This document shows, one piece after another, positions 1 to 64,000 of a stretch of 64,000 bases of DNA. Where the stretch lies: assembly GCA_958296405.1 (NCBI GenBank), contig OY282519.1, positions 620,001 through 684,000 on the forward strand, written 5' to 3'. Origin of the DNA: an uncultured Pseudomonadales bacterium (GTDB lineage: Bacteria; Pseudomonadota; Gammaproteobacteria; Pseudomonadales; Azotimanducaceae). The stretch's first letter is position 1; every line of letters starts with the position of its first letter. The translations under genes were made by a program, and so were the position numbers. The notes under the pieces are model-generated. The model ran no database searches, was not told where the DNA came from, and worked only from the letters and a program-made list of their open reading frames with translations.

Positions 1-972
1 ATCCGCGCCCAAGCCTCGCGCTTCTTGGATTTCGAAGGTGCCAACGCCGCGCAAGTGGTGGACAACCTCGAATGGACCGCGGGCCTCGACGTCACCACCT
101 TCCTGCGGGACATCGGCAAGCACTTCTCGGTGAACGCAATGGTGCAACGCGAGAGCGTCAAGTCCCGGCTGGAACGGGATGACGCCGGCATCTCCTACAC
201 CGAGTTCAGCTACATGGTGCTGCAGGCCATGGACTTCATGGAGTTGGCGCGGCGCTCCGCATGCAGCCTGCAGATCGGCGGCAGCGACCAGTGGGGCAAC
301 ATCGTGAGCGGCGTCGAGCTCATTCGCCGCATGCTCGGCCAAGAGGCCTACGCGCTGACGACGCCGTTGGTCACCCGCGCGGATGGCAAAAAGTTCGGCA
401 AGTCCGAGTCTGGCTCCATCTGGCTGGACGCGGCCAAGACATCGCCCTACGCCTTCTATCAGTTCTGGATCAACACCGCTGACGCCGACGTGGCGGCGCA
501 TCTCAAGCGCTTCACCTTCTTAAACGCCGGCGCCATCGATGCGCTGGCCGCGGCCGGGCAGGCAGCGCCCAGCGCACGCGAAGGCCAGCGGCGCCTCGCC
601 GCGGAAGCCACGCGCATCGTGCACGGCGAAGCCGGCCTCACCGCCGCGCAACGCATCACCGAAGCGCTCTTCAGCGGCGAACCCGCGGCACTGACACCGG
701 CGGACTTCGGGCAACTGCGCCAAGACGGCATGGCTTGCGCCATCGTGCCGCCGGCCGCGGGCCTCATGGGCGTGTTGGTGGAGGCGGGCTTGGCGTCCTC
801 GCGCGGCGCGGCGCGGCGTTTAGTGCAGAGCGGCGGCGTGCGCGTCAACGGCCGCCTAGTGGCGGACGTCGAACACACCCTGATGCCGGCGGAAGCCCTG
901 CATGGCCGCTATCATCTGATCCGGCGCGGCCGCAAGGCATGGGGCCTCGCGGTACACGACGCCACGGCTTAG
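1..972 (+). CDS. tyrS: Tyrosyl-tRNA synthetase, C-terminal part (5' end outside window)
   Basis: Charges tRNA-Tyr with tyrosine in the cytoplasm. The frame is open from base 1, so about 323 residues are visible and the N-terminal start lies upstream. The class I signature KFGKS is encoded near bases 390-404, preceded by the tyrosine-pocket region (QIGGSDQWGN). The last 60 or so residues form an S4-like RNA-binding domain (SSRGAARRLVQSGGVRVNGR). Only the Rossmann-fold start is missing. The gene reads towards the rRNA operon, as in Pseudomonas-type chromosomes where tyrS lies next to rrn. A GC-rich hairpin followed by T6 closes it before the rrn promoter. Confidence 0.96.
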   Translation: MRAQASRFLDFEGANAAQVVDNLEWTAGLDVTTFLRDIGKHFSVNAMVQRESVKSRLERDDAGISYTEFSYMVLQAMDFMELARRSACSLQIGGSDQWGNIVSGVELIRRMLGQEAYALTTPLVTRADGKKFGKSESGSIWLDAAKTSPYAFYQFWINTADADVAAHLKRFTFLNAGAIDALAAAGQAAPSAREGQRRLAAEATRIVHGEAGLTAAQRITEALFSGEPAALTPADFGQLRQDGMACAIVPPAAGLMGVLVEAGLASSRGAARRLVQSGGVRVNGRLVADVEHTLMPAEALHGRYHLIRRGRKAWGLAVHDATA

Positions 973-1007
973 GCCGGCGCAGCCCTTCCCGAGCGCTGCT
1001 GGCTAAG

Positions 1008-1036
1008 GGCCGCCGCCGGGCGGCCATCCATTTTTT
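1008..1036 (+). terminator. Probable intrinsic terminator of tyrS
   Basis: A 7-bp perfect GC stem (GGCCGCC at 1008-1014 with GGCGGCC at 1019-1025, loop GCCG) is followed five bases later by six T residues (1031-1036). It lies 36 bp after the tyrS stop and just before the rrn promoter. The T-run may double as part of an UP-like element. Confidence 0.5.
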
Positions 1037-1047
1037 GCAACTTTTTC

Positions 1048-1076
1048 TTGCAACGGCCCAAACCGAGGCGTATGGT
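1048..1076 (+). promoter_or_regulatory. Probable sigma-70 promoter of the rrn operon
   Basis: TTGCAA at 1048-1053 and TATGGT at 1071-1076 are separated by exactly 17 bases. T-rich sequence lies upstream (1031-1047), resembling an UP element. The bases after the -10 are GC-rich, a discriminator typical of stringently controlled rRNA promoters. The site is about 165 bp before the mature 16S start. Confidence 0.55.
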
Positions 1077-1111
1077 GCGTCCCCTTGGCCTCGCGGCACA
1101 GCCTGCAGGCC

Positions 1112-1153
1112 GGATCTTTACCAACTGAAACAAGCCATTCGTGTGGGCGCTCG
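1112..1153 (+). promoter_or_regulatory. rrn leader antitermination region (boxA and boxC)
   Basis: GATCTTTACCAA (1113-1124) resembles the rrn boxA core (GCTCTTTAACAA in E. coli). GTGTGGGCGCTCG at 1141-1153 is nearly identical to the E. coli boxC (GTGTGGGCACTCG), and the boxA-boxC spacing is similar. This is the Nus-factor assembly site that protects rRNA transcription from Rho. Assigned by comparison with the remembered E. coli leader. Confidence 0.55.
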
Positions 1154-1239
1154 TAAGCGAGGAGCCTTGGCGAACGCTTTTGGCCGCAGGGGTCGCGCTG
1201 GCGCAAGCCATGCCGTCTTCCGTCGGTCTGGACGTTTGC

Positions 1240-2797
<1,558 letters not shown>

Positions 2798-3006
2798 AAC
2801 CCAAAGCTTCGCCACGCTGCGGCCGCAAGGCCGCGCGCTGACGCGAAGCCAGCCTTGGAAATCTCCACGCGAACGGAATCGACGCTTGCCCGCGTTTCAT
2901 CGCGGTGCCGGTGGCGATGCGCCCCTTCACTGGGGCGGCGCCCACTCGAATGGTTTGTTTCGATGCGCCTGCACAGCCGATCCGCGGCCGTCCAGGAGGT
3001 CTGACC

Positions 3007-3083
<77 letters not shown>

Positions 3084-3088
3084 AGTTC

Positions 3089-3165
3089 GGGGCCGTAGCT
3101 CAGTTCGGGAGAGCGCCTGCTTTGCAAGCAGGAGGTCAGGAGTTCGATCCTCCTCGGCTCCACCA
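3089..3165 (+). tRNA. tRNA-Ala (anticodon TGC)
   Basis: A 77-nt cloverleaf with encoded CCA. The acceptor GGGGCCG pairs with CGGCTCC, the anticodon stem is CCTGC/GCAGG and the loop TTTGCAA. It lies 5 nt after tRNA-Ile in the rRNA spacer. Confidence 0.97.
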
Positions 3166-3247
3166 ACTCGCCGTTTGGCGAGTTTGGCAGCTTTCGACAA
3201 TGGCGTCGTCGCGGCGCCGGCCACACCAGCAGGCGCTGCTTGAACAG

Positions 3248-3259
3248 CGTTCTTTCACA
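3248..3259 (+). promoter_or_regulatory. Possible boxA in the 16S-23S spacer
   Basis: CGTTCTTTCACA resembles the second rrn boxA that precedes 23S in E. coli (GCTCTTTAACA). Its position, after the spacer tRNAs and before 23S, fits. Assigned by similarity only. Confidence 0.4.
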
Positions 3260-3433
3260 GTTCGTACGATGAAGTCGCGCGCCGCCTGCAAGCGGCGTGC
3301 GCGTCGATGTTGGTTTCTAGCGCCGACATCGACATCCGATGCGTGTCTTGGCGTTGGCCGGGGGCAAGTTGCTTCCGGCTTACGAGCAACCGGCAATTGT
3401 TCGGCGACCACGACGCCCGCGCTTTACGCGCTG

Positions 3434-3441
3434 GGCTATAT

Positions 3442-3448
<7 letters not shown>
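3434..3448 (+). repeat. Left arm of the 23S processing stalk
   Basis: The 15 bases at 3434-3448 (GGCTATATGGTCAAG) are perfectly complementary to 6366-6380 at the 3' side of 23S. Partial pairing continues outward. These arms form the long helix that RNase III cuts to release pre-23S rRNA. Confidence 0.8.
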
Positions 3449-6373
<2,925 letters not shown>

Positions 6374-6461
6374 TATAGCCGAGCGCGTAGCGGTTGCGAA
6401 AGCACGCATCGGATACTTCATCGAACGAACAAGCGCCCCGCCGTTGGCGGTGCCAACAGTT

Positions 6462-6580
6462 TGGCTGACGACCATAGCAAGTCCGAACCACCTGATCCCA
6501 TCTCGAACTCAGAAGTGAAATGGCTTAGCGCCGATGGTAGTGTGGGGCTTCCCCATGTGAGAGTAGGTCATCGTCAGCCT
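6462..6580 (+). rRNA. rrf: 5S ribosomal RNA
   Basis: About 119 nt. The terminal helix pairs GGCTGACGA (6463-6471) with TCGTCAGCC (6571-6579), and the conserved CGAACTCAGAAGTGAAA segment is present. It is the last gene of the rrn operon; no tRNA follows it. Confidence 0.96.
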
Positions 6581-6587
6581 TTACACG

Positions 6588-6624
6588 AAAACCCCGGTCC
6601 AATGTTGGGCCGGGGTTTTTTCGT
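6588..6624 (+). terminator. Intrinsic terminator of the rrn operon
   Basis: AAAACCCCGG-TCC pairs with GGG-CCGGGGTTTT around the loop AATGTT, followed by a T6 tract (6616-6621). It lies immediately after 5S. Because the stem starts with A residues it could act on both strands, and it also lies about 20 bp beyond the end of the convergent symporter gene. Confidence 0.9.
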
Positions 6625-6646
6625 TTTTGAGCCATGCCACCGTGCG

Positions 6647-8206
6647 TCAAGCGCGGCCAAACACCCGTTCGAGACGCTCCTCGGACAACGGCTGCGTCGC
6701 CTTTGACACCGCGTATGTGAGCCCTACCGAAACGAACTCGCCCATCGCCGCGCAAGAGAAGGGATTGGGGCCTTCGGCGTGGAGCCACGCCACGACATCC
6801 CGCAGCGTTCCGGCGCCGAACCAAGCCGGATCCAAGAGTTGCATGTGCAAGATGAGGAACGTGAAGAAGCCGCTCACCAACCCGACGTAGGCGCCGGCGC
6901 GGGTGACGCCGCGCCACAGGGCGCCGATCACGAGCGGGCCGGCGAATGCCGCCATCATGCCGCCGGTGCCAATCCACACGATGAGAGAGATGTTCGTGTC
7001 AAGCAACATCCACGCCATACCCATGCAGATGAGCAGCGTGACGACCGTGCCGATGCGGCTGATGCGCAACACCTGCCGATCCAAGGCCTCCCCCTGCGGC
7101 GGCTCTTTCATGCGCGGCACGATGGTGCGACGGTAGATGTCGTTGGCCATGATCTGCGATGACGACACCACCAAGCCATCCGCCGTGGACATGATCGCGG
7201 CCAAGATGCCGACGCCGATCAACGCCGCGAGCCATGTTGGGAAGAGTTCGATAAACAGCAGCGGCAGCGCCGCATTGGTGCCGGTGTCGTCCTGATAAAG
7301 GGCATCGCCAAACATGGCGCGGGCCAAGAAGCCGCCAAGGCTCATCATCGCCAAGATGAGGCCGAACGTGAAGGCGAGCTTGATGAACCGAGGCTGTTGC
7401 CCGGTATCGCGCAACGCCCACAACTTGTTGCCCAGGTGCGGCAGCAGCCCCAATGGAATGTGCGCGAACAACACCGCGATGATCGCCCACCAAGAGTGGT
7501 AGAGCGGCGTGCTCGGGTTCAGCGCCCCGACAAGGTGTTCGTCTTGGGCGCCCATGTTGTCGATCACGCCCATCATGCCACCCTCAACACCGACTCCCGC
7601 GAGGAACAAAACGACCACGAGGATGGCGATGCCGAGCATCATGAAGCCCTGCACGCCGTCCGTGAGGATGTCGGCGTGGGCGCCGCCGAGCACCACATAG
7701 AGGAGCAGCACCGTCGTGGTGATGATCAGCGCCCAACCGGGCGACAGGCCCAGCATGGTCTTGAACATGACGAGGCCAGAGACGAGTTGCCCCGCGAGAT
7801 AGAAGAACAGCACCAAGGAGAACACCGCCACCAGCACACGGATGCCCTCGGAACCGTAACGGTCGCCCAAGTACTCGGGGATCGACCGGTTACCGAAGCG
7901 ATTCCCCGCCGTCGCGATGAGGCGCATGGAAATGAGCACCCCAAAGTACACCCCCATGGGATACAGGAAGTTGCTCCAAGTGTTCGCAAGCCCCCATTCA
8001 TAGGCTAGGCCAGGCCCACCGAGAAACGTCGCCCCGCTGGCGGTGGTGGCCGCGAATGCGAAGGCAAGGAACAGCGGCCCGTAAGAGGCGCGCGCGGTGG
8101 CGAAGTCATCCGCGTGGCGAATGCGGCGCTGGCCAATGACACCGAGCACAAGCATGCCGCCGATGTAGAGCACCAAGAAAAGCCAAGACCAAACGAACAG
8201 GGACAT
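6647..8206 (-). CDS. Sodium:solute symporter family (SSF) transporter
   Basis: Inner-membrane sodium-driven symporter of 519 residues with about 13 hydrophobic segments, the LeuT-fold arrangement of the PutP/PanF/SGLT family. The segment GATFLGGPGLAYEWG and the helix ending STADGLVVSSSQIMANDIYRR are typical of the family (the latter is the TM8 Na-site region). I chose ATG at 8206 over an earlier ATG at 8299 because GGAG lies 7 nt upstream, the N-terminus then starts directly at the first helix, and the longer form would overlap divergent birA. Substrate is not predictable; proline, pantothenate and acetate/pyruvate carriers all fall here. It sits between rrn and birA, where relatives usually have nothing. 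Confidence 0.85.
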   Translation of the reverse strand: MSLFVWSWLFLVLYIGGMLVLGVIGQRRIRHADDFATARASYGPLFLAFAFAATTASGATFLGGPGLAYEWGLANTWSNFLYPMGVYFGVLISMRLIATAGNRFGNRSIPEYLGDRYGSEGIRVLVAVFSLVLFFYLAGQLVSGLVMFKTMLGLSPGWALIITTTVLLLYVVLGGAHADILTDGVQGFMMLGIAILVVVLFLAGVGVEGGMMGVIDNMGAQDEHLVGALNPSTPLYHSWWAIIAVLFAHIPLGLLPHLGNKLWALRDTGQQPRFIKLAFTFGLILAMMSLGGFLARAMFGDALYQDDTGTNAALPLLFIELFPTWLAALIGVGILAAIMSTADGLVVSSSQIMANDIYRRTIVPRMKEPPQGEALDRQVLRISRIGTVVTLLICMGMAWMLLDTNISLIVWIGTGGMMAAFAGPLVIGALWRGVTRAGAYVGLVSGFFTFLILHMQLLDPAWFGAGTLRDVVAWLHAEGPNPFSCAAMGEFVSVGLTYAVSKATQPLSEERLERVFGRA

Positions 8207-8236
8207 CGAAACTCCAAAGCGTCTGAGAGTTCGTGG

Positions 8237-8269
8237 TGGAAGTCTGCGCTGTTCCGCCGCAGACTTCCA
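8237..8269. repeat. 12-bp perfect inverted repeat between divergent genes
   Basis: TGGAAGTCTGCG at 8237-8248 is repeated as its exact reverse complement at 8258-8269, with a 9-nt centre. It fills about a third of the 91-bp region between the symporter start (8206) and birA (8298). It could be a repressor operator serving one or both genes, or an RNA hairpin in the birA leader. Confidence 0.7.
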
Positions 8270-8297
8270 TTGCATAGAGGTCGTTGGCAGGCGAAGC

Positions 8298-9221
8298 ATG
8301 GCACTCGGTGAGGTATTCGCGACCCTTGCAGGGGGCGGGAAGGCGTTTGTGGACCCGCAAGACCGATCCCTGCGTCGCGAGCTCGCCGCCTACGGCGTCG
8401 CGCTGCGCCGGAACCATGCGATCCTCGACGACGACATCGAACTGCTCGACACGCACGCCGTCCTGTCGCACTTCTGCGACGCCGCGCTGGCATGGCTGGA
8501 AAGCTTGGAAGTGTTTCCCCACATCGGTTCCACCAACACCGAGCTCATGCAGCGCGCCGCTCACCGCGACGTCGATGGCATGGTGCTCCTCGCCGAAGTG
8601 CAGACCGCGGGGCGCGGGCGGCGGGGGCGGAGTTGGGCAAGCCCATTCGGCCGCAACTTGGCCTTGAGCCTCGGCATCCAAATTCGCCGCCCATTGGCCG
8701 AGGTCGGCGCTGTCAGCCTTGCCATCGGGGTCGCCGTGGCGCGCACACTGGCGGCGGTCGGCGTGCAAGGCGTGGCGCTCAAATGGCCAAACGACGTATT
8801 GGCGCAAGGACGCAAGTTGTGCGGCATCTTGATCGAGTTGCCGAGCGCGGCGGCGACACCCCACGTCGTCATCGGCATCGGCGTCAACATCGGCGCCCGC
8901 GACGCCGTGGCGCGACAGGTGGAGCAACCCGTCGCCGATGTGTTGGAACATGTGCCGGGCGCTTCCCGAAACGCTCTCGCCGGCACGCTCATCAACGCCG
9001 TGTTCGAGGTATGCCGGCGCTTTGAGACGCAAGGCTTCGCACCAATCAAACCCGCTTACGACGCGCTGCACAGCTTTCATGGGCGCACGGCGCGCATCGT
9101 CACCGGCGCCGAGACGTTCACCGGCACCGTGGTCGGGGTAGACCTAGACGGCGCGCTGCGCTTGCGTGGCGCCGGCGGCGAACGCGCGTTCAGCGCCGGT
9201 GAGGTATCGTTGCGGGCATGA
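8298..9221 (+). CDS. birA: Biotin--protein ligase (BirA-like)
   Basis: Makes biotinyl-AMP and transfers biotin to the carrier domain of acetyl-CoA carboxylase. The 307 residues include the biotinyl-AMP loop GRGRRGRSW (residues about 105-113), the substrate motif KWPNDV and the GIGVNI strand, then a C-terminal SH3-like domain. The N-terminal part is short: between LAGGG and RRELAAYGVAL only about ten residues remain where E. coli BirA has the two helices of its winged helix-turn-helix. The repressor function may therefore be lost (inference). The stop overlaps the coaX start as ATGA, so the two are translationally coupled. The same neighbour order is known in Pseudomonas. Confidence 0.92.
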   Translation: MALGEVFATLAGGGKAFVDPQDRSLRRELAAYGVALRRNHAILDDDIELLDTHAVLSHFCDAALAWLESLEVFPHIGSTNTELMQRAAHRDVDGMVLLAEVQTAGRGRRGRSWASPFGRNLALSLGIQIRRPLAEVGAVSLAIGVAVARTLAAVGVQGVALKWPNDVLAQGRKLCGILIELPSAAATPHVVIGIGVNIGARDAVARQVEQPVADVLEHVPGASRNALAGTLINAVFEVCRRFETQGFAPIKPAYDALHSFHGRTARIVTGAETFTGTVVGVDLDGALRLRGAGGERAFSAGEVSLRA

Positions 9222-9940
9222 CGAACCCCGCGGCTGCGCAATGTGGCGCCATCCTCGACGTGGACATCGGCAATACCCGCACGAAGTGGCGCATCGGCGA
9301 TGCAGCCGGCGTCTCGGCCGGGATTGACGTCCCGATGCTCGCCCGCGCACCGCGCCGCGTGCGCATCGCCTGCGTCGCCGACGCCAAGTCCAACGTGGCT
9401 GCACAGTTTCAAGAAGCATATGGCGTGGCGCCGGAGTTCGCAGCCGCCACGCGGCACACTGCCGGCGTCACCTGCGGCTACGCGGACCCGGCAGGCCTTG
9501 GCGTAGATCGCTGGCTCGCGGTCATCGCGGCATGGAACAAGGCGCGAGGGCCGTTGCTGGTGGTAGACCTCGGCACCGCAGCGACCTTGGATTTCGTCGA
9601 CGGCGCGGGACGCCATCTCGGCGGCTACATCACCCCTGGGCTCGGCCTTATGCCCGTGGCACTGGCGCACGGCACCGCCGGCGTCCGCGTGGCGGGAGAT
9701 CTAGGCGCAGACCTCGGCCCCGGCGACAACACGGCCCAAGCCGTGCGGCGCGGTGCCATGACGATGCTGCTCGACTTCATCCAAGCGTCCGCCAGCCGCT
9801 TCGAGCAGCGGCTGGCCGGCACTGGAGCGACGATCTTTCTAACCGGCGGCGACGCGGCGCTGGTGGCGGAGCGGCTGACGCGGCGCACCTGCTTAGCGCC
9901 AGATCTAGTGCTGGACGGGCTGCCGCTGGCGCTTCCCTGA
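9218..9940 (+). CDS. coaX: Type III pantothenate kinase
   Basis: Phosphorylates pantothenate, the first step of coenzyme A synthesis. The 240 residues belong to the ASKHA-fold type III family: the N-terminal phosphate loop reads DVDIGNTRTKW, a second acidic motif is VVDLGTAATLDFV, and GGYITPGLGLM matches the conserved GGxIxPGL. At the C-terminus FLTGGDA matches the adenosine motif. It overlaps birA by four bases and is followed 7 bp later by the SPOR protein, so all three are likely one transcript. Confidence 0.95.
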   Translation: MTNPAAAQCGAILDVDIGNTRTKWRIGDAAGVSAGIDVPMLARAPRRVRIACVADAKSNVAAQFQEAYGVAPEFAAATRHTAGVTCGYADPAGLGVDRWLAVIAAWNKARGPLLVVDLGTAATLDFVDGAGRHLGGYITPGLGLMPVALAHGTAGVRVAGDLGADLGPGDNTAQAVRRGAMTMLLDFIQASASRFEQRLAGTGATIFLTGGDAALVAERLTRRTCLAPDLVLDGLPLALP

Positions 9941-9947
9941 GCCAGAG

Positions 9948-10514
9948 ATGTCCACCCGTGCAGTGCTCGCTGGCGCCGGCGTCGCCTTGCTGCTGGCAAA
10001 CGCGGCGACGCTCGCTTGGTTGACCCAACGCGGGCCGCTCGCGGCACCGCCAGATGCTGTCGCTGGCCAAATCGATGGGCGCTGCCCAACCACGAAGTTG
10101 TTCGGGAACCTGCGTGCAGCCCTCGCTGTGACGGCGCGCATTGAATCCCGAGGTGGTGCAGCGCGTGTGCAGGCCGTCGCCGCGGCGGGCCGCCCGGACT
10201 ACCTCGTCTACCTCGGCCCGCATGTCTCACGCGGCACGGCGCGACGGGCGCTGCGCGAATTGCAAGGCCGTTCCATCGATGGCCACATCATCGGCGCCGG
10301 CGAGCTCGCCAACGCAGTGTCCTTGGGCATCTTCGCGCGCCGCAACGCAGCCGAAACACGCCGCGAGGAGGTGGCCGCGGCCGGCTACGAGGCAAGCGTC
10401 AAACCCGTTGTCCGACCCCTCCAAGGCTACGCCGTGGTGGCCGACGACGTGTACTCGGGCAGCGCCCCGAGCGCGCCCTGCCCGACCATTGCCGCGCCCC
10501 CAAGTGCCAGCTAG
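9948..10514 (+). CDS. SPOR-domain protein with N-terminal membrane anchor
   Basis: 188 residues. Residues about 4-25 form a hydrophobic signal anchor. Residues about 90-165 (PDYLVYLGPH to VKPVVRP, including GIFARRNAAETRREEVAAAGY) match the SPOR fold, which binds denuded septal peptidoglycan glycans. The C-terminus is Pro/Ala-rich. Specific role unknown; a SPOR protein at this point between coaX and the tRNA cluster is also found in pseudomonads. The 3' end of the gene contains the promoter of the tRNA cluster. Confidence 0.75.
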   Translation: MSTRAVLAGAGVALLLANAATLAWLTQRGPLAAPPDAVAGQIDGRCPTTKLFGNLRAALAVTARIESRGGAARVQAVAAAGRPDYLVYLGPHVSRGTARRALRELQGRSIDGHIIGAGELANAVSLGIFARRNAAETRREEVAAAGYEASVKPVVRPLQGYAVVADDVYSGSAPSAPCPTIAAPPSAS

Positions 10515-10517
10515 AAT
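10489..10517 (+). promoter_or_regulatory. Promoter of the tRNA-Thr gene
   Basis: TTGCCG (10489-10494) and TAGAAT (10512-10517) with a 17-bp spacer. Transcription would start near 10524, about 30 bp before the tRNA. The -35 lies inside the end of the SPOR gene. Confidence 0.65.
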
Positions 10518-10553
10518 CCCTGCCAATTCGGGCCGGCAGCCCGAACGCCAGCC

Positions 10554-10629
10554 GCCGCCGTAGCTCAGTCGGTAGAGCAGCTCACTTGTAATGAGAAGGT
10601 CCAAGGTTCGACTCCTTGTGGCGGCACCA
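10554..10629 (+). tRNA. tRNA-Thr (anticodon TGT)
   Basis: A 76-nt cloverleaf with encoded CCA. The acceptor GCCGCCG pairs with TGGCGGC, the anticodon loop is CTTGTAA. First of the four-tRNA cluster ahead of tuf, as in E. coli thrU-tyrU-glyT-thrT-tufB. Confidence 0.95.
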
Positions 10630-10647
10630 AAACGCAACTGCGCTTGA

Positions 10648-10672
10648 CAAGGAAAGCGGAGCGCTCTCCTTG
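10648..10672 (+). other. Hairpin between tRNA-Thr and tRNA-Tyr
   Basis: CAAGGA-A-AGCG-GAG-CGCT-C-TCCTTG folds into a ten-pair stem with one A.C mismatch and a 3-nt loop. No T-run follows, so it is more likely an RNA processing or stability element than a classical terminator. Confidence 0.45.
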
Positions 10673-10693
10673 CGCCGATGATCGCGGCACCGT

Positions 10694-10722
10694 TTGACAC
10701 GGCCCGCAGCCGAGCGCATACT
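10694..10722 (+). promoter_or_regulatory. Promoter of the tRNA-Tyr/Gly/Thr - tuf unit
   Basis: A perfect -35 TTGACA (10694-10699), 17-bp spacer and CATACT (10717-10722). The start would fall about 20 bp before tRNA-Tyr. Its presence suggests the rest of the cluster can be transcribed independently of tRNA-Thr. Confidence 0.65.
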
Positions 10723-10747
10723 TGTCCGTCTTTTGTTTTGGGTCCCC

Positions 10748-10832
10748 GGAGGGGTTCCCGAGTGGCCAAAGGGATCAGACTGTAAATCTGACGGCTCAGC
10801 CTTCGTAGGTTCGAATCCTACCCCCTCCACCA
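10748..10832 (+). tRNA. tRNA-Tyr (anticodon GTA)
   Basis: 85 nt with the long variable arm of class II tRNAs, anticodon stem-loop AGACTGTAAATCT and encoded CCA. The acceptor GGAGGGG pairs with CCCCTCC. Confidence 0.96.
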
Positions 10833-10957
10833 CTTGGCGCGCGGCGTGGTGCCGGGTGGCTGCGCAAGCGGGCAGGAGTGCAAGGAGCCGACGCGACGGA
10901 TGCCGGCAGCCGGAACTGGCGCTAGAGGGCGGTGTCCGGGCAGGTCGGGCGAGGCGG

Positions 10958-11031
10958 GCGGGTATAGTTCAGTGGCAGAACCTCAGCCTTCCAAGCTGAT
11001 GGCGCGGGTTCGATCCCCGCTACCCGCTCCA
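10958..11031 (+). tRNA. tRNA-Gly (anticodon TCC)
   Basis: 74 nt with encoded CCA. The acceptor GCGGGTA pairs with TACCCGC, and the anticodon loop is in CAGCCTTCCAAGCTG. Confidence 0.96.
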
Positions 11032-11127
11032 AGCAGCGTCATCCCATTGGCTTTGGCAGCCGGCGCGCCGGCGCATCGGGGCGAACGCGGGGCAAGTCGG
11101 GGCTGGCTGGCAAGGCCGGCGGAGAAC

Positions 11128-11203
<76 letters not shown>

Positions 11204-11271
11204 ATAGCTGCGCGGACCGGCAGCCGTCGGCGGCGCAATAGGAAAACGCAACTCGCAGAGGAAGACGACAA

Positions 11272-12462
11272 GTGGCCAAAGAGAAGTTCCAACGCACCAA
11301 GCCGCATGTGAACGTCGGCACGATCGGGCATGTCGACCACGGCAAGACGACGTTGACGGCAGCGTTGACCAAGGTGTGCGCGGCCGCCTTCGGCGGCGAG
11401 ATCAGGGAGTTCGATCAGATCGACAATGCGCCAGAGGAGCGCGAACGCGGCATCACCATCGCCACGGCCCACGTCGAGTATGAATCCGAGAGCCGCCATT
11501 ACGCCCATGTGGACTGCCCTGGCCACGCGGACTACGTGAAGAACATGATCACCGGCGCCGCGCAGATGGACGGCGCCATCCTCGTGGTGTCCGCCGCCGA
11601 CGGCCCGATGCCACAAACCCGCGAGCACATCCTGTTGTCGCGCCAAGTTGGCGTGCCACGCATCGTCGTCTACATGAACAAAGCAGACATGGTGGACGAC
11701 GAAGAGCTGCTCGAACTGGTGGAAATGGAGGTGCGCGAGCTCCTGGACGACTACGAGTTTCCCGGCGACGACACCCCCATCGTGGTGGGCAGCGCCCTGC
11801 GCGCGCTCGAAGGGGATGAGTCTGAACACGGCACGCAAAGCGTCGTCAAGCTGCTGGCGGCGTTGGACGACTACATCCCGGAGCCGGAACGCGCCGTCGA
11901 TCTACCCTTCCTGATGCCCATTGAGGATGTCTTCTCCATTTCCGGCCGCGGCACGGTGGTCACCGGCCGCGTTGAGCGCGGCATCGTCAAAGTTGGCGAC
12001 GAAGTGGAAATCGTGGGCATCAAGGAGACGGACAAGACCACCTGCACCGGTGTGGAAATGTTCCGCAAGCTCCTTGATGAGGGGCGCGCCGGCGAGAACA
12101 TTGGCGTCTTGCTGCGCGGTACCAAGCGCGACGAGGTGGAGCGCGGCCAAGTACTGTCCGCTCCAGGCGCCATCACCCCACACACCCGGTTCGAGGCGGA
12201 GGTGTATGTCCTCAGCAAGGACGAAGGCGGCCGCCACACGCCGTTCTTCACGAACTATCGACCGCAGTTTTACTTCCGCACCACGGACGTCACTGGGTCG
12301 GTGGACCTGCCGGAGGGCGTCGAGATGGTGATGCCGGGAGACAACGTGCGCATGGATGTGACGTTGATCAGCCCCATCGCCATGGACGAAGGGCTGCGCT
12401 TCGCGATTCGGGAAGGCGGGCGCACGGTGGGCGCCGGCGTGGTCACCCGCATCGCGGAGTAA
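11272..12462 (+). CDS. tuf: Elongation factor Tu
   Basis: GTPase that brings aminoacyl-tRNA to the ribosomal A site. The 396 residues are the usual length. G motifs are GHVDHGKT (G1), RGITI (G2), DCPGHADY (G3), NKAD (G4, with Ala where E. coli has Cys) and GSAL (G5), followed by the two beta-barrel domains. GTG is the start, preceded by GAGGAAG. The gene follows four tRNAs and precedes tRNA-Trp, the tufB position of E. coli and Pseudomonas. Confidence 0.98.
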
Positions 12463-12504
12463 GAAGACGCGCCGAAGCGCGACGGTTCCGGGCTGGAACG
12501 CCAC

Positions 12505-12581
<77 letters not shown>

Positions 12582-12634
12582 ACCGCCCGGCGTCCCGCGC
12601 TCAAGCGCCGGCTCGAGGACGTGGAGCATGAGCC

Positions 12635-13021
12635 TTGAACACGAGAGTTGACGCCAAGACGGAAAGCATTGCCCCGTCCACCATCTTGGACCGCTTGAAG
12701 TGGTTCTTGGTGATCGCGCTGGTTGCGGCCGGCGTCGGCGGCAATTGGTATTTCCAAGAGCAATCCCTGCTGGGCCGGGTGCTCGCGCTCGCCGCCTTGG
12801 CGGTGGTGGCCGCGTTCGTCGCATTGCAGACGCACCGCGGCCATGCCCTGTGGGAGATGATGAAAGAAGCGCGCACCGAAATCCGCCGCGTGGTGTGGCC
12901 GACGCGGCAAGTGACGACGCAGACGACGTTCATCGTTGTCGCGCTGGTGTTGGCGTTCGCGCTCATTCTGTGGGCGTTGGATTCGCTGCTGAGTTGGCTC
13001 GTCGCCACGGTCATTGGGTGA
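12635..13021 (+). CDS. secE: Preprotein translocase subunit SecE
   Basis: Essential subunit of the SecYEG channel in the inner membrane. The 128 residues have three hydrophobic helices, the gammaproteobacterial form, and the conserved cytoplasmic amphipathic segment [21 protein letters not shown] before the last helix. The start is a TTG at 12635 with GTGGAG about 8 nt upstream; nearby GTG and ATG codons are out of frame. nusG starts 7 bp after the stop. Confidence 0.93.
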
Positions 13022-13028
13022 GAGACGC

Positions 13029-13595
13029 ATGAGCGAAGCAATAGAGGCAACCGTGGCCGCCAACGGCAAGCGATGGTATGTCGTACACGCCTACTCTGGC
13101 TTTGAGAAGAGCGTCGCGCGCTCCCTGCAAGAGCGCATCGAACTGTCGAGCCTAGGCGAGCGCTTCGGCCAAGTGCTCGTGCCAACGGAAGAGGTGGTGG
13201 AAATGCGGGCTGGGCAGAAGCGCCGCAGCGAACGCAAGTTCTTCCCCGGTTATGTGCTGGTGCAGATGCAGCTCACCGACGACACATGGCATCTCGTCAA
13301 GGGTACGCCGCGCGTGATGGGCTTCATCGGCGGCAAGGCCGACAAACCGGCACCGCTGTCCGATGCCGAGGCGCAAGCGATTCTGGACCGGGTGCAATCG
13401 GGCAGCGAAAAGGCCACGCCGAAGACGCTGTTCGAGCCCGGCGAACTGGTGCGCGTCGTTGATGGGCCGTTCAACGATTTCAGCGGCGTCGTTGAGGAAG
13501 TGAACTACGAGAAGAGTCGGCTGAACGTCGCCGTCACGATCTTTGGCCGCTCTACGCCAGTGGAACTGGATTTCTCGCAGGTCGAGAAGGGGTGA
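13029..13595 (+). CDS. nusG: Transcription termination/antitermination factor NusG
   Basis: Binds RNA polymerase and links it to Rho or to the ribosome (S10). 188 residues: the NGN domain begins at [15 protein letters not shown] and includes [10 protein letters not shown]; the C-terminal KOW domain contains [23 protein letters not shown] chose ATG at 13029 instead of an upstream TTG because the shorter form has a GAGA element in front and the usual N-terminal length. Confidence 0.97.
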
Positions 13596-13637
13596 TGACG
13601 GCGCGGGCAAACGCCCGCGCGTCGGAGGACGACGAGG

Positions 13638-14072
13638 ATGGCAAGAAAAGTCGAGGCGTACATCAAGCTGCAGGTGCCGGCGGGGCAGGCGAACCCGAGC
13701 CCGCCGGTGGGCCCCGCGCTCGGCCAGCACAGTGTCAACATCATGGATTTCTGCAAGCAGTTCAACGCCCATACGCAAGGCACCGAGCCAGGTGTGCCCA
13801 TCCCCGTCGTCATCACCGTCTATGCAGATCGCAGCTTCACATTCGTGACGAAAACGCCGCCGGCCTCTTATCTCCTGCGCAAGGCGGCGGGCATCGAGAA
13901 AGGCAGCCCGACGCCGAATTCGGCGAAGCAGGGCCAAGTGAGCCGGGCGCAGCTCGAGGAAATCGCCAAGCTCAAGGAACCAGATCTCACGGCCGCCGAC
14001 ATGGATGCGGCGGTGCGGACACTGGCTGGAAGCGCCCGCAGCGCGGGCATAGAAGTCGAAGGCATCGCGTGA
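13638..14072 (+). CDS. rplK: 50S ribosomal protein L11
   Basis: Forms the GTPase-associated centre on 23S rRNA with L10/L7-L12 and is needed for RelA-type stringent activation. 144 residues, normal length. The N-terminal domain carries the proline-rich [17 protein letters not shown], and the C-terminal rRNA-binding domain ends in the conserved [26 protein letters not shown] precedes the ATG. Confidence 0.98.
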
Positions 14073-14123
14073 TGAAGGTCCCCCAGGGCGGCAGCGGCGC
14101 GCGGCGCAATGAGGAGGTGGACG

Positions 14124-14819
14124 GTGGCTAGCAGCGGTAAGCGCATGCGCACGATCGCAGACAAGGTGGACCGAGGCAAGGCGTACTCCATCGAGGAGGC
14201 CGTGCAGGTGCTCGACGGTCTGTCCAGCACGAAGTTCAAGGAATCCGTGGATGTCTCGGTGAACTTAGGGGTGGATCCGCGGCGTTCGGATCAAGTGGTG
14301 CGCGGCGCCACGACGCTACCCCACGGCACCGGCAAGGAAGTCCGCGTAGCCGTGTTCGCGCAAGGCGAAAACGCCGACAAGGCAAAGGCCGCCGGGGCAG
14401 ACATCGTCGGCATGGAGGACTTGGCGGAGCAGGTGAAGGGTGGCGACCTCAACTTTGATGTCGTCATCGCCGCGCCGGATGCCATGCGCATGGTCGGGCC
14501 GCTGGGGCGGATACTCGGCCCACGCGGGCTGATGCCGAACCCCAAGACTGGCACCGTCACCGCCGATGTGGACACCGCGGTGCGCAACGCGAAGGCCGGA
14601 CAGGTGCAGTTCCGCGCAGACCGCGGCGGCATCGTTCACGGCAGCGTCGGCCGCCTCGGCTTCGAGCCTCAGCAAATCAAGGAGAACGTCGAGGCGCTCA
14701 TCGCAGACCTCAAGAAGGCCAGACCGCCGGCTGCGCGCGGGCAGTTCCTGCGCAAGGTCACCCTGTCGACGACCATGGGCCCCGGTCTCGCCATCGATCA
14801 GGCGTCGCTGGAGGCGTGA
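14124..14819 (+). CDS. rplA: 50S ribosomal protein L1
   Basis: Builds the L1 stalk that moves the E-site tRNA and, in E. coli, represses its own operon. With GTG at 14124 the protein has 231 residues and begins [15 protein letters not shown], aligned with E. coli MAKLTKRMRVIREKVD; an upstream ATG at 14109 would add five atypical residues. GAGGAGG lies directly before. Conserved segments [21 protein letters not shown] are present. Confidence 0.97.
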
Positions 14820-14876
14820 CATGAACCAACGCTCCGACGCCGCAGCGACGCGGCGCATTGATTGTGAGGTGTCGGC

Positions 14877-15410
14877 ATGCCACTGAAGCTTGAAGGCAAG
14901 CGGGCCATCGTGGCCGACGTGCATGAGGCGGCGAATGGCGCGCTCGCGGCCGCCGCCGCGGACTATCGCGGCATGACCGTCGCCGAGATGACCACCATGC
15001 GGGCCACCGCGCGGCAGCGTGGCGTTTGGCTGCGAGTGGTGCGCAACACGCTCGCCCGGCGAGCTGTTGCCGGCACCAAACACGAGCCGTTGCAGGAAGT
15101 GTTCACGGGCCCCACCATGCTCGCCCTTTCGCATGAAGACCCGGGCGCCGCGGCGCGGCTCTTGCGCGACTGCGCGGGGCAATACGACGCCTTGGAGGTG
15201 AAAGGGCTCAGCATCGGCGCCGGCTTCCTTGCGGCTTCAGAGCTAACGCGCGTGGCCGATTTGCCGACCTTGGACGAAGCGCGCGCCCAGCTGATGGCCG
15301 TGATGCTGGCGCCAGTGGGCCAGTTCGCGCGGGCGCTTGGCGACGTGCCGGCAAGGCTCGCGCGCGCCTTGGCCGCAGTGCAACGCGAGAAAGCCGCCGC
15401 CGATTCTTGA
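14877..15410 (+). CDS. rplJ: 50S ribosomal protein L10
   Basis: Anchors L7/L12 dimers on the ribosome. 177 residues: the N-terminal globular RNA-binding domain contains DYRGMTVAEMT and RVVRNTLARRAV, and the C-terminal helix (FARALGDVPARLARALAAVQREK) carries the L12 binding repeats. It starts 57 bp after rplA. Confidence 0.97.
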   Translation: MPLKLEGKRAIVADVHEAANGALAAAAADYRGMTVAEMTTMRATARQRGVWLRVVRNTLARRAVAGTKHEPLQEVFTGPTMLALSHEDPGAAARLLRDCAGQYDALEVKGLSIGAGFLAASELTRVADLPTLDEARAQLMAVMLAPVGQFARALGDVPARLARALAAVQREKAAADS

Positions 15411-15464
15411 GACACGTTACGACATGATCACGGCCGCTTGCGGCCCGTAGAGGAGAAAATCCAA

Positions 15465-15845
15465 ATGGCCCTATCGAAAGAAGAGATCTTGGACGCCATC
15501 GCCGAGATGAGCGTGATGGAAGTGGTCGATCTCGTTTCGGCAATGGAAGAGAAGTTCGGCGTCTCCGCCGCAGCCGCGGTGGCAGCCCCGCCTGCCGCGG
15601 CCGAGAACGGCGGCGCCGCGGCCGTAGAGGAGCAGACCGAGTTCGACGTCATCCTCGCCTCATTCGGCGAAAAGAAGGTGAACGTCATCAAGGCCGTGCG
15701 GGAGATTACGGGCCTTGGCTTGAGGGAGGCTAAATCCCTCGTTGACGAAGCGCCAAATCCCGTCAAGGAAGCCGTCGGCAAGGACGAAGCCGAAGAAATC
15801 AAGCAGAAGCTCGAAGAAGCCGGCGCATCCGTAGAGGTGAAGTGA
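15465..15845 (+). CDS. rplL: 50S ribosomal protein L7/L12
   Basis: Stalk protein that recruits translational GTPases. 126 residues: N-terminal dimerisation domain ([21 protein letters not shown]), an Ala-rich hinge (about residues 36-55) and a C-terminal domain with [23 protein letters not shown] at 15465 follows GAGGAGAA; the in-frame ATG at 15438 would add a non-homologous leader. Confidence 0.97.
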
Positions 15846-15895
15846 CCGCTGCGGAACGCCCCTTGGCCCGCCACAGACCCGACCAACCCCGCACC

Positions 15896-15914
15896 TGGGC
15901 CCAAGGCTGGCCCA
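15896..15914 (+). other. Hairpin in the rplL-rpoB spacer (possible attenuator)
   Basis: TGGGCC and GGCCCA flank a 7-nt loop, in the 133-bp gap before rpoB. In E. coli this gap holds a partial terminator and an RNase III site that set rpoBC expression. There is no T-run here, so the role is inferred from position only. Confidence 0.3.
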
Positions 15915-15978
15915 GCCGCGGCGTGACGGCGCGCGTTAAGCGCCCGACCGCCATGGCCTGAATAACGGGAGCTTTTCA

Positions 15979-20172
<4,194 letters not shown>

Positions 20173-20197
20173 CGGCCCAGGCCGAGGAGGTAGAGAA

Positions 20198-23100
20198 ATG
20201 AGAGACCTTTTGAACCTGATGAAGACGCAAGGCGCAGTCGACGAGTTCGATGCGCTGCGCATTGGCCTCGCTTCGCCGGAGAAGATCCGCTCTTGGTCCT
20301 ACGGCGAGGTGAAAAAGCCAGAAACCATCAACTACCGCACCTTCAAACCGGAGCGCGACGGCCTGTTCTGCGCGCGCATCTTCGGCCCGGTGAAGGATTA
20401 CGAGTGCCTATGCGGCAAATACAAGCGCCTGAAGCACCGCGGCGTGATTTGCGAGAAGTGCGGGGTGGAGGTCACCCTCGCCAAGGTGCGCCGCGAACGC
20501 ATGGGGCACATCGAGCTCGCCAGCCCCATCGCGCACATTTGGTTTCTGAAATCGCTGCCGTCGCGCATTGGCCTGTTGCTGGACATGACGCTGCGCGACA
20601 TCGAGCGCGTCTTGTACTTCGAGTCCTTCGTGGTGGTGGATCCCGGCCTCACGGACTTGGAAACCGGCCAGCTGCTCACAGACGAGGAGTACTACCAAAA
20701 GATCGAGGAGTATGGCGACGAGTTCCGCGCCGTCATGGGCGCGCAAGCCATTCAGGAGATGCTCATCCAGCTCGACCTCAAGGCAGAGATCGAATCGCTG
20801 CGCGAACAGATCCCCGCCACCAATTCCGAAACCAAGATCAAGAAGCTGTCCCGACGGCTCAAGCTGATGGAAGCGTTCGTCGCCTCCGGCAACAAGCCGG
20901 AGTGGATGGTGCTCAAAGTGTTGCCCGTGTTGCCGCCGGACTTGCGGCCCTTGGTGCCGTTGGATGGCGGGCGTTTCGCCACGTCAGACTTGAACGACCT
21001 CTATCGGCGCGTCATCAACCGCAACAACCGCCTGAAGCGGCTGTTGGACCTCTCCGCGCCGGACATCATCGTGCGCAACGAAAAGCGCATGCTGCAGGAA
21101 TCTGTGGACGCGCTGCTCGACAACGGCCGACGCGGCCGCGCCATCACCGGCACCAACAAGCGCCCGCTCAAGTCACTGGCGGACATGATCAAGGGCAAGC
21201 AGGGGCGCTTCCGGCAAAACCTCCTCGGCAAGCGCGTGGATTACTCCGGCCGCTCGGTGATCGTCGTCGGTCCCACCTTGCGCCTGCATCAGTGCGGCTT
21301 GCCGAAGCGCATGGCCTTAGAGCTCTTCAAGCCGTTCATCTTCGGCAAGCTGGAGGCGCGTGAGCTCGCCACCACCATCAAAGCGGCGAAGAAGATGGTG
21401 GAGCGAGAGACAGCCGAGGTATGGGACATCTTGGCGGAGGTCATCCGCGAGCACCCCGTGCTGCTGAACCGCGCCCCGACGCTGCATCGGCTTGGCATCC
21501 AAGCCTTCGAGCCGGTGCTGATCGAGGGCAAGGCCATTCAGCTGCATCCGCTCGTTTGCGCCGCCTACAACGCAGACTTCGACGGCGACCAGATGGCCGT
21601 GCATGTGCCGCTGACGCTGGAGGCGCAACTCGAGGCGCGCGCCTTGATGATGTCCACCAACAACATCTTGTCCCCCGCCAGCGGCGAACCGATCATCGTG
21701 CCGTCGCAGGATGTGGTGCTGGGCCTGTACTACATGACGCGCGAGAGCGTCGGCGCCAAAGGAGAAGGCACCGCGTTCGCAGACATTGAAGAGGTGCATC
21801 GCGCGCACAGCACCAAATCGGCGGACCTGCACGCCAAGATCAGGCTGCGGTTGGATGATGGGCAGATCGTCCACACCACGGTGGGACGCGCCCTCTTGTA
21901 CGAGATCGTGCCGCCGGAGCTCGCGTTCGAACTGGTCAACCAGACCATGAACAAGAAGGCGATTTCGAACCTCATCAACGCCTGCTACCGGCACGTCGGC
22001 TTGAAGGAAACCGTGGTGTTCGCCGACCAACTGATGTACGCCGGCTTCCGCCATTCCACGGCTTCGGGCGTGTCCATCGGCGTCGACGACTTCGTCATCC
22101 CAGCGAATAAGAAGCAGATCATCGAAGACGCCGGCGAAGAGGTGAAGGAAATCGAGTTCCAGTTCGCGTCGGGGCTCGTCACCAGCGGCGAGAAGTACAA
22201 CAAGGTGGTGGACATCTGGTCGCGCGCCAACGAACTTGTGGCGCGTTCCATGATGGAAGGCATCTCGCAGGAGACCGTCCCCACCGGCGACGGGCCAGTG
22301 GAGCAGGAATCCTTCAACTCGGTGTACATGTACTCGGATTCGGGCGCGCGGGGCTCCCCCACGCAGATTCGCCAACTCGCGGGAATGCGCGGGCTGATGA
22401 CGCGGCCAGACGGCAGCATCATTGAAACGCCGATCATCGCCAACTTCCGCGAGGGGCTCACCGTCAACGAGTACTTCATCTCCACCCACGGCGGCCGCAA
22501 AGGGCTCGCGGACACGGCGTTGAAAACCGCCAACTCCGGCTATCTCACGCGCCGGCTGGTGGATGTGGCGCAAGATTTGGTGGTGACCGAGCAGGATTGC
22601 GGCACCGACAACGGCTTGCTGATGAGCGCGATGATCGAAGGCGGCGACGTGGTGGAGCCGTTGGCGGCACGGGTGCTCGGCCGCGTCGTGGCGCGAGACG
22701 TTGTGGACGCCGCCGGCAACACCGTCATCGCCGCCGGCGAGATGCTCGATGAAGCGTCGGTGGAACTCCTCGACAGCCCCGGCGTGGACGATCTGCTTGT
22801 GCGCTCGCCCATTGCCTGCAAAACGCGCCACGGCGTCTGCGCGAAGTGCTACGGGCGCGACTTGGCGCGCGGCCACGAGGTGAACGTTGGCGAGGCGGTG
22901 GGCGTCATGGCGGCGCAATCCATCGGCGAGCCTGGCACGCAGCTCACCATGCAAACCTTCCATATCGGCGGCGCCGCGTCCCGCTCCACGGCCATCGACA
23001 ACATCGAGGTGAAGTACGGTGGCGGTGTGCGCTTCAAGAACTTGAAGCATGTGGAACGCAAGTCTGGGGAACTGGTGGCCGTGTCTCGGTCTGGCGAGGT

Positions 23101-24379
23101 GGCCATCGCCGATGCCCATGGCCGCGAGCGCGAGCGGCACAAGCTGCCCTACGGCGCGGTGCTCTCCGTGGCGGATGGGGACGCGGTGAGCGCCGGCCAA
23201 GTGATCGCCCGCTGGGATCCGCACACCCATCCGATCATCACCGAGGTGCGTGGCCGCGTCATCTTCGAGCAGATGGAAGAGGGCCTCTCCATCAACCAGC
23301 AGGTGGATGAACTCACCGGCCTCACCAGCGTGAGCATCTTGGCCGTGAACGACCGGCCCAATGCCGGCAAGGAACTGCGTCCGGAAGTGCGGCTGGTGGA
23401 CGCCGAAACCGGGGCAGACCTCTACCTCGCCAACACCCAGAATCCGGCCCGCTACGAGTTGCCGGAGCGCACGGTGCTGAACTTGGAAGACCGCGCCGAG
23501 ATCGATGTCGGCGATGTCATCGCGCGCATTCCCCAAGAGGGGTCGAAGGCGCGGGACATCACCGGCGGCTTGCCGCGGGTCGCAGACTTGTTCGAGGCGC
23601 GTTCCCCCAAGGAAGCGGCGATTCTGGCGGCGGCCACTGGCACCGTCAGCTTCGGCAAGGAGACGAAGAGCAAGCGCCGCTTGTTGATCACCAAGGCGGA
23701 TGGCGAGACCGTGCCCGGCACGGAGCCGGCGCTCATCCCGTTGCGGCGCAAGCTGTCCATCTTCGATGGCGAGCATGTGGAGCGTGGCGAGGTGGTGTCC
23801 GAAGGGCCGCCCAATCCCCACGACATCCTGCGCCTGAAGGGCGTTGAGGAGCTGGCCAAGTACATCATCAACGAAATCCAAGAGGTGTACCGGCTGCAGG
23901 GGGTGGCGATCAACGACAAGCACATTGAGGTGATCGTCCGGCAGATGCTGCGCAAGGCGGAGGTGAAAGCGCCTGGGGATTCGTCCTTCGTGCGCGGCGA
24001 ACAGGCGCAGCATGTGGTTCTGTTGGAGGAGAACGAGCGCCTCAAGGCCGAAGGCAAGCAACCCATCGAGTTCGAGCGCTTGTTGCTCGGCATCACCAAG
24101 GCGTCCTTGGCCACGGAATCCTTCGTCTCCGCAGCCTCGTTCCAGGAGACGACGCGCGTGTTGACGGAAGCCGCTGTCACTGGCCGCCGAGACAGCCTGC
24201 GCGGCTTGAAGGAGAACGTCATCGTCGGCCGCCTCATCCCCGCCGGCACGGGCCTCGCCTATCACCGAGACCGGGTGCGGCGGCGCGAAGAAGACGCCGT
24301 CATGGACGACCAAGGCCCAACGCCGGCAGAAGTCGAACAGGCGTTGTCGGAGGCGTTGTCCGCCAGCGACACCGCGTAA
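20198..24379 (+). CDS. rpoC: RNA polymerase beta' subunit
   Basis: 1,393 residues. An N-terminal zinc ribbon (CLCGKY...CEKCG), the clamp and the active-site Mg loop NADFDGD at residues 458-464 (the same numbering as E. coli) are followed by the trigger loop ([19 protein letters not shown]) and the second zinc site ([13 protein letters not shown]). ATG at 20198 with GAGGAGG upstream gives the family N-terminus MRDLLNLMK. It is the last gene of the secE-rpoC block; rpsL does not follow. Confidence 0.98.
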
Positions 24380-24398
24380 GGCGACTTAGCCGCCGCCG

Positions 24399-24422
24399 GG
24401 CCGCGTCATAGACGACGCGGCC
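24399..24422 (+). terminator. Perfect hairpin after rpoC
   Basis: GGCCGCGTC (24399-24407) pairs perfectly with GACGCGGCC (24414-24422) around a 6-nt loop, 20 bp after the rpoC stop. No T-run follows, so termination strength is uncertain. Confidence 0.45.
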
Positions 24423-24433
24423 GCGCGGCTGCC

Positions 24434-24871
24434 TTGGCGCGGTGCGAGGCACACAGCTCCCATCGTACGATGTGGGTGCCGACCACCCGCGCCCTTGAGG
24501 CGCAGCGTCCCCATGCGCCGGTGTTCCACTATGTGTTCGACTGGATGAGCCCCGCCGCTGACGGTGCCGCGGGCGCCACGCACGGCATCGATGTCGCTTT
24601 CCCATTCGGCACCCATGCGTCCGCACCCGCGGCCGGGGATTTCTTCGGACGCGGCCCCGCGGCCCTCACGGGCGCGGTGATGGCCGCTTGGAGCGCGTTC
24701 GCACACCACGGCGACCCCAGCGCGGACAGCTTCGGCGATTGGCCACAGTACGAAACGCAAACGCGCCCCACCATGATGATCGTCGCCAACGCCCATGTCG
24801 CCCAAGCGCCCTTCGAAGCGGAACGACGCGCTTGGGACGCCATCGCCAGCGCGGAGATGCGGCGAATGTGA
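24434..24871 (+). pseudogene. C-terminal remnant of a type B carboxylesterase
   Basis: About 130 residues match only the end of the carboxylesterase/para-nitrobenzyl esterase family: PVFHYVFDWMSP, then GATHGIDVAFPFGT with the catalytic His, then AWSAFAHHGDPS and WPQY. The nucleophile Ser and the acidic residue of a full enzyme (about 500 residues) would lie upstream, where rpoC ends. No ribosome binding site is visible. I read it as a decayed fragment left by a rearrangement downstream of rpoC; the frame has stayed open, which GC-rich sequence often permits. Confidence 0.7.
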
Positions 24872-24935
24872 GGTTCCATGCCAAGCCGAACCCCTGCCAA
24901 TGGCTTAGCGGCGGCCATCGTTGGCGCACCGCAAG

Positions 24936-24966
24936 TTGGTAGAGCGACGCGCCAAAGCGGTACAAT
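24936..24966 (+). promoter_or_regulatory. Possible promoter of the oxidase subunit III - copA unit
   Basis: TACAAT (24961-24966) is a good -10, with TTGGTA (24936-24941) 19 bp upstream. It lies 40 bp before the GTG start of the oxidase subunit gene. Confidence 0.4.
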
Positions 24967-25006
24967 GCTCCGCTCGCAACCGCGCCCGGTCAGGAGGCTT
25001 GACACC

Positions 25007-25621
25007 GTGGGGCTCTTCGCCAAGCTAACGGAAAAACCTTGGCTGCCGGACCCAACCGGCGTCGCCCAATTGCGCACCGGCGGCTTCGCCACACCTAACC
25101 GCAAGGTGGCCTTGGTGGTGTTTCTCGCCATCGTGGGCGTGGTGTTCTTCCTGTTCTTCGCCGCATACCACATGCGCATCGAGCTATCCACGGATTGGGT
25201 GCCGATGCCAGAGCCGCCGCTGTTGTGGGCGAACACCGCGTTGCTCGGCCTATGCAGCCTCGCTTTTGAGTGGGCACGGGGACGTGGCGCGGCAGGCGAT
25301 GTGGCGCGGTTACGCACTGCCTTTCTTGTCGCCGGCGCCCTGACCCTTGCGTTCTTGGTCGGCCAAATCGTGGTTTGGACGCAGCTTGTCGAGCAGGGCT
25401 ACCTCGCCCGATCCAACCCCGCCAACGGGTTCTTCTACATGATCACCGGCGTGCATGGGCTGCACTTGCTCGGCGGCCTCATCGCTTGGTGGCGGGCGGC
25501 GCGGCGCATGTTCGCCGCCGACGACATCGGCGACGCGCGGCAAAGCGTGGATCTGTGCGCCATTTACTGGCACTTCCTGCTGCTCATCTGGCTTGGCATG
25601 TTCGCCCTGCTCATGAATAGC
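25007..25621 (+). CDS. Heme-copper oxidase subunit III-like protein
   Basis: About 205 residues with five or so membrane helices, the short CyoC/CoxC-type subunit III. Typical segments are GFFYMITGVHGLHLLGG and the final helix DLCAIYWHFLLLIWLGMFALL. The start is GTG at 25007 because AGGAGG lies 9 nt upstream; the open frame reaches back to 24878. Subunits I and II are not in the window, so this copy is an orphan here. It is followed 38 bp later by the copper ATPase, which may connect it with oxidase copper supply (inference). Confidence 0.85.
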
Positions 25622-25659
25622 TGAACGCCTACGCGCCGTGTGCGCGGCCGGGGTTGTGC

Positions 25660-27888
25660 ATGGCTGAAACAAGCGCGCCATCGGTGGCGGCAGAAGGCAC
25701 CGAGCACGTCGATTTCGATGTCGAGGGGATGACGTGTGCCGCCTGCGCCACCCGCGTCGAACGCGCACTCAATAACGTCCCCGGCGTCATCGAAGCGCGG
25801 GTGAACTTGGCCTTGGAACGCGCCGACGTGGTCTTCGAGCGCGAACTCTTGGCGCTCGAGCACCTGACAGACGCCGTGGACCGCGCTGGCTACCACGCGC
25901 GACCCGCCGCGGCGGCGAGCGTCCGCCAAGTGCAGGACCAAGCCCGCCTCGACAGCGAACGCCGCACCTTGGTGGTGTCGGCGACATTGACGGCGCCGCT
26001 GCTCATCGGCATGGGCCTCAATACCCTCGGCTACGAAGACCTGCATGTGATGCCGGTCGGCGAGGTGCTGCTCGCCACGCCCATCCAGTTCCTCATCGGC
26101 CTACGCTTCTATCGGGGAGCATTCAATGCCCTGCGCACCGGCGCCGCCAACATGGATGTGCTGGTGGCATTGGGCACCACCGCGGCCTATTGCTATAGCT
26201 GGTATCTGTTGCGCACGCTGGGGGAGGAAGCGGACGGACGCCTCTACTTCGAGGCATCAGCCGTCATCATCACCCTCGTCCTGCTCGGCAAGCACATGGA
26301 AAACCGCGCCAAACGCGGCGCGGCGGCCGCGCTGCAGGCGCTGCTGGCGCTGCGCCCAGACACTGGCTGCATGCTCCGCGCCGATGGCACGGAAGTCGAA
26401 GTGCCGGCGGAACAGCTACGCCAAGGAGACTTAGTGTTGGTGCGCCCCGGCGGCCGCGTGCCCGTTGATGGAAAAGTGGTGGAGGGCGCCAGCGAAGTGG
26501 ACGAATCCCTCGTCAGCGGCGAAAGCGTGCCCGTGCCAAAGCGGGCCGGGGACACCGTGACGGGCGGCTCCGTCAACGGCTTCGGCCTGCTCAAAGTGCG
26601 AACCACCACCGTCGGCGAAGCGTCCACTTTGGCGCGCATCGCGCGCTTGGTGGCGGACGCGCAAGCCGGCAAAGCCTCCGTGCAACGCTTGGTGGATCGG
26701 GTGAGCGCAATTTTCGTGCCCAGCGTGCTCGCCTTCTCGGCCCTCACCTTCATCGCGTGGCTCGTAGTGTCCGGCAACTTCGAGCAGGCCCTCATCGCTG
26801 CCGTCGCGGTGCTCGTCATCGCCTGTCCCTGCGCGCTGGGCCTCGCCACCCCCACAGCCATCCTCACCGGCACCGGCGCCGCCGCCCAAGCTGGCATCCT
26901 CATCCGCGACATCGAAGTGCTGGAGCAAGCGCATCGCATCGACGCCATCGTCTTCGACAAGACGGGCACGCTGACGGAGGGCCGTCCCCGTGTGCTGGCG
27001 GTGCATGGGACGCGCGGCGACCCGGAAGCCACCCTCCGTTGGGCGGCGGCGGTTCAACAGGGCAGCGAGCATCCCCTCGCCAAGGCAATCTTGGCGCACG
27101 CCGTCGAGCGCAACTTGGCGCTCGAACCCGTGCGCAGCTTCCAAGCGGTGCCGGGCCGCGGCGCCGAAGGAAGCGTGGCGGGCCGGCACGTCGCCGTGGG
27201 CAACGGGGGTTTCATCGGCGAACGCACACCGGTTGATGCAGACATGCAGGCGTTGGCGCGGCAGCGCGAAGCCGCCGGCGAAACCGTGGTGTTCGTTGCC
27301 GCAGATGACGAACTGCTCGGCGTGATCACCCTCGCGGATCCGCCGCGATCGAATGCCGCCCAAGCGGTGCAGATGTTGCAAGCGCTCCATGTCAGCCCAA
27401 CGCTCTTGTCAGGCGATGCGCCAGGCGTCGCCGAGCGCATTGGCCGCGAACTGGGGCTGCCGGCGCACGGCGGCATGAGCCCGGAGGCAAAGGCGCGCGC
27501 CGTGCAGGAGCTGGCGTCTGCCGGCAAAGTGGTGGGCATGGTGGGCGACGGCGTGAACGACGCCCCGGCGCTCGCCGCGGCGGACGTCGGCATCGCCATG
27601 GGCAGCGGCACGGACATTGCCATGGCCGCAGCCGGCGTCACCCTCATGCGGCCAGACCCGCGCCTCGTCGCCGGGGCTGTGGCAGCGAGCCGGGCGACAT
27701 TCCGCAAAATCCGCCAGAACTTGTTCTGGGCCTTCATCTACAACGTGGTGTGCATCCCGCTCGCGGCCATCGGCTACTTGAGCCCCACCCTCGCCGCGGC
27801 GGCGATGGCGTTGAGCAGCGTGAGCGTGGTGTGCAACTCTTTGCTGTTGCGTGGCTGGCGCCCGAACTTGGCGGCCCAGAACGCCTGA
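25660..27888 (+). CDS. copA: Copper-translocating P1B-type ATPase
   Basis: Pumps Cu(I) across the inner membrane using ATP. 742 residues from ATG 25660 (a TTG lies two codons upstream). One N-terminal heavy-metal domain carries GMTCAAC (residues 23-29). The membrane metal site is CPC (389-391), the phosphorylated Asp is D433 in DKTGT, the SEHPL motif marks the P1B nucleotide domain, and GDGVNDAPAL plus MGSGTDIAM close the P domain. Whether it exports excess copper (CopA) or feeds oxidase assembly (CcoI/CtpA type) is undecided; the oxidase subunit upstream favours the second slightly. Confidence 0.93.
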   Translation: MAETSAPSVAAEGTEHVDFDVEGMTCAACATRVERALNNVPGVIEARVNLALERADVVFERELLALEHLTDAVDRAGYHARPAAAASVRQVQDQARLDSERRTLVVSATLTAPLLIGMGLNTLGYEDLHVMPVGEVLLATPIQFLIGLRFYRGAFNALRTGAANMDVLVALGTTAAYCYSWYLLRTLGEEADGRLYFEASAVIITLVLLGKHMENRAKRGAAAALQALLALRPDTGCMLRADGTEVEVPAEQLRQGDLVLVRPGGRVPVDGKVVEGASEVDESLVSGESVPVPKRAGDTVTGGSVNGFGLLKVRTTTVGEASTLARIARLVADAQAGKASVQRLVDRVSAIFVPSVLAFSALTFIAWLVVSGNFEQALIAAVAVLVIACPCALGLATPTAILTGTGAAAQAGILIRDIEVLEQAHRIDAIVFDKTGTLTEGRPRVLAVHGTRGDPEATLRWAAAVQQGSEHPLAKAILAHAVERNLALEPVRSFQAVPGRGAEGSVAGRHVAVGNGGFIGERTPVDADMQALARQREAAGETVVFVAADDELLGVITLADPPRSNAAQAVQMLQALHVSPTLLSGDAPGVAERIGRELGLPAHGGMSPEAKARAVQELASAGKVVGMVGDGVNDAPALAAADVGIAMGSGTDIAMAAAGVTLMRPDPRLVAGAVAASRATFRKIRQNLFWAFIYNVVCIPLAAIGYLSPTLAAAAMALSSVSVVCNSLLLRGWRPNLAAQNA

Positions 27889-27925
27889 CAGCGGCGCCGC
27901 GTCTCACCGCCGCCAAAGCCGGCCC

Positions 27926-28861
27926 TTAAGCCGAAGTACGAACCTCTGCCAACGCTTGGGTCATCGCGGCTCGCCCTTCCTCCGCGGCCCAAGCGCGGGC
28001 GATGCCGGCGATGACCATGGCGAGGGCCACCGGCGTCTCGAACATCATGTGATGGTGGACGTTCGGCAGCGTGACCACCGGCAGCTTACCGGCCGTAATG
28101 CGCTCCATGTGGCCGCCGAAATGCGCACCCTCATCCTGCGAGTGCTCGCCCAAAATCACCGCCGAGCGGCACTTCAAGCCGACGAACTTGTCTAGCTGCT
28201 CTGGCCCCATCTCCAGATGGTCATACACCGTCGGGTCGAACTTCCACGTCCAGCCGCCCTCCACCTGCCGCACTGAATGTCGCGCCACATGATCGACCAC
28301 GTCCAAGTGCGCGATGGGTTGCTCCGGCACCAGCCGAAAACGCCCAAGCACAGCTTCCTCGGTGGGGTACACCCGTGTTTGGCGCGGCCCTTTGCCCTCC
28401 AGCCGAGCGCGCGCGCCCCACTCAAGGTGCTGCGACGGGTCCGGCACGGTGAAGTCGATGAAAATCGCGCCAGATAGCTCGCCACCGCAGCGATGCGCTG
28501 CCTCCAGCGCCACATAGCCGCCAAAACTGTGGCCCGCGACGATGGGTCGCGGGCCGAGGCCAGCCGCCTCGCACACGCGCCACGTCTCTTCGGCGAAATC
28601 CGCGCCGCTGTAACGTTCGCGCCAGCCACTGCCGCCATTGCCGGAGAGGTCGAGCGCGGCCACCCGGCAGGTGTCCGCCAAAAACGGAGCGACGAAACGC
28701 CACCATTCGATGTGCGCGTTGCTGCCATGTATGAGCACCACGCCGGGGCCGTCGCTGCCCCATGTCTCGAAGCGGATGTCCGCGCCGCGCACCTCGACGC
28801 TGCCAGTTGCCGACGGCGCGTCCAAGGCGCGACGGAACCACCAAGGAAGGTTGTTATCCAT
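27926..28861 (-). CDS. Alpha/beta hydrolase
   Basis: 311 residues with the alpha/beta-hydrolase fold. The oxyanion-hole HG is in VVLIHGSNAH, the nucleophile elbow is GHSFGG (Ser 112), and VHHHMMFE near the end supplies the likely catalytic His. No signal peptide. Substrate unknown. I placed the start at ATG 28861, which overlaps the glycosyltransferase stop by 8 bp; longer forms extend into that gene. It is the last of three overlapping minus-strand genes and converges on copA. Confidence 0.85.
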   Translation of the reverse strand: MDNNLPWWFRRALDAPSATGSVEVRGADIRFETWGSDGPGVVLIHGSNAHIEWWRFVAPFLADTCRVAALDLSGNGGSGWRERYSGADFAEETWRVCEAAGLGPRPIVAGHSFGGYVALEAAHRCGGELSGAIFIDFTVPDPSQHLEWGARARLEGKGPRQTRVYPTEEAVLGRFRLVPEQPIAHLDVVDHVARHSVRQVEGGWTWKFDPTVYDHLEMGPEQLDKFVGLKCRSAVILGEHSQDEGAHFGGHMERITAGKLPVVTLPNVHHHMMFETPVALAMVIAGIARAWAAEEGRAAMTQALAEVRTSA

Positions 28862-29822
28862 GCCGCGTATCGTCGGGCACGCCGGCCCGGAAAGCAATGC
28901 ACAGGCCGACGCACGGCGCGGTCGCCATGCCCAACCAGAGCAGCCAGAGTTCCGCGAAACGGCCATGCAACGCAGCGAGCGGAGCGAACCACGCTAGGCT
29001 CAGCGCCCACAACCCCACTGTCACGCGGGCATGGCCAAAGCGCCGGGCGAGCTTCTGATAGGCGTGGCTGCGATGCGCCATCGCCACCCGCTGCCCGGTG
29101 GCCAGACGCGCCAGCAGCGTGTAGCTGGCATCCACCCAGAACGCCGCGAGCAAAATCCCGCTCGTCGCCAAGGGCAAGACACCGGCATCGTGGAGCCGCA
29201 GCGCGATGGCACCAATAACAAAGCCCAGAAAGTAGCTGCCGACATCGCCCATGATGATCTTCGCCGGCGGCCAGTTGAAGCACAGAAAGCCGGCGCAAGC
29301 GGCCGCCATCAAGGCGAGCGCCGCAGCCATGCTGCCCGGCTCGCCGAACCACAGCGCCCCGAGGCAAAACAGCACCGCCTGCGACGCGGCGATGCCATCG
29401 ATGCCATCCATGAAGTTGTACAGGTTGATAAACCAAGCCAAGGCCACGGTGAGCAGCGCACCGATGACTAGGCGCGTCTCGCCCAACGCGATAACCAGCG
29501 CACCGGCAGCCACGAAATGCAGCGCGAGGCGCAGCGCCGCGGACAGCTCGCGAACATCATCCAGCAAGCCGACCACGGCCAGCGCCACCGCAGCGCCGGC
29601 CAGCACCACGGCGAAGACGTCGCCCCCTTGCACGGCGTTCCAGCAAAGCCAAGCGCCAACTGGCGCGACGAAGCCGATGCCGCCGATGCCAGCCACCGGC
29701 GCCGCGTGCGAGCTGCGGGCGTTGGGGATGGCGAGGACGCCGCGCCGTTGCGCGAACTGGCGTGTGCCGGCGGTGAGCGCAAGCGCGGCAACGAAGCCGG
29801 CCACAACAAGGCCCAACGTCAT
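28854..29822 (-). CDS. Polyprenyl-phosphate sugar-1-phosphate transferase (WecA/WbpL family)
   Basis: Integral membrane enzyme of 322 residues that moves a UDP-linked sugar phosphate onto undecaprenyl phosphate, starting O-antigen or other surface glycan synthesis. Motifs of the MraY/WecA family are present: GLLDD, NLYNFMDGIDG, NWPPAKIIMGDVGSYFLG and the cytoplasmic HRSHAYQK. About ten hydrophobic segments. ATG at 29822 overlaps the upstream epimerase stop as ATGA; a GTG at 29846 is possible. The pairing with an epimerase resembles wbpK-wbpL, suggesting an N-acetyl-fucosamine/quinovosamine-type sugar (inference). Confidence 0.88.
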   Translation of the reverse strand: MTLGLVVAGFVAALALTAGTRQFAQRRGVLAIPNARSSHAAPVAGIGGIGFVAPVGAWLCWNAVQGGDVFAVVLAGAAVALAVVGLLDDVRELSAALRLALHFVAAGALVIALGETRLVIGALLTVALAWFINLYNFMDGIDGIAASQAVLFCLGALWFGEPGSMAAALALMAAACAGFLCFNWPPAKIIMGDVGSYFLGFVIGAIALRLHDAGVLPLATSGILLAAFWVDASYTLLARLATGQRVAMAHRSHAYQKLARRFGHARVTVGLWALSLAWFAPLAALHGRFAELWLLWLGMATAPCVGLCIAFRAGVPDDTRHG

Positions 29823-30715
29823 TGCCGGCGCATCGTTCGATGCCACCGCACCGTCTCCGCCAACCCCTCAGCCACGCTCTGTGGCGGCTGCCACCCCAAC
29901 GTCCGCCGCGCCGCGCAATCGTCCAATAGAAACGGCTCGAACAGCGCGCCAACCCGCCGCGTCTGCCCAGCCAAGGCGGCAGCCCCCAACAGGCAAGCCT
30001 TCGGCATTCGCGGCAACAAGATGCGCCGTTCCATCGCAAGCGCCAACCGCGCCACGAGTTCCCGCACGCTCAATGCCTCGCCATCTGTCACATGCCAAGC
30101 GGCGCAGCCCTCCAACCGCAGCGCGAGCTGCTGCAGAAAGCTGCAAAGGTTGTGGGCGGAGACCATGCTGCGGGGCGCCATCGCTCCGCCGAGGGGCAAC
30201 GCCGGCCAACGCCGGACGGCACCGAGCAACGCGCGAAAGCCAGCCTTCACCCCAGCGCCGTACACCAGCGGCGGGCGCACAATCGCCAACGGCATGCCGC
30301 GCTTGCCGTATGCGTCACGCAACGCGCACTCGGCCAAGTGCTTGGATTGCGCGTAGATGCTTTGCGGCGCATGCGGCGCGTCTTCGGGCAACGGCGTCGC
30401 GCTTGCCTCGCCGAAGACCTTGGCGGACGACACAAACACGAACCCAACCCCGCCGTTCGCCGCCGCTTGGGCGTACTCGCGCACGGCGATGTCCCGATTG
30501 ATGCGCAGCCACAGGCCGCAGTCGCGAGCCCGCGCGGACCGGTGGGCAAGGGCCGAGAGATGGAAGACGACCCGGCCTTCATAGGGAAACGGCTTAGCCG
30601 CTGCGGCGCAGTCCATTGCTGGGCGCCGCGCGCTCACCTGCCATCCAGCTTCCACCAGCACACGGCTCAGGTGCCCGCCCACGAAGCCGGATGCGCCATT
30701 GATCAACGCCTGCAA
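29819..30715 (-). CDS. NAD-dependent epimerase/dehydratase (SDR, sugar nucleotide)
   Basis: About 298 residues of the extended short-chain dehydrogenase family. The Rossmann motif is INGASGFVGGHL, followed by FHLSALAH, the VSSAKVFGE strand and the catalytic YAQSK (Tyr-x-x-x-Lys). RPPLVYGAGVK matches the family RPxxVYG. The start is uncertain: TTG at 30715 gives the expected MQALINGASG and has GGGGAG about 6 nt upstream, whereas a TTG at 30754 adds 13 residues. Likely modifies the UDP-sugar used by the overlapping WecA/WbpL-type transferase. Confidence 0.85.
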   Translation of the reverse strand: MQALINGASGFVGGHLSRVLVEAGWQVSARRPAMDCAAAAKPFPYEGRVVFHLSALAHRSARARDCGLWLRINRDIAVREYAQAAANGGVGFVFVSSAKVFGEASATPLPEDAPHAPQSIYAQSKHLAECALRDAYGKRGMPLAIVRPPLVYGAGVKAGFRALLGAVRRWPALPLGGAMAPRSMVSAHNLCSFLQQLALRLEGCAAWHVTDGEALSVRELVARLALAMERRILLPRMPKACLLGAAALAGQTRRVGALFEPFLLDDCAARRTLGWQPPQSVAEGLAETVRWHRTMRRQ

Positions 30716-30832
30716 GGGCGCTCCCCAACCCGTCGCGGCGCACGCGCCACTCAAGCCGAGGTTATAGCACGGGGCAGCGCCGGCGAGCGCACGCTCAAGA
30801 AGCCCACTCGCCCACGGCGCCCCGTTGAGTTG

Positions 30833-31117
30833 TCACTCGCCTAGATCGATGCGCGACTCGTTCTTCGTCACCGTGGCTTCGCCGATGCCGCGCACCCGGG
30901 TGAGGTCGTAGATGTCAGAGAAGCGCCCATGCTCCTCCCGATAGCGCACGATGGCCGCGGCTTTCTGCAGCCCGACGCCAACGAGCACGTCAGCGATGGT
31001 CGCCGCATCCGCCGTGTTCACATCCACGGTGCCCGGCTCGGCGGCGTGGCTCATGCCAACCAAGGCCAGCGAGAGCGCGATGGCCGCCAACGGCCGCGCC
31101 AGAATTGCAGGCTTCAT
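30833..31117 (-). CDS. ComEA-like helix-hairpin-helix protein
   Basis: 94 residues with a signal peptide (residues 1-25, cleavage near SHA-AE) and one ComEA-type helix-hairpin-helix DNA-binding unit: VDVNTADAATIADVLVGVG and LTRVRGIGEATV. Such small periplasmic ComEA relatives take part in DNA uptake in competent gammaproteobacteria, but similar genes occur in non-competent species. GAGAAGAG precedes the ATG. Confidence 0.88.
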   Translation of the reverse strand: MKPAILARPLAAIALSLALVGMSHAAEPGTVDVNTADAATIADVLVGVGLQKAAAIVRYREEHGRFSDIYDLTRVRGIGEATVTKNESRIDLGE

Positions 31118-31488
31118 GTTCTCTTCTCTCTATGCCAAAAGAATGGGAGGCCAACCTAGCGCAGCGTCACACCGCTCCCAACGGACGGCATCTGCATTGA
31201 GCGCGGGCAAACGCCAACTCGCTGCGTGAGCCATCACAGGCACACGCCGTAGGAAATCGGCTACGCCAGCAACCGGCCGCTAAAGCAGCGACGCAAGCCA
31301 TGCGCCATTGCAGCGCCCAAACGCGGGATTCGCCTCGGCACGCGCCATGGGGGCGGGGAGATTGGCGAATCCCATTGGCCTAACGGCTGCGCCTTTGGCA
31401 AACTTGCGGTTTGTCGCCCATTGGCCGTGGCAACACCGGGGCGGCGGAGCACCACAACCGCCGATGCGGCGTTGCAGCAAGGAAAGAC
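31118..31488. other. Divergent intergenic region with a hairpin between direct repeats
   Basis: 371 bp between comEA-like and nhaD starts; no gene seen. CCCATTGGCC occurs at 31371-31380 and again at 31417-31426. Between them GGCAAAC (31397-31403) and GTTTGTC (31409-31415) form a 7-bp hairpin with one G.T pair. This cluster is 60-120 bp upstream of nhaD and could be its control region. No convincing -35/-10 pair was found. Confidence 0.4.
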
Positions 31489-32826
31489 ATGGACTTCACG
31501 GCGCACTGGGCCGGCTTCTTGGCGATCGGCGTCTTCGTGGTCGCCTACTCCTTCGTGATCGCGGAGGAGTTCACGCACCTGCGCAAATCCATCCCCGTCA
31601 TGTTGGGCGCCGGCGTCATCTGGAGCATCATCGCGGTTCTCTACACCTCCCAAGCGGACCGCAGCGGCCCAGAGGAAGCGATCCGCCACTTCCTCATCGA
31701 GTTCGGCGAGTTGTTCCTGTTCCTGCTATGCGCGATGACTTACGTGAACGCCATGACCGAGCGGCGCGTCTTCGACACCCTGCGAGCATGGCTGGTCGAC
31801 CGCGGGTTCACGCTGCGCCAGCTATTCTGGATCACCGGCGTGGTGAGCTTCTTCCTGTCGCCCATCATCGACAACCTGACCACGGCGCTGGTGATGTGCG
31901 CCGTCGTGCTCGCCGTCGGCAAGGGCAACCCTCGTTTCATCAGCTTGGGCTGCGTGAACATCGTGGTGGCGGCGAACGCCGGCGGCGCCTTCAGCCCCTT
32001 TGGCGACATCACCACGCTGATGGTGTGGCAACGCGGCGTGTTGGATTTCTTCACGTTCTTCGCGTTGTTCGTGCCGTCGGTCGTCAACTACGTCATCCCC
32101 GCAGTGGTGATGTCCCTGTTCGTGGGCAGCGAAGCGCCGAACGCCACCACGGAGGCGGTGTTCATGCGGCGCGGCGCCAAGATCATCATGCTGCTGTTCG
32201 GCTGCACCGTCGCCACGGCCGTGTCGTTCCACAACTTCCTCCACCTGCCGCCATTCCTAGGCATGATGACCGGGCTCGCGTACCTCAAGATTTACATTTA
32301 CTTCCTGAACCGCTCGCTCGCGACGCGGCTTCACATGAGCACCGCGAGCGTTCAGCGCGACGCAGACGCGGCGCCGTTGGACAGCTTCCAAAGCGTTGCG
32401 CGGGCCGAATGGGACACCCTGCTGTTCTTCTTCGGCGTCATCATGTGCGTCGGCGGTCTCGGCTTCATCGGCTACTTGGACTTGGTGTCGCAAACCATGT
32501 ATGTGGACATGGGGCCCACCTTCGCCAATGTCATGGTGGGCATCCTGTCCGCCATCGTGGACAACATCCCGGTGATGGTCGCGGTGCTGCAGATGTACCC
32601 TGAGATGGACACGGAACAGTGGCTGTTGGTGACGCTGACGGCCGGCGTCGGCGGCAGCATGCTCTCCATCGGCTCCGCGGCCGGAGTGGCGTTGATGGGG
32701 CAAGCGCGCGGCATGTACACGTTTTTCGGGCACCTGAAGTGGACACCCATCATTGCGTTGGGCTACGCGGCCAGCATTTGGGTCCACTTCCTCGTGAACG
32801 ACGGCTATCGGGGCGTAGCGCCGTGA
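31489..32826 (+). CDS. nhaD: Sodium/proton antiporter, NhaD family
   Basis: Inner-membrane Na+/H+ exchanger of 445 residues with about 12 helices, ion-transporter superfamily. Family segments include LSPIIDNLTTALVM and NAGGAFSPFGDITTLMVWQ in the first half and SAIVDNIPVMVAVLQMYP in the second. ATG at 31489 is preceded by AAGGAAAG. NhaD is common in halophilic and marine gammaproteobacteria, so the organism probably meets sodium stress (inference). Confidence 0.93.
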   Translation: MDFTAHWAGFLAIGVFVVAYSFVIAEEFTHLRKSIPVMLGAGVIWSIIAVLYTSQADRSGPEEAIRHFLIEFGELFLFLLCAMTYVNAMTERRVFDTLRAWLVDRGFTLRQLFWITGVVSFFLSPIIDNLTTALVMCAVVLAVGKGNPRFISLGCVNIVVAANAGGAFSPFGDITTLMVWQRGVLDFFTFFALFVPSVVNYVIPAVVMSLFVGSEAPNATTEAVFMRRGAKIIMLLFGCTVATAVSFHNFLHLPPFLGMMTGLAYLKIYIYFLNRSLATRLHMSTASVQRDADAAPLDSFQSVARAEWDTLLFFFGVIMCVGGLGFIGYLDLVSQTMYVDMGPTFANVMVGILSAIVDNIPVMVAVLQMYPEMDTEQWLLVTLTAGVGGSMLSIGSAAGVALMGQARGMYTFFGHLKWTPIIALGYAASIWVHFLVNDGYRGVAP

Positions 32827-32836
32827 CGGTCAGGCT

Positions 32837-33577
32837 GTGGCAGCGCCGGTGTTCGCACCTTGGGCGCGCGCTGACGGCAGCTTGAGCGGCACCCCGGCAA
32901 AGCGCCAAGTTCCCCGCACCCGCATTTGGGATCTGCCGCTGCGCCTGTGGCATTGGGCCTTTGCGGCGTGCGTGGCGTTCTCGCTGTACACCGGCCTCGC
33001 TGGAGATTTCAGCCTCATGGAGTGGCATCAGCGCAGCGGCTTCACCGTCATCGCGCTGCTTGCCTTCCGCCTTGGCTGGGGCGCATGGGGAGGGCGTTAC
33101 GCGAGGTTTGCCCGCTATGCCACGACGCCTCGGCGGCTGATCGGATGGCTCGCCGAGGCAGCCCGCCGCCGCCGTCCGCCACCGCTCGGCGAAGGCCGCC
33201 CGGAAGACCCGCACACCGCGCCCGGCATCGCGCTGGTCGTGCTGCTGTTCTTCGCAGTGGCCACCCAAGCCCTGACCGGGCTTTTCGCCACGGACGACAT
33301 CTTCATCGAAGGGCCATTGCACCGCCATGTCGAAGACGAGCTAGCTGCGACGATGAACTGGATTCACCATCGCGCATTTTGGGTGGTGCTCGCGCTCGTC
33401 GGCACGCATCTGGCGGCGCATGTCACCTACGCGGCGTTCAAGGACGCCACACCGCTGGCCATGATTACCGGCCGCAAGGCCATCAACGCCCCCGCCACGC
33501 CACAACATCTATGGCGCGGCGCCGCCACGCTCGTCTTGACGGCAGTGCTCTTCTACATTGCGTCACGCTTGGTTTAG
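32837..33577 (+). CDS. Cytochrome b561 (Ni/Fe-hydrogenase cytochrome b type)
   Basis: Up to 246 residues. Four membrane helices carry His ligands for two b hemes: LPLRLWHWAF, WHQRSGF, LHRHVEDE/WIHHRAFWVV and GTHLAAHVTY. The start is GTG at 32837, 10 bp after nhaD; a TTG at 32882 would begin closer to the first helix. It converges on a cytochrome c' gene, and b561/c-type pairs are common in Proteobacteria, so electrons may pass between quinol and the periplasmic cytochrome (inference). Confidence 0.88.
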   Translation: MAAPVFAPWARADGSLSGTPAKRQVPRTRIWDLPLRLWHWAFAACVAFSLYTGLAGDFSLMEWHQRSGFTVIALLAFRLGWGAWGGRYARFARYATTPRRLIGWLAEAARRRRPPPLGEGRPEDPHTAPGIALVVLLFFAVATQALTGLFATDDIFIEGPLHRHVEDELAATMNWIHHRAFWVVLALVGTHLAAHVTYAAFKDATPLAMITGRKAINAPATPQHLWRGAATLVLTAVLFYIASRLV

Positions 33578-33705
33578 CGTCGAACGCGCTTGGCAGACGC
33601 CCGCCTGAAACTTGTGCGCGCGTTTCGCTTGCTGATGTCCGCGATCAGCCGAACGGAAGCCGCGCTGAGCCGTCGCCACGCTCCGCTTCCGATGCCAAGA
33701 GGGGG

Positions 33706-34146
33706 CTACTGCGCCCGATAGTCGTCGTGGCAACCCTTGCAGGCTTGGCCCAATTGTTGGGCGGCGGGCCCCACTTGATCTCCGCCCATGGCGGCAGCCA
33801 AGTTCACCGCGGCCACCTCGAAGTCGACCAGCTTGGCGGTAAAGTCCTCTGGGTTCTCCCAAATCGCCGGCAGCGCATCGCTGTCATCGCCAGAGCCTTC
33901 GGGGAACAACGTTGGCGCGATCTTCGCCAGCTCCGCCAAGGCGTTCGCATGCACCCCAAGATGGGCGGTGTGCGGCACCTTCCCCTGCAGGATGGCGAAG
34001 AAGCCGGCGGTGTGGCCGCCGATGGCCTTCATCGTTTCGGCGCGGTAATCGGCCGCATCCTCGTCTTGCGCGGCCATGGGCCAAGCCAGCAGCGCGAGCG
34101 CCACAACCAGCGCGCGACGCAGCGGATGAAACGGCAATGCTCGCAT
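33706..34146 (-). CDS. Cytochrome c'
   Basis: Periplasmic heme protein of 146 residues with a signal peptide (about 1-26, ending WPMAAQ). The single heme site CKGCH is at residues 136-140 near the C-terminus, as expected for the class II four-helix bundle; YRAETMKAIGGH matches the first helix. Cytochromes c' bind NO and CO and are linked to nitrosative stress. Confidence 0.93.
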   Translation of the reverse strand: MRALPFHPLRRALVVALALLAWPMAAQDEDAADYRAETMKAIGGHTAGFFAILQGKVPHTAHLGVHANALAELAKIAPTLFPEGSGDDSDALPAIWENPEDFTAKLVDFEVAAVNLAAAMGGDQVGPAAQQLGQACKGCHDDYRAQ

Positions 34147-34207
34147 GATGTCTCCTGTCTTGGCGGGCTTGACGATGTCGCTACTTTGTTGGATGGCGCT
34201 CGCGGCG

Positions 34208-34540
34208 TCAAGGCGCCTTGGGCGCGGCTAGCGGCGCTGGCGTTGAATGTCGCCGTGCGGCGGCGGGTTCTGCGGCAGCACGTTGGCTTGCATCCAGTGT
34301 GCGCCGCAGCCGGCGGCGCGCGGCGCGGCCGCGCAGGCGGCTCACAGCGCCCAAGCAGAAGCTCACCAGCGCACCGGCGCCGAAGGCGGCCAAGAGCCAC
34401 ACGAACACCGGCGCTGCCGGCGTCTCCCAAGCCAACAGGCGCAAGCGCACGGAAGTGGCGTTATCGATGAGGAGCAGCGCCGAAAACCCAGCCAACACGA
34501 CGCCTGCCGAGAGCCACAACAAACGCTTCAGCCATTTCAT
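34208..34540 (-). CDS. LapA domain (DUF1049) membrane protein
   Basis: 110 residues with two membrane helices (about 5-25 and 40-62) separated by a short loop (IDNATSVRLRLLAWE), the LapA/DUF1049 layout. E. coli LapA helps regulate LPS synthesis through LapB. The C-terminus is Arg/Ala-rich. ATG at 34540 was chosen because the longer frame adds an atypical leader. It follows ihfB by 40 bp; lapB is not in the window. Confidence 0.85.
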   Translation of the reverse strand: MKWLKRLLWLSAGVVLAGFSALLLIDNATSVRLRLLAWETPAAPVFVWLLAAFGAGALVSFCLGAVSRLRGRAARRRLRRTLDASQRAAAEPAAARRHSTPAPLAAPKAP

Positions 34541-34580
34541 GCGGATGCGGCCGTGACGGTGGCCGCCGTTCCTTTCGACC

Positions 34581-34913
34581 TCAGGCGTTGTCAGCCACGC
34601 CGCCGTCATGTCCGGCAGCAGTGTCCGACTGTTGCATCCCGGCGTTCACCCGCTCACGCAGCGACTTGCCCGGCTTGAAGCGCAACGTGTGCTTGCCGCC
34701 CAAGCCGAGCAGGTCACCCGTGCGGGGGTTGCGCCCAATGCGCGGCGGCCGATAGCTCAAGGAGAAACTGCCAAAGCCACGCACTTCAATGCGGCCACCT
34801 TGGGCAAGGGTGCCGGACATCTGCTCCAAGAGCGTTTTCACCGACAGCTCCACGTCTTGCTGAGAGAGCTTGCGCGACTCCGCGATGTGCTCGATGAGTT
34901 CAGAACGGGTCAC
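34581..34913 (-). CDS. ihfB: Integration host factor subunit beta
   Basis: DNA-bending HU-family protein, dimer partner of IhfA. 110 residues (E. coli 94), longer because of a C-terminal tail ([17 protein letters not shown]). Family signatures are [23 protein letters not shown] and [20 protein letters not shown] carries the DNA-intercalating proline. It follows rpsA by 30 bp, the normal order. Confidence 0.95.
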
Positions 34914-34943
34914 GCCGCCAGTTTCGCAGAACAGGGCAGCGGC

Positions 34944-36650
34944 TCACGCATCCGCGTCACGCTGCCGGTCTCCGCTTTTGTCCATCTGCCGCTTGATGAG
35001 ATCTCCCAAGGTGGTTGGGCCGCTCCGGTATTCCGTTTCCCGCGTTTGGTGGTCGCGCAGATTGGAGCGCTCATCGTCCTGCAGCTTCGCTTTGATGGAG
35101 AGGCCGATGAAGCGGTTCTTGCGATCGACGCTGATGATCTTCGCCTCCACCTCGTCGCCAACCTTCAACGCATTGCGCACATCCTCCACCCGATCCATGC
35201 TGATCTCGGCGGCCTTGATCACCCCGTCCACCTCCGCCGCCAACCGCACCACGCCTTCCTTCGGCTCCACCGCCACGACCTCGCCCGTCACCACGCTGCC
35301 GCGGTCATTGGCGTTGATGTAATCCGTGAAGGCGTCTTGGTCCAGTTGCTTGATGCCGAGCGAGATGCGTTCGCGCTCGGCGTCCACCGCCAAGATGACC
35401 GTCTCGACTTCTTCACCCTTGCTGTAGCGGCGCACCGCCGTTTCGCCCTGCTCCGTCCAAGAGATGTCCGAGAGATGCACCAGCCCGTCGATGCCGCCGT
35501 CAAGGCCAATGAAGATGCCAAAGTCTGTGATGGACTTGATGCGCCCAGCAACGCGCTGACTCTTGGTAAAGTTGGCCGCGAACTCGTTCCAAGGATTTGG
35601 CCGGCACTGCTTGATGCCAAGCGAGATGCGGCGGCGCTCCTCGTCGATGTCGAGCACCATCACCTCAATGTTGTCGCCCACCGCGACCACCTTCGAGGGG
35701 TGAACGTTCTTGTTGGTCCAGTCCATCTCCGAGACATGCACCAACCCCTCAACGCCTTCCTCGATTTCAGCGAAGCAGCCGTAGTCTGTGAGATTGGTCA
35801 CCACTGCCGGCACCCGCGCATGCTCCGGGTAGCGGCGCGTGATGTCCACCCAAGGATCGTCGCCCAGTTGCTTGATGCCCAGCGACACCCGGCTCTTCTC
35901 GCGATCGAACTTGAGGATCTTCACCATCACTTCGTCGCCGACGTTCACCACCTCGCTCGGATGACGCACACGCCGCCAAGCCATGTCGGTGATGTGCAGC
36001 AGGCCATCGACGCCGCCCAAGTCCACAAAGGCGCCGTAATCCGTGAGGTTCTTGACAACGCCCTTGATCTCCTGACCCTCGCGCAGCGAGGCCAACAGTT
36101 CCTCGCGTTCGGCGCTGTTCTCTTCTTCCAGCACCGCGCGCCGCGACACGACAACGTTATTGCGCTTCTGATCGAGTTTGATGACCTTGAAGTCCAGCGG
36201 GCGGCCTTCGAGATGCGCCGTTTCACGCAGCGGGCGCATGTCCACGAGGGAACCCGGCAGAAACGCCCGGATATCGTTGATGTCCACCGTGAAGCCGCCC
36301 TTGACGCGGCCGTTCATCATGCCCTGCACCGCCTTGCCGTTGGTGAAGGCATCCTCCAGCATCTGCCAGCACTCCGCGCGCCGTGCCTTTTCGCGGGACA
36401 GGCGCGTGGCGCCGGAGCCATCGTCCACCACTTCCATGGCGACTTTGACTTGGTCGCCCACCCTCAGGGTGAACTCGCCCTTATCGTTCAGGAATTGCGA
36501 CCGCGGGATGACCCCCTCGGACTTCAAGCCCGCATCGACGATGACCACTTCGTTGTCGATGTCCTCCACTGTCGCCGTGACAATGGATCCAGGCACCATC
36601 TCGATGGCGCTCAGGCTCTGCTCAAACAGTTCGGTGAAACTTTCAGCCAT
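34944..36650 (-). CDS. rpsA: 30S ribosomal protein S1
   Basis: Binds mRNA leaders and delivers them to the small subunit. 568 residues with six S1 repeats: the first two bind the ribosome, and the later four are clear RNA-binding repeats (for example [49 protein letters not shown]). Length is close to E. coli (557). It lies 82 bp after cmk. Confidence 0.97.
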
Positions 36651-36732
36651 GCTGCTGCGTTGTTGCCTCTTCGTTACGTCGCTCGGTTAGGTCGTCTCGT
36701 TGAGCCGGCCGTGCCAAGCCTTGCCATTGCCC

Positions 36733-37515
36733 TTAGCGGGCCGCTTCGAGCCCCTGCTGCTCCGCATAGCGAAGCACCTCCCCGACGACGGCGTCAATGG
36801 ACATGTGAGTTGTGTCGATCGTCACCGCGTCTGCGGCCGGCCGCAACGGGGAAACGGCCCTCGTTCGGTCGCGCTCATCGCGGGCACGAATGTTCTCCAA
36901 AAGCGCGGCGTAGCTGTTGCTCCCGGCGCCGCCATGCTCACCTTCCCCCGCGCGAGCTGCGCCGCCACATGAGCCGGATGCCGCATCCCGCAAAGGGCCG
37001 CTCACCTTAACACCCAGCTCTTGATCCAGCAACTGTCGGTAACGGCGACGAGCGCGTTCCTGGGCGCTCGCGTCCAGAAACACTTTGAGGGCGGCATCGG
37101 GGAACACCACGGTGGCCATGTCGCGGCCGTCTGCCACCAACCCAGGCGGGCGGCGCATGCCGAGTTGCATCGCACGCAGCGCCACGCGCACGGGCGGCTG
37201 GCGAGCCACTTCCGAAGAGCCGGCGCTGATGCGCTCCGCGCGGATTGCGTGCGTGACATCTTGTCCATCCACGACAATCGCTTCGGCGCCATGAGCGATC
37301 CGCAGCGTGCCGGCAAGCTCGGCGAGCCGGTCGCCGTCGTCCAAGTCCACGCCGCGTTCCAAGCCCGCCCAAGCGACGATGCGGTACAGGGCGCCGCTGT
37401 CCAACAGGTGCCAACCCAACGCGCTCGCCACGCGCCCAGAGACGGTGCCCTTGCCCGACCCGCCCGGGCCGTCAATGGCGATGACGGGCGCCGCCGGCGC
37501 CGTCGCGTCAAGCAT
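36733..37515 (-). CDS. cmk: Cytidylate kinase with an insertion
   Basis: Phosphorylates CMP/dCMP. ATG at 37515 gives 260 residues (E. coli 227). The P-loop is DGPGGSGKGT (residues 15-24), with DSGALYR and GRDMATVVFPDA for CMP binding and RARRRY for the lid. After RYRQLLDQ, where relatives continue directly into YAALLENIRARDERDR, there are about 34 residues (168-201) rich in Gly/Ala/Ser. The start overlaps the tyrA stop by 8 bp. Confidence 0.95.
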   Translation of the reverse strand: MLDATAPAAPVIAIDGPGGSGKGTVSGRVASALGWHLLDSGALYRIVAWAGLERGVDLDDGDRLAELAGTLRIAHGAEAIVVDGQDVTHAIRAERISAGSSEVARQPPVRVALRAMQLGMRRPPGLVADGRDMATVVFPDAALKVFLDASAQERARRRYRQLLDQELGVKVSGPLRDAASGSCGGAARAGEGEHGGAGSNSYAALLENIRARDERDRTRAVSPLRPAADAVTIDTTHMSIDAVVGEVLRYAEQQGLEAAR

Positions 37516-38320
37516 CGAGGCGCACCCGCTTGGCGCGCGCGGCGGCGATGCGCTGCGCCAAGGCCACTTTGTCTTGCTCAACCACGAGCCGCGGCGCCAA
37601 CGCCTCCACCCAGCGCAGCACTTGGTCGCGGTTCTCGTGCAGGATGTCGCCCCACACGGCGGCGTCCGCGGCGGCGATGCGGGTGAAGTCTCGAAAGCCG
37701 CCGCCCACCGCGCGCCGCAACGTCGCGTCATCCACGTCGTCCAACATCTCCATGAGCGCGAAGGCGATGAGGTGGGGCAAATGGCTGGTGGCCGCCAACA
37801 GGCAATCATGGGCTTCGGGCGTTTGCCGCGTCACCGTCGCGCCGATGTCGCGCCACCAGCCGCTCACCTGCGCCACCACCGCGGCGTTCGTCTCGGCCAC
37901 CGGCGTCACGACGACGGAACACCCCTCGAACAAGTCCGCCCGCGCGGCGGCGGCGCCGTGGCGTTCCGAACCCGCCACCGGATGGCAGGGCACGAAGGCC
38001 GACGGCGGCCCGCCCTGCGCGCGCAACGCGCGAATGGCCGGCGCCTTGACGCTGCCAACATCGAAGATCACGGCCTGCGGATGCCGTTCCGCCGCCTGCG
38101 CCACCTGCTCGGCGATGCTGCCCACCGGCGTGGCGATGCACACCGCCGTCGGCTCAATCGCGGCGCCGGGCGCATCCACAATGCCGCGGGCGCGGGCGGC
38201 GGCTAGGGCGGCAGGGTTCGCATCCATGCCGTCCACGCGCTCGAAAAGGCCGGCGGCGCGCGCCGCCAGCGCGAATGAACCACCGATGAGGCCGGTGCCC
38301 ACCAACAACAGGGCGTTCAC
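37508..38320 (-). CDS. tyrA: Prephenate dehydrogenase
   Basis: Oxidises prephenate to 4-hydroxyphenylpyruvate for tyrosine. 270 residues, monofunctional form without chorismate mutase. The NAD motif is LLVGTGLIGGSFA, followed by FDVGSVKAP and the active-site HPVAGSE; SHLPHLIAFAL and GGGFRDFTRIA are typical of the helical domain. GTG start overlapping the hisC stop as GTGA. In pseudomonads tyrA is followed by or fused to aroA; here it runs straight into cmk. Confidence 0.95.
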   Translation of the reverse strand: MNALLLVGTGLIGGSFALAARAAGLFERVDGMDANPAALAAARARGIVDAPGAAIEPTAVCIATPVGSIAEQVAQAAERHPQAVIFDVGSVKAPAIRALRAQGGPPSAFVPCHPVAGSERHGAAAARADLFEGCSVVVTPVAETNAAVVAQVSGWWRDIGATVTRQTPEAHDCLLAATSHLPHLIAFALMEMLDDVDDATLRRAVGGGFRDFTRIAAADAAVWGDILHENRDQVLRWVEALAPRLVVEQDKVALAQRIAAARAKRVRLDA

Positions 38321-39411
38321 AGCACGGCGCCCAAGGCGCCGAGGAAGCGCTCGTTCTCGGCCGGCAAGCCAATGGAAACGCGCAGATGCTCGGCCATGCC
38401 GTAGTTCGCCACCGGCCGCACGATGACGCCACGCTCAAGCAAGGCTTCGTAAATCGATGCCGCCCCGCGCCCGCAGTGCATGGTGACGAAGTTGCCGATG
38501 GATGGAATGTGCGGCACACCCAAGCGTTCGAGGCCAGCCTCGAGTTGCGCCATGCCGGCATCGTTCATCGCTTTGCTGCTCGCCACGAACTCCGCATCCT
38601 GCAAGGCCGCTTCCGCCGCCGCCAAGGCGAGGCTCGACGTGTTGAAAGGCTGGCGGATGCGATTCATCAGGTCTGCGAACTCTGCGCTCGACACGCTGTA
38701 GCCAATGCGCAGGCCAGCCAAGCCATGAATCTTCGAGAAGGTGCGCGTGGCAATGAGGTTCGGATGCTTGGCTTGAAGCTGGATGCCGTCCGGATAGCCG
38801 GGCGCCGACACATATTCACGATACGCCTCGTCCAGCACCACCCAAATCCGCGCCGGCAGCGCGCCCAAGAACCGTTCAAGGTGGGTGCGCGACGTCCAAG
38901 TGCCGGTGGGATTGTTGGGATTGGCGATGAAGACGATGCGCGTCGCCGCGGTGACGCGCTCCAGCATCGCGTCCAAATCGTGCCCCCAATCCTTCGACGG
39001 GGCCACCACCAACTTGCCGTGGGCGCCGACGATGGCAAGCGGATACACGACGAAGCAGTGTTCATCCACAATGCCCTCCGCCCCCGGCGACAGCGCCACC
39101 CGCGCAGCCAGTTCCAGCACGTCGTTGGAACCATTGCCGAGGGTGATGCGCTCCTCGCCCACCCCCAACTGCCTCGCCAACGCGCGCTTCAGCCGATAGC
39201 CGCTGCCATCCGGATAGCGCGACAGTTCGCCGGCCGCGCGTTCGATGGCGCTGCGCACCCCTGGCCCCGGGCCGCGCGGGTTCTCGTTGCTGGCGAGCTT
39301 CACGATGTCCTTGATGCCAGATTCCCGGGCCAGCTCCTCGGCTGGCTTGCCCGGCTGGTAGGGCATGAGCCCCGCGATGCGTTCGTTGACGTTGGCGGCG
39401 GCGCCCGCCAT
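38317..39411 (-). CDS. hisC: Histidinol-phosphate/aromatic aminotransferase
   Basis: PLP enzyme of 364 residues, fold type I. The segment ANPNNPTGTW and the PLP lysine in TFSKIHGLAGLRIGYS are clear. Located between pheA and tyrA, so it probably transaminates phenylpyruvate/hydroxyphenylpyruvate as well as imidazole-acetol phosphate (the hisC2 role in Pseudomonas). Starts within the pheA stop (ATGA). Confidence 0.93.
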   Translation of the reverse strand: MAGAAANVNERIAGLMPYQPGKPAEELARESGIKDIVKLASNENPRGPGPGVRSAIERAAGELSRYPDGSGYRLKRALARQLGVGEERITLGNGSNDVLELAARVALSPGAEGIVDEHCFVVYPLAIVGAHGKLVVAPSKDWGHDLDAMLERVTAATRIVFIANPNNPTGTWTSRTHLERFLGALPARIWVVLDEAYREYVSAPGYPDGIQLQAKHPNLIATRTFSKIHGLAGLRIGYSVSSAEFADLMNRIRQPFNTSSLALAAAEAALQDAEFVASSKAMNDAGMAQLEAGLERLGVPHIPSIGNFVTMHCGRGAASIYEALLERGVIVRPVANYGMAEHLRVSIGLPAENERFLGALGAVL

Positions 39412-40505
39412 CAGATCACCGCCTTCGGATAAGACCCCAGCGACCGCACATTCGTGGCCACGGCCTGCACTTCAGACAACACGGCCTGCACCGCCGGGGC
39501 GGTTTCGTGGCCGTCAAAATCAATGAAGAACACATAGTTCCAGTTGCCGGAGCGCGATGGCCGCGTTTCGATGCGGCTGAGATCGATGCCGTGGCGGTGG
39601 AACGGCGCGAGCACGCCGTACAGCGCGCCTGGTTCGTTCCTGGTGGAGACCAGAATGGAGGTTTTGTCCGCGCCGCTTGGCCCCACCTCCTGAGCGCCAA
39701 TGACGAGAAAGCGCGTCTTGTTGTTCGGCTCGTCTTCCACGTTGGTGGCCAAGATGCGCAGGCCGTAGCGTTCCGCCGCCATCGCGCCGGCGATGGCTCC
39801 GGCGCCGTCCATCTCCTGCGCCAGCCGCGCCGCCTCGGCGTTGCTGGCGACGGGCAGGCGCGGCGTGTCGGGATAGTGCCGGTCCAGCCAACCGCGGCAC
39901 TGCGCCAACGATTGCTCGTGCGAGTAGATGGCGGTGATGGCGTCGCTCTTGGCGAGCGACATGAAGGCGTGGTGAATCGGCAGTTCCACTTCGCCGCAAA
40001 TGGAGAGCTTCGATGACATGAAGCAATCCAAAGTGTGGTTGACCATGCCCTCGGTGCTGTTTTCCACCGGCACGACGCCGTAGTGCGCGGCGCCGGATTC
40101 CACCTCGCGAAACACGTCGTCGATGGACGCCAAGGCGCGGGCGGTGGCGAAGTGCCCAAACTGCTTGATGGCTGCCGCTTCGGTGTAGGTGCCGGCAGGG
40201 CCCAAGCAAGCGATGGTGAGCGGCTGCTCAAGGGAGAGACAACAGGAAACAATCTCGCGGAAGAGGCGCGCGATGTCTTCATTCGAGAGCGGGCCGGTGT
40301 TCTCTTCCTGAACCCGCTTGAGTATCTTCGCCTCGCGCTCGGGGCGGTAGAAGATCGGTTGCTCGTCGCCTTCGCCCAGCGACTTGATCTCGGCCACCTG
40401 CTGGGCGCAGCCGGCGCGTTCGTTCAGCAGCCTTGCCAGCTCCCGGTCGATGGCGTCAATGCGCTCGCGCACCGCGGCGAGGCGCCCCTCAGCCTGGTCC
40501 TTCAT
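39411..40505 (-). CDS. pheA: P-protein: chorismate mutase / prephenate dehydratase
   Basis: Two steps of phenylalanine synthesis in one chain of 364 residues. Residues about 5-90 are an AroQ chorismate mutase (ERIDAIDRELARLLNERA). Residues about 97-270 are the dehydratase (GPAGTYTEAA, VVPVENSTEGMVNHTLD, NKTRFLVIG). The C-terminal ACT domain (IETRPSRSGNWNYVFFID) gives phenylalanine feedback control. Overlaps serC and hisC by four bases each. Confidence 0.96.
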   Translation of the reverse strand: MKDQAEGRLAAVRERIDAIDRELARLLNERAGCAQQVAEIKSLGEGDEQPIFYRPEREAKILKRVQEENTGPLSNEDIARLFREIVSCCLSLEQPLTIACLGPAGTYTEAAAIKQFGHFATARALASIDDVFREVESGAAHYGVVPVENSTEGMVNHTLDCFMSSKLSICGEVELPIHHAFMSLAKSDAITAIYSHEQSLAQCRGWLDRHYPDTPRLPVASNAEAARLAQEMDGAGAIAGAMAAERYGLRILATNVEDEPNNKTRFLVIGAQEVGPSGADKTSILVSTRNEPGALYGVLAPFHRHGIDLSRIETRPSRSGNWNYVFFIDFDGHETAPAVQAVLSEVQAVATNVRSLGSYPKAVI

Positions 40506-41584
40506 GCACGATCAGCTTCAAACGCCGCCATGAACTCGATGAGCGCTCCCACCGCTGCCTCGCTCACGGCATTGTAAAGGCTCGCGCGCATGCCCCCAAC
40601 GCTGCGGTGGCCCTTGAGGTTGAGCAGCCCGGCCGCGCTCGCTTCGGTGAGGAAAGCGGCGTCCAAGGCTGGGTCTGCCAACGTGAAGGGCACGTTCATC
40701 CATGAGCGATGCGCCGGCGCCACGGGGCAAGAGTAGAAGTTGCTGGCATCGACGGCGGCATAGAGCTTGGCCGCCTTGCGTTCATTCACCGCCGCCATCG
40801 CCGCCAGGCCCCCTTGCTCCTGCAGCCACTCGAACACGAGGCCGGCGAGGTACCAAGCGTAGGTTGGCGGCGTGTTCAGCATGGAACCGGAAGCCGCCAG
40901 CGCACCGTAATCCAACAAGGTGGGCGTCTCTGGGCGGGCATGGCCGGCAAGGTCTTCACGCACCACGACGACGGTGACCCCCGCCGGGCCGATGTTCTTC
41001 TGGGCGCCGGCGTAGATGACGCCGAACTGCGTCACATCCAGCGGGCGCGACAGCAGCGTGGACGACAAATCCGCCACCAAGGGCACGTCGCCGACGTCTG
41101 GCCAAGCGTGGTATTCGACGCCGCCGATGGTCTCGTTGCCGGTGATGTGGACATAGCGGGCCTGCGGGGTGAGGCGCCAAGACGCCACATCCGGCACGCA
41201 GGTGAAGCCCTGCTCCGCCGCCGAGGCCGCGACATTGACGCGCACCAAACGCTGCGCTTCGGCAATGGCCTTGGCGGCCCAAGCGCCAGTGTCCACATAG
41301 TCTGACACGTCCTGCCGGCCGGCCAAATTGAGCGGCGCCATCGCAAATTGCAGCGTCGCGCCGCCTTGCAGAAACAACACGTGGTAGCCAGCGCCGATGC
41401 CAAGCAGTGCGCGGAGGTTCGCCTCGGCGCGCTCGGCGATGTCGATGAACTCTTTGCTGCGATGGCTCATCTCCATCACGGACAAGCCACGCCCTTGATA
41501 ATCCAGCAGTTCCGCTTGGGCGCGCTCCAACACCGCTTGCGGCAGGGCGGCAGGGCCCGCGGAGAAGTTGTGCGCGCGCATCAT
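40502..41584 (-). CDS. serC: Phosphoserine aminotransferase
   Basis: Serine and pyridoxal biosynthesis. 360 residues with N-terminal FNFSAGPAALP, the SHRSKEF segment, the PLP lysine in GVIYAGAQKNIGPAG and the C-terminal KGHRSVGGMRASLYNA. Two ATG codons in tandem (41584 and 41581) could start it; both lie about 25 bp after the gyrA stop. The order gyrA-serC-pheA-hisC-tyrA is the Pseudomonas one. Confidence 0.96.
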   Translation of the reverse strand: MMRAHNFSAGPAALPQAVLERAQAELLDYQGRGLSVMEMSHRSKEFIDIAERAEANLRALLGIGAGYHVLFLQGGATLQFAMAPLNLAGRQDVSDYVDTGAWAAKAIAEAQRLVRVNVAASAAEQGFTCVPDVASWRLTPQARYVHITGNETIGGVEYHAWPDVGDVPLVADLSSTLLSRPLDVTQFGVIYAGAQKNIGPAGVTVVVVREDLAGHARPETPTLLDYGALAASGSMLNTPPTYAWYLAGLVFEWLQEQGGLAAMAAVNERKAAKLYAAVDASNFYSCPVAPAHRSWMNVPFTLADPALDAAFLTEASAAGLLNLKGHRSVGGMRASLYNAVSEAAVGALIEFMAAFEADRA

Positions 41585-41609
41585 GGTGGTGCCGGGCCGC
41601 GAGCGGGCG

Positions 41610-44192
41610 TCAGGTTTCCTCGTCGCCGTTGTCTTTCTCGACGATGCGTTCCAAGCCGACGAGCTGCTCTTCTTCCCGCAACGCGATGAGCTTGACGCCC
41701 TGCGTGTTGCGGCCTTGCACCGACACCTCATCCGCGGCGGTGCGCACGAGGGTGCCTTGATCGCTGATGAGCATGATCTCGTCGCCGGCAAACACTTGCG
41801 CCGCGCCGACGAGGGCGCCATTGCGGTCTCCCCCCTGCTGCGCGATGACGCCCTGCGCGCCGCGGCCTTTCGCCGGAAACGCGGCAACGTCCGTGCGCTT
41901 GCCGTAGCCGTTCGCGCTGGCCGTGAGCACAAAGCCATCAGGCTGCGGAATGATGAGCGCGATGACGGTCTGCCCGCGCTGCAACCGGATGCCGCGCACC
42001 CCACGCGCCGTCCTGCCTACGGCGCGCACATCCGATTCCTTGAAACGCGCCGCCTTGCCGGAGCTCGCCACCAACAGGATGTCTGAACGGCCATCGGTGA
42101 TGGCGACGCCAACCAAGTGGTTGCCTTCTTCAAGCTCCAGCGCGATGAGGCCGCTGGCGCGACGCCGCGCGAAGCGTTCGACGGGCGTTTTCTTCACCGT
42201 CCCATTCGCGGTGGCCATGAACACGAACGCATCGTCCGCGACATCCCGCAACGGCAGCAGCGCCGTGACGCGCTCGTCGCCATCGAGCGGCAGCATATTC
42301 ACCAGCGGGCGACCCTTCGCGCCGCGGCTGCCCTGCGGAATCTGGAACACGCGCAGCCAATACACCTTGCCCTTGTTGGAGAAGCACAGCAGCGTGTCGT
42401 GGGAGTTCGCGGTGAGCAGATGCTCCACGAAATCCTCATCCCGCACCGACGTGGCTGTCTTGCCGCGCCCGCCACGCCGCTGCGCTTGATAGACGGTGAG
42501 CGGCTGCGTCTTGGCATAGCCCTGGTGAGACACCGTGACGACCATGTCTTCCTCGGTGATGAGGTCTTCAGCGCTCAGGTCTTGATGGGAACTCTGAATC
42601 TCGGTGCGGCGGTCGTCCCCGTAGCGCTGCCGAATGTCCAGCAACTCTTCGCGAATCACCGCCGTGAGGCGCTCGCGTGAATCCAAAATGGCCTGCAACG
42701 CGGTGATCTCGTCCAAGACTTCGCCGTAGTCCTCCATGAGCTTGTCTTTCTGCAGCCCGGTCAGCCGCTGCAGCTGCATGTCCAAGATGGCTTGCGCCTG
42801 CTGTTCAGAGAGCCGGTAGAGCCCGTCGACGAAGCCAAACTCCTCGCCCAAGCCATCCGGGCGGCAAGACTCGCTGCCGGCGCGCGTCATCAACTCCGCC
42901 ACCGCCTCCGAAGCAAAGCGCCGCCCCATCAGCGCCACCCGGGCATCCGCCGGCGTGCGCGACGCGCGGATGAGGTCTACCACCGTCTCTGCATTCTCCA
43001 ACGCCACCGCTTGCCCTTCGAGCAGATGGCCGCGCCGCTGCGCCCGCGCCACGAGGAACGCCGTGCGCCGAAACACCACCTCGCGGCGATGCTTGATGAA
43101 CTCCTCCAGCATCTGCTTCAAGTTGAGCAGGCGCGGTTGGCCATCCACCAAGGCCACGCAGTTAATGCCAAAGACAGACTGCAACTGCGTTTGCGCGTAC
43201 AGGTTGTTCAGCACCACCTCGCCGGGTTCGTTGCGACGCAGTTCGATGACGATGCGCAGGCCGTCCTTATCCGATTCGTCGCGCAGCTCCGTGATGCCCT
43301 CGATCTTCTTGTCGCGCACCAGTTCGGCAATCTTCTCGATGAGGCGCGACTTGTTAAGTTGGTAAGGAATCTCGGTGACGACGATGGTGTCCTTGCCGGC
43401 GCCGTCTGACTGCACCGTCGCCCGCGCCCGCACATAGATGCGCCCGCGCCCGGTGCGGTAGGCCTGCACGATGCCAGCGCGGCCGTTGATGATGCCGGCG
43501 GTGGGGAAATCTGGCCCGTCGATGTGTTCCATCAGGGCGTCCACGCCGATGGCGCCATCCTCAAGCAGGGCAAGGCAGGCGTCGATGGTCTCGCACAGAT
43601 TGTGCGGCGGGATGTTCGTCGCCAAGCCCACGGCGATGCCGGCGGAGCCGTTCAGCAACAGGTTCGGCACCCGCGTTGGCAACACCTCCGGCATGGACAG
43701 CGTGTCGTCGTAGTTCGGCACGAAATCCACGGCGTCCTTGTCCAAGTCCGCCAGCAGTTCGCTGGCGAGGCGCTCCATGCGCACTTCCGTGTAGCGCATC
43801 GCCGCCGGCGGGTCGCCATCCACCGAGCCAAAGTTGCCCTGGCCATCCACCAAGGTGTATCGCAAGGAGAAATCCTGCGCCATGCGGGCGATGGTCTCGT
43901 AGATGGCGCTGTCGCCATGCGGGTGGTACTTGCCCATCACCTCGCCGACCACCCGCGCGGACTTCATGTACGGGCGGTTATGGACGTTGTTGAGCTCGTG
44001 CATCGCGTACAGAACGCGCTTATGCACCGGCTTCAGCCCGTCCCGCACGTCCGGCAGCGCACGCCCGACGATGACGCTCATCGCGTAATCGAGGTACGAC
44101 TGCTTCAGCTCATCTTCGATGTTGACCGGGAGAATCTCCCGGCCGCGGGTTCCCCCGCTGTCGGCGACGGAATCCCCCCCGGCATCAGACAT
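41610..44192 (-). CDS. gyrA: DNA gyrase subunit A
   Basis: 860 residues. The catalytic tyrosine is in AAMRYTEVR, and the quinolone region reads [14 protein letters not shown]: Ser is kept at E. coli position 83 and Glu replaces Asp87. The GyrA box QRRGGRGK, needed for DNA wrapping, is present in the C-terminal pinwheel, and the C-terminus is acidic ([10 protein letters not shown]). First gene of the serC-pheA-hisC-tyrA-cmk series. Confidence 0.97.
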
Positions 44193-44524
44193 TGGGCAGC
44201 TTGCCTAAGGGCAGTCCAAAGGGATCGATTTTATCATTGAACGGGGGCGGGCCGGAGGACAAAGGCGATACCTCCTCCTCGTCGACAAACGACGATCCAC
44301 TCTTGATCAACGAGCTCGTCGCGACAGTTTCGCCATCACCGGGCCGGTACGAAACGACGCGAGACCTGCCGTTCGCCTCAGGCGACTGGCAGGAAGCCAT
44401 CCCTGGGTTGCCGCGCATCCAGCGTCAGCACCTCGCCCTCTGTGTCGAAGCGACTCTGGTGACCCATGTCCGTCGTTCGGCGGATACAGCCTGCGTAAAA
44501 TGGGCAACGCAGACCGGCCTCGAC
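44193..44524. other. Intergenic region upstream of gyrA
   Basis: 332 bp between the helicase stop and the gyrA start, both read on the minus strand; no gene recognised. An AT-rich patch (GATTTTATCATTGAAC near 44226) could hold the gyrA -10 on the minus strand, but I could not pair it with a well-spaced -35. It also marks the junction between the core gyrA block and the accessory island. Confidence 0.4.
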
Positions 44525-47014
44525 TCATCGAATGGGCTCGCTCTCCAACAGATTCAACAAATCCGGCCAAAGAAGCCCTTTCTTTCGCATCGCCTCTCCC
44601 ATCTGCTCGCGCAGCTCCATCGGCAACGCCCCGCTCGCAACGTCCTTAAGCAACGACTCCAGTTTCTCCCCCAGTTCCTTCAAGCTCTCCAATCTCACCA
44701 CTACCATCTCCTCGCTAGGATTCGCGCTCGACGTAGCCTTTTGCTTAGGCCCCACAAACATCGGAACGACTTCCACAATATCTGGGTTTTCCACACGCAC
44801 CCACTGAATATGGTCATACATCTGCCCCACCTCTTTCTTCCCGTAGCTACTACTCTGACTTTTGTTCGTCTTTACTTCTATGCAAATTGCAACGTTGAAG
44901 TCACGCACGATCCACAATACATCGGGCCCCGTACGCACCTCGTTGTCCGGTCTCGAAGACTCGAATCCCAAATATTGACCGAGATACCGCAATGACTCCT
45001 CTACATTCCCGCTCGATCCTCCACGCAGGCCACCCAGATTCAACCGAAGCCCTTTCGGCGGCTCAAGCTCCGATCCTCTACCCGGCAAGATCTGACGGGC
45101 GACCTGATCTACTTGAATTGACACCGTCTCGCCCGCATCGCCGAGAATGTCTTGGTGGCGAGGGACATTCTTTTGAATCGCATGCGCATCTCTGTACAGT
45201 TCCTCCGCCGACGTCCTGTCACCAGACCTCTCAAGTGCGTAGGCCAGCCAAACGCCATGCCATGCACCGGTATTCTCACTCACGCCCATTGCGCTACCAC
45301 GAATTCCCTTCAACGCTTTCGCCGCCCCTTGATAGTTCGAGTCCCAAAGGCGTTCCATGTACTTGCCCTCTCCCAGCGCCACTTCAAGCATCATCTTGTC
45401 ACTTGCGTTCGCAGTCGCAACCTCCTTTTCTTCCGTATCGTCTACATATTTCTTATAGTTGCTCCTCCACTCTGGATTTCTGTCGAGGCAGTACGACGCT
45501 ACACCATTCAGATCACCATCCTCGATTTGATCAGAGAGCTCATGACCAAGCTCGATCTGCCTGCGTAAAAACGAAGGAAGCAGTTTCAGGTTTCTCTCCG
45601 TACCGAGCCATTTGAGGAGGCGTTCGCCCGTTAGGATGACTACACCATGGTCGTTCATACCTCTAGAAATCCGTCCGAAGCACTGCACCAATCGGGAGGC
45701 TATTGTGTTTCTCAGTGCATTATTGATGCGTAGCTGCTCCCAGAGGTAGCGCTCGAGCGGTCCTAAACCTATTGGCAAACCGTCGATGACGAGAATCCGG
45801 CATGTATTTCCCGGAAGGTCTACGCCATCATAGCGACCGACGAGAAGCAGCTTCCTACGTTCATCAGCTCTAGAGTCGCGAAATCTCCTAACCTCGTCTG
45901 GTACGGATTCCCTTTTCGGGGGATTAGCGATCTCCGACCAAGTCTCCGCGCCTTTGTATGTTGGCACGACGATCAAAGCCTTATATCTGCGCAGGAAGTC
46001 GGCGGTCGCTTGGTACTCGTCCGCTTGGCGCGATGGAAACAGCACGAGGCGTTCGCACTTTCCGGCTTTGGTTGACGAAGATATCGTCTTGGTTGGAGCC
46101 CGGCCGAAAGTCCGAGCAAAGGAATCTAGTGCATTTAAAGTTGCCGATAGATAGACTCGGCGCACATCGGTGGAGAAGTAGGGGAGAGTACTCACAGGGA
46201 CAAAGGGGGGAGTGATAGTCAACGATTGTGTTGACAGGAGAAAGCAGCAATGGTCAATGTGATCCCGCAGGTGTTCCCAAGCGAACATGGTACCTTGGTC
46301 TTTCGTTAGACGACTAGACATCAATATTCGCTCTATCTCACTTTTGTGTTGGTAAACTACATTTGGAGGTATCCAGAAAGTGTTGTTGGACACACCATCG
46401 CACATCTCAATGTAGCTAACTGAGCGGCCAACTCTATAATGATAATCCGCAAAGAGTTCGGCTAGTTTCTCGTACGCCGAGGACATACCGCTACGGTCTA
46501 TGCTAAGGGTGAACTGATCCCTTAGTATCTGATCTGCTGTGTGCGCATCGTCGAAGATCACGGCGGCGATGTCGTGTTGCCGGAATATTGTTTTGCCGTT
46601 GAAGATCGCTTGATATGTGGTCAAGCAGGGCTTCTGTGCCCTTTCGTAGCCGTCGTCGGAGAATTCTGTACGGTAGTAGGTCGTGACGTCGAGGCCGTAC
46701 CCAGCCGCCATTTCCCTCGTCTGTTCAATAAGTTGTATGGATGCACATGCATAGACCACTTGCCTAGAAGACTCGTTGACGAGAGATTGGGCGATCAAAA
46801 GACCAACTAGGGTCTTTCCTGCGCCGGTGTTCAGGACAATACTGATGTCGCTTTCGCTACGGTTGGCGTGGAAATCCCGGAGAGCGTCGCCTTGAGGGAG
46901 CCAAAGTTCGTTTACGTTCCCATCCGATATTGTGCAGGACTGGAATATCTCTATCGGGTCAACGGGGCGGGCCGTGCTCGCGGTTGGACGGATCTTATTG
47001 AAATCTATGGCCAT
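44525..47014 (-). CDS. Superfamily 2 helicase fused to a PD-(D/E)XK nuclease domain
   Basis: 829 residues from ATG 47014 (GAGGA about 8 nt upstream). Walker A is LNTGAGKT (61-68), motif II is DDAH (155-158), motif III SATLN (290-294) and motif VI QCFGRISRG (444-452). The segment DGVDLPGNTCRILVIDGLP resembles XPD/DinG-type helicases, although no obvious iron-sulfur cysteine set is seen. After a helical middle part, GPDVLWIV (696-703) and CIEVKTNK (711-718) give the PD...ExK metal-nuclease signature. Base composition is clearly more AT-rich than gyrA. Probably acts on foreign DNA; family name not known to me. Confidence 0.78.
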   Translation of the reverse strand: MAIDFNKIRPTASTARPVDPIEIFQSCTISDGNVNELWLPQGDALRDFHANRSESDISIVLNTGAGKTLVGLLIAQSLVNESSRQVVYACASIQLIEQTREMAAGYGLDVTTYYRTEFSDDGYERAQKPCLTTYQAIFNGKTIFRQHDIAAVIFDDAHTADQILRDQFTLSIDRSGMSSAYEKLAELFADYHYRVGRSVSYIEMCDGVSNNTFWIPPNVVYQHKSEIERILMSSRLTKDQGTMFAWEHLRDHIDHCCFLLSTQSLTITPPFVPVSTLPYFSTDVRRVYLSATLNALDSFARTFGRAPTKTISSSTKAGKCERLVLFPSRQADEYQATADFLRRYKALIVVPTYKGAETWSEIANPPKRESVPDEVRRFRDSRADERRKLLLVGRYDGVDLPGNTCRILVIDGLPIGLGPLERYLWEQLRINNALRNTIASRLVQCFGRISRGMNDHGVVILTGERLLKWLGTERNLKLLPSFLRRQIELGHELSDQIEDGDLNGVASYCLDRNPEWRSNYKKYVDDTEEKEVATANASDKMMLEVALGEGKYMERLWDSNYQGAAKALKGIRGSAMGVSENTGAWHGVWLAYALERSGDRTSAEELYRDAHAIQKNVPRHQDILGDAGETVSIQVDQVARQILPGRGSELEPPKGLRLNLGGLRGGSSGNVEESLRYLGQYLGFESSRPDNEVRTGPDVLWIVRDFNVAICIEVKTNKSQSSSYGKKEVGQMYDHIQWVRVENPDIVEVVPMFVGPKQKATSSANPSEEMVVVRLESLKELGEKLESLLKDVASGALPMELREQMGEAMRKKGLLWPDLLNLLESEPIR

Positions 47015-47056
47015 TTTTAGCTTCCTCGAGGTAGCCCGCAATGTAGGGCCCGGATC

Positions 47057-48052
47057 CTACGGGTCGTCATCCACCGGCGGCAAGTAGGTGGTGCCCACCG
47101 TGCGCCCGCCGTTGCCGTTCGGTCGGTTCGTGTTGCCGGCCAGCGCTCGTTGGCCTAGGCGCACAGCTTCGCCTAACGTGACAAGCGCTAAGCGGCCAAG
47201 GTAGTCGCTGAACGCCCTTAGACCGCCAGTGTTGGCTGTTTCCAAAACGTCGATGTAGTCGCTTCGTCCAACGGCCGTGATGACGGGCGGCGGCTCGCTG
47301 CGGCGGATGAAGGCGTAGGCCATGAGCATCCGCGACACGCGGCCGTTGCCGTCTTGGAACGGATGCGTGCGCACGAAGCGGTGATGCATCCACGCGGCTT
47401 CCACATACACCGGGTAGCGTTGGTGCTCCACTTCCGCGTGCAGGGCGAAGAAGCGGTCCATCTCGTCCTGCACCACCTCCGGCGGGCAGTGCTCGTGCAT
47501 CACGCCGTCCGGGCGGCGCGGGTTGTTGGGGCGGTTCTTCCAGACGCCCTTGCGGCGGAACGGCACCTGCACCCTGCGGCCCTCGACCGTGAGGCCGGCG
47601 ACGGTCTCCTGATGGCGCGTCACCAACTGATGCCATGACTTCACGGCATGTTGCGTGAGCGGCCGGCCGCTGGCGACGTCTTCGAACAGCATGTTGTAGG
47701 CCGCCTCCTGATCCGCGAGCAAGCCCTTGATGGTGCGGTCTTCGACGTTCTCCACCGTGTGGGAATGCACCACGCCTGCAAGGCCCTCGGCGATGAGTTG
47801 CTCGGTGATGCCCGCCTTGAGGGTGTAGAGGCCCTCGATCTGGCCAGTTTCGATGGCGAACGCCCGACCACGCTCTTCCAGCCACTTGTCGAGGAAGGCG
47901 CGAGGTTCGTCGCGGTCTTTCAGGCTGGCGCGGATGGACGCCCACTTTTCGCTGAGCTCGGCGTAGCCGGGCACCAGCCAGCTGTGGGCGCTGTCCGGCA
48001 TGCCGGTGAGCGGGCGCCAGACTTCGGATGGCTGTTGGTTGGGGAGGTGCAT
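47057..48052 (-). CDS. Fic/DOC family protein (putative AMP-transferase)
   Basis: 331 residues. The Fic core motif HPFQDGNGRVSR is complete (residues 230-241), including catalytic His 230. Upstream, TGQIEG (69-74) fits the inhibitory helix (S/T)xxxE(G/N), which marks self-inhibited class II Fic proteins. These usually transfer AMP from ATP to a hydroxyl of a target protein. ATG at 48052 was chosen for its strong GGAGGG site. It lies 42 bp upstream of the helicase gene on the same strand. Target unknown; toxin-like, regulatory or defence roles are all possible. Confidence 0.88.
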   Translation of the reverse strand: MHLPNQQPSEVWRPLTGMPDSAHSWLVPGYAELSEKWASIRASLKDRDEPRAFLDKWLEERGRAFAIETGQIEGLYTLKAGITEQLIAEGLAGVVHSHTVENVEDRTIKGLLADQEAAYNMLFEDVASGRPLTQHAVKSWHQLVTRHQETVAGLTVEGRRVQVPFRRKGVWKNRPNNPRRPDGVMHEHCPPEVVQDEMDRFFALHAEVEHQRYPVYVEAAWMHHRFVRTHPFQDGNGRVSRMLMAYAFIRRSEPPPVITAVGRSDYIDVLETANTGGLRAFSDYLGRLALVTLGEAVRLGQRALAGNTNRPNGNGGRTVGTTYLPPVDDDP

Positions 48053-48159
48053 GGGACCCTCCAAGGGCTGCCTTGCTCGGCAGCCGTCAACTGCGCGGAC
48101 ATGCTCGTAACATCTGTCCGAACGGAGAAATTGTACGCCTGAATCGCCCTTGCCGTCGT

Positions 48160-49068
48160 TCACCAACTGGCAGTGACCATCCTGCCGGATTTCTCTCGGG
48201 AGCCTTCCCGAGCCCACAACGTCAGCCGCAGCTCGTCCCCAAACAATCGGTACTCCGGTTTGCGCCCAGAGTGCGCTTCACCCTGTCGCAAGATCTTCCG
48301 CACCCCTTCGCCACGGGACTCTAGGAACACTTGCCCGGTGCGCTTGCTGCGCAGGCGGGAGAGGAAGCTCACCAAGAGCTGGTTGCGGGTGAAGGTTCGG
48401 TAGGGCATGTCGTCTAGCGTTAGCGTGTTGGGCAGTTTGCCGGGGCTGTAGAGCTCCAGCCGGTCTGCAAACAGGAACAGGCGAATCTTCGAACCGCCAA
48501 TGGAATAGTCTCGGTGGGCGACGGCGTTGACGATGGCCTCGACCACCACATCGATGTCATACGCACGCCGGCCGGCAGCGGGGCCGGCCTGCTGCATGAA
48601 CTGCGCGACGAATGCGGTGGCTGCGTCTATCTGATCGGAAGCGGGGCCAGCGAGCCGTTCAACGTGCGTGAGATGATCGGACGAGAGTTCCGTGCCTGCG
48701 TAGCAGGCGGCTTCGATGGAGCAGGACGGCAGGAAGTCCGTTGGCTCGGTGGCGAACGCGAGCAGCCCGGCGACGGTGGGGCGGTCTGCGCCGTGCTCGT
48801 CCCGCACGGCGACGTGGGTGTTGCGCAGCAAGTCCAACCACGGAATCGTCGGCGAGCGGCCAAAGAAGGCTTCGAGGCGATGTTGGTTGAGGCCCGAGAC
48901 GCTGGCGGCGAGCACGGCCTGTTCGTCGAAGACGTACTCGCGGCCGCGCTGCTGGAACAGGCGCACGAGTTCCGCCGGCGTGAGGTCTCGCGTCGAGCTG
49001 CCAATGCGCTGGTAGTAGCGCCCCGCCCGTTGTGCGATGCATATGGAAACCACGAGGAATTTCGCCAA
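48160..49068 (-). pseudogene. 5'-truncated Schlafen/AlbA_2-type ATP-binding regulator
   Basis: About 300 residues match the C-terminal two thirds of the COG2865 family. The end of the AlbA_2/Schlafen domain (GRYYQRIGSSTRDLTPAEL) is followed by a GHKL-like ATPase part (VVVEAIVNAVAHRDYSIGGSKIRLFLFADRLELYSPG). Full members carry roughly 100 more N-terminal residues with the ESxxxEFK core; here an in-frame stop lies just upstream of 49068 and the sequence beyond is unrelated. Only a TTG is available as a start, with no ribosome site. Probably inactive, lost at a rearrangement boundary near the IS element. Confidence 0.7.
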
Positions 49069-49293
49069 GGATCAAGTGATTGCGTTCGCCTTCACCCGCA
49101 GAACGTGCATGCCAGCACGGTTTGGGCTTCGCCACGGCGAGTGCAGATAGAAGCCGAGGCACTGCGCCAAGCCGGGATGTGGCCGCAGTCGCCACACTCG
49201 CGCCCTTGACGCCGGGTGGAGGATCACCTTCTTCTGCTGGGAAGAAGAAACGCACATCCCTGTCCCACACGTCAAGTAGCCGCACGGCGACCG
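49069..49293. other. Unassigned sequence between the truncated regulator and the IS element
   Basis: 225 bp with no open frame I can assign. It abuts both the broken end of the Schlafen-type gene and the left TTAA target duplication, so it is likely debris from an earlier insertion or deletion. Confidence 0.4.
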
Positions 49294-49297
49294 TTAA

Positions 49298-49310
49298 GGA
49301 AGGTCTGAAC
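49298..49310 (+). repeat. Left terminal inverted repeat of the IS5-family element
   Basis: GGAAGGTCTGAAC, preceded by TTAA at 49294-49297. Confidence 0.88.
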
Positions 49311-49443
49311 CGACGGCTGGCGGTCGGCGAAGGCGGGTTCGACAGCGCCTTGGGCGCGGAACCGCCGCGAATGTGGCGCGATTCCGCCGCTTCGACGCCG
49401 TTTCCGGCGTTTTCCCCGCCTTCCGGGCGCACGGGCGCCGCGC

Positions 49444-50385
49444 TCAGGCGGCCAGCCTCCGCTCGGCGATCAGCAGGTTGGCGAAGCCCAGCAGCAGCGC
49501 GATCCGCTGCGCGTTCTTGTGAAGCCCGCGGTAGCGAACCTTGCCGTAGCCGAACATCCGCTTCACGTAGAAGAACGGGTGCTCCGCCTTGGCGCGGACC
49601 GACGCCTTCTCCTTCTCCCGCAGCGCCGCCTCGCCGCCGGCCTCCAACTGCCGCCGCAGGCCCGGACGCATCGCCACCCGCCAGTCCACGCCCCGGCCCT
49701 TGTTCTCCGGGCGCTTCTCCACGCCCCGGTAGCCCGCGTCCGCCCAGACGCGCCTCTCGCCGCCGTGCAGGAGGCGGTGCGCATGCGCCACGTCCGACTC
49801 GCTCGCCGCCGTCGCCGCGAAGCTGTGCGCCACCCCCGTCTCCGCGTCGGCGCCAATGTGCATCTTCATCCCGAAGTGCCACTGGTTCCCCTTCTTCGCC
49901 TGCCGCATCTCCCGCTTCCCCGAACGGTTCTTCGTCGACGACGGCGCCTCAACGATGCTCGCGTCAACCACCGTCCCCTCCCGCAGCCTCAGGCCCCGCG
50001 ACGCCAAGCTCGCGTTGGTCGCCGACAGCAGCGCCTCCCCCAAGCCGTGCCTCTCCAGCAGATGGCGGAAGTTCAGGATCGTCGTCTCGTCCGGCAGCGC
50101 CGACAGCTTCAGGCCCGCGAACCGACGCACCGACTCGACCTCGTAGAGCATGTCCTCCATCGCCGGATCGCTCAGGTTGTAAAACAGCTGCGCGCAATGC
50201 ACCCGCAGCATCGACGACAGCGGATGCGGCCGGCGGCCGCGGCCCGCCTTCGGACAGTGCGGACGGACCGCCTCCTCCAGCTCCTTCCACGGAACCAGCC
50301 CGTCCATCCGCTCCAGGAACTTCTCCCGCCGCGTCTTCCGCTTCTTCGCCGAGTACTCCAACTCCGCGAACGTCGCTTGGGTCAT
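49444..50385 (-). CDS. IS5-family transposase
   Basis: DDE transposase of 313 residues. The N-terminal DUF772-type domain (HPLSSMLRVHCAQLFYNLSDPAMEDMLYE) is followed by LPDETTILNFRHLLE, typical of IS5. Catalytic acidic residues are D141 in VVDASIVEAPSS, the Asp in WADAGYRGVEKR, and a later Glu. The frame is intact with ATG at 50385, so the element may be active. Confidence 0.93.
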   Translation of the reverse strand: MTQATFAELEYSAKKRKTRREKFLERMDGLVPWKELEEAVRPHCPKAGRGRRPHPLSSMLRVHCAQLFYNLSDPAMEDMLYEVESVRRFAGLKLSALPDETTILNFRHLLERHGLGEALLSATNASLASRGLRLREGTVVDASIVEAPSSTKNRSGKREMRQAKKGNQWHFGMKMHIGADAETGVAHSFAATAASESDVAHAHRLLHGGERRVWADAGYRGVEKRPENKGRGVDWRVAMRPGLRRQLEAGGEAALREKEKASVRAKAEHPFFYVKRMFGYGKVRYRGLHKNAQRIALLLGFANLLIAERRLAA

Positions 50386-50439
50386 CGAACGCCTCTCCCA
50401 ACGGTCAACGCGCCCATTGTCGCAGCACAGCCGGCGCTT

Positions 50440-50452
50440 GTTCAGACCTTCC
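50440..50452 (-). repeat. Right terminal inverted repeat of the IS5-family element
   Basis: GTTCAGACCTTCC, the exact reverse complement of the left end, followed by TTAA at 50453-50456. Confidence 0.88.
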
Positions 50453-50456
50453 TTAA

Positions 50457-50800
50457 CACCCGATTCTCGGGGACGGGCGGGCTTCAACCCATGCGATCAA
50501 CCGCCCAAGGTTGAAATCGGCAGCGCCGTCCCCACAATCATGCTATGCTCACGGCAACCTGTTCAACGAGGGCTGAAGCCTCTTGCAAGAGGCATTGAAC
50601 GGCCTGCCGTCGCAATGCGAACGCGGTGGAGCCCATGAGAGGTTCGGAGAGTTGAATTGAAGAGGGGCAATCCCCATGTTACTCGCTAGCCCCACCGGCA
50701 TCAGCGACGCATCTTAAACGCCTCGTTTGGTCGACGCATCGACTATCGCATCTAAAAGCAGCCTGTAACGGGCGACTACGCAACGCTGGAGACTCGCATC
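50457..50800. other. Non-coding stretch upstream of the ubiquitin-like operon
   Basis: 344 bp between the IS target duplication and the Ubl start. No gene recognised. It contains the nested palindrome at 50561-50600. The operon promoter should lie here, but no clear -35/-10 pair was found. GGAG stands 8 nt before the Ubl ATG. Confidence 0.4.
50561..50600. repeat. Nested palindrome
   Basis: GTTCAA (50561-50566) and TTGAAC (50595-50600) enclose a perfect 16-bp palindrome GCCTCTTGCAAGAGGC (50578-50593). The left arm has 11 extra bases, so the structure is asymmetric. It could be an RNA hairpin, a regulator site or a relic of a mobile element end. Confidence 0.6.
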
Positions 50801-51061
50801 ATGGACATTGACGACAAAGGCCAACCCAAGGGCATCCGCATACACCTCAACGGCAGAGAGAAGGTTCTGACCGACGACAGCATCAGTTTCGAGGATTTGG
50901 TTCTCCTCGCCTATCCCAAAGGCACCGAATTCGATCAGCCTGGCTATCGCGTGGTCTTCAGCAACGCCGTAAGACCGCAATATGGTGATCTTAAGGCCGG
51001 CGAAGTGCTCAAAGCCAAGGACGGAACTGTGATCAATGTCACACCCTTTGATCTCTCATAG
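50801..51061 (+). CDS. Ubiquitin-like protein, multiubiquitin domain family
   Basis: 86 residues forming one beta-grasp unit of the multiubiquitin type: IRIHLNGREKVL, then ISFEDLVLLAYPKGTEF, YRVVFSN, and the closing strand GDLKAGEVLKAKDGTVINVTPFDLS. It ends in Ser and has no Gly-Gly tail, as usual for this family, so maturation or a different linkage chemistry is implied. Its 3' end overlaps the E1-like gene by 26 bp. This is the presumed modifier of the three-gene ubiquitin-like system. AT-rich relative to the chromosome. Confidence 0.85.
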   Translation: MDIDDKGQPKGIRIHLNGREKVLTDDSISFEDLVLLAYPKGTEFDQPGYRVVFSNAVRPQYGDLKAGEVLKAKDGTVINVTPFDLS

Positions 51062-52250
51062 CGAGGACTTGACCCGTCTCTCGGATGACGGATATGCCCT
51101 AGCAATCCGAGAGGGAACGCTCATTGTCGAGGACATACCTTACGAGAGCGCTGGATCGATCAAGCGAGGTGCGTTCGTGTGCGGAATCGAAGACGACACG
51201 AATAGGACGTTGCCACCGGGCGATCATACTATCTGGTGGTCAGGAGACGAGCCTAACGCTTCACTCATGGGGCTCCCAAAGAGTCCTGTCTGCTCTAGAG
51301 ACGAGCAGATGATAGCTGGTGTACAAGTCCGATTCCAGTTGTCCATTAAGAAGAGGTCGCCGGATGGAACTTGGGAAAACTATGTCGATTACTTCGACAA
51401 AATTTCCACATACGCAGACTTTCTGACCCGCAGTGCCAAGGCAATTGATGCATCCGCAACCGCTCGCTCCAACAGAGTAATTTCGTTTGAGGAATCCGAA
51501 AGCGTCTTCACGTATAGAGATGGAACGGCCGGCGTCCGGGGTATAGATCTGATAAACAAGAAGGTTGAGCACGAGATAGTAGCTATTGTTGGGACCGGTG
51601 GTACGGGAAGCTACATACTAGACTTTGTGGCCAGAACGCCGGTTGCCGAAATACATCTCTTTGATGACGATATCCTTAAGGCCCACAATGGCTACCGGTA
51701 TCCAAGCGCCGTCCCGAAAGAGGACATCCAAGAGCGTCTGCATAAGGCTAAGTTTTTGTCTGACAAATACAGCAAGTTCCGTCGCGGCATATTTCCTCAC
51801 ATAGAGCCAGTTTTTGAACAACTACCAAAATCTCTTTTGTCGGCAACGTTTGTGTTTCTCGCTATCGATAGCCCGCGAGACAAGCGCGGCATAGTGTCCA
51901 GCTTGCTTCGATTAAAGATGCCTTTCGTTCATGTGGGCATCGGCATCAACATCCGACGACCGACCCCACACGATAGTCTATTTCAGGCCCTTGCTGCGGT
52001 GACCCTAATGGCGCCGGAAGATGACTGGAACTTGGACTTGGCGGCGAAATACATAGGATTTTCGGACCCAGAGGAACAGGGCATTTATTCGTCGAATGCG
52101 CAAATCGTGGAGCTTAATGCGTTGAACGCAGCATTGGCGGTCCTCCAATGGAAAAAGTATAGGGGAGTGTATGTGTCAGGCAAAGAGATAGATACTAGCT
52201 ACGACACTGAACTCCACCTACTGGCCAAGCGCACGGCGACGGAGAGGTGA
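51036..52250 (+). CDS. E1-like ThiF-fold adenylyltransferase with N-terminal DUF6791 domain
   Basis: 404 residues in two parts. Residues 1 to about 165 match DUF6791, starting SHPLISHSEDLTRLSDDGY and including STYADFLTRSA. Residues about 180-390 are a ThiF/E1 adenylation domain: nucleotide loop VGTGGTG (185-191), LFDDD (208-212), NGYR (218-221), and FLAIDSPRDKRG. This domain contains no cysteine, so it has neither a zinc CxxC pair nor a thioester cysteine; the whole protein has only C49 and C86, both in the N-terminal part. It presumably adenylates the C-terminus of the adjacent Ubl. Confidence 0.85.
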   Translation: MSHPLISHSEDLTRLSDDGYALAIREGTLIVEDIPYESAGSIKRGAFVCGIEDDTNRTLPPGDHTIWWSGDEPNASLMGLPKSPVCSRDEQMIAGVQVRFQLSIKKRSPDGTWENYVDYFDKISTYADFLTRSAKAIDASATARSNRVISFEESESVFTYRDGTAGVRGIDLINKKVEHEIVAIVGTGGTGSYILDFVARTPVAEIHLFDDDILKAHNGYRYPSAVPKEDIQERLHKAKFLSDKYSKFRRGIFPHIEPVFEQLPKSLLSATFVFLAIDSPRDKRGIVSSLLRLKMPFVHVGIGINIRRPTPHDSLFQALAAVTLMAPEDDWNLDLAAKYIGFSDPEEQGIYSSNAQIVELNALNAALAVLQWKKYRGVYVSGKEIDTSYDTELHLLAKRTATER

Positions 52251-52636
52251 TAGTCGAACCGGCGTTCGTAGAGTCCATACCGGACACAATGCGTCCAAGA
52301 GTCATCTATGTGTGCCTTCCGTGCAAGGTGGTGTGTCACCTGTGTCTTTGTGGCTGCGGCTGTGAAGTTGTGACACCTCTCACACCCTTGGATTGGTCAT
52401 TGACCTACGATGGTAAGCATGTCTCTTTGTATCCTTCTATCGGCGGATGGGCGTTACAATGTAAGTCGCACTATTTCATCAGGCGAAACCAAGCAATCTG
52501 GGCCGGTAGGATGAGCAAGCGAGCGATCGAGCGTAGTCGTCTATCACGAGCACGGGCAGGCGACCTGGATGCAGAACGAGGCTTGGGGGCTAGATGGTGG
52601 CGATGGAGTCGTCTTTGGCGGCAGATACGGAGGTAA
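52247..52636 (+). CDS. DUF6527 protein (putative peptidase/partner of the Ubl system)
   Basis: 129 residues from GTG 52247, overlapping the E1-like stop as GTGA. Residues 1-90 match DUF6527: FVESIPDTM, a Cys/His cluster CHLCLCGCGCEVVTP (Cys 30, 33, 35, 37, 39 and His 31), DWSLTYDGKHVSLYPSIG and CKSHYFI (Cys 72, His 75). The arrangement suggests a bound metal. The last 35 or so residues are Arg/Trp-rich and look unlike the family, perhaps read-through into downstream debris. The family is found next to DUF6791-ThiF genes and is thought to process or remove the Ubl (recollection, moderate certainty). Confidence 0.78.
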   Translation: MIVEPAFVESIPDTMRPRVIYVCLPCKVVCHLCLCGCGCEVVTPLTPLDWSLTYDGKHVSLYPSIGGWALQCKSHYFIRRNQAIWAGRMSKRAIERSRLSRARAGDLDAERGLGARWWRWSRLWRQIRR

Positions 52637-53200
52637 ATCCGCCACACCGTCTCGGACTCGGTGTACGGCAGCACGGGATACACGATTTCTTGGCGTATCC
52701 TGAGCGCAGTCTGCAAGCCTTGGTTGTCGGGAAGGTGGGTCCCTTTACCGGACCATACTCGGTCAGCGTAAGGACAAGACCGTATTGGCGGTGCGCATCG
52801 GACCTACCGACAGCTGCGTGGAACGGCTAGTGGACTTGGACCACCGTTCGACTGTCGGCAAAAGTCGAAGATGCGCCTCACCAGCTCGGCTTGGCTCTTT
52901 GCGGCGAGTGAGCACAGATAGAACCGCCCCACCAGCCACCCTTTTGGTCGATGGGCACCGCCAGACAGACTGCTCTTCGAGAGAAGTTGCCCACAGGCGA
53001 GGAAGGGCCTTGGCGTTGAAGGCGGTGGCGCGGGAGAAGGCTCGGGCGACCATGAATCAGCCCCGGGGCAGATGGCGCATAACTCCTTGACGACGCTGCC
53101 GTGCCGTGTGGTCGACTTAGACGCCGCCGCCCACCCCCGTCCCTTCCATCCCCCCGCCCCATCCGCTAGACTCACGCGACAGTGCAGCAGGGACGAGCGC
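52637..53200. other. Non-coding or decayed region before rpoZ
   Basis: 564 bp with short overlapping open frames in several frames, none recognisable. It marks the right edge of the accessory island. The segment CTAGACTC near 53166 could contain the rpoZ -10 (TAGACT), but the -35 is poor. A stretch near 52905-52925 resembles one near 49135-49155 (both contain CGGCGAGTG and CAGATAGAA); this may be a diverged repeat or chance. Confidence 0.4.
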
Positions 53201-53518
53201 ATGGCCCGCGTGACCGTTGAGGATTGCCTTGAGCATGTCGATAACCGCTTCGAGCTCGTCATGGTGGCGAGTCGGCGGGCGCGGCATCTGCATCGCCAGT
53301 TGGCGGAGCCGTTGGTTCCTGAAGAGAACGACAAGCCAACGGTGATCGCGCTGCGTGAAGTGGCGGAAGGGCTCATCGACGATGAGGTCCTCGAGGCGCC
53401 GGAGGCGACCGCGGAAGACCTTGAGTTCGAGTCCATCGACAAAGTGCGCAGGTTGGAGAGCATCGCCAGGGCCAACATGGCGTTCGATGTGGGAGATGAC
53501 CCAGCCAACGATCTATGA
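53201..53518 (+). CDS. rpoZ: RNA polymerase omega subunit
   Basis: 105 residues. The signature [30 protein letters not shown] is nearly the textbook omega N-terminus. Omega stabilises beta' and contributes to the ppGpp site. ATG 53201 has GGGACGAG upstream. It overlaps spoT by 23 bp, so the pair are co-transcribed, as in E. coli. Confidence 0.97.
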
Positions 53519-55694
53519 ATCCTACTTCGAAGCCCGGCTCAGGGAGGCTGCGTGCCGGGATGAGGTCGCCGCGCCGGCAACCATCGGTTCGTTAGCGGAG
53601 TCACTTTCTAGCTACCTCACCGAGCCGCAAGTCGCGGACATCGAGCGCGCCTTCGAGTTTGCCCGTGAAGCCCACGATGGGCAGATGCGGCGCACTCAGC
53701 ATCCCTACATCACGCATCCGCTCGCCGTCGCCAAGATTCTCTCGGAAATGCGCATGGACGATCAGTCCATCGCCGCGGCGCTGCTGCACGATGTGCTGGA
53801 AGACACCGGCGCCACCAAGGATCGCCTGGCGGAGGACTTTGGCGAGGGCGTGGCCGGCATCGTCGATGGCGTCAGCAAGTTGGCGACCATCTTCAATACC
53901 CATGAGCAGGCGCAGGCCGAGAACTTCCAGAAGATGGCCATGGCCACCGCGAGGGATTTGCGGGTCATTCTGGTCAAACTGGCAGACCGGCTGCACAACA
54001 TGCGCACCATCGGCGCGTTGCCGGGCCACAAGCGGCGGCGCATCGCCAAGGAAACGCTGGACTTGTATGCGCCCATCGCCAACCGCCTCGGCATGCACAA
54101 CATCAAGGTGGAGTTGGAAGACCTCGCGTTCGACGCGCTCTACCTGCTCCGTTCAGACCGGTTGCGGCGCGCCGTGGCGGCGGCGCGGGGCAATCGCAAG
54201 GCGCTCATGGACGAGTTGGGCACCTCCATTGAAGCGGCGTTGCGTCGGGAAGGCATTGACGCTGCGGTGCGCGGGCGCGAGAAGCATCTTTACTCCATCT
54301 ACGCGAAGATGAAGACGCAGCGGAAGTCCTTCACGGAGATCATGGACGTGTTCGGCTTCCGCATCGTCGTCGATCAAGTCGATGCCTGTTACCGGGCGCT
54401 CGGCGTGATGCACAACCTTTACAAGCCAGTGGTCGGCCGCTTCAAAGACTATGTGGCCATTCCCAAGGCGAACGGTTACCAAGCGCTGCACACCACGCTG
54501 TTCGGCATGCATGGCGTGCCCATCGAGGTGCAGATTCGCACCCGCCAAATGAATGCGGTGGCGGACCATGGCGTCGCCAGCCATTGGTTCTACAAATCTG
54601 CCGCCGAAAGCTACAACGGCGGCGAGGCGCGGGCGCGGCAGTGGGTGCAGGGGTTGCTGGAGCTGCAGCAACGCGCTGGAGACCCGTTGGAGTTCGTCGA
54701 AAACCTGAAGATCGATCTGTTTCCAGACGAGGTGTACGTGTTCACGCCACGCGGCGACATTCTGGAGTTGCCGCGCGGTGCCTGCGCCATCGATTTTGCC
54801 TACGCCGTTCACACAGACATCGGCAACCACTGCGTTGCGTGCCGGATAGACCGTGCCTTGGCGCCCCTTTCGCGGCAGTTGCAGAGCGGCCAGACGGTCG
54901 AGATTCTCACCACCAAGGACGCCCGCCCCAGCCCAGATTGGCTCACCTTCGCCGTTTCCGGGCGCGCCCGCTCATCCATCCGCCAAGCCTTGAAGGTGCA
55001 GCAGCGCTCTGAATCCATCGCGCTGGGGAAGGCGCTGTTGGATCGCTCGCTGCGCAATGCCAACACCTCCATCAAGAGTTTGGACTTTCGGCGCCTGCGC
55101 AAGGTGTTCCGCGAGTTCGGCGTGCGCAAGCTGAATGACTTGTTGGCCGAAATCGGCCTCGGCAACCGCTTGGCATACGTCGTGGCGCAACGGCTGCTTT
55201 CCGCAGACGATCCGAACTACGAAGCCGTGGACATCGAACGCGGCGGCCCCGTTGCCATCCGCGGCGGCGAAGGGCTGGTCATCAGCTATGGCCGCTGCTG
55301 CGGGCCGGTGCCCGGCGATGCCGTCATCGGTCACATGACGCCGGAGCGCGGCTTCGTCGTCCACATGGACACCTGCCCGAACCTTGAGGAAGTGCGGCGC
55401 CGCAAGCCCAACGAGATCATCCCGGCGCGCTGGGCGGAATCCATCACCGGCGAGTTCGACACCTCGCTGCTGCTGGCCGTGCGGCGGCGCAAGGGCGTCA
55501 TCGCGCAAGTTGCCGCTTCGATGAACGAAAGCAACGCCGGCATCAACAACATCCACGTGGAGGAGCGCAACGCGGAACTCTCCAACATCACCGTGGACCT
55601 GTCCGTTGCAGACGTTTCGCACCTGAACCGGATCGTGCGGCGGCTGAGCGCCATCAGCACCGTGCAGAATGTGCGGCGGCCCGCCGTCGCCTAG
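53496..55694 (+). CDS. spoT: Bifunctional (p)ppGpp synthetase/hydrolase
   Basis: 732 residues, full RSH architecture. The hydrolase HD site is intact (HDVLEDT, H98-D99), the synthetase domain has [19 protein letters not shown] (RFKD at 315-318, the RxKD form of bifunctional enzymes), then a TGS domain ([30 protein letters not shown]) and a C-terminal ACT domain. The intact HD and RxKD favour SpoT over RelA. First half of the spoT-ridA-recG unit. Confidence 0.95.
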
Positions 55695-55710
55695 GAGGCT
55701 TGAACCCGTC

Positions 55711-56097
55711 ATGTTCCGCGAAGCCATTCACACCGATGCCGCCCCCGCCGCCATCGGCGCCTATTCGCAAGCCGTGCGCGTGGGCGAGGCCGTTTACCTC
55801 TCCGGCCAAATCGGGCTGGACCCGGCCACCATGGAATTGGTGTCGGCAGATGCCGAAGCGCAGGTGCGCCAAGTCTTCCAGAACCTTGCAGCGGTGGCGC
55901 GCAGCGCCGGCGGGAGCTTCGCCGACATCGTGAAAGTCACCGTGTACCTCACGAACCTCGCTCACTACGGCGCGCTCAACGAGGTGATGGCAGAACTCTT
56001 CTCCCCTCCCTATCCGGCGCGGGCGGCCGTCGGCGTCGCGGCGCTGCCGCGCGGCGCGTTGGTGGAAGCAGACGCGGTGCTGTTGCTGCCAACTTGA
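55711..56097 (+). CDS. ridA: RidA family enamine/imine deaminase
   Basis: 128 residues, trimeric Rid fold. Hydrolyses reactive 2-aminoacrylate and related imines produced by PLP enzymes. Conserved parts are [26 protein letters not shown], the VTVYLTNL strand, and [20 protein letters not shown] with the carboxylate-binding Arg. ATG at 55711; the recG TTG overlaps its stop. Confidence 0.95.
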
Positions 56098-58130
56098 GCA
56101 CCCGCGTGGCGACGCGGGAAGACCCTGTCACCGCATTGCGCGGCGTTGGCCCCCAAGCCGCGCAGGCCCTCGCCAAGGGCGGCATCGCAACCGTTGGCGA
56201 GCTGTTGCTGCATCTGCCCCAGCGCTATGAAGACCGCACCCGGTTTGTGCCCTTGGCGGACATCAAGATCGGGCAGTGCTGCCTCGCCCGCGGGCAGGTC
56301 GTGAAGGTGGATGCCGGCTATGGCCGCCGCCGCGCCCTCACTGCAACGCTGGAGGAAGCCGGCGGCTTCTTGACCATTCGGTTCTTCCATTACAACGCCC
56401 AACAGCGGCAAGCGCTGCGCCCAGGCATCTGGTTGCGCTGTTTCGGCGAAGCGCGCGTTGGCCCGGCGGGGCGCGAAATGGTGCATCCGGAGTATCGCGC
56501 CTCCTCCGCGCGGCCAGACGAGCCGGACGCGGTGCTGACGCCGGTGTACGGCACGGTGGGCGGCATCACCGGGGTGCGCTTGCGCCGTTTCATTGCAAGC
56601 GCCTTGGACGATGGTGCCGCTCAGGGCGGCAGCAACCTGCCACTCGCGCCGTTCGCAGCCTTGGATGACGCCATCGTGCTTCTGCACCGACCGCCACCGC
56701 AGACGACGCCAGACGAACTCGACGCGGCGCGCACCCGCATCGCCCAAGATGAGTTGCTCGCCCAACATCTGCTGATGAAGGCTCGCCAAGCGCTGCGCGA
56801 ACGCCTCGCCACCCGGCCCTTGCCGCGCAGCCAAGGCTTGGGGCGGGAGTTGCGCGCCAACTTGGATTTCGCCCTCACGCGGGCGCAACAGCGCGTTACC
56901 GCCGAAGTGCTGAATGACCTGGAGCGCAACCGGCCCGCCATGCGCCTGCTGCAGGGCGACGTGGGTTCCGGCAAAACCATCGTCGCCGCCTTTGCGGCCA
57001 TCCGCGCCGCGGAACACGGTTGTCAAACTGCGGTGATGGCACCCACGGAGCTCCTCGTGGAACAACACTACGAGCAGTTCTCTGGCTGGCTGACGCCGCT
57101 CGGCATCGATGTCGCCGCCATCACCGGCCGCCTCTCCGCCGGCGAGCGGCAAGCGCGTTTGGACGCCACGCAGCGGGGCGACGCGCTGGTCGTCGTCGGC
57201 ACGCATGCGCTGTTTCAATCCACGGTCATCTTCAAGTCCTTGGCGCTCATCATCATCGACGAACAACACCGCTTCGGCGTGCATCAACGCATGATGCTGC
57301 GGCACAAGGGCAGGGCGCCGCATCAGCTCATCATGACGGCCACGCCCATTCCACGCACGCTGACAATGGCGCTCTATGCGGACATGGACGTCTCCGTCAT
57401 CGACGAGTTGCCGCCGCAACGCAAGCCAGTGCAAACCCGCGTGACGCCGGGCGCCCGCCGCGGCGAAGTGATGGAGCGCGTCGGCGATTGGTGTCGCTCC
57501 GGTCGCCAAGCCTATTGGGTTTGCACGCTCATTCAGGAATCCGACGCGCTCGATTCCCAAGCCGCGGAAGCGGTGGCCGTCGAACTGCAGGCAGCGTTGC
57601 CGCATCTCAAGGTGGGCCTCGCACACGGCCGCTTGGCGCCCCGCGAGCGCACCGATACGATGGCCCGCTTCAAAGCGGGAGACATCGACGCGCTGGTGGC
57701 CACCACCGTCATCGAGGTGGGCGTGGATGTGCCCAACGCCTCGCTCATGGTGATCGACAACGCCGAACGTTTGGGCCTCGCCCAACTGCATCAACTGCGC
57801 GGGCGGGTGGGGCGCGGCGGCCAGCAGAGCCACTGCATCCTGCTGTTCGAGCCACCGTTGTCAGACATCGCCCGCAAACGCCTAGCCGTCATGCGCGAAA
57901 CCAACGACGGTTTCGCCATCGCGGAGAAAGACCTAGCATTGCGCGGGCCGGGAGACGTGCTCGGCACCCGGCAAACTGGCGAAGAAACGTTCCGCGTTGC
58001 AGACTTGATGCGAGACGCTCACCTCATGCCAAGGATCATCGAGTTGGGCGAGGAGCTAGATCCAGAAGCCAAAGCCACCGTGCTTGAGACGTGGGGTGGC
58101 ATGGCGCACGCAAACTACGTCGAAGTGTGA
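56094..58130 (+). CDS. recG: ATP-dependent DNA helicase RecG
   Basis: Remodels stalled forks and branched DNA. 678 residues: an N-terminal wedge/OB domain (PQRYEDRT to about 220), Walker A GDVGSGKT (288-295), DEQHRFG (389-395), TATPIPRTL, and the C-terminal QLRGRVGRG and [12 protein letters not shown] motifs. Start TTG 56094 overlaps ridA. Fourth gene of rpoZ-spoT-ridA-recG; in E. coli trmH takes the place of ridA. Confidence 0.96.
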
Positions 58131-58134
58131 CCCG

Positions 58135-58932
58135 ATGGTGCCAATGCCGCTGCTCCTCGACAAAGTCATCGGCGCATGGCTGTCGCCGTTGGGAATCGCC
58201 TTGGCGCTGGCTCTCGCCGGCTTTGCCGCCGTGTTTTGGCATCGGCGGCGAACGGCGCTGGCGCTCATCGGCTTCGCGGTGGCGTGGGTGTGGATCTGGT
58301 CCATGCCGGCCGTCTCTTCCGCGACGATGCAATGGCTCACGGCGCCGTACCCGCCGCAGCGCGTCGAAACGCTGCCGGTGGCCGATGCCATCGTCGTCCT
58401 TGGCGGCGGCGTCACGCCAACCCGAGCGGGCTTCCCATATCCCAATCTCGGTGGCGCTTCCGACCGTATCTGGCACGCCGCACGGCTTTACCACGCCGGC
58501 AAGGCGCCAGTCATCGTGGCGTCCGCCGGTTCCGTCTGGGGTAAAGACGTGTGGGGCGAGCCAGACCGTCAAACGGGCGCCGAAGCGATGCGCACGGTGC
58601 TGGTCGCCTGGGGGGTGCCACACTCCGCCATCATCGTCGAGCAGAACAGCCGTTCAACGCGAGAGAACGCAGTGGAGACGGCGCGTTTGGCTGCCCGCCG
58701 CGGTTTCGAGCGCCTCCTCTTAGTCACCTCCGTTTGGCACATGCGCCGCGCCGAGGCGGTGTTCCGGCGCGTCGGCCTGCCCGTGGTGCCGGCTGCCTGC
58801 GACCATGGCGGCGCCAGGGCTTCCCCCGGCTTGGTCCTGCTCTTGCCGACTGCCGGCGCCCTAGGGGCGAACAGCAGGTTCTGGCGAGAGCAACTCGGCT
58901 TGTGGGGGTACCGTTTGCGCGGCTGGGCCTAA
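58135..58932 (+). CDS. YdcF/ElyC-like membrane protein (DUF218)
   Basis: 265 residues. Two N-terminal membrane helices (about 12-33 and 39-58) precede a DUF218 domain with DAIVVLGGGVTPTR, GKAPVIVASAGSVW, NSRSTRENAVETARLA and LLVTSVWHMRRAEAVFRR. ElyC-type proteins affect envelope polysaccharide biogenesis in E. coli; the exact reaction is unknown. It starts 4 bp after recG. Confidence 0.85.
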   Translation: MVPMPLLLDKVIGAWLSPLGIALALALAGFAAVFWHRRRTALALIGFAVAWVWIWSMPAVSSATMQWLTAPYPPQRVETLPVADAIVVLGGGVTPTRAGFPYPNLGGASDRIWHAARLYHAGKAPVIVASAGSVWGKDVWGEPDRQTGAEAMRTVLVAWGVPHSAIIVEQNSRSTRENAVETARLAARRGFERLLLVTSVWHMRRAEAVFRRVGLPVVPAACDHGGARASPGLVLLLPTAGALGANSRFWREQLGLWGYRLRGWA

Positions 58933-58957
58933 GCCTCCAGCGCCAGCGGCCAAGCCC

Positions 58958-60265
58958 TTAGGCGGCATCTGCCGCGGCCTCGCGCCGCACTGCCGGCAGC
59001 GCCTCCCCTTCGCTGCGCGCCACCAGCGCCGTCACCGTGAGGTCGCTGGTCACGTTCACCGCGGTGCGGCACATGTCGAGCACACGGTCTACCGCAAGGA
59101 CGAGGGCCACGGCCTCCACCGGCAACCCCACGGCGCCAAGGATGAGCGTGATGGCGACCAAGCTTGCCGCCGGAATGCCGGCGACGCCGATGGATGTGAG
59201 CAGCGCCAGCAACACCACAGTGAACTGCTGCACGAAGGACAACTCAAACCCCATCACTTGCGCGATGAAGATGACTACCACGCACTCATAGAGGGCGGTG
59301 CCATCCATGTTCACCGTGGCGCCAAGGGGCAGCACGAAACTCGTGGCGCGCCGCGAGATGCCGGCCTGCTCCGCGCAGTTGATGGTGACCGGCAGCGTCG
59401 CCGAGGAAGAGGCGGTGGAGAACGCCGTCAGCTGCGCTGGCAGGATGGCGCCGTAGTAAGCGGAAGGCCGCACTCCCCCCACCACGCGCAGCAACAGCGG
59501 CAACCACACCGCGAAGTGGATGGCCAGCGCCGCCAGCACGGTGACGAAGAAGAGCGCGAGCGAGCCGAGCACGGCGAAGCCGGACACGATGAACGTTTTG
59601 CCCACCAACGCGAAGACGCCGATGGGCGCGAACCGCATGATCCACATGGTGATGAGGATCATCACGTCGTGAACGCCCTGCCAGAAGTTCTGCAGCGTTT
59701 CGCCGGCGGGGCCGGAAAGCCGCGACATGAAGTAGCCAAACACCACGCCCACGAAAATGAGCGCCAACAACTGTGCCTCGGCCGCGGCCACGAAGATGTT
59801 GGGTGGAATGGCGCGGGAAATGATGCCCACCAAGTCTGCCGCGCTGCGGCCTTCCACCCTGCCCAGCGTCTCCGTCGCGTCGGGCAGCGCGTTGCGCATC
59901 GCCTGCGCGTCGCCTTCGCCCGGGCCAATGACGTTGACGAGCAAGAGGCCGGTGAAGATGGCGAGGAAGCCAGTGACGATGTAGAAGCCGATCGTCTTGC
60001 CGCCAACGCGGCCGAAGGCGTCCTGCCCCGCCATGTTGCGCACGCCGACGATGATGGAGGCGAGGATGAGCGGCACCACGATCATCTTCAGGGCGTTCAG
60101 GAACAGGCCGCCGAAGAAATCCAAGATGCCCACCAAGGAGGCGCCGAAGAGGGTGGTCTCGGGGCTCGAAGGCGCGGCGACCAGCGCGGCCAACACCAAG
60201 GCGACGGCGATTTGCCAATGCAGCGGCAGCGCGAGCGCGCGGCGCAGTGGGTTGTCTTCGCTCAT
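58958..60265 (-). CDS. Dicarboxylate/amino acid:cation symporter (DAACS family)
   Basis: 435 residues of the GltP/DctA fold with about eight helices and two re-entrant hairpins. Key motifs are the serine-rich FSTASSSATLPVTINCAEQ (HP1), GATVNMDGTALYE (TM7, NMDGT) and VAGIPAASLVAITLIL with DRVLDMCRTAVNVTSDLT (TM8, substrate-binding Asp/Arg/Asn). Carries glutamate, aspartate or C4-dicarboxylates; substrate choice cannot be read securely. ATG 60265 follows GAAGGGG. Confidence 0.92.
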   Translation of the reverse strand: MSEDNPLRRALALPLHWQIAVALVLAALVAAPSSPETTLFGASLVGILDFFGGLFLNALKMIVVPLILASIIVGVRNMAGQDAFGRVGGKTIGFYIVTGFLAIFTGLLLVNVIGPGEGDAQAMRNALPDATETLGRVEGRSAADLVGIISRAIPPNIFVAAAEAQLLALIFVGVVFGYFMSRLSGPAGETLQNFWQGVHDVMILITMWIMRFAPIGVFALVGKTFIVSGFAVLGSLALFFVTVLAALAIHFAVWLPLLLRVVGGVRPSAYYGAILPAQLTAFSTASSSATLPVTINCAEQAGISRRATSFVLPLGATVNMDGTALYECVVVIFIAQVMGFELSFVQQFTVVLLALLTSIGVAGIPAASLVAITLILGAVGLPVEAVALVLAVDRVLDMCRTAVNVTSDLTVTALVARSEGEALPAVRREAAADAA

Positions 60266-60352
60266 GTCCAATCCCCTTCTTCGCCCAGCTAGGAGACTAA
60301 CGCGAACGCGCCTTGCCCGGCTTGGCTGGGGCGCCCGAAAGACGGCGCGGCG

Positions 60353-62305
60353 CTACTCGTTCGCGCCGGCGCGGCGCGGCGCATACCAAATGGGGGATGA
60401 GTAAGCGCGTTCCTGAATGGTCGGCGGGCCACGCTCCGCGCGCTCCATGCCCAACGCCAACGCATCGAGGTGCGTGTGGCGCGGCGTGGGGATTTCCAAC
60501 ACCCGGGCGTAGTAGAAGGCCGGCTGATCCGCGTCGAAGGCTGGGTCGCTCCAAGAGGCCGTGAGTTCCGCGGCGCCGATGGCGTTGCGATAACGCCCGG
60601 TGGCGAGATCCACCGTGTTGCCCACGGCGGGCAATTTGCCTGTCGAACTCCGTTCGCGCTCACCGGCCCAAACCACGTCGAACACCTCCTCCTGCACCTG
60701 CCCGGCCGCGTCCAGCCAACCCTTGACGATCTGCACCCGATCCAAGTTGGCGCCGGCCGGGGCCTTCAGCGCCTCCACCTCGAAGACCAGTTTGGCATCG
60801 CCGACCGGCGGCTTCAGCTCGCCCCCCATCGGGGTGCGTCCATCCTCAATGCCGCCGTTGGCGACGGCGGCGGCATCGCCGGAAGACGCCGCGGCAGCAT
60901 TGCCGTTGGCGCCCTGCCAACCGCCAAAGAAGCGCAGCCGGATACGCGGGCCGGTGGTGGCATAGGTCTCTCGGCGCTGCATCGCCGAGAGAATCTCTGC
61001 GCGGGTGTTCGCCGTCGCCCACACAGCGGCGAGGCCCGACGCAGACATGGCCCAACCACTCGCGCCACCGGAAATCACCACGGTGTCCTTAGATTCCGGC
61101 ATCGAATCCGTCGCCATCTTGCCGGCGAAGTTGTTTTCCTGGGCCGTGGCGAGGCCAGTGTGCGAATCCGTCGAGCCGATGAGGCCGAATTGAAATGGAT
61201 TCACGCCGAGGCGCTCGCCCAACGCAAGGCCGCGTTTCAACGCCGGGCGCGCATAATCCCCGGCGCTGGGCGTGTAAACATCCGCTGCCGGGTCCTGCTG
61301 CAGGAAGAAGGGATAACGCTCGAACGTCGCGAACTCGTCATTGGGCGCGAGCGCCGGATGCACTTCCGAATCGCCCTTGATCTGCGTCACCTCGATGACG
61401 TTCTCCCACCGCATCCGCAGCCGCGCGTGGTCCGCATCGAGGGCCGCCCCGCGCAACGTCACCTCCGGGAACATCATTCCCTTCGAGATGTTCGAGTTGT
61501 GTGGAATGGCGAGGAAGCGCGCGCCGGTGGCGGCGGCCGTGCGCTCGAGCCAGCGCCACAGATCGTCCGGGTACGGGCTGTCGATGGAAGAGAACGGCCG
61601 AAAGGTCGCCGCCTGCGTTGCGTTGGCGTCCGTCATCACGACGCGATGCAGGTTCGCGCCCCCCGGCATCGAGCTCCACTCCCAGCCAATGAAGGCGGTG
61701 AAGCGGCCCGGTTCATTGTGGGCATCCGCGGCCGCCGCCGCCTCGCGCCAAGCTCGCGCTTGCTCGGCCTCCATCGGCGGCAGCATGGCGTTGCCCACAT
61801 CCCCGGGGCTTGCCGCCGCGGCGCGCGGGTCTCTCGATTCAGGCAGCAAGCCGCGGAACAGGGTGGCGGCTTCGCCGGCGTCTACCGCGTCGCGGAGGCT
61901 GCGCGTGGTGTACCAGTGGAGCAAGGAATCCCACAGCCCTGCATCCTCCGCCTCAATGCCGTGCAGATAGATGTGCCGCATGGCGCCAAAGAACTCGGCG
62001 TGATCGGAAACGACCAGAAAGTCCAACGGCTCATCGATTTGCAGCCGAGCGCGGTGATGCGGATGGCTGACAGGCAACCCCTTCGCGAAGCGATAAGCGG
62101 TGTGTGGGTCTGCCGCGAGGTTGCCGTTCAGGAAGGCGTCGATGGAGTACGAGGTGTGCAGGTGCGTGTCGCCCCACAGGAGGAGCTTGTCTTCGGCCGC
62201 CAGCGTGGGCTGAGCCAGCGCGAGGCACGTCGCCATTGCCGCGACGCCCCAACGCAGCGCCGTTTCGCCGTTCGCCCGGCGGGCGGCTCTACGTCTCCAC
62301 ATCAT
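60353..62305 (-). CDS. DUF3604 domain protein, secreted
   Basis: 650 residues with a likely signal peptide (about 16-36, ending PTLAAE). DUF3604 proteins resemble PHP-type metal hydrolases: here GDTHLHTSYSIDAF, VVSDHAEFFGAM, IGWEWSS, IPHNSNISKG and GSTDSHTG give the His/Asp metal ligands. Function unknown. The start ATGATG overlaps the stop of the upstream FMN protein, so the two are coupled. Periplasmic or extracellular location is inferred. Confidence 0.85.
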   Translation of the reverse strand: MMWRRRAARRANGETALRWGVAAMATCLALAQPTLAAEDKLLLWGDTHLHTSYSIDAFLNGNLAADPHTAYRFAKGLPVSHPHHRARLQIDEPLDFLVVSDHAEFFGAMRHIYLHGIEAEDAGLWDSLLHWYTTRSLRDAVDAGEAATLFRGLLPESRDPRAAAASPGDVGNAMLPPMEAEQARAWREAAAAADAHNEPGRFTAFIGWEWSSMPGGANLHRVVMTDANATQAATFRPFSSIDSPYPDDLWRWLERTAAATGARFLAIPHNSNISKGMMFPEVTLRGAALDADHARLRMRWENVIEVTQIKGDSEVHPALAPNDEFATFERYPFFLQQDPAADVYTPSAGDYARPALKRGLALGERLGVNPFQFGLIGSTDSHTGLATAQENNFAGKMATDSMPESKDTVVISGGASGWAMSASGLAAVWATANTRAEILSAMQRRETYATTGPRIRLRFFGGWQGANGNAAAASSGDAAAVANGGIEDGRTPMGGELKPPVGDAKLVFEVEALKAPAGANLDRVQIVKGWLDAAGQVQEEVFDVVWAGERERSSTGKLPAVGNTVDLATGRYRNAIGAAELTASWSDPAFDADQPAFYYARVLEIPTPRHTHLDALALGMERAERGPPTIQERAYSSPIWYAPRRAGANE

Positions 62306-62811
62306 TCGCGATTCCTGAACGCCGCGCCTTCCTCGTAGTAGCGGTGATGCCAGATGCCTTCGCCCGGCTCGCCTGCTTGGGGCATGCGCCAAGTCTTCAC
62401 CACCGCGCTGCCTAGCGGCAGACGATACAAGCCGCGTGGCTGGTCGATGGTGTTGCGCAGATAGGCTTCCGCCGCTTCCGGCGGCACATAGCGCCGGGCG
62501 ATGCGGCGATAGCGTTCGCGCCAGAGGTCGTCGTGGCCGATGTCGTACACCAGTTCCGCCTCGCCTTCCGCGAGCACCTTGCGATAGGGCTGAGGCTGCT
62601 CGTCGATGCAGAGGGCCACGCGCGCGTCGCGCCGCAAACAGGCGAACCACTCAGAGCGCTTGCGCGGGGTGAAGTAGATGGCGTCGTCTTCGTGCAGAAA
62701 CCAAATGGGCGTCACCAACGGGCTGCCGTCCTCACGCACCACCGCCACGCGCATCAGCACGCCACGCTCGCTCAAGAACTCGTTGGTTTCCGCTTCGGTC
62801 AGCGCCGGCAT
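62302..62811 (-). CDS. FMN-binding split-barrel (pyridoxamine-5'-phosphate oxidase-like) protein
   Basis: 169 residues of the PNPOx-like/F420-FMN split barrel. The N-terminal half has VAVVREDGSPLVTPIWFLHEDDAIYF and RRDARVALCIDEQ, the two strands that bind the flavin phosphate. It is not PdxH itself. It begins 1 bp after the rubredoxin stop and ends in the DUF3604 start, so a three-gene operon is likely, with rubredoxin a possible electron partner (inference). Confidence 0.85.
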   Translation of the reverse strand: MPALTEAETNEFLSERGVLMRVAVVREDGSPLVTPIWFLHEDDAIYFTPRKRSEWFACLRRDARVALCIDEQPQPYRKVLAEGEAELVYDIGHDDLWRERYRRIARRYVPPEAAEAYLRNTIDQPRGLYRLPLGSAVVKTWRMPQAGEPGEGIWHHRYYEEGAAFRNRE

Positions 62812-62812
62812 G

Positions 62813-62980
62813 TCAACCCACCTCGATCATCTCAAAATCTTCCTTGCCAACCCCGCATTCAGGACACACGAAGTCATCCGGGACATCTTCCCACGCCGTG
62901 CCGGGCGCGATGCCATCTTCCTCGCAGCCCTCAGCCTCGTCGTAGATCCAGCCGCAAACGATGCATTGCCACTTCTTCAC
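62813..62980 (-). CDS. Rubredoxin
   Basis: 55-residue iron protein, too short for many gene finders. Both cysteine pairs are present, CIVCGWIYDEAEG and DDFVCPECGVGKEDFE, which hold one Fe. GTG at 62980 is the start, with GGGAG upstream. It carries single electrons, typically to oxygen-detoxifying or hydroxylating enzymes. First gene of the rubredoxin - FMN protein - DUF3604 unit. Confidence 0.95.
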   Translation of the reverse strand: MKKWQCIVCGWIYDEAEGCEEDGIAPGTAWEDVPDDFVCPECGVGKEDFEMIEVG

Positions 62981-63190
62981 AGCGCTTCAAGTCGCTCCCA
63001 AAGACGTTGGAGGCCGCAGTTCAAGGCGCGGCGAGGATGGGCGCTACGCTACTGTCGCCCACGCCAAAACTCAATGGGCGCTTCACTCTCGCTGACGCAA
63101 TGGTGAAGATGCCGAGCGTTGCATCCCCTGCACCGTCTGCACTGGCGAACCGGCGATGGGCCCGGGCAACGCCGCGTAAACTTGGCGGCC

Positions 63191-64000
63191 ATGCTTGAAG
63201 CCGAGCGAGGACACTTGGCCACCCTCCGCCAGCGCTCGCTCGCTTACGCCGAGCTCATGCGCCTCGACAAGCCCGTGGGCACGCTGCTGCTGCTTTGGCC
63301 CACGCTCGCGGCGCTGTGGATTGCGGCGCAAGGCGTGCCCCCCGCCACGCTGGTGGCTGCCTTCGCTGGCGGCGTGTTGCTCATGCGTTCCTGCGGCTGC
63401 GTCATCAACGACATTGCAGACCGCAACGTGGATGGCTTGGTGGAGCGCACCGCGCAGCGGCCCTTGCCAACCGGCCGCGTCACGCTGTTCGGAGCGTTCG
63501 CGCTGTTCACCGCGCTGGCCACCGGCGCCCTCGGCGTGGCGCTCACGCTGAACGCCCCGGCCATTCGCCTCGCGTTCGTGGGCATGGCCATCGCCGCGCT
63601 CTATCCCTTTGCCAAGCGTTGGACGCACTTGCCGCAGCTCGTGCTGGGCGCTGCATTCAGCTGGGGCATTCCGATGGCCTTCGCAGCGGCCACTGGCACT
63701 GTGCCCCCGCTCGCGTGGCTGTTGTTCGCCGGCAGCCTGCTGTGGGTGGTGGCCTACGACACCGAGTACGCCATGGCAGACCGGCGGGATGACCGCCGGG
63801 CGGGCGTGAAGTCCTTGGCGGTGTTGCTGGGCCGTGCAGACCGCGCCGCCATCGCCGCCTTGCAGTGCGCCGCGCTGGCAGCGTTCATCGGCGTCGGGGC
63901 CATCGCGGATTACAGCGTGGCATGGTTCGTCGCGCTGGCCGTTGCGGCCGGCATCCTCGCCAGCCAGCACTGGATGTTGCGGGAACGCGAACCGGCAGCC
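63191..64000 (+). CDS. ubiA: 4-hydroxybenzoate polyprenyltransferase, 3' end outside window
   Basis: Attaches the isoprenoid tail to 4-hydroxybenzoate in ubiquinone synthesis; inner membrane. The frame is open from ATG 63191 to the window end (270 codons; full length about 290). LDKPVGTLLLLWPTLAALW opens the protein, the first Asp motif is NDIADRNVD (73-81), and the second is DTEYAMADRRDD. No strong ribosome site is seen before the ATG. Confidence 0.95.
   Translation, partial: MLEAERGHLATLRQRSLAYAELMRLDKPVGTLLLLWPTLAALWIAAQGVPPATLVAAFAGGVLLMRSCGCVINDIADRNVDGLVERTAQRPLPTGRVTLFGAFALFTALATGALGVALTLNAPAIRLAFVGMAIAALYPFAKRWTHLPQLVLGAAFSWGIPMAFAAATGTVPPLAWLLFAGSLLWVVAYDTEYAMADRRDDRRAGVKSLAVLLGRADRAAIAALQCAALAAFIGVGAIADYSVAWFVALAVAAGILASQHWMLREREPAA

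What the first reader, a model, noticed from the sequence alone, without database searches (positions are those of the whole stretch)
50801..52636. Compact ubiquitin-like conjugation operon: Ubl, DUF6791-ThiF E1, DUF6527
Three genes overlap by 26 and 4 bp and encode a single-domain multiubiquitin-type Ubl, an E1-like enzyme with an N-terminal DUF6791 domain, and a DUF6527 protein. No separate E2 or JAB protease gene is present, so this is a minimal version in which the DUF6791 part may replace the E2 and DUF6527 may act as the processing or removal enzyme. From memory, related bacterial ubiquitination-like (Bub) operons have been reported near defence genes, with at least one class proposed to use oxyester intermediates; this operon would be a small member of that kind.
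Basis: partly seen in the sequence, partly recalled or inferred. Interest (0 to 1): 0.85.

Follow-up and report, generated by a model that had tools for sequence, protein, structure and literature searches.

The report
E2-less bacterial ubiquitin-like tagging operon
Three overlapping genes encode a small ubiquitin-like protein, the enzyme that would activate it and a metal-binding partner; this is one more copy of a scattered, untested bacterial protein-tagging system that seems to work without the usual E2 and removal enzymes.

Summary
At 50801-52636 three ORFs overlap by 26 and 4 bp and match Multi_ubiq, DUF6791+ThiF and DUF6527 above Pfam cut-offs. The class is widespread and often on plasmids. 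It appears to be the 'domain X' variant of operon type 6e predicted in 2006 (PMC1779556), sister to Bub; the closest solved E1 is Citrobacter BubCD.

First, in 398 genomes (host included) DUF6791 (8 places) and Prok-E2_E with JAB (7 places) never share an operon, while DUF6527 accompanies both. So DUF6791 stands in for E2 and JAB, and DUF6527 is not the JAB substitute. Second, the Ubl ends in Ser in 35 of 35 DUF6791 loci read, in one fixed 26-nt register over the E1 gene; sister-branch Ubls carry Gly at or near the end. Third, the window's ThiF domain has no cysteine, so a thioester there is impossible.

Best reading: Ubl-serine is adenylated and conjugated without an E1 thioester, perhaps in stress or phage defence. 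DUF6791 as an E2 fold is not shown.

The parts
50801..51061 (+). Ubl: single beta-grasp Multi_ubiq protein, 86 aa, ends ...NVTPFDLS with C-terminal Ser and no Gly-Gly
   Evidence: PF14452 E 9.9e-8; tail conservation; PDB 9cd2 weakly similar, E 0.28, not significant alone
51036..52250 (+). E1-like enzyme, 404 aa: DUF6791 (residues about 10-162) fused to a ThiF adenylation domain (about 168-404); no Cys in the ThiF part
51036..51061 (+). 26-nt overlap of Ubl 3' end and E1 5' end in a fixed register; the last Ubl codon TCA (Ser) overlaps E1 residue 8 (CAT)
   Evidence: same register in 35 of 35 DUF6791-class sequences read that hold both genes (window included)
52247..52636 (+). DUF6527 protein, 129 aa, GTG start; motif C33-x-C-G-C37 ... 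C72-x2-H75, likely metal-binding; predicted beta domain plus C-terminal helix
   Evidence: no similar solved fold found
49447..50487 (-). IS transposase (DDE_Tnp_1 / DUF772) directly upstream of the operon
44528..47041 (-). helicase matching the phage-defence candidate PDC-S28 over nearly its whole length; neighbour, not part of the operon
   Evidence: PADLOC E 1.3e-274
47060..48217 (-). Fic-family protein, neighbour

Best explanation
A mobile three-gene ubiquitin-like conjugation cassette, the DUF6791 branch of the polyUbl (type 6e / Bub-like) operons. The ThiF domain binds ATP and adenylates the C-terminal serine of the Ubl (inferred from conserved site residues). The Ubl is translated in its final form, so no JAB trimming is needed. 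The activated Ubl is passed on without an E1 thioester. The fused DUF6791 domain takes the place of the E2 (Prok-E2_E) and JAB found in the sister branch, and it offers invariant His64 and Ser103 as candidate catalytic residues. DUF6527 is a metal-binding helper shared by both branches, more likely to dock targets or enzyme than to remove the tag. The product would be Ubl-tagged protein, made under stress or phage attack. Shown: families, order, conservation, replacement pattern, terminal Ser, absence of a cysteine in the ThiF domain, purifying selection. Inferred: adenylation, route, acceptor, DUF6527 role, defence.
Against: No biochemistry for this branch in any paper I could open. DUF6791-E2 homology failed its test: 7 of 200 shuffles reach the real score and an unrelated control scores higher. 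The phage collection has no match (0 of 50,697 records) and the neighbourhood evidence for defence is circumstantial; PMC13373217 (passages) says Bub itself has not been shown to protect against phage. A terminal Ser would be unusual for a conjugated Ubl. Regulator pairs were found at only 5 of the 37 DUF6791 loci scanned plus L042 (several loci are cut short upstream), and most of their Pfam scores are below cut-off. The closest copy, L001, has a Ubl start in another frame, and L018 has no recognisable DUF6527.
Confidence: 0.6

Rival explanations
1. One reading: DUF6527 is the processing or removal enzyme (a JAB substitute), and DUF6791 is only the E2.
For: DUF6527 is in the operon and has conserved Cys/His residues.
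Against: DUF6527 is equally present where JAB is present: 7 of 7 loci and 10 of 10 plasmid Prok-E2_E operons fetched (JAB detected in 8 of these 10, and 5 of the 10 were seeds of the DUF6527 model); one ThiF protein carries DUF6527 fused (L041). The Ubl has no tail to process.
Confidence: 0.12
2. Not protein conjugation: a MccB/ThiF-like adenylation of the Ubl C-terminus that makes a small adduct or loads a group, as in RiPP ThiF enzymes or sulfur carriers.
For: No cysteine in the ThiF part; MccB and ThiF are high in the fold lists; the terminal residue is not Gly.
Against: E1 is nearer to BubCD than to MccB by sequence profile (2.7e-11 against 3.9e-7 at best) and by Foldseek (1.8e-13 against 1.3e-10); the gene order parallels Bub.
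Confidence: 0.2
3. DUF6791 is a recognition or regulatory domain, not an E2; Ubl-AMP is attacked directly by target lysines, so no carrier is needed.
For: No significant E2 homology; no conserved Cys in the domain; archaeal SAMP conjugation needs no E2 (PMC11354881, passages).
Against: The domain replaces Prok-E2_E in every DUF6791 locus examined and keeps His64 and Ser103 in 37 of 37.
Confidence: 0.25

Closest known systems
Type 6e polyUbl operons with 'domain X' E1 (Iyer, Burroughs, Aravind 2006, PMC1779556)
   Same: Ubl of one to three repeats, E1 whose N-terminal JAB is replaced by another domain, and a small metal-binding protein Y; sporadic and mobile.
   Different: Iyer also lists an inactive E2/RWD domain for the type, absent here; the printed Y signature is C-x3-C-x35-38-H-x2-C, whereas DUF6527 reads C-x3-C-x34-C-x2-H. 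Identity of domain X with DUF6791 is my inference.
Bub (Citrobacter BubA-BubB-BubCD; PDB 9ea4, 9ea5, 9ea8, 9eae, 9eav, 9d59)
   Same: Multi-ubiquitin Ubl, nearest solved E1, DUF6527 gene downstream, CapK/CapS-like genes upstream in some loci.
   Different: No BubB (Prok-E2_E) and no JAB; DUF6791 instead; Ubl ends in Ser, whereas the Citrobacter BubA constructs end in Gly.
ZDHYS365 multi-ubiquitin domain protein (PDB 9cd2)
   Same: Its C-terminal part resembles Ubls of this class (E 1.3e-6 with the L022 Ubl; E 0.28 with the window Ubl).
   Different: Several Ubl domains, and its first part matches the Bub-type Ubl of L106 (8.6e-18); only a Ubl structure, E1 and partner not seen.
MccB (PDB 3h5n)
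   Same: ThiF-type adenylation domain, similar fold.
   Different: Substrate is a short peptide (recalled; MccA is named in the PDB titles), not a beta-grasp protein.

Membership tests
Type 6e polyUbl operon, domain X variant (Iyer 2006) | protein of one to three Ub-like repeats | tested here: met
   PF14452; longer Ubls in some relatives
Type 6e polyUbl operon, domain X variant (Iyer 2006) | E1-like protein with a non-JAB N-terminal domain | tested here: met
   DUF6791+ThiF, no JAB hit
Type 6e polyUbl operon, domain X variant (Iyer 2006) | that N-terminal domain is the published domain X | tested here: inconclusive
   figures and alignment not held; inferred from text
Type 6e polyUbl operon, domain X variant (Iyer 2006) | metal-binding protein Y with C-x3-C-x35-38-H-x2-C | tested here: inconclusive
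   DUF6527 has C33-x3-C37-x34-C72-x2-H75, last pair in the other order
Type 6e polyUbl operon, domain X variant (Iyer 2006) | inactive E2/RWD domain (listed for the type) | tested here: not met
   no such gene in the operon; Prok-E2_E in the host only at two other places
Bub | BubB, Prok-E2_E | tested here: not met
   Prok-E2_E in G000 only at two other places
Bub | JAB domain on the E1 (BubCD) | tested here: not met
   DUF6791 in its place
Bub | E1 adenylation domain of the BubCD kind | tested here: met
Bub | mature Ubl ends in Gly | tested here: not met
   window Ubl ends FDLS; Citrobacter BubA constructs end NNG
Bub | conjugates Ubl to protein | not testable with these tools
   needs biochemistry
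E2 (UBC) fold for DUF6791 | profile similarity to Prok-E2_E | tested here: inconclusive
   hhalign P 0.04; 7 of 200 shuffles reach it; control Ubl profile scores higher
E2 (UBC) fold for DUF6791 | conserved catalytic Cys | tested here: not met
   commonest Cys column 19 of 27, absent in the window
MccB-type peptide adenylase | short peptide substrate gene beside the enzyme | tested here: not met
   the partner is an 86-aa beta-grasp protein

The most novel reading that the evidence does not exclude
A complete ubiquitin-like conjugation pathway with no thioester at any step: a Ubl made ready-to-use with a C-terminal serine, adenylated by an E1 domain that has no cysteine, carried as an oxyester on invariant Ser103 of a fused, previously unrecognised E2-equivalent (DUF6791), and attached with no dedicated removal enzyme, so that tagging is one-way.
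Probability: 0.25. Interest if true: 0.8.

Novelty: new member of a known kind. Interest (0 to 1): 0.55.

Why it matters
It gives a clean test of which parts of ubiquitin chemistry are dispensable. One branch keeps E2, JAB and a Gly near the Ubl end; the other drops all three but keeps E1 and DUF6527. If conjugation works here, a thioester on the E1 domain and a Gly tail are not needed, and the common factor DUF6527 becomes the next protein to explain. The same genome holds two E2+JAB operons and one DUF6791 operon, so the branches can be compared in one host.

Tried and rejected
DUF6791 as an E2 by profile comparison: hhalign of 37 DUF6791 against 16 Prok-E2_E sequences gave score 17.2, P 0.04 and a full-length colinear alignment, but 7 of 200 column shuffles reached it, the reversed alignment scored 16.1 and the Ubl alignment used as control scored 19.1; the other four controls scored 10.5 to 14.6. 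One row, L104, was dropped because the wrong part of it had been cut out; with it the score was 16.4, P 0.054. Rejected as evidence.

DUF6791 fold: the PDB lists for the whole E1 model are filled by ThiF domains, as is the top of the BFVD list, so the N-terminal domain was barely tested.

PADLOC gave only weak E1-E2 matches in the nucleotide-binding part. NCBIfam PRK06153 models are below their cut-offs. Programmed frameshifting to make a Ubl-E1 fusion was considered and dropped: 23 of the 26 sequences that hold the Ubl have ATG, GTG or TTG at the aligned E1 start or 15 nt before it (L008, L013 and L014 do not).

Promoter and terminator scans: 2 and 2 sites, against 1.7 and 2.3 expected. The CRISPR repeat of the relative is absent from the window.

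Papers: PMC12885553 (NSMB 2026, Bub mechanism) and PMC12145246 (Structure 2025, Ubl structures) are not held; seen only as reference-list entries. No paper held names DUF6527 or DUF6791 or 'multiubiquitin domain-containing' / 'multi-ubiquitin domain'; one holds 'Prok-E2' once (PMC10910872, listing only).

Full report
WHAT IS THERE. The window lies at G000:C1:620001-684000 of a 3.8 Mb genome. Three ORFs on the + strand overlap by 26 and 4 bp at 50801-52636 and match Multi_ubiq, DUF6791 plus ThiF, and DUF6527, all above Pfam's cut-offs. A copy with 84.9% identical DNA over window 50593-52560 lies in an uncultured Pseudomonadales MAG (L001). The only other DNA match between that 17.2-kb stretch and the window at E 1e-5 is 157 bp at window 49115-49259. 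dS exceeds dN about four- to eightfold in the three genes, so the cassette has been kept by selection. In L001 itself, however, the start of the Ubl lies in another frame than the rest: that copy is broken or misassembled at this point, and the Ubl figure rests on its 66 open codons.

HOW COMMON. A scan of species genomes with six query peptides gave 26 relatives from Proteobacteria, Acidobacteria, Actinobacteria, Chloroflexi, Bacteroidetes, Planctomycetes and others, 27-38% identical apart from L001 at 86%. Among 97 genomes, the host and its relatives, 7 have a match to the E1 at E 1e-3, the host included; apart from the host, only G002 has a match that covers the DUF6791 part, there in two ORFs. 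In the plasmid collection the E1 is found in 114 of 72,556 records (43 mobilizable, 40 conjugative, 31 neither; 45 of the 114 are Acinetobacter, so the records are not independent). In the phage collection it is found in 0 of 50,697. Two viral-collection contigs carry it.

TWO BRANCHES. In 398 genomes of the phylum, host included, DUF6527 matches at 22 places in 19 genomes, Prok-E2_E over its cut-off at 7 places in 6 genomes and DUF6791 at 8 places in 8 genomes. I searched the surroundings of 21 of the 22 DUF6527 places, all but the window itself. Seven have Ubl, DUF6791, ThiF and DUF6527 with no Prok-E2_E and no JAB; with the window that makes 8. Seven have Prok-E2_E, JAB, ThiF and DUF6527 with no DUF6791; two of these, L038 and L039 from the host genome, supplied the seeds of the Prok-E2_E and JAB models, and three of the other five have weak JAB scores (8.7e-7, 6.8e-5, 3.8e-5). 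Seven show neither set by my models. Pfam names the E2 gene Prok-E2_E in all four of the loci tested and the JAB as Prok-JAB in both host loci, just under its cut-off in L039. A Prok-E2_E protein finds 88 plasmid records; of the 10 that I fetched, all carry DUF6527 and none carries DUF6791 (five of the ten were seeds of that DUF6527 model; JAB was detected in eight). DUF6791 thus takes the place of E2 and JAB together, and DUF6527 is common to both branches. This contradicts the proposal that DUF6527 replaces JAB.

THE UBL TAIL. The Ubl stop lies in one fixed register over the E1 gene in all 26 sequences that hold both genes (L012 shows no Ubl in the 209 bases before its E1), and in 9 of 9 further DUF6791 loci read (L103, cut at its start, was not read); all 35 Ubls end in Ser. 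In the 26, the last codon is TCG 14, TCT 8, TCA 3, TCC 1, and the overlapping E1 residue 8 is R 14, L 8, H 3, P 1. The E1 residue changes freely while the serine does not, so the serine is what is conserved. E1 start codons vary (ATG, TTG or GTG at the aligned start in 20 of 26, ATG at -15 in three, and L008, L013, L014 otherwise), so the register is not held by the start codon alone. The divergent L042, whose E1 lacks a DUF6791 hit, has another overlap (11 nt by its first ATG) but its Ubl also ends in Ser. In the sister branch the Ubl ends in Gly (L108, L110, L038) or carries Gly shortly before its end (L113 NPGQN, L075 FGAR, L077 FGL; nine residues before in L107) or before a fused E2 domain; the Citrobacter BubA constructs end in NNG. 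Cleavage at that Gly by JAB is inferred. The DUF6791 branch would need no JAB to expose its tail; this too is inference from sequence.

THE ENZYME. The residues expected at an E1 ATP site are invariant in 27 of 27 (G186, G188, G189, G191, D210-D212, R221, K237), with D278 in 26 of 27; their roles are recalled from ThiF/MoeB-type enzymes. The model (mean pLDDT 85) is nearest to Citrobacter BubCD, and the sequence profile agrees. The window protein has Cys only at 49 and 86 and none in its ThiF part. The two commonest Cys columns reach 19 and 17 of 27, and four of 27 sequences have no Cys in the ThiF part. In DUF6791, P35, Y36, H64, G70, P73 and S103 are kept in 37 of 37. Ser103 with His64 is the natural guess for an oxyester site, but only a guess. 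Prok-E2_E likewise has no invariant Cys but invariant Ser and His in 7 of 7, and the depositors of Bub mutated D104 and Y370 of BubCD for the ternary complex (titles). My attempt to link DUF6791 to Prok-E2_E by profile failed.

DUF6527. C33 is kept in 32 of 32, H75 in 31, C37 in 30, C35 and C72 in 29, fitting a metal site. The model is a beta domain with a C-terminal helix (pLDDT 88), with no similar solved structure found.

CONTEXT. Next to the operon lie an IS transposase, a gene matching the RecG C-terminal (HATPase_c_4) type, a Fic protein and a helicase matching defence candidate PDC-S28, then rpoZ and spoT downstream. In G008, whose spoT DNA is 98% identical and which has no match to the E1, the same interval between gyrA (named from its sequence, not searched) and rpoZ holds Cas9, Cas1 and a CRISPR array. 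I scanned 37 DUF6791 loci, window included, plus L042 for regulators with models seeded from some of them. CapK/CapS-like pairs lie upstream in L004 and L021 (seeds) and L073; HTH plus ImmA/IrrE-like pairs in L018, L066 and L042 (a seed). Single weaker hits occur elsewhere, and most Pfam scores of the regulators tested are below cut-off. PMC13373217 (passages) describes such regulators as DNA-damage switches before Bub and other immune operons, and says Bub has not been shown to protect against phage.

LITERATURE. Iyer 2006 (PMC1779556, section 14 whole and Table 1 passages) predicted operon type 6e, including E1s whose JAB is replaced by an uncharacterised domain X and a metal-binding protein; this operon fits that description. 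PMC11354881, PMC12687455 and PMC7159879 were seen as passages only. The two key Bub papers are not held.

VERDICT. The most useful new facts are the replacement pattern, the fixed terminal serine and the missing cysteine.

Noticed in passing
G000:C1:2413907 (L038) and G000:C1:1215503 (L039): The host genome carries two further multi-ubiquitin operons of the Prok-E2_E + JAB-ThiF + DUF6527 kind; the second is followed by a ClpP-like SDH-type protease.
   Followed up: partly
L124 (G008:C1:1630000-1649000), compared with window 44258-53122: In a close relative the same chromosomal gap before rpoZ holds Cas9, Cas1 and a CRISPR array with 66-nt spacing, so this looks like a defence hot spot.
   Followed up: partly
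L041:3379-4215 (-): A ThiF protein fused directly to DUF6527 without DUF6791; an SDH-type protease gene lies about 1.6 kb away on the same strand.
   Followed up: no
L040:2033-3230: DUF6791 and ThiF are two overlapping ORFs instead of one; either a natural split or a frameshift.
   Followed up: no
L001:7707-8026: The Ubl of the closest copy starts in one frame and continues in another; broken gene or assembly error.
   Followed up: no
L001:6784-7497 and L026:5523-5876: A small protein with a similar VV...GGW/DGW motif, resembling DUF2188 (name recalled, not searched), lies just upstream of the operon in both; no clear trace in the window (best tblastn E 0.67).
   Followed up: no
window:44528-47041 (-): Helicase matching phage-defence candidate PDC-S28 over nearly its whole length; it has no match in the 19-kb stretch of G008 compared.
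   Followed up: no
L042:7427-9327: Ubl-E1-DUF6527 operon whose E1 N-terminus is not recognised as DUF6791 by Pfam, yet whose Ubl also ends in Ser; HTH and ImmA/IrrE-like genes lie upstream.
   Followed up: partly
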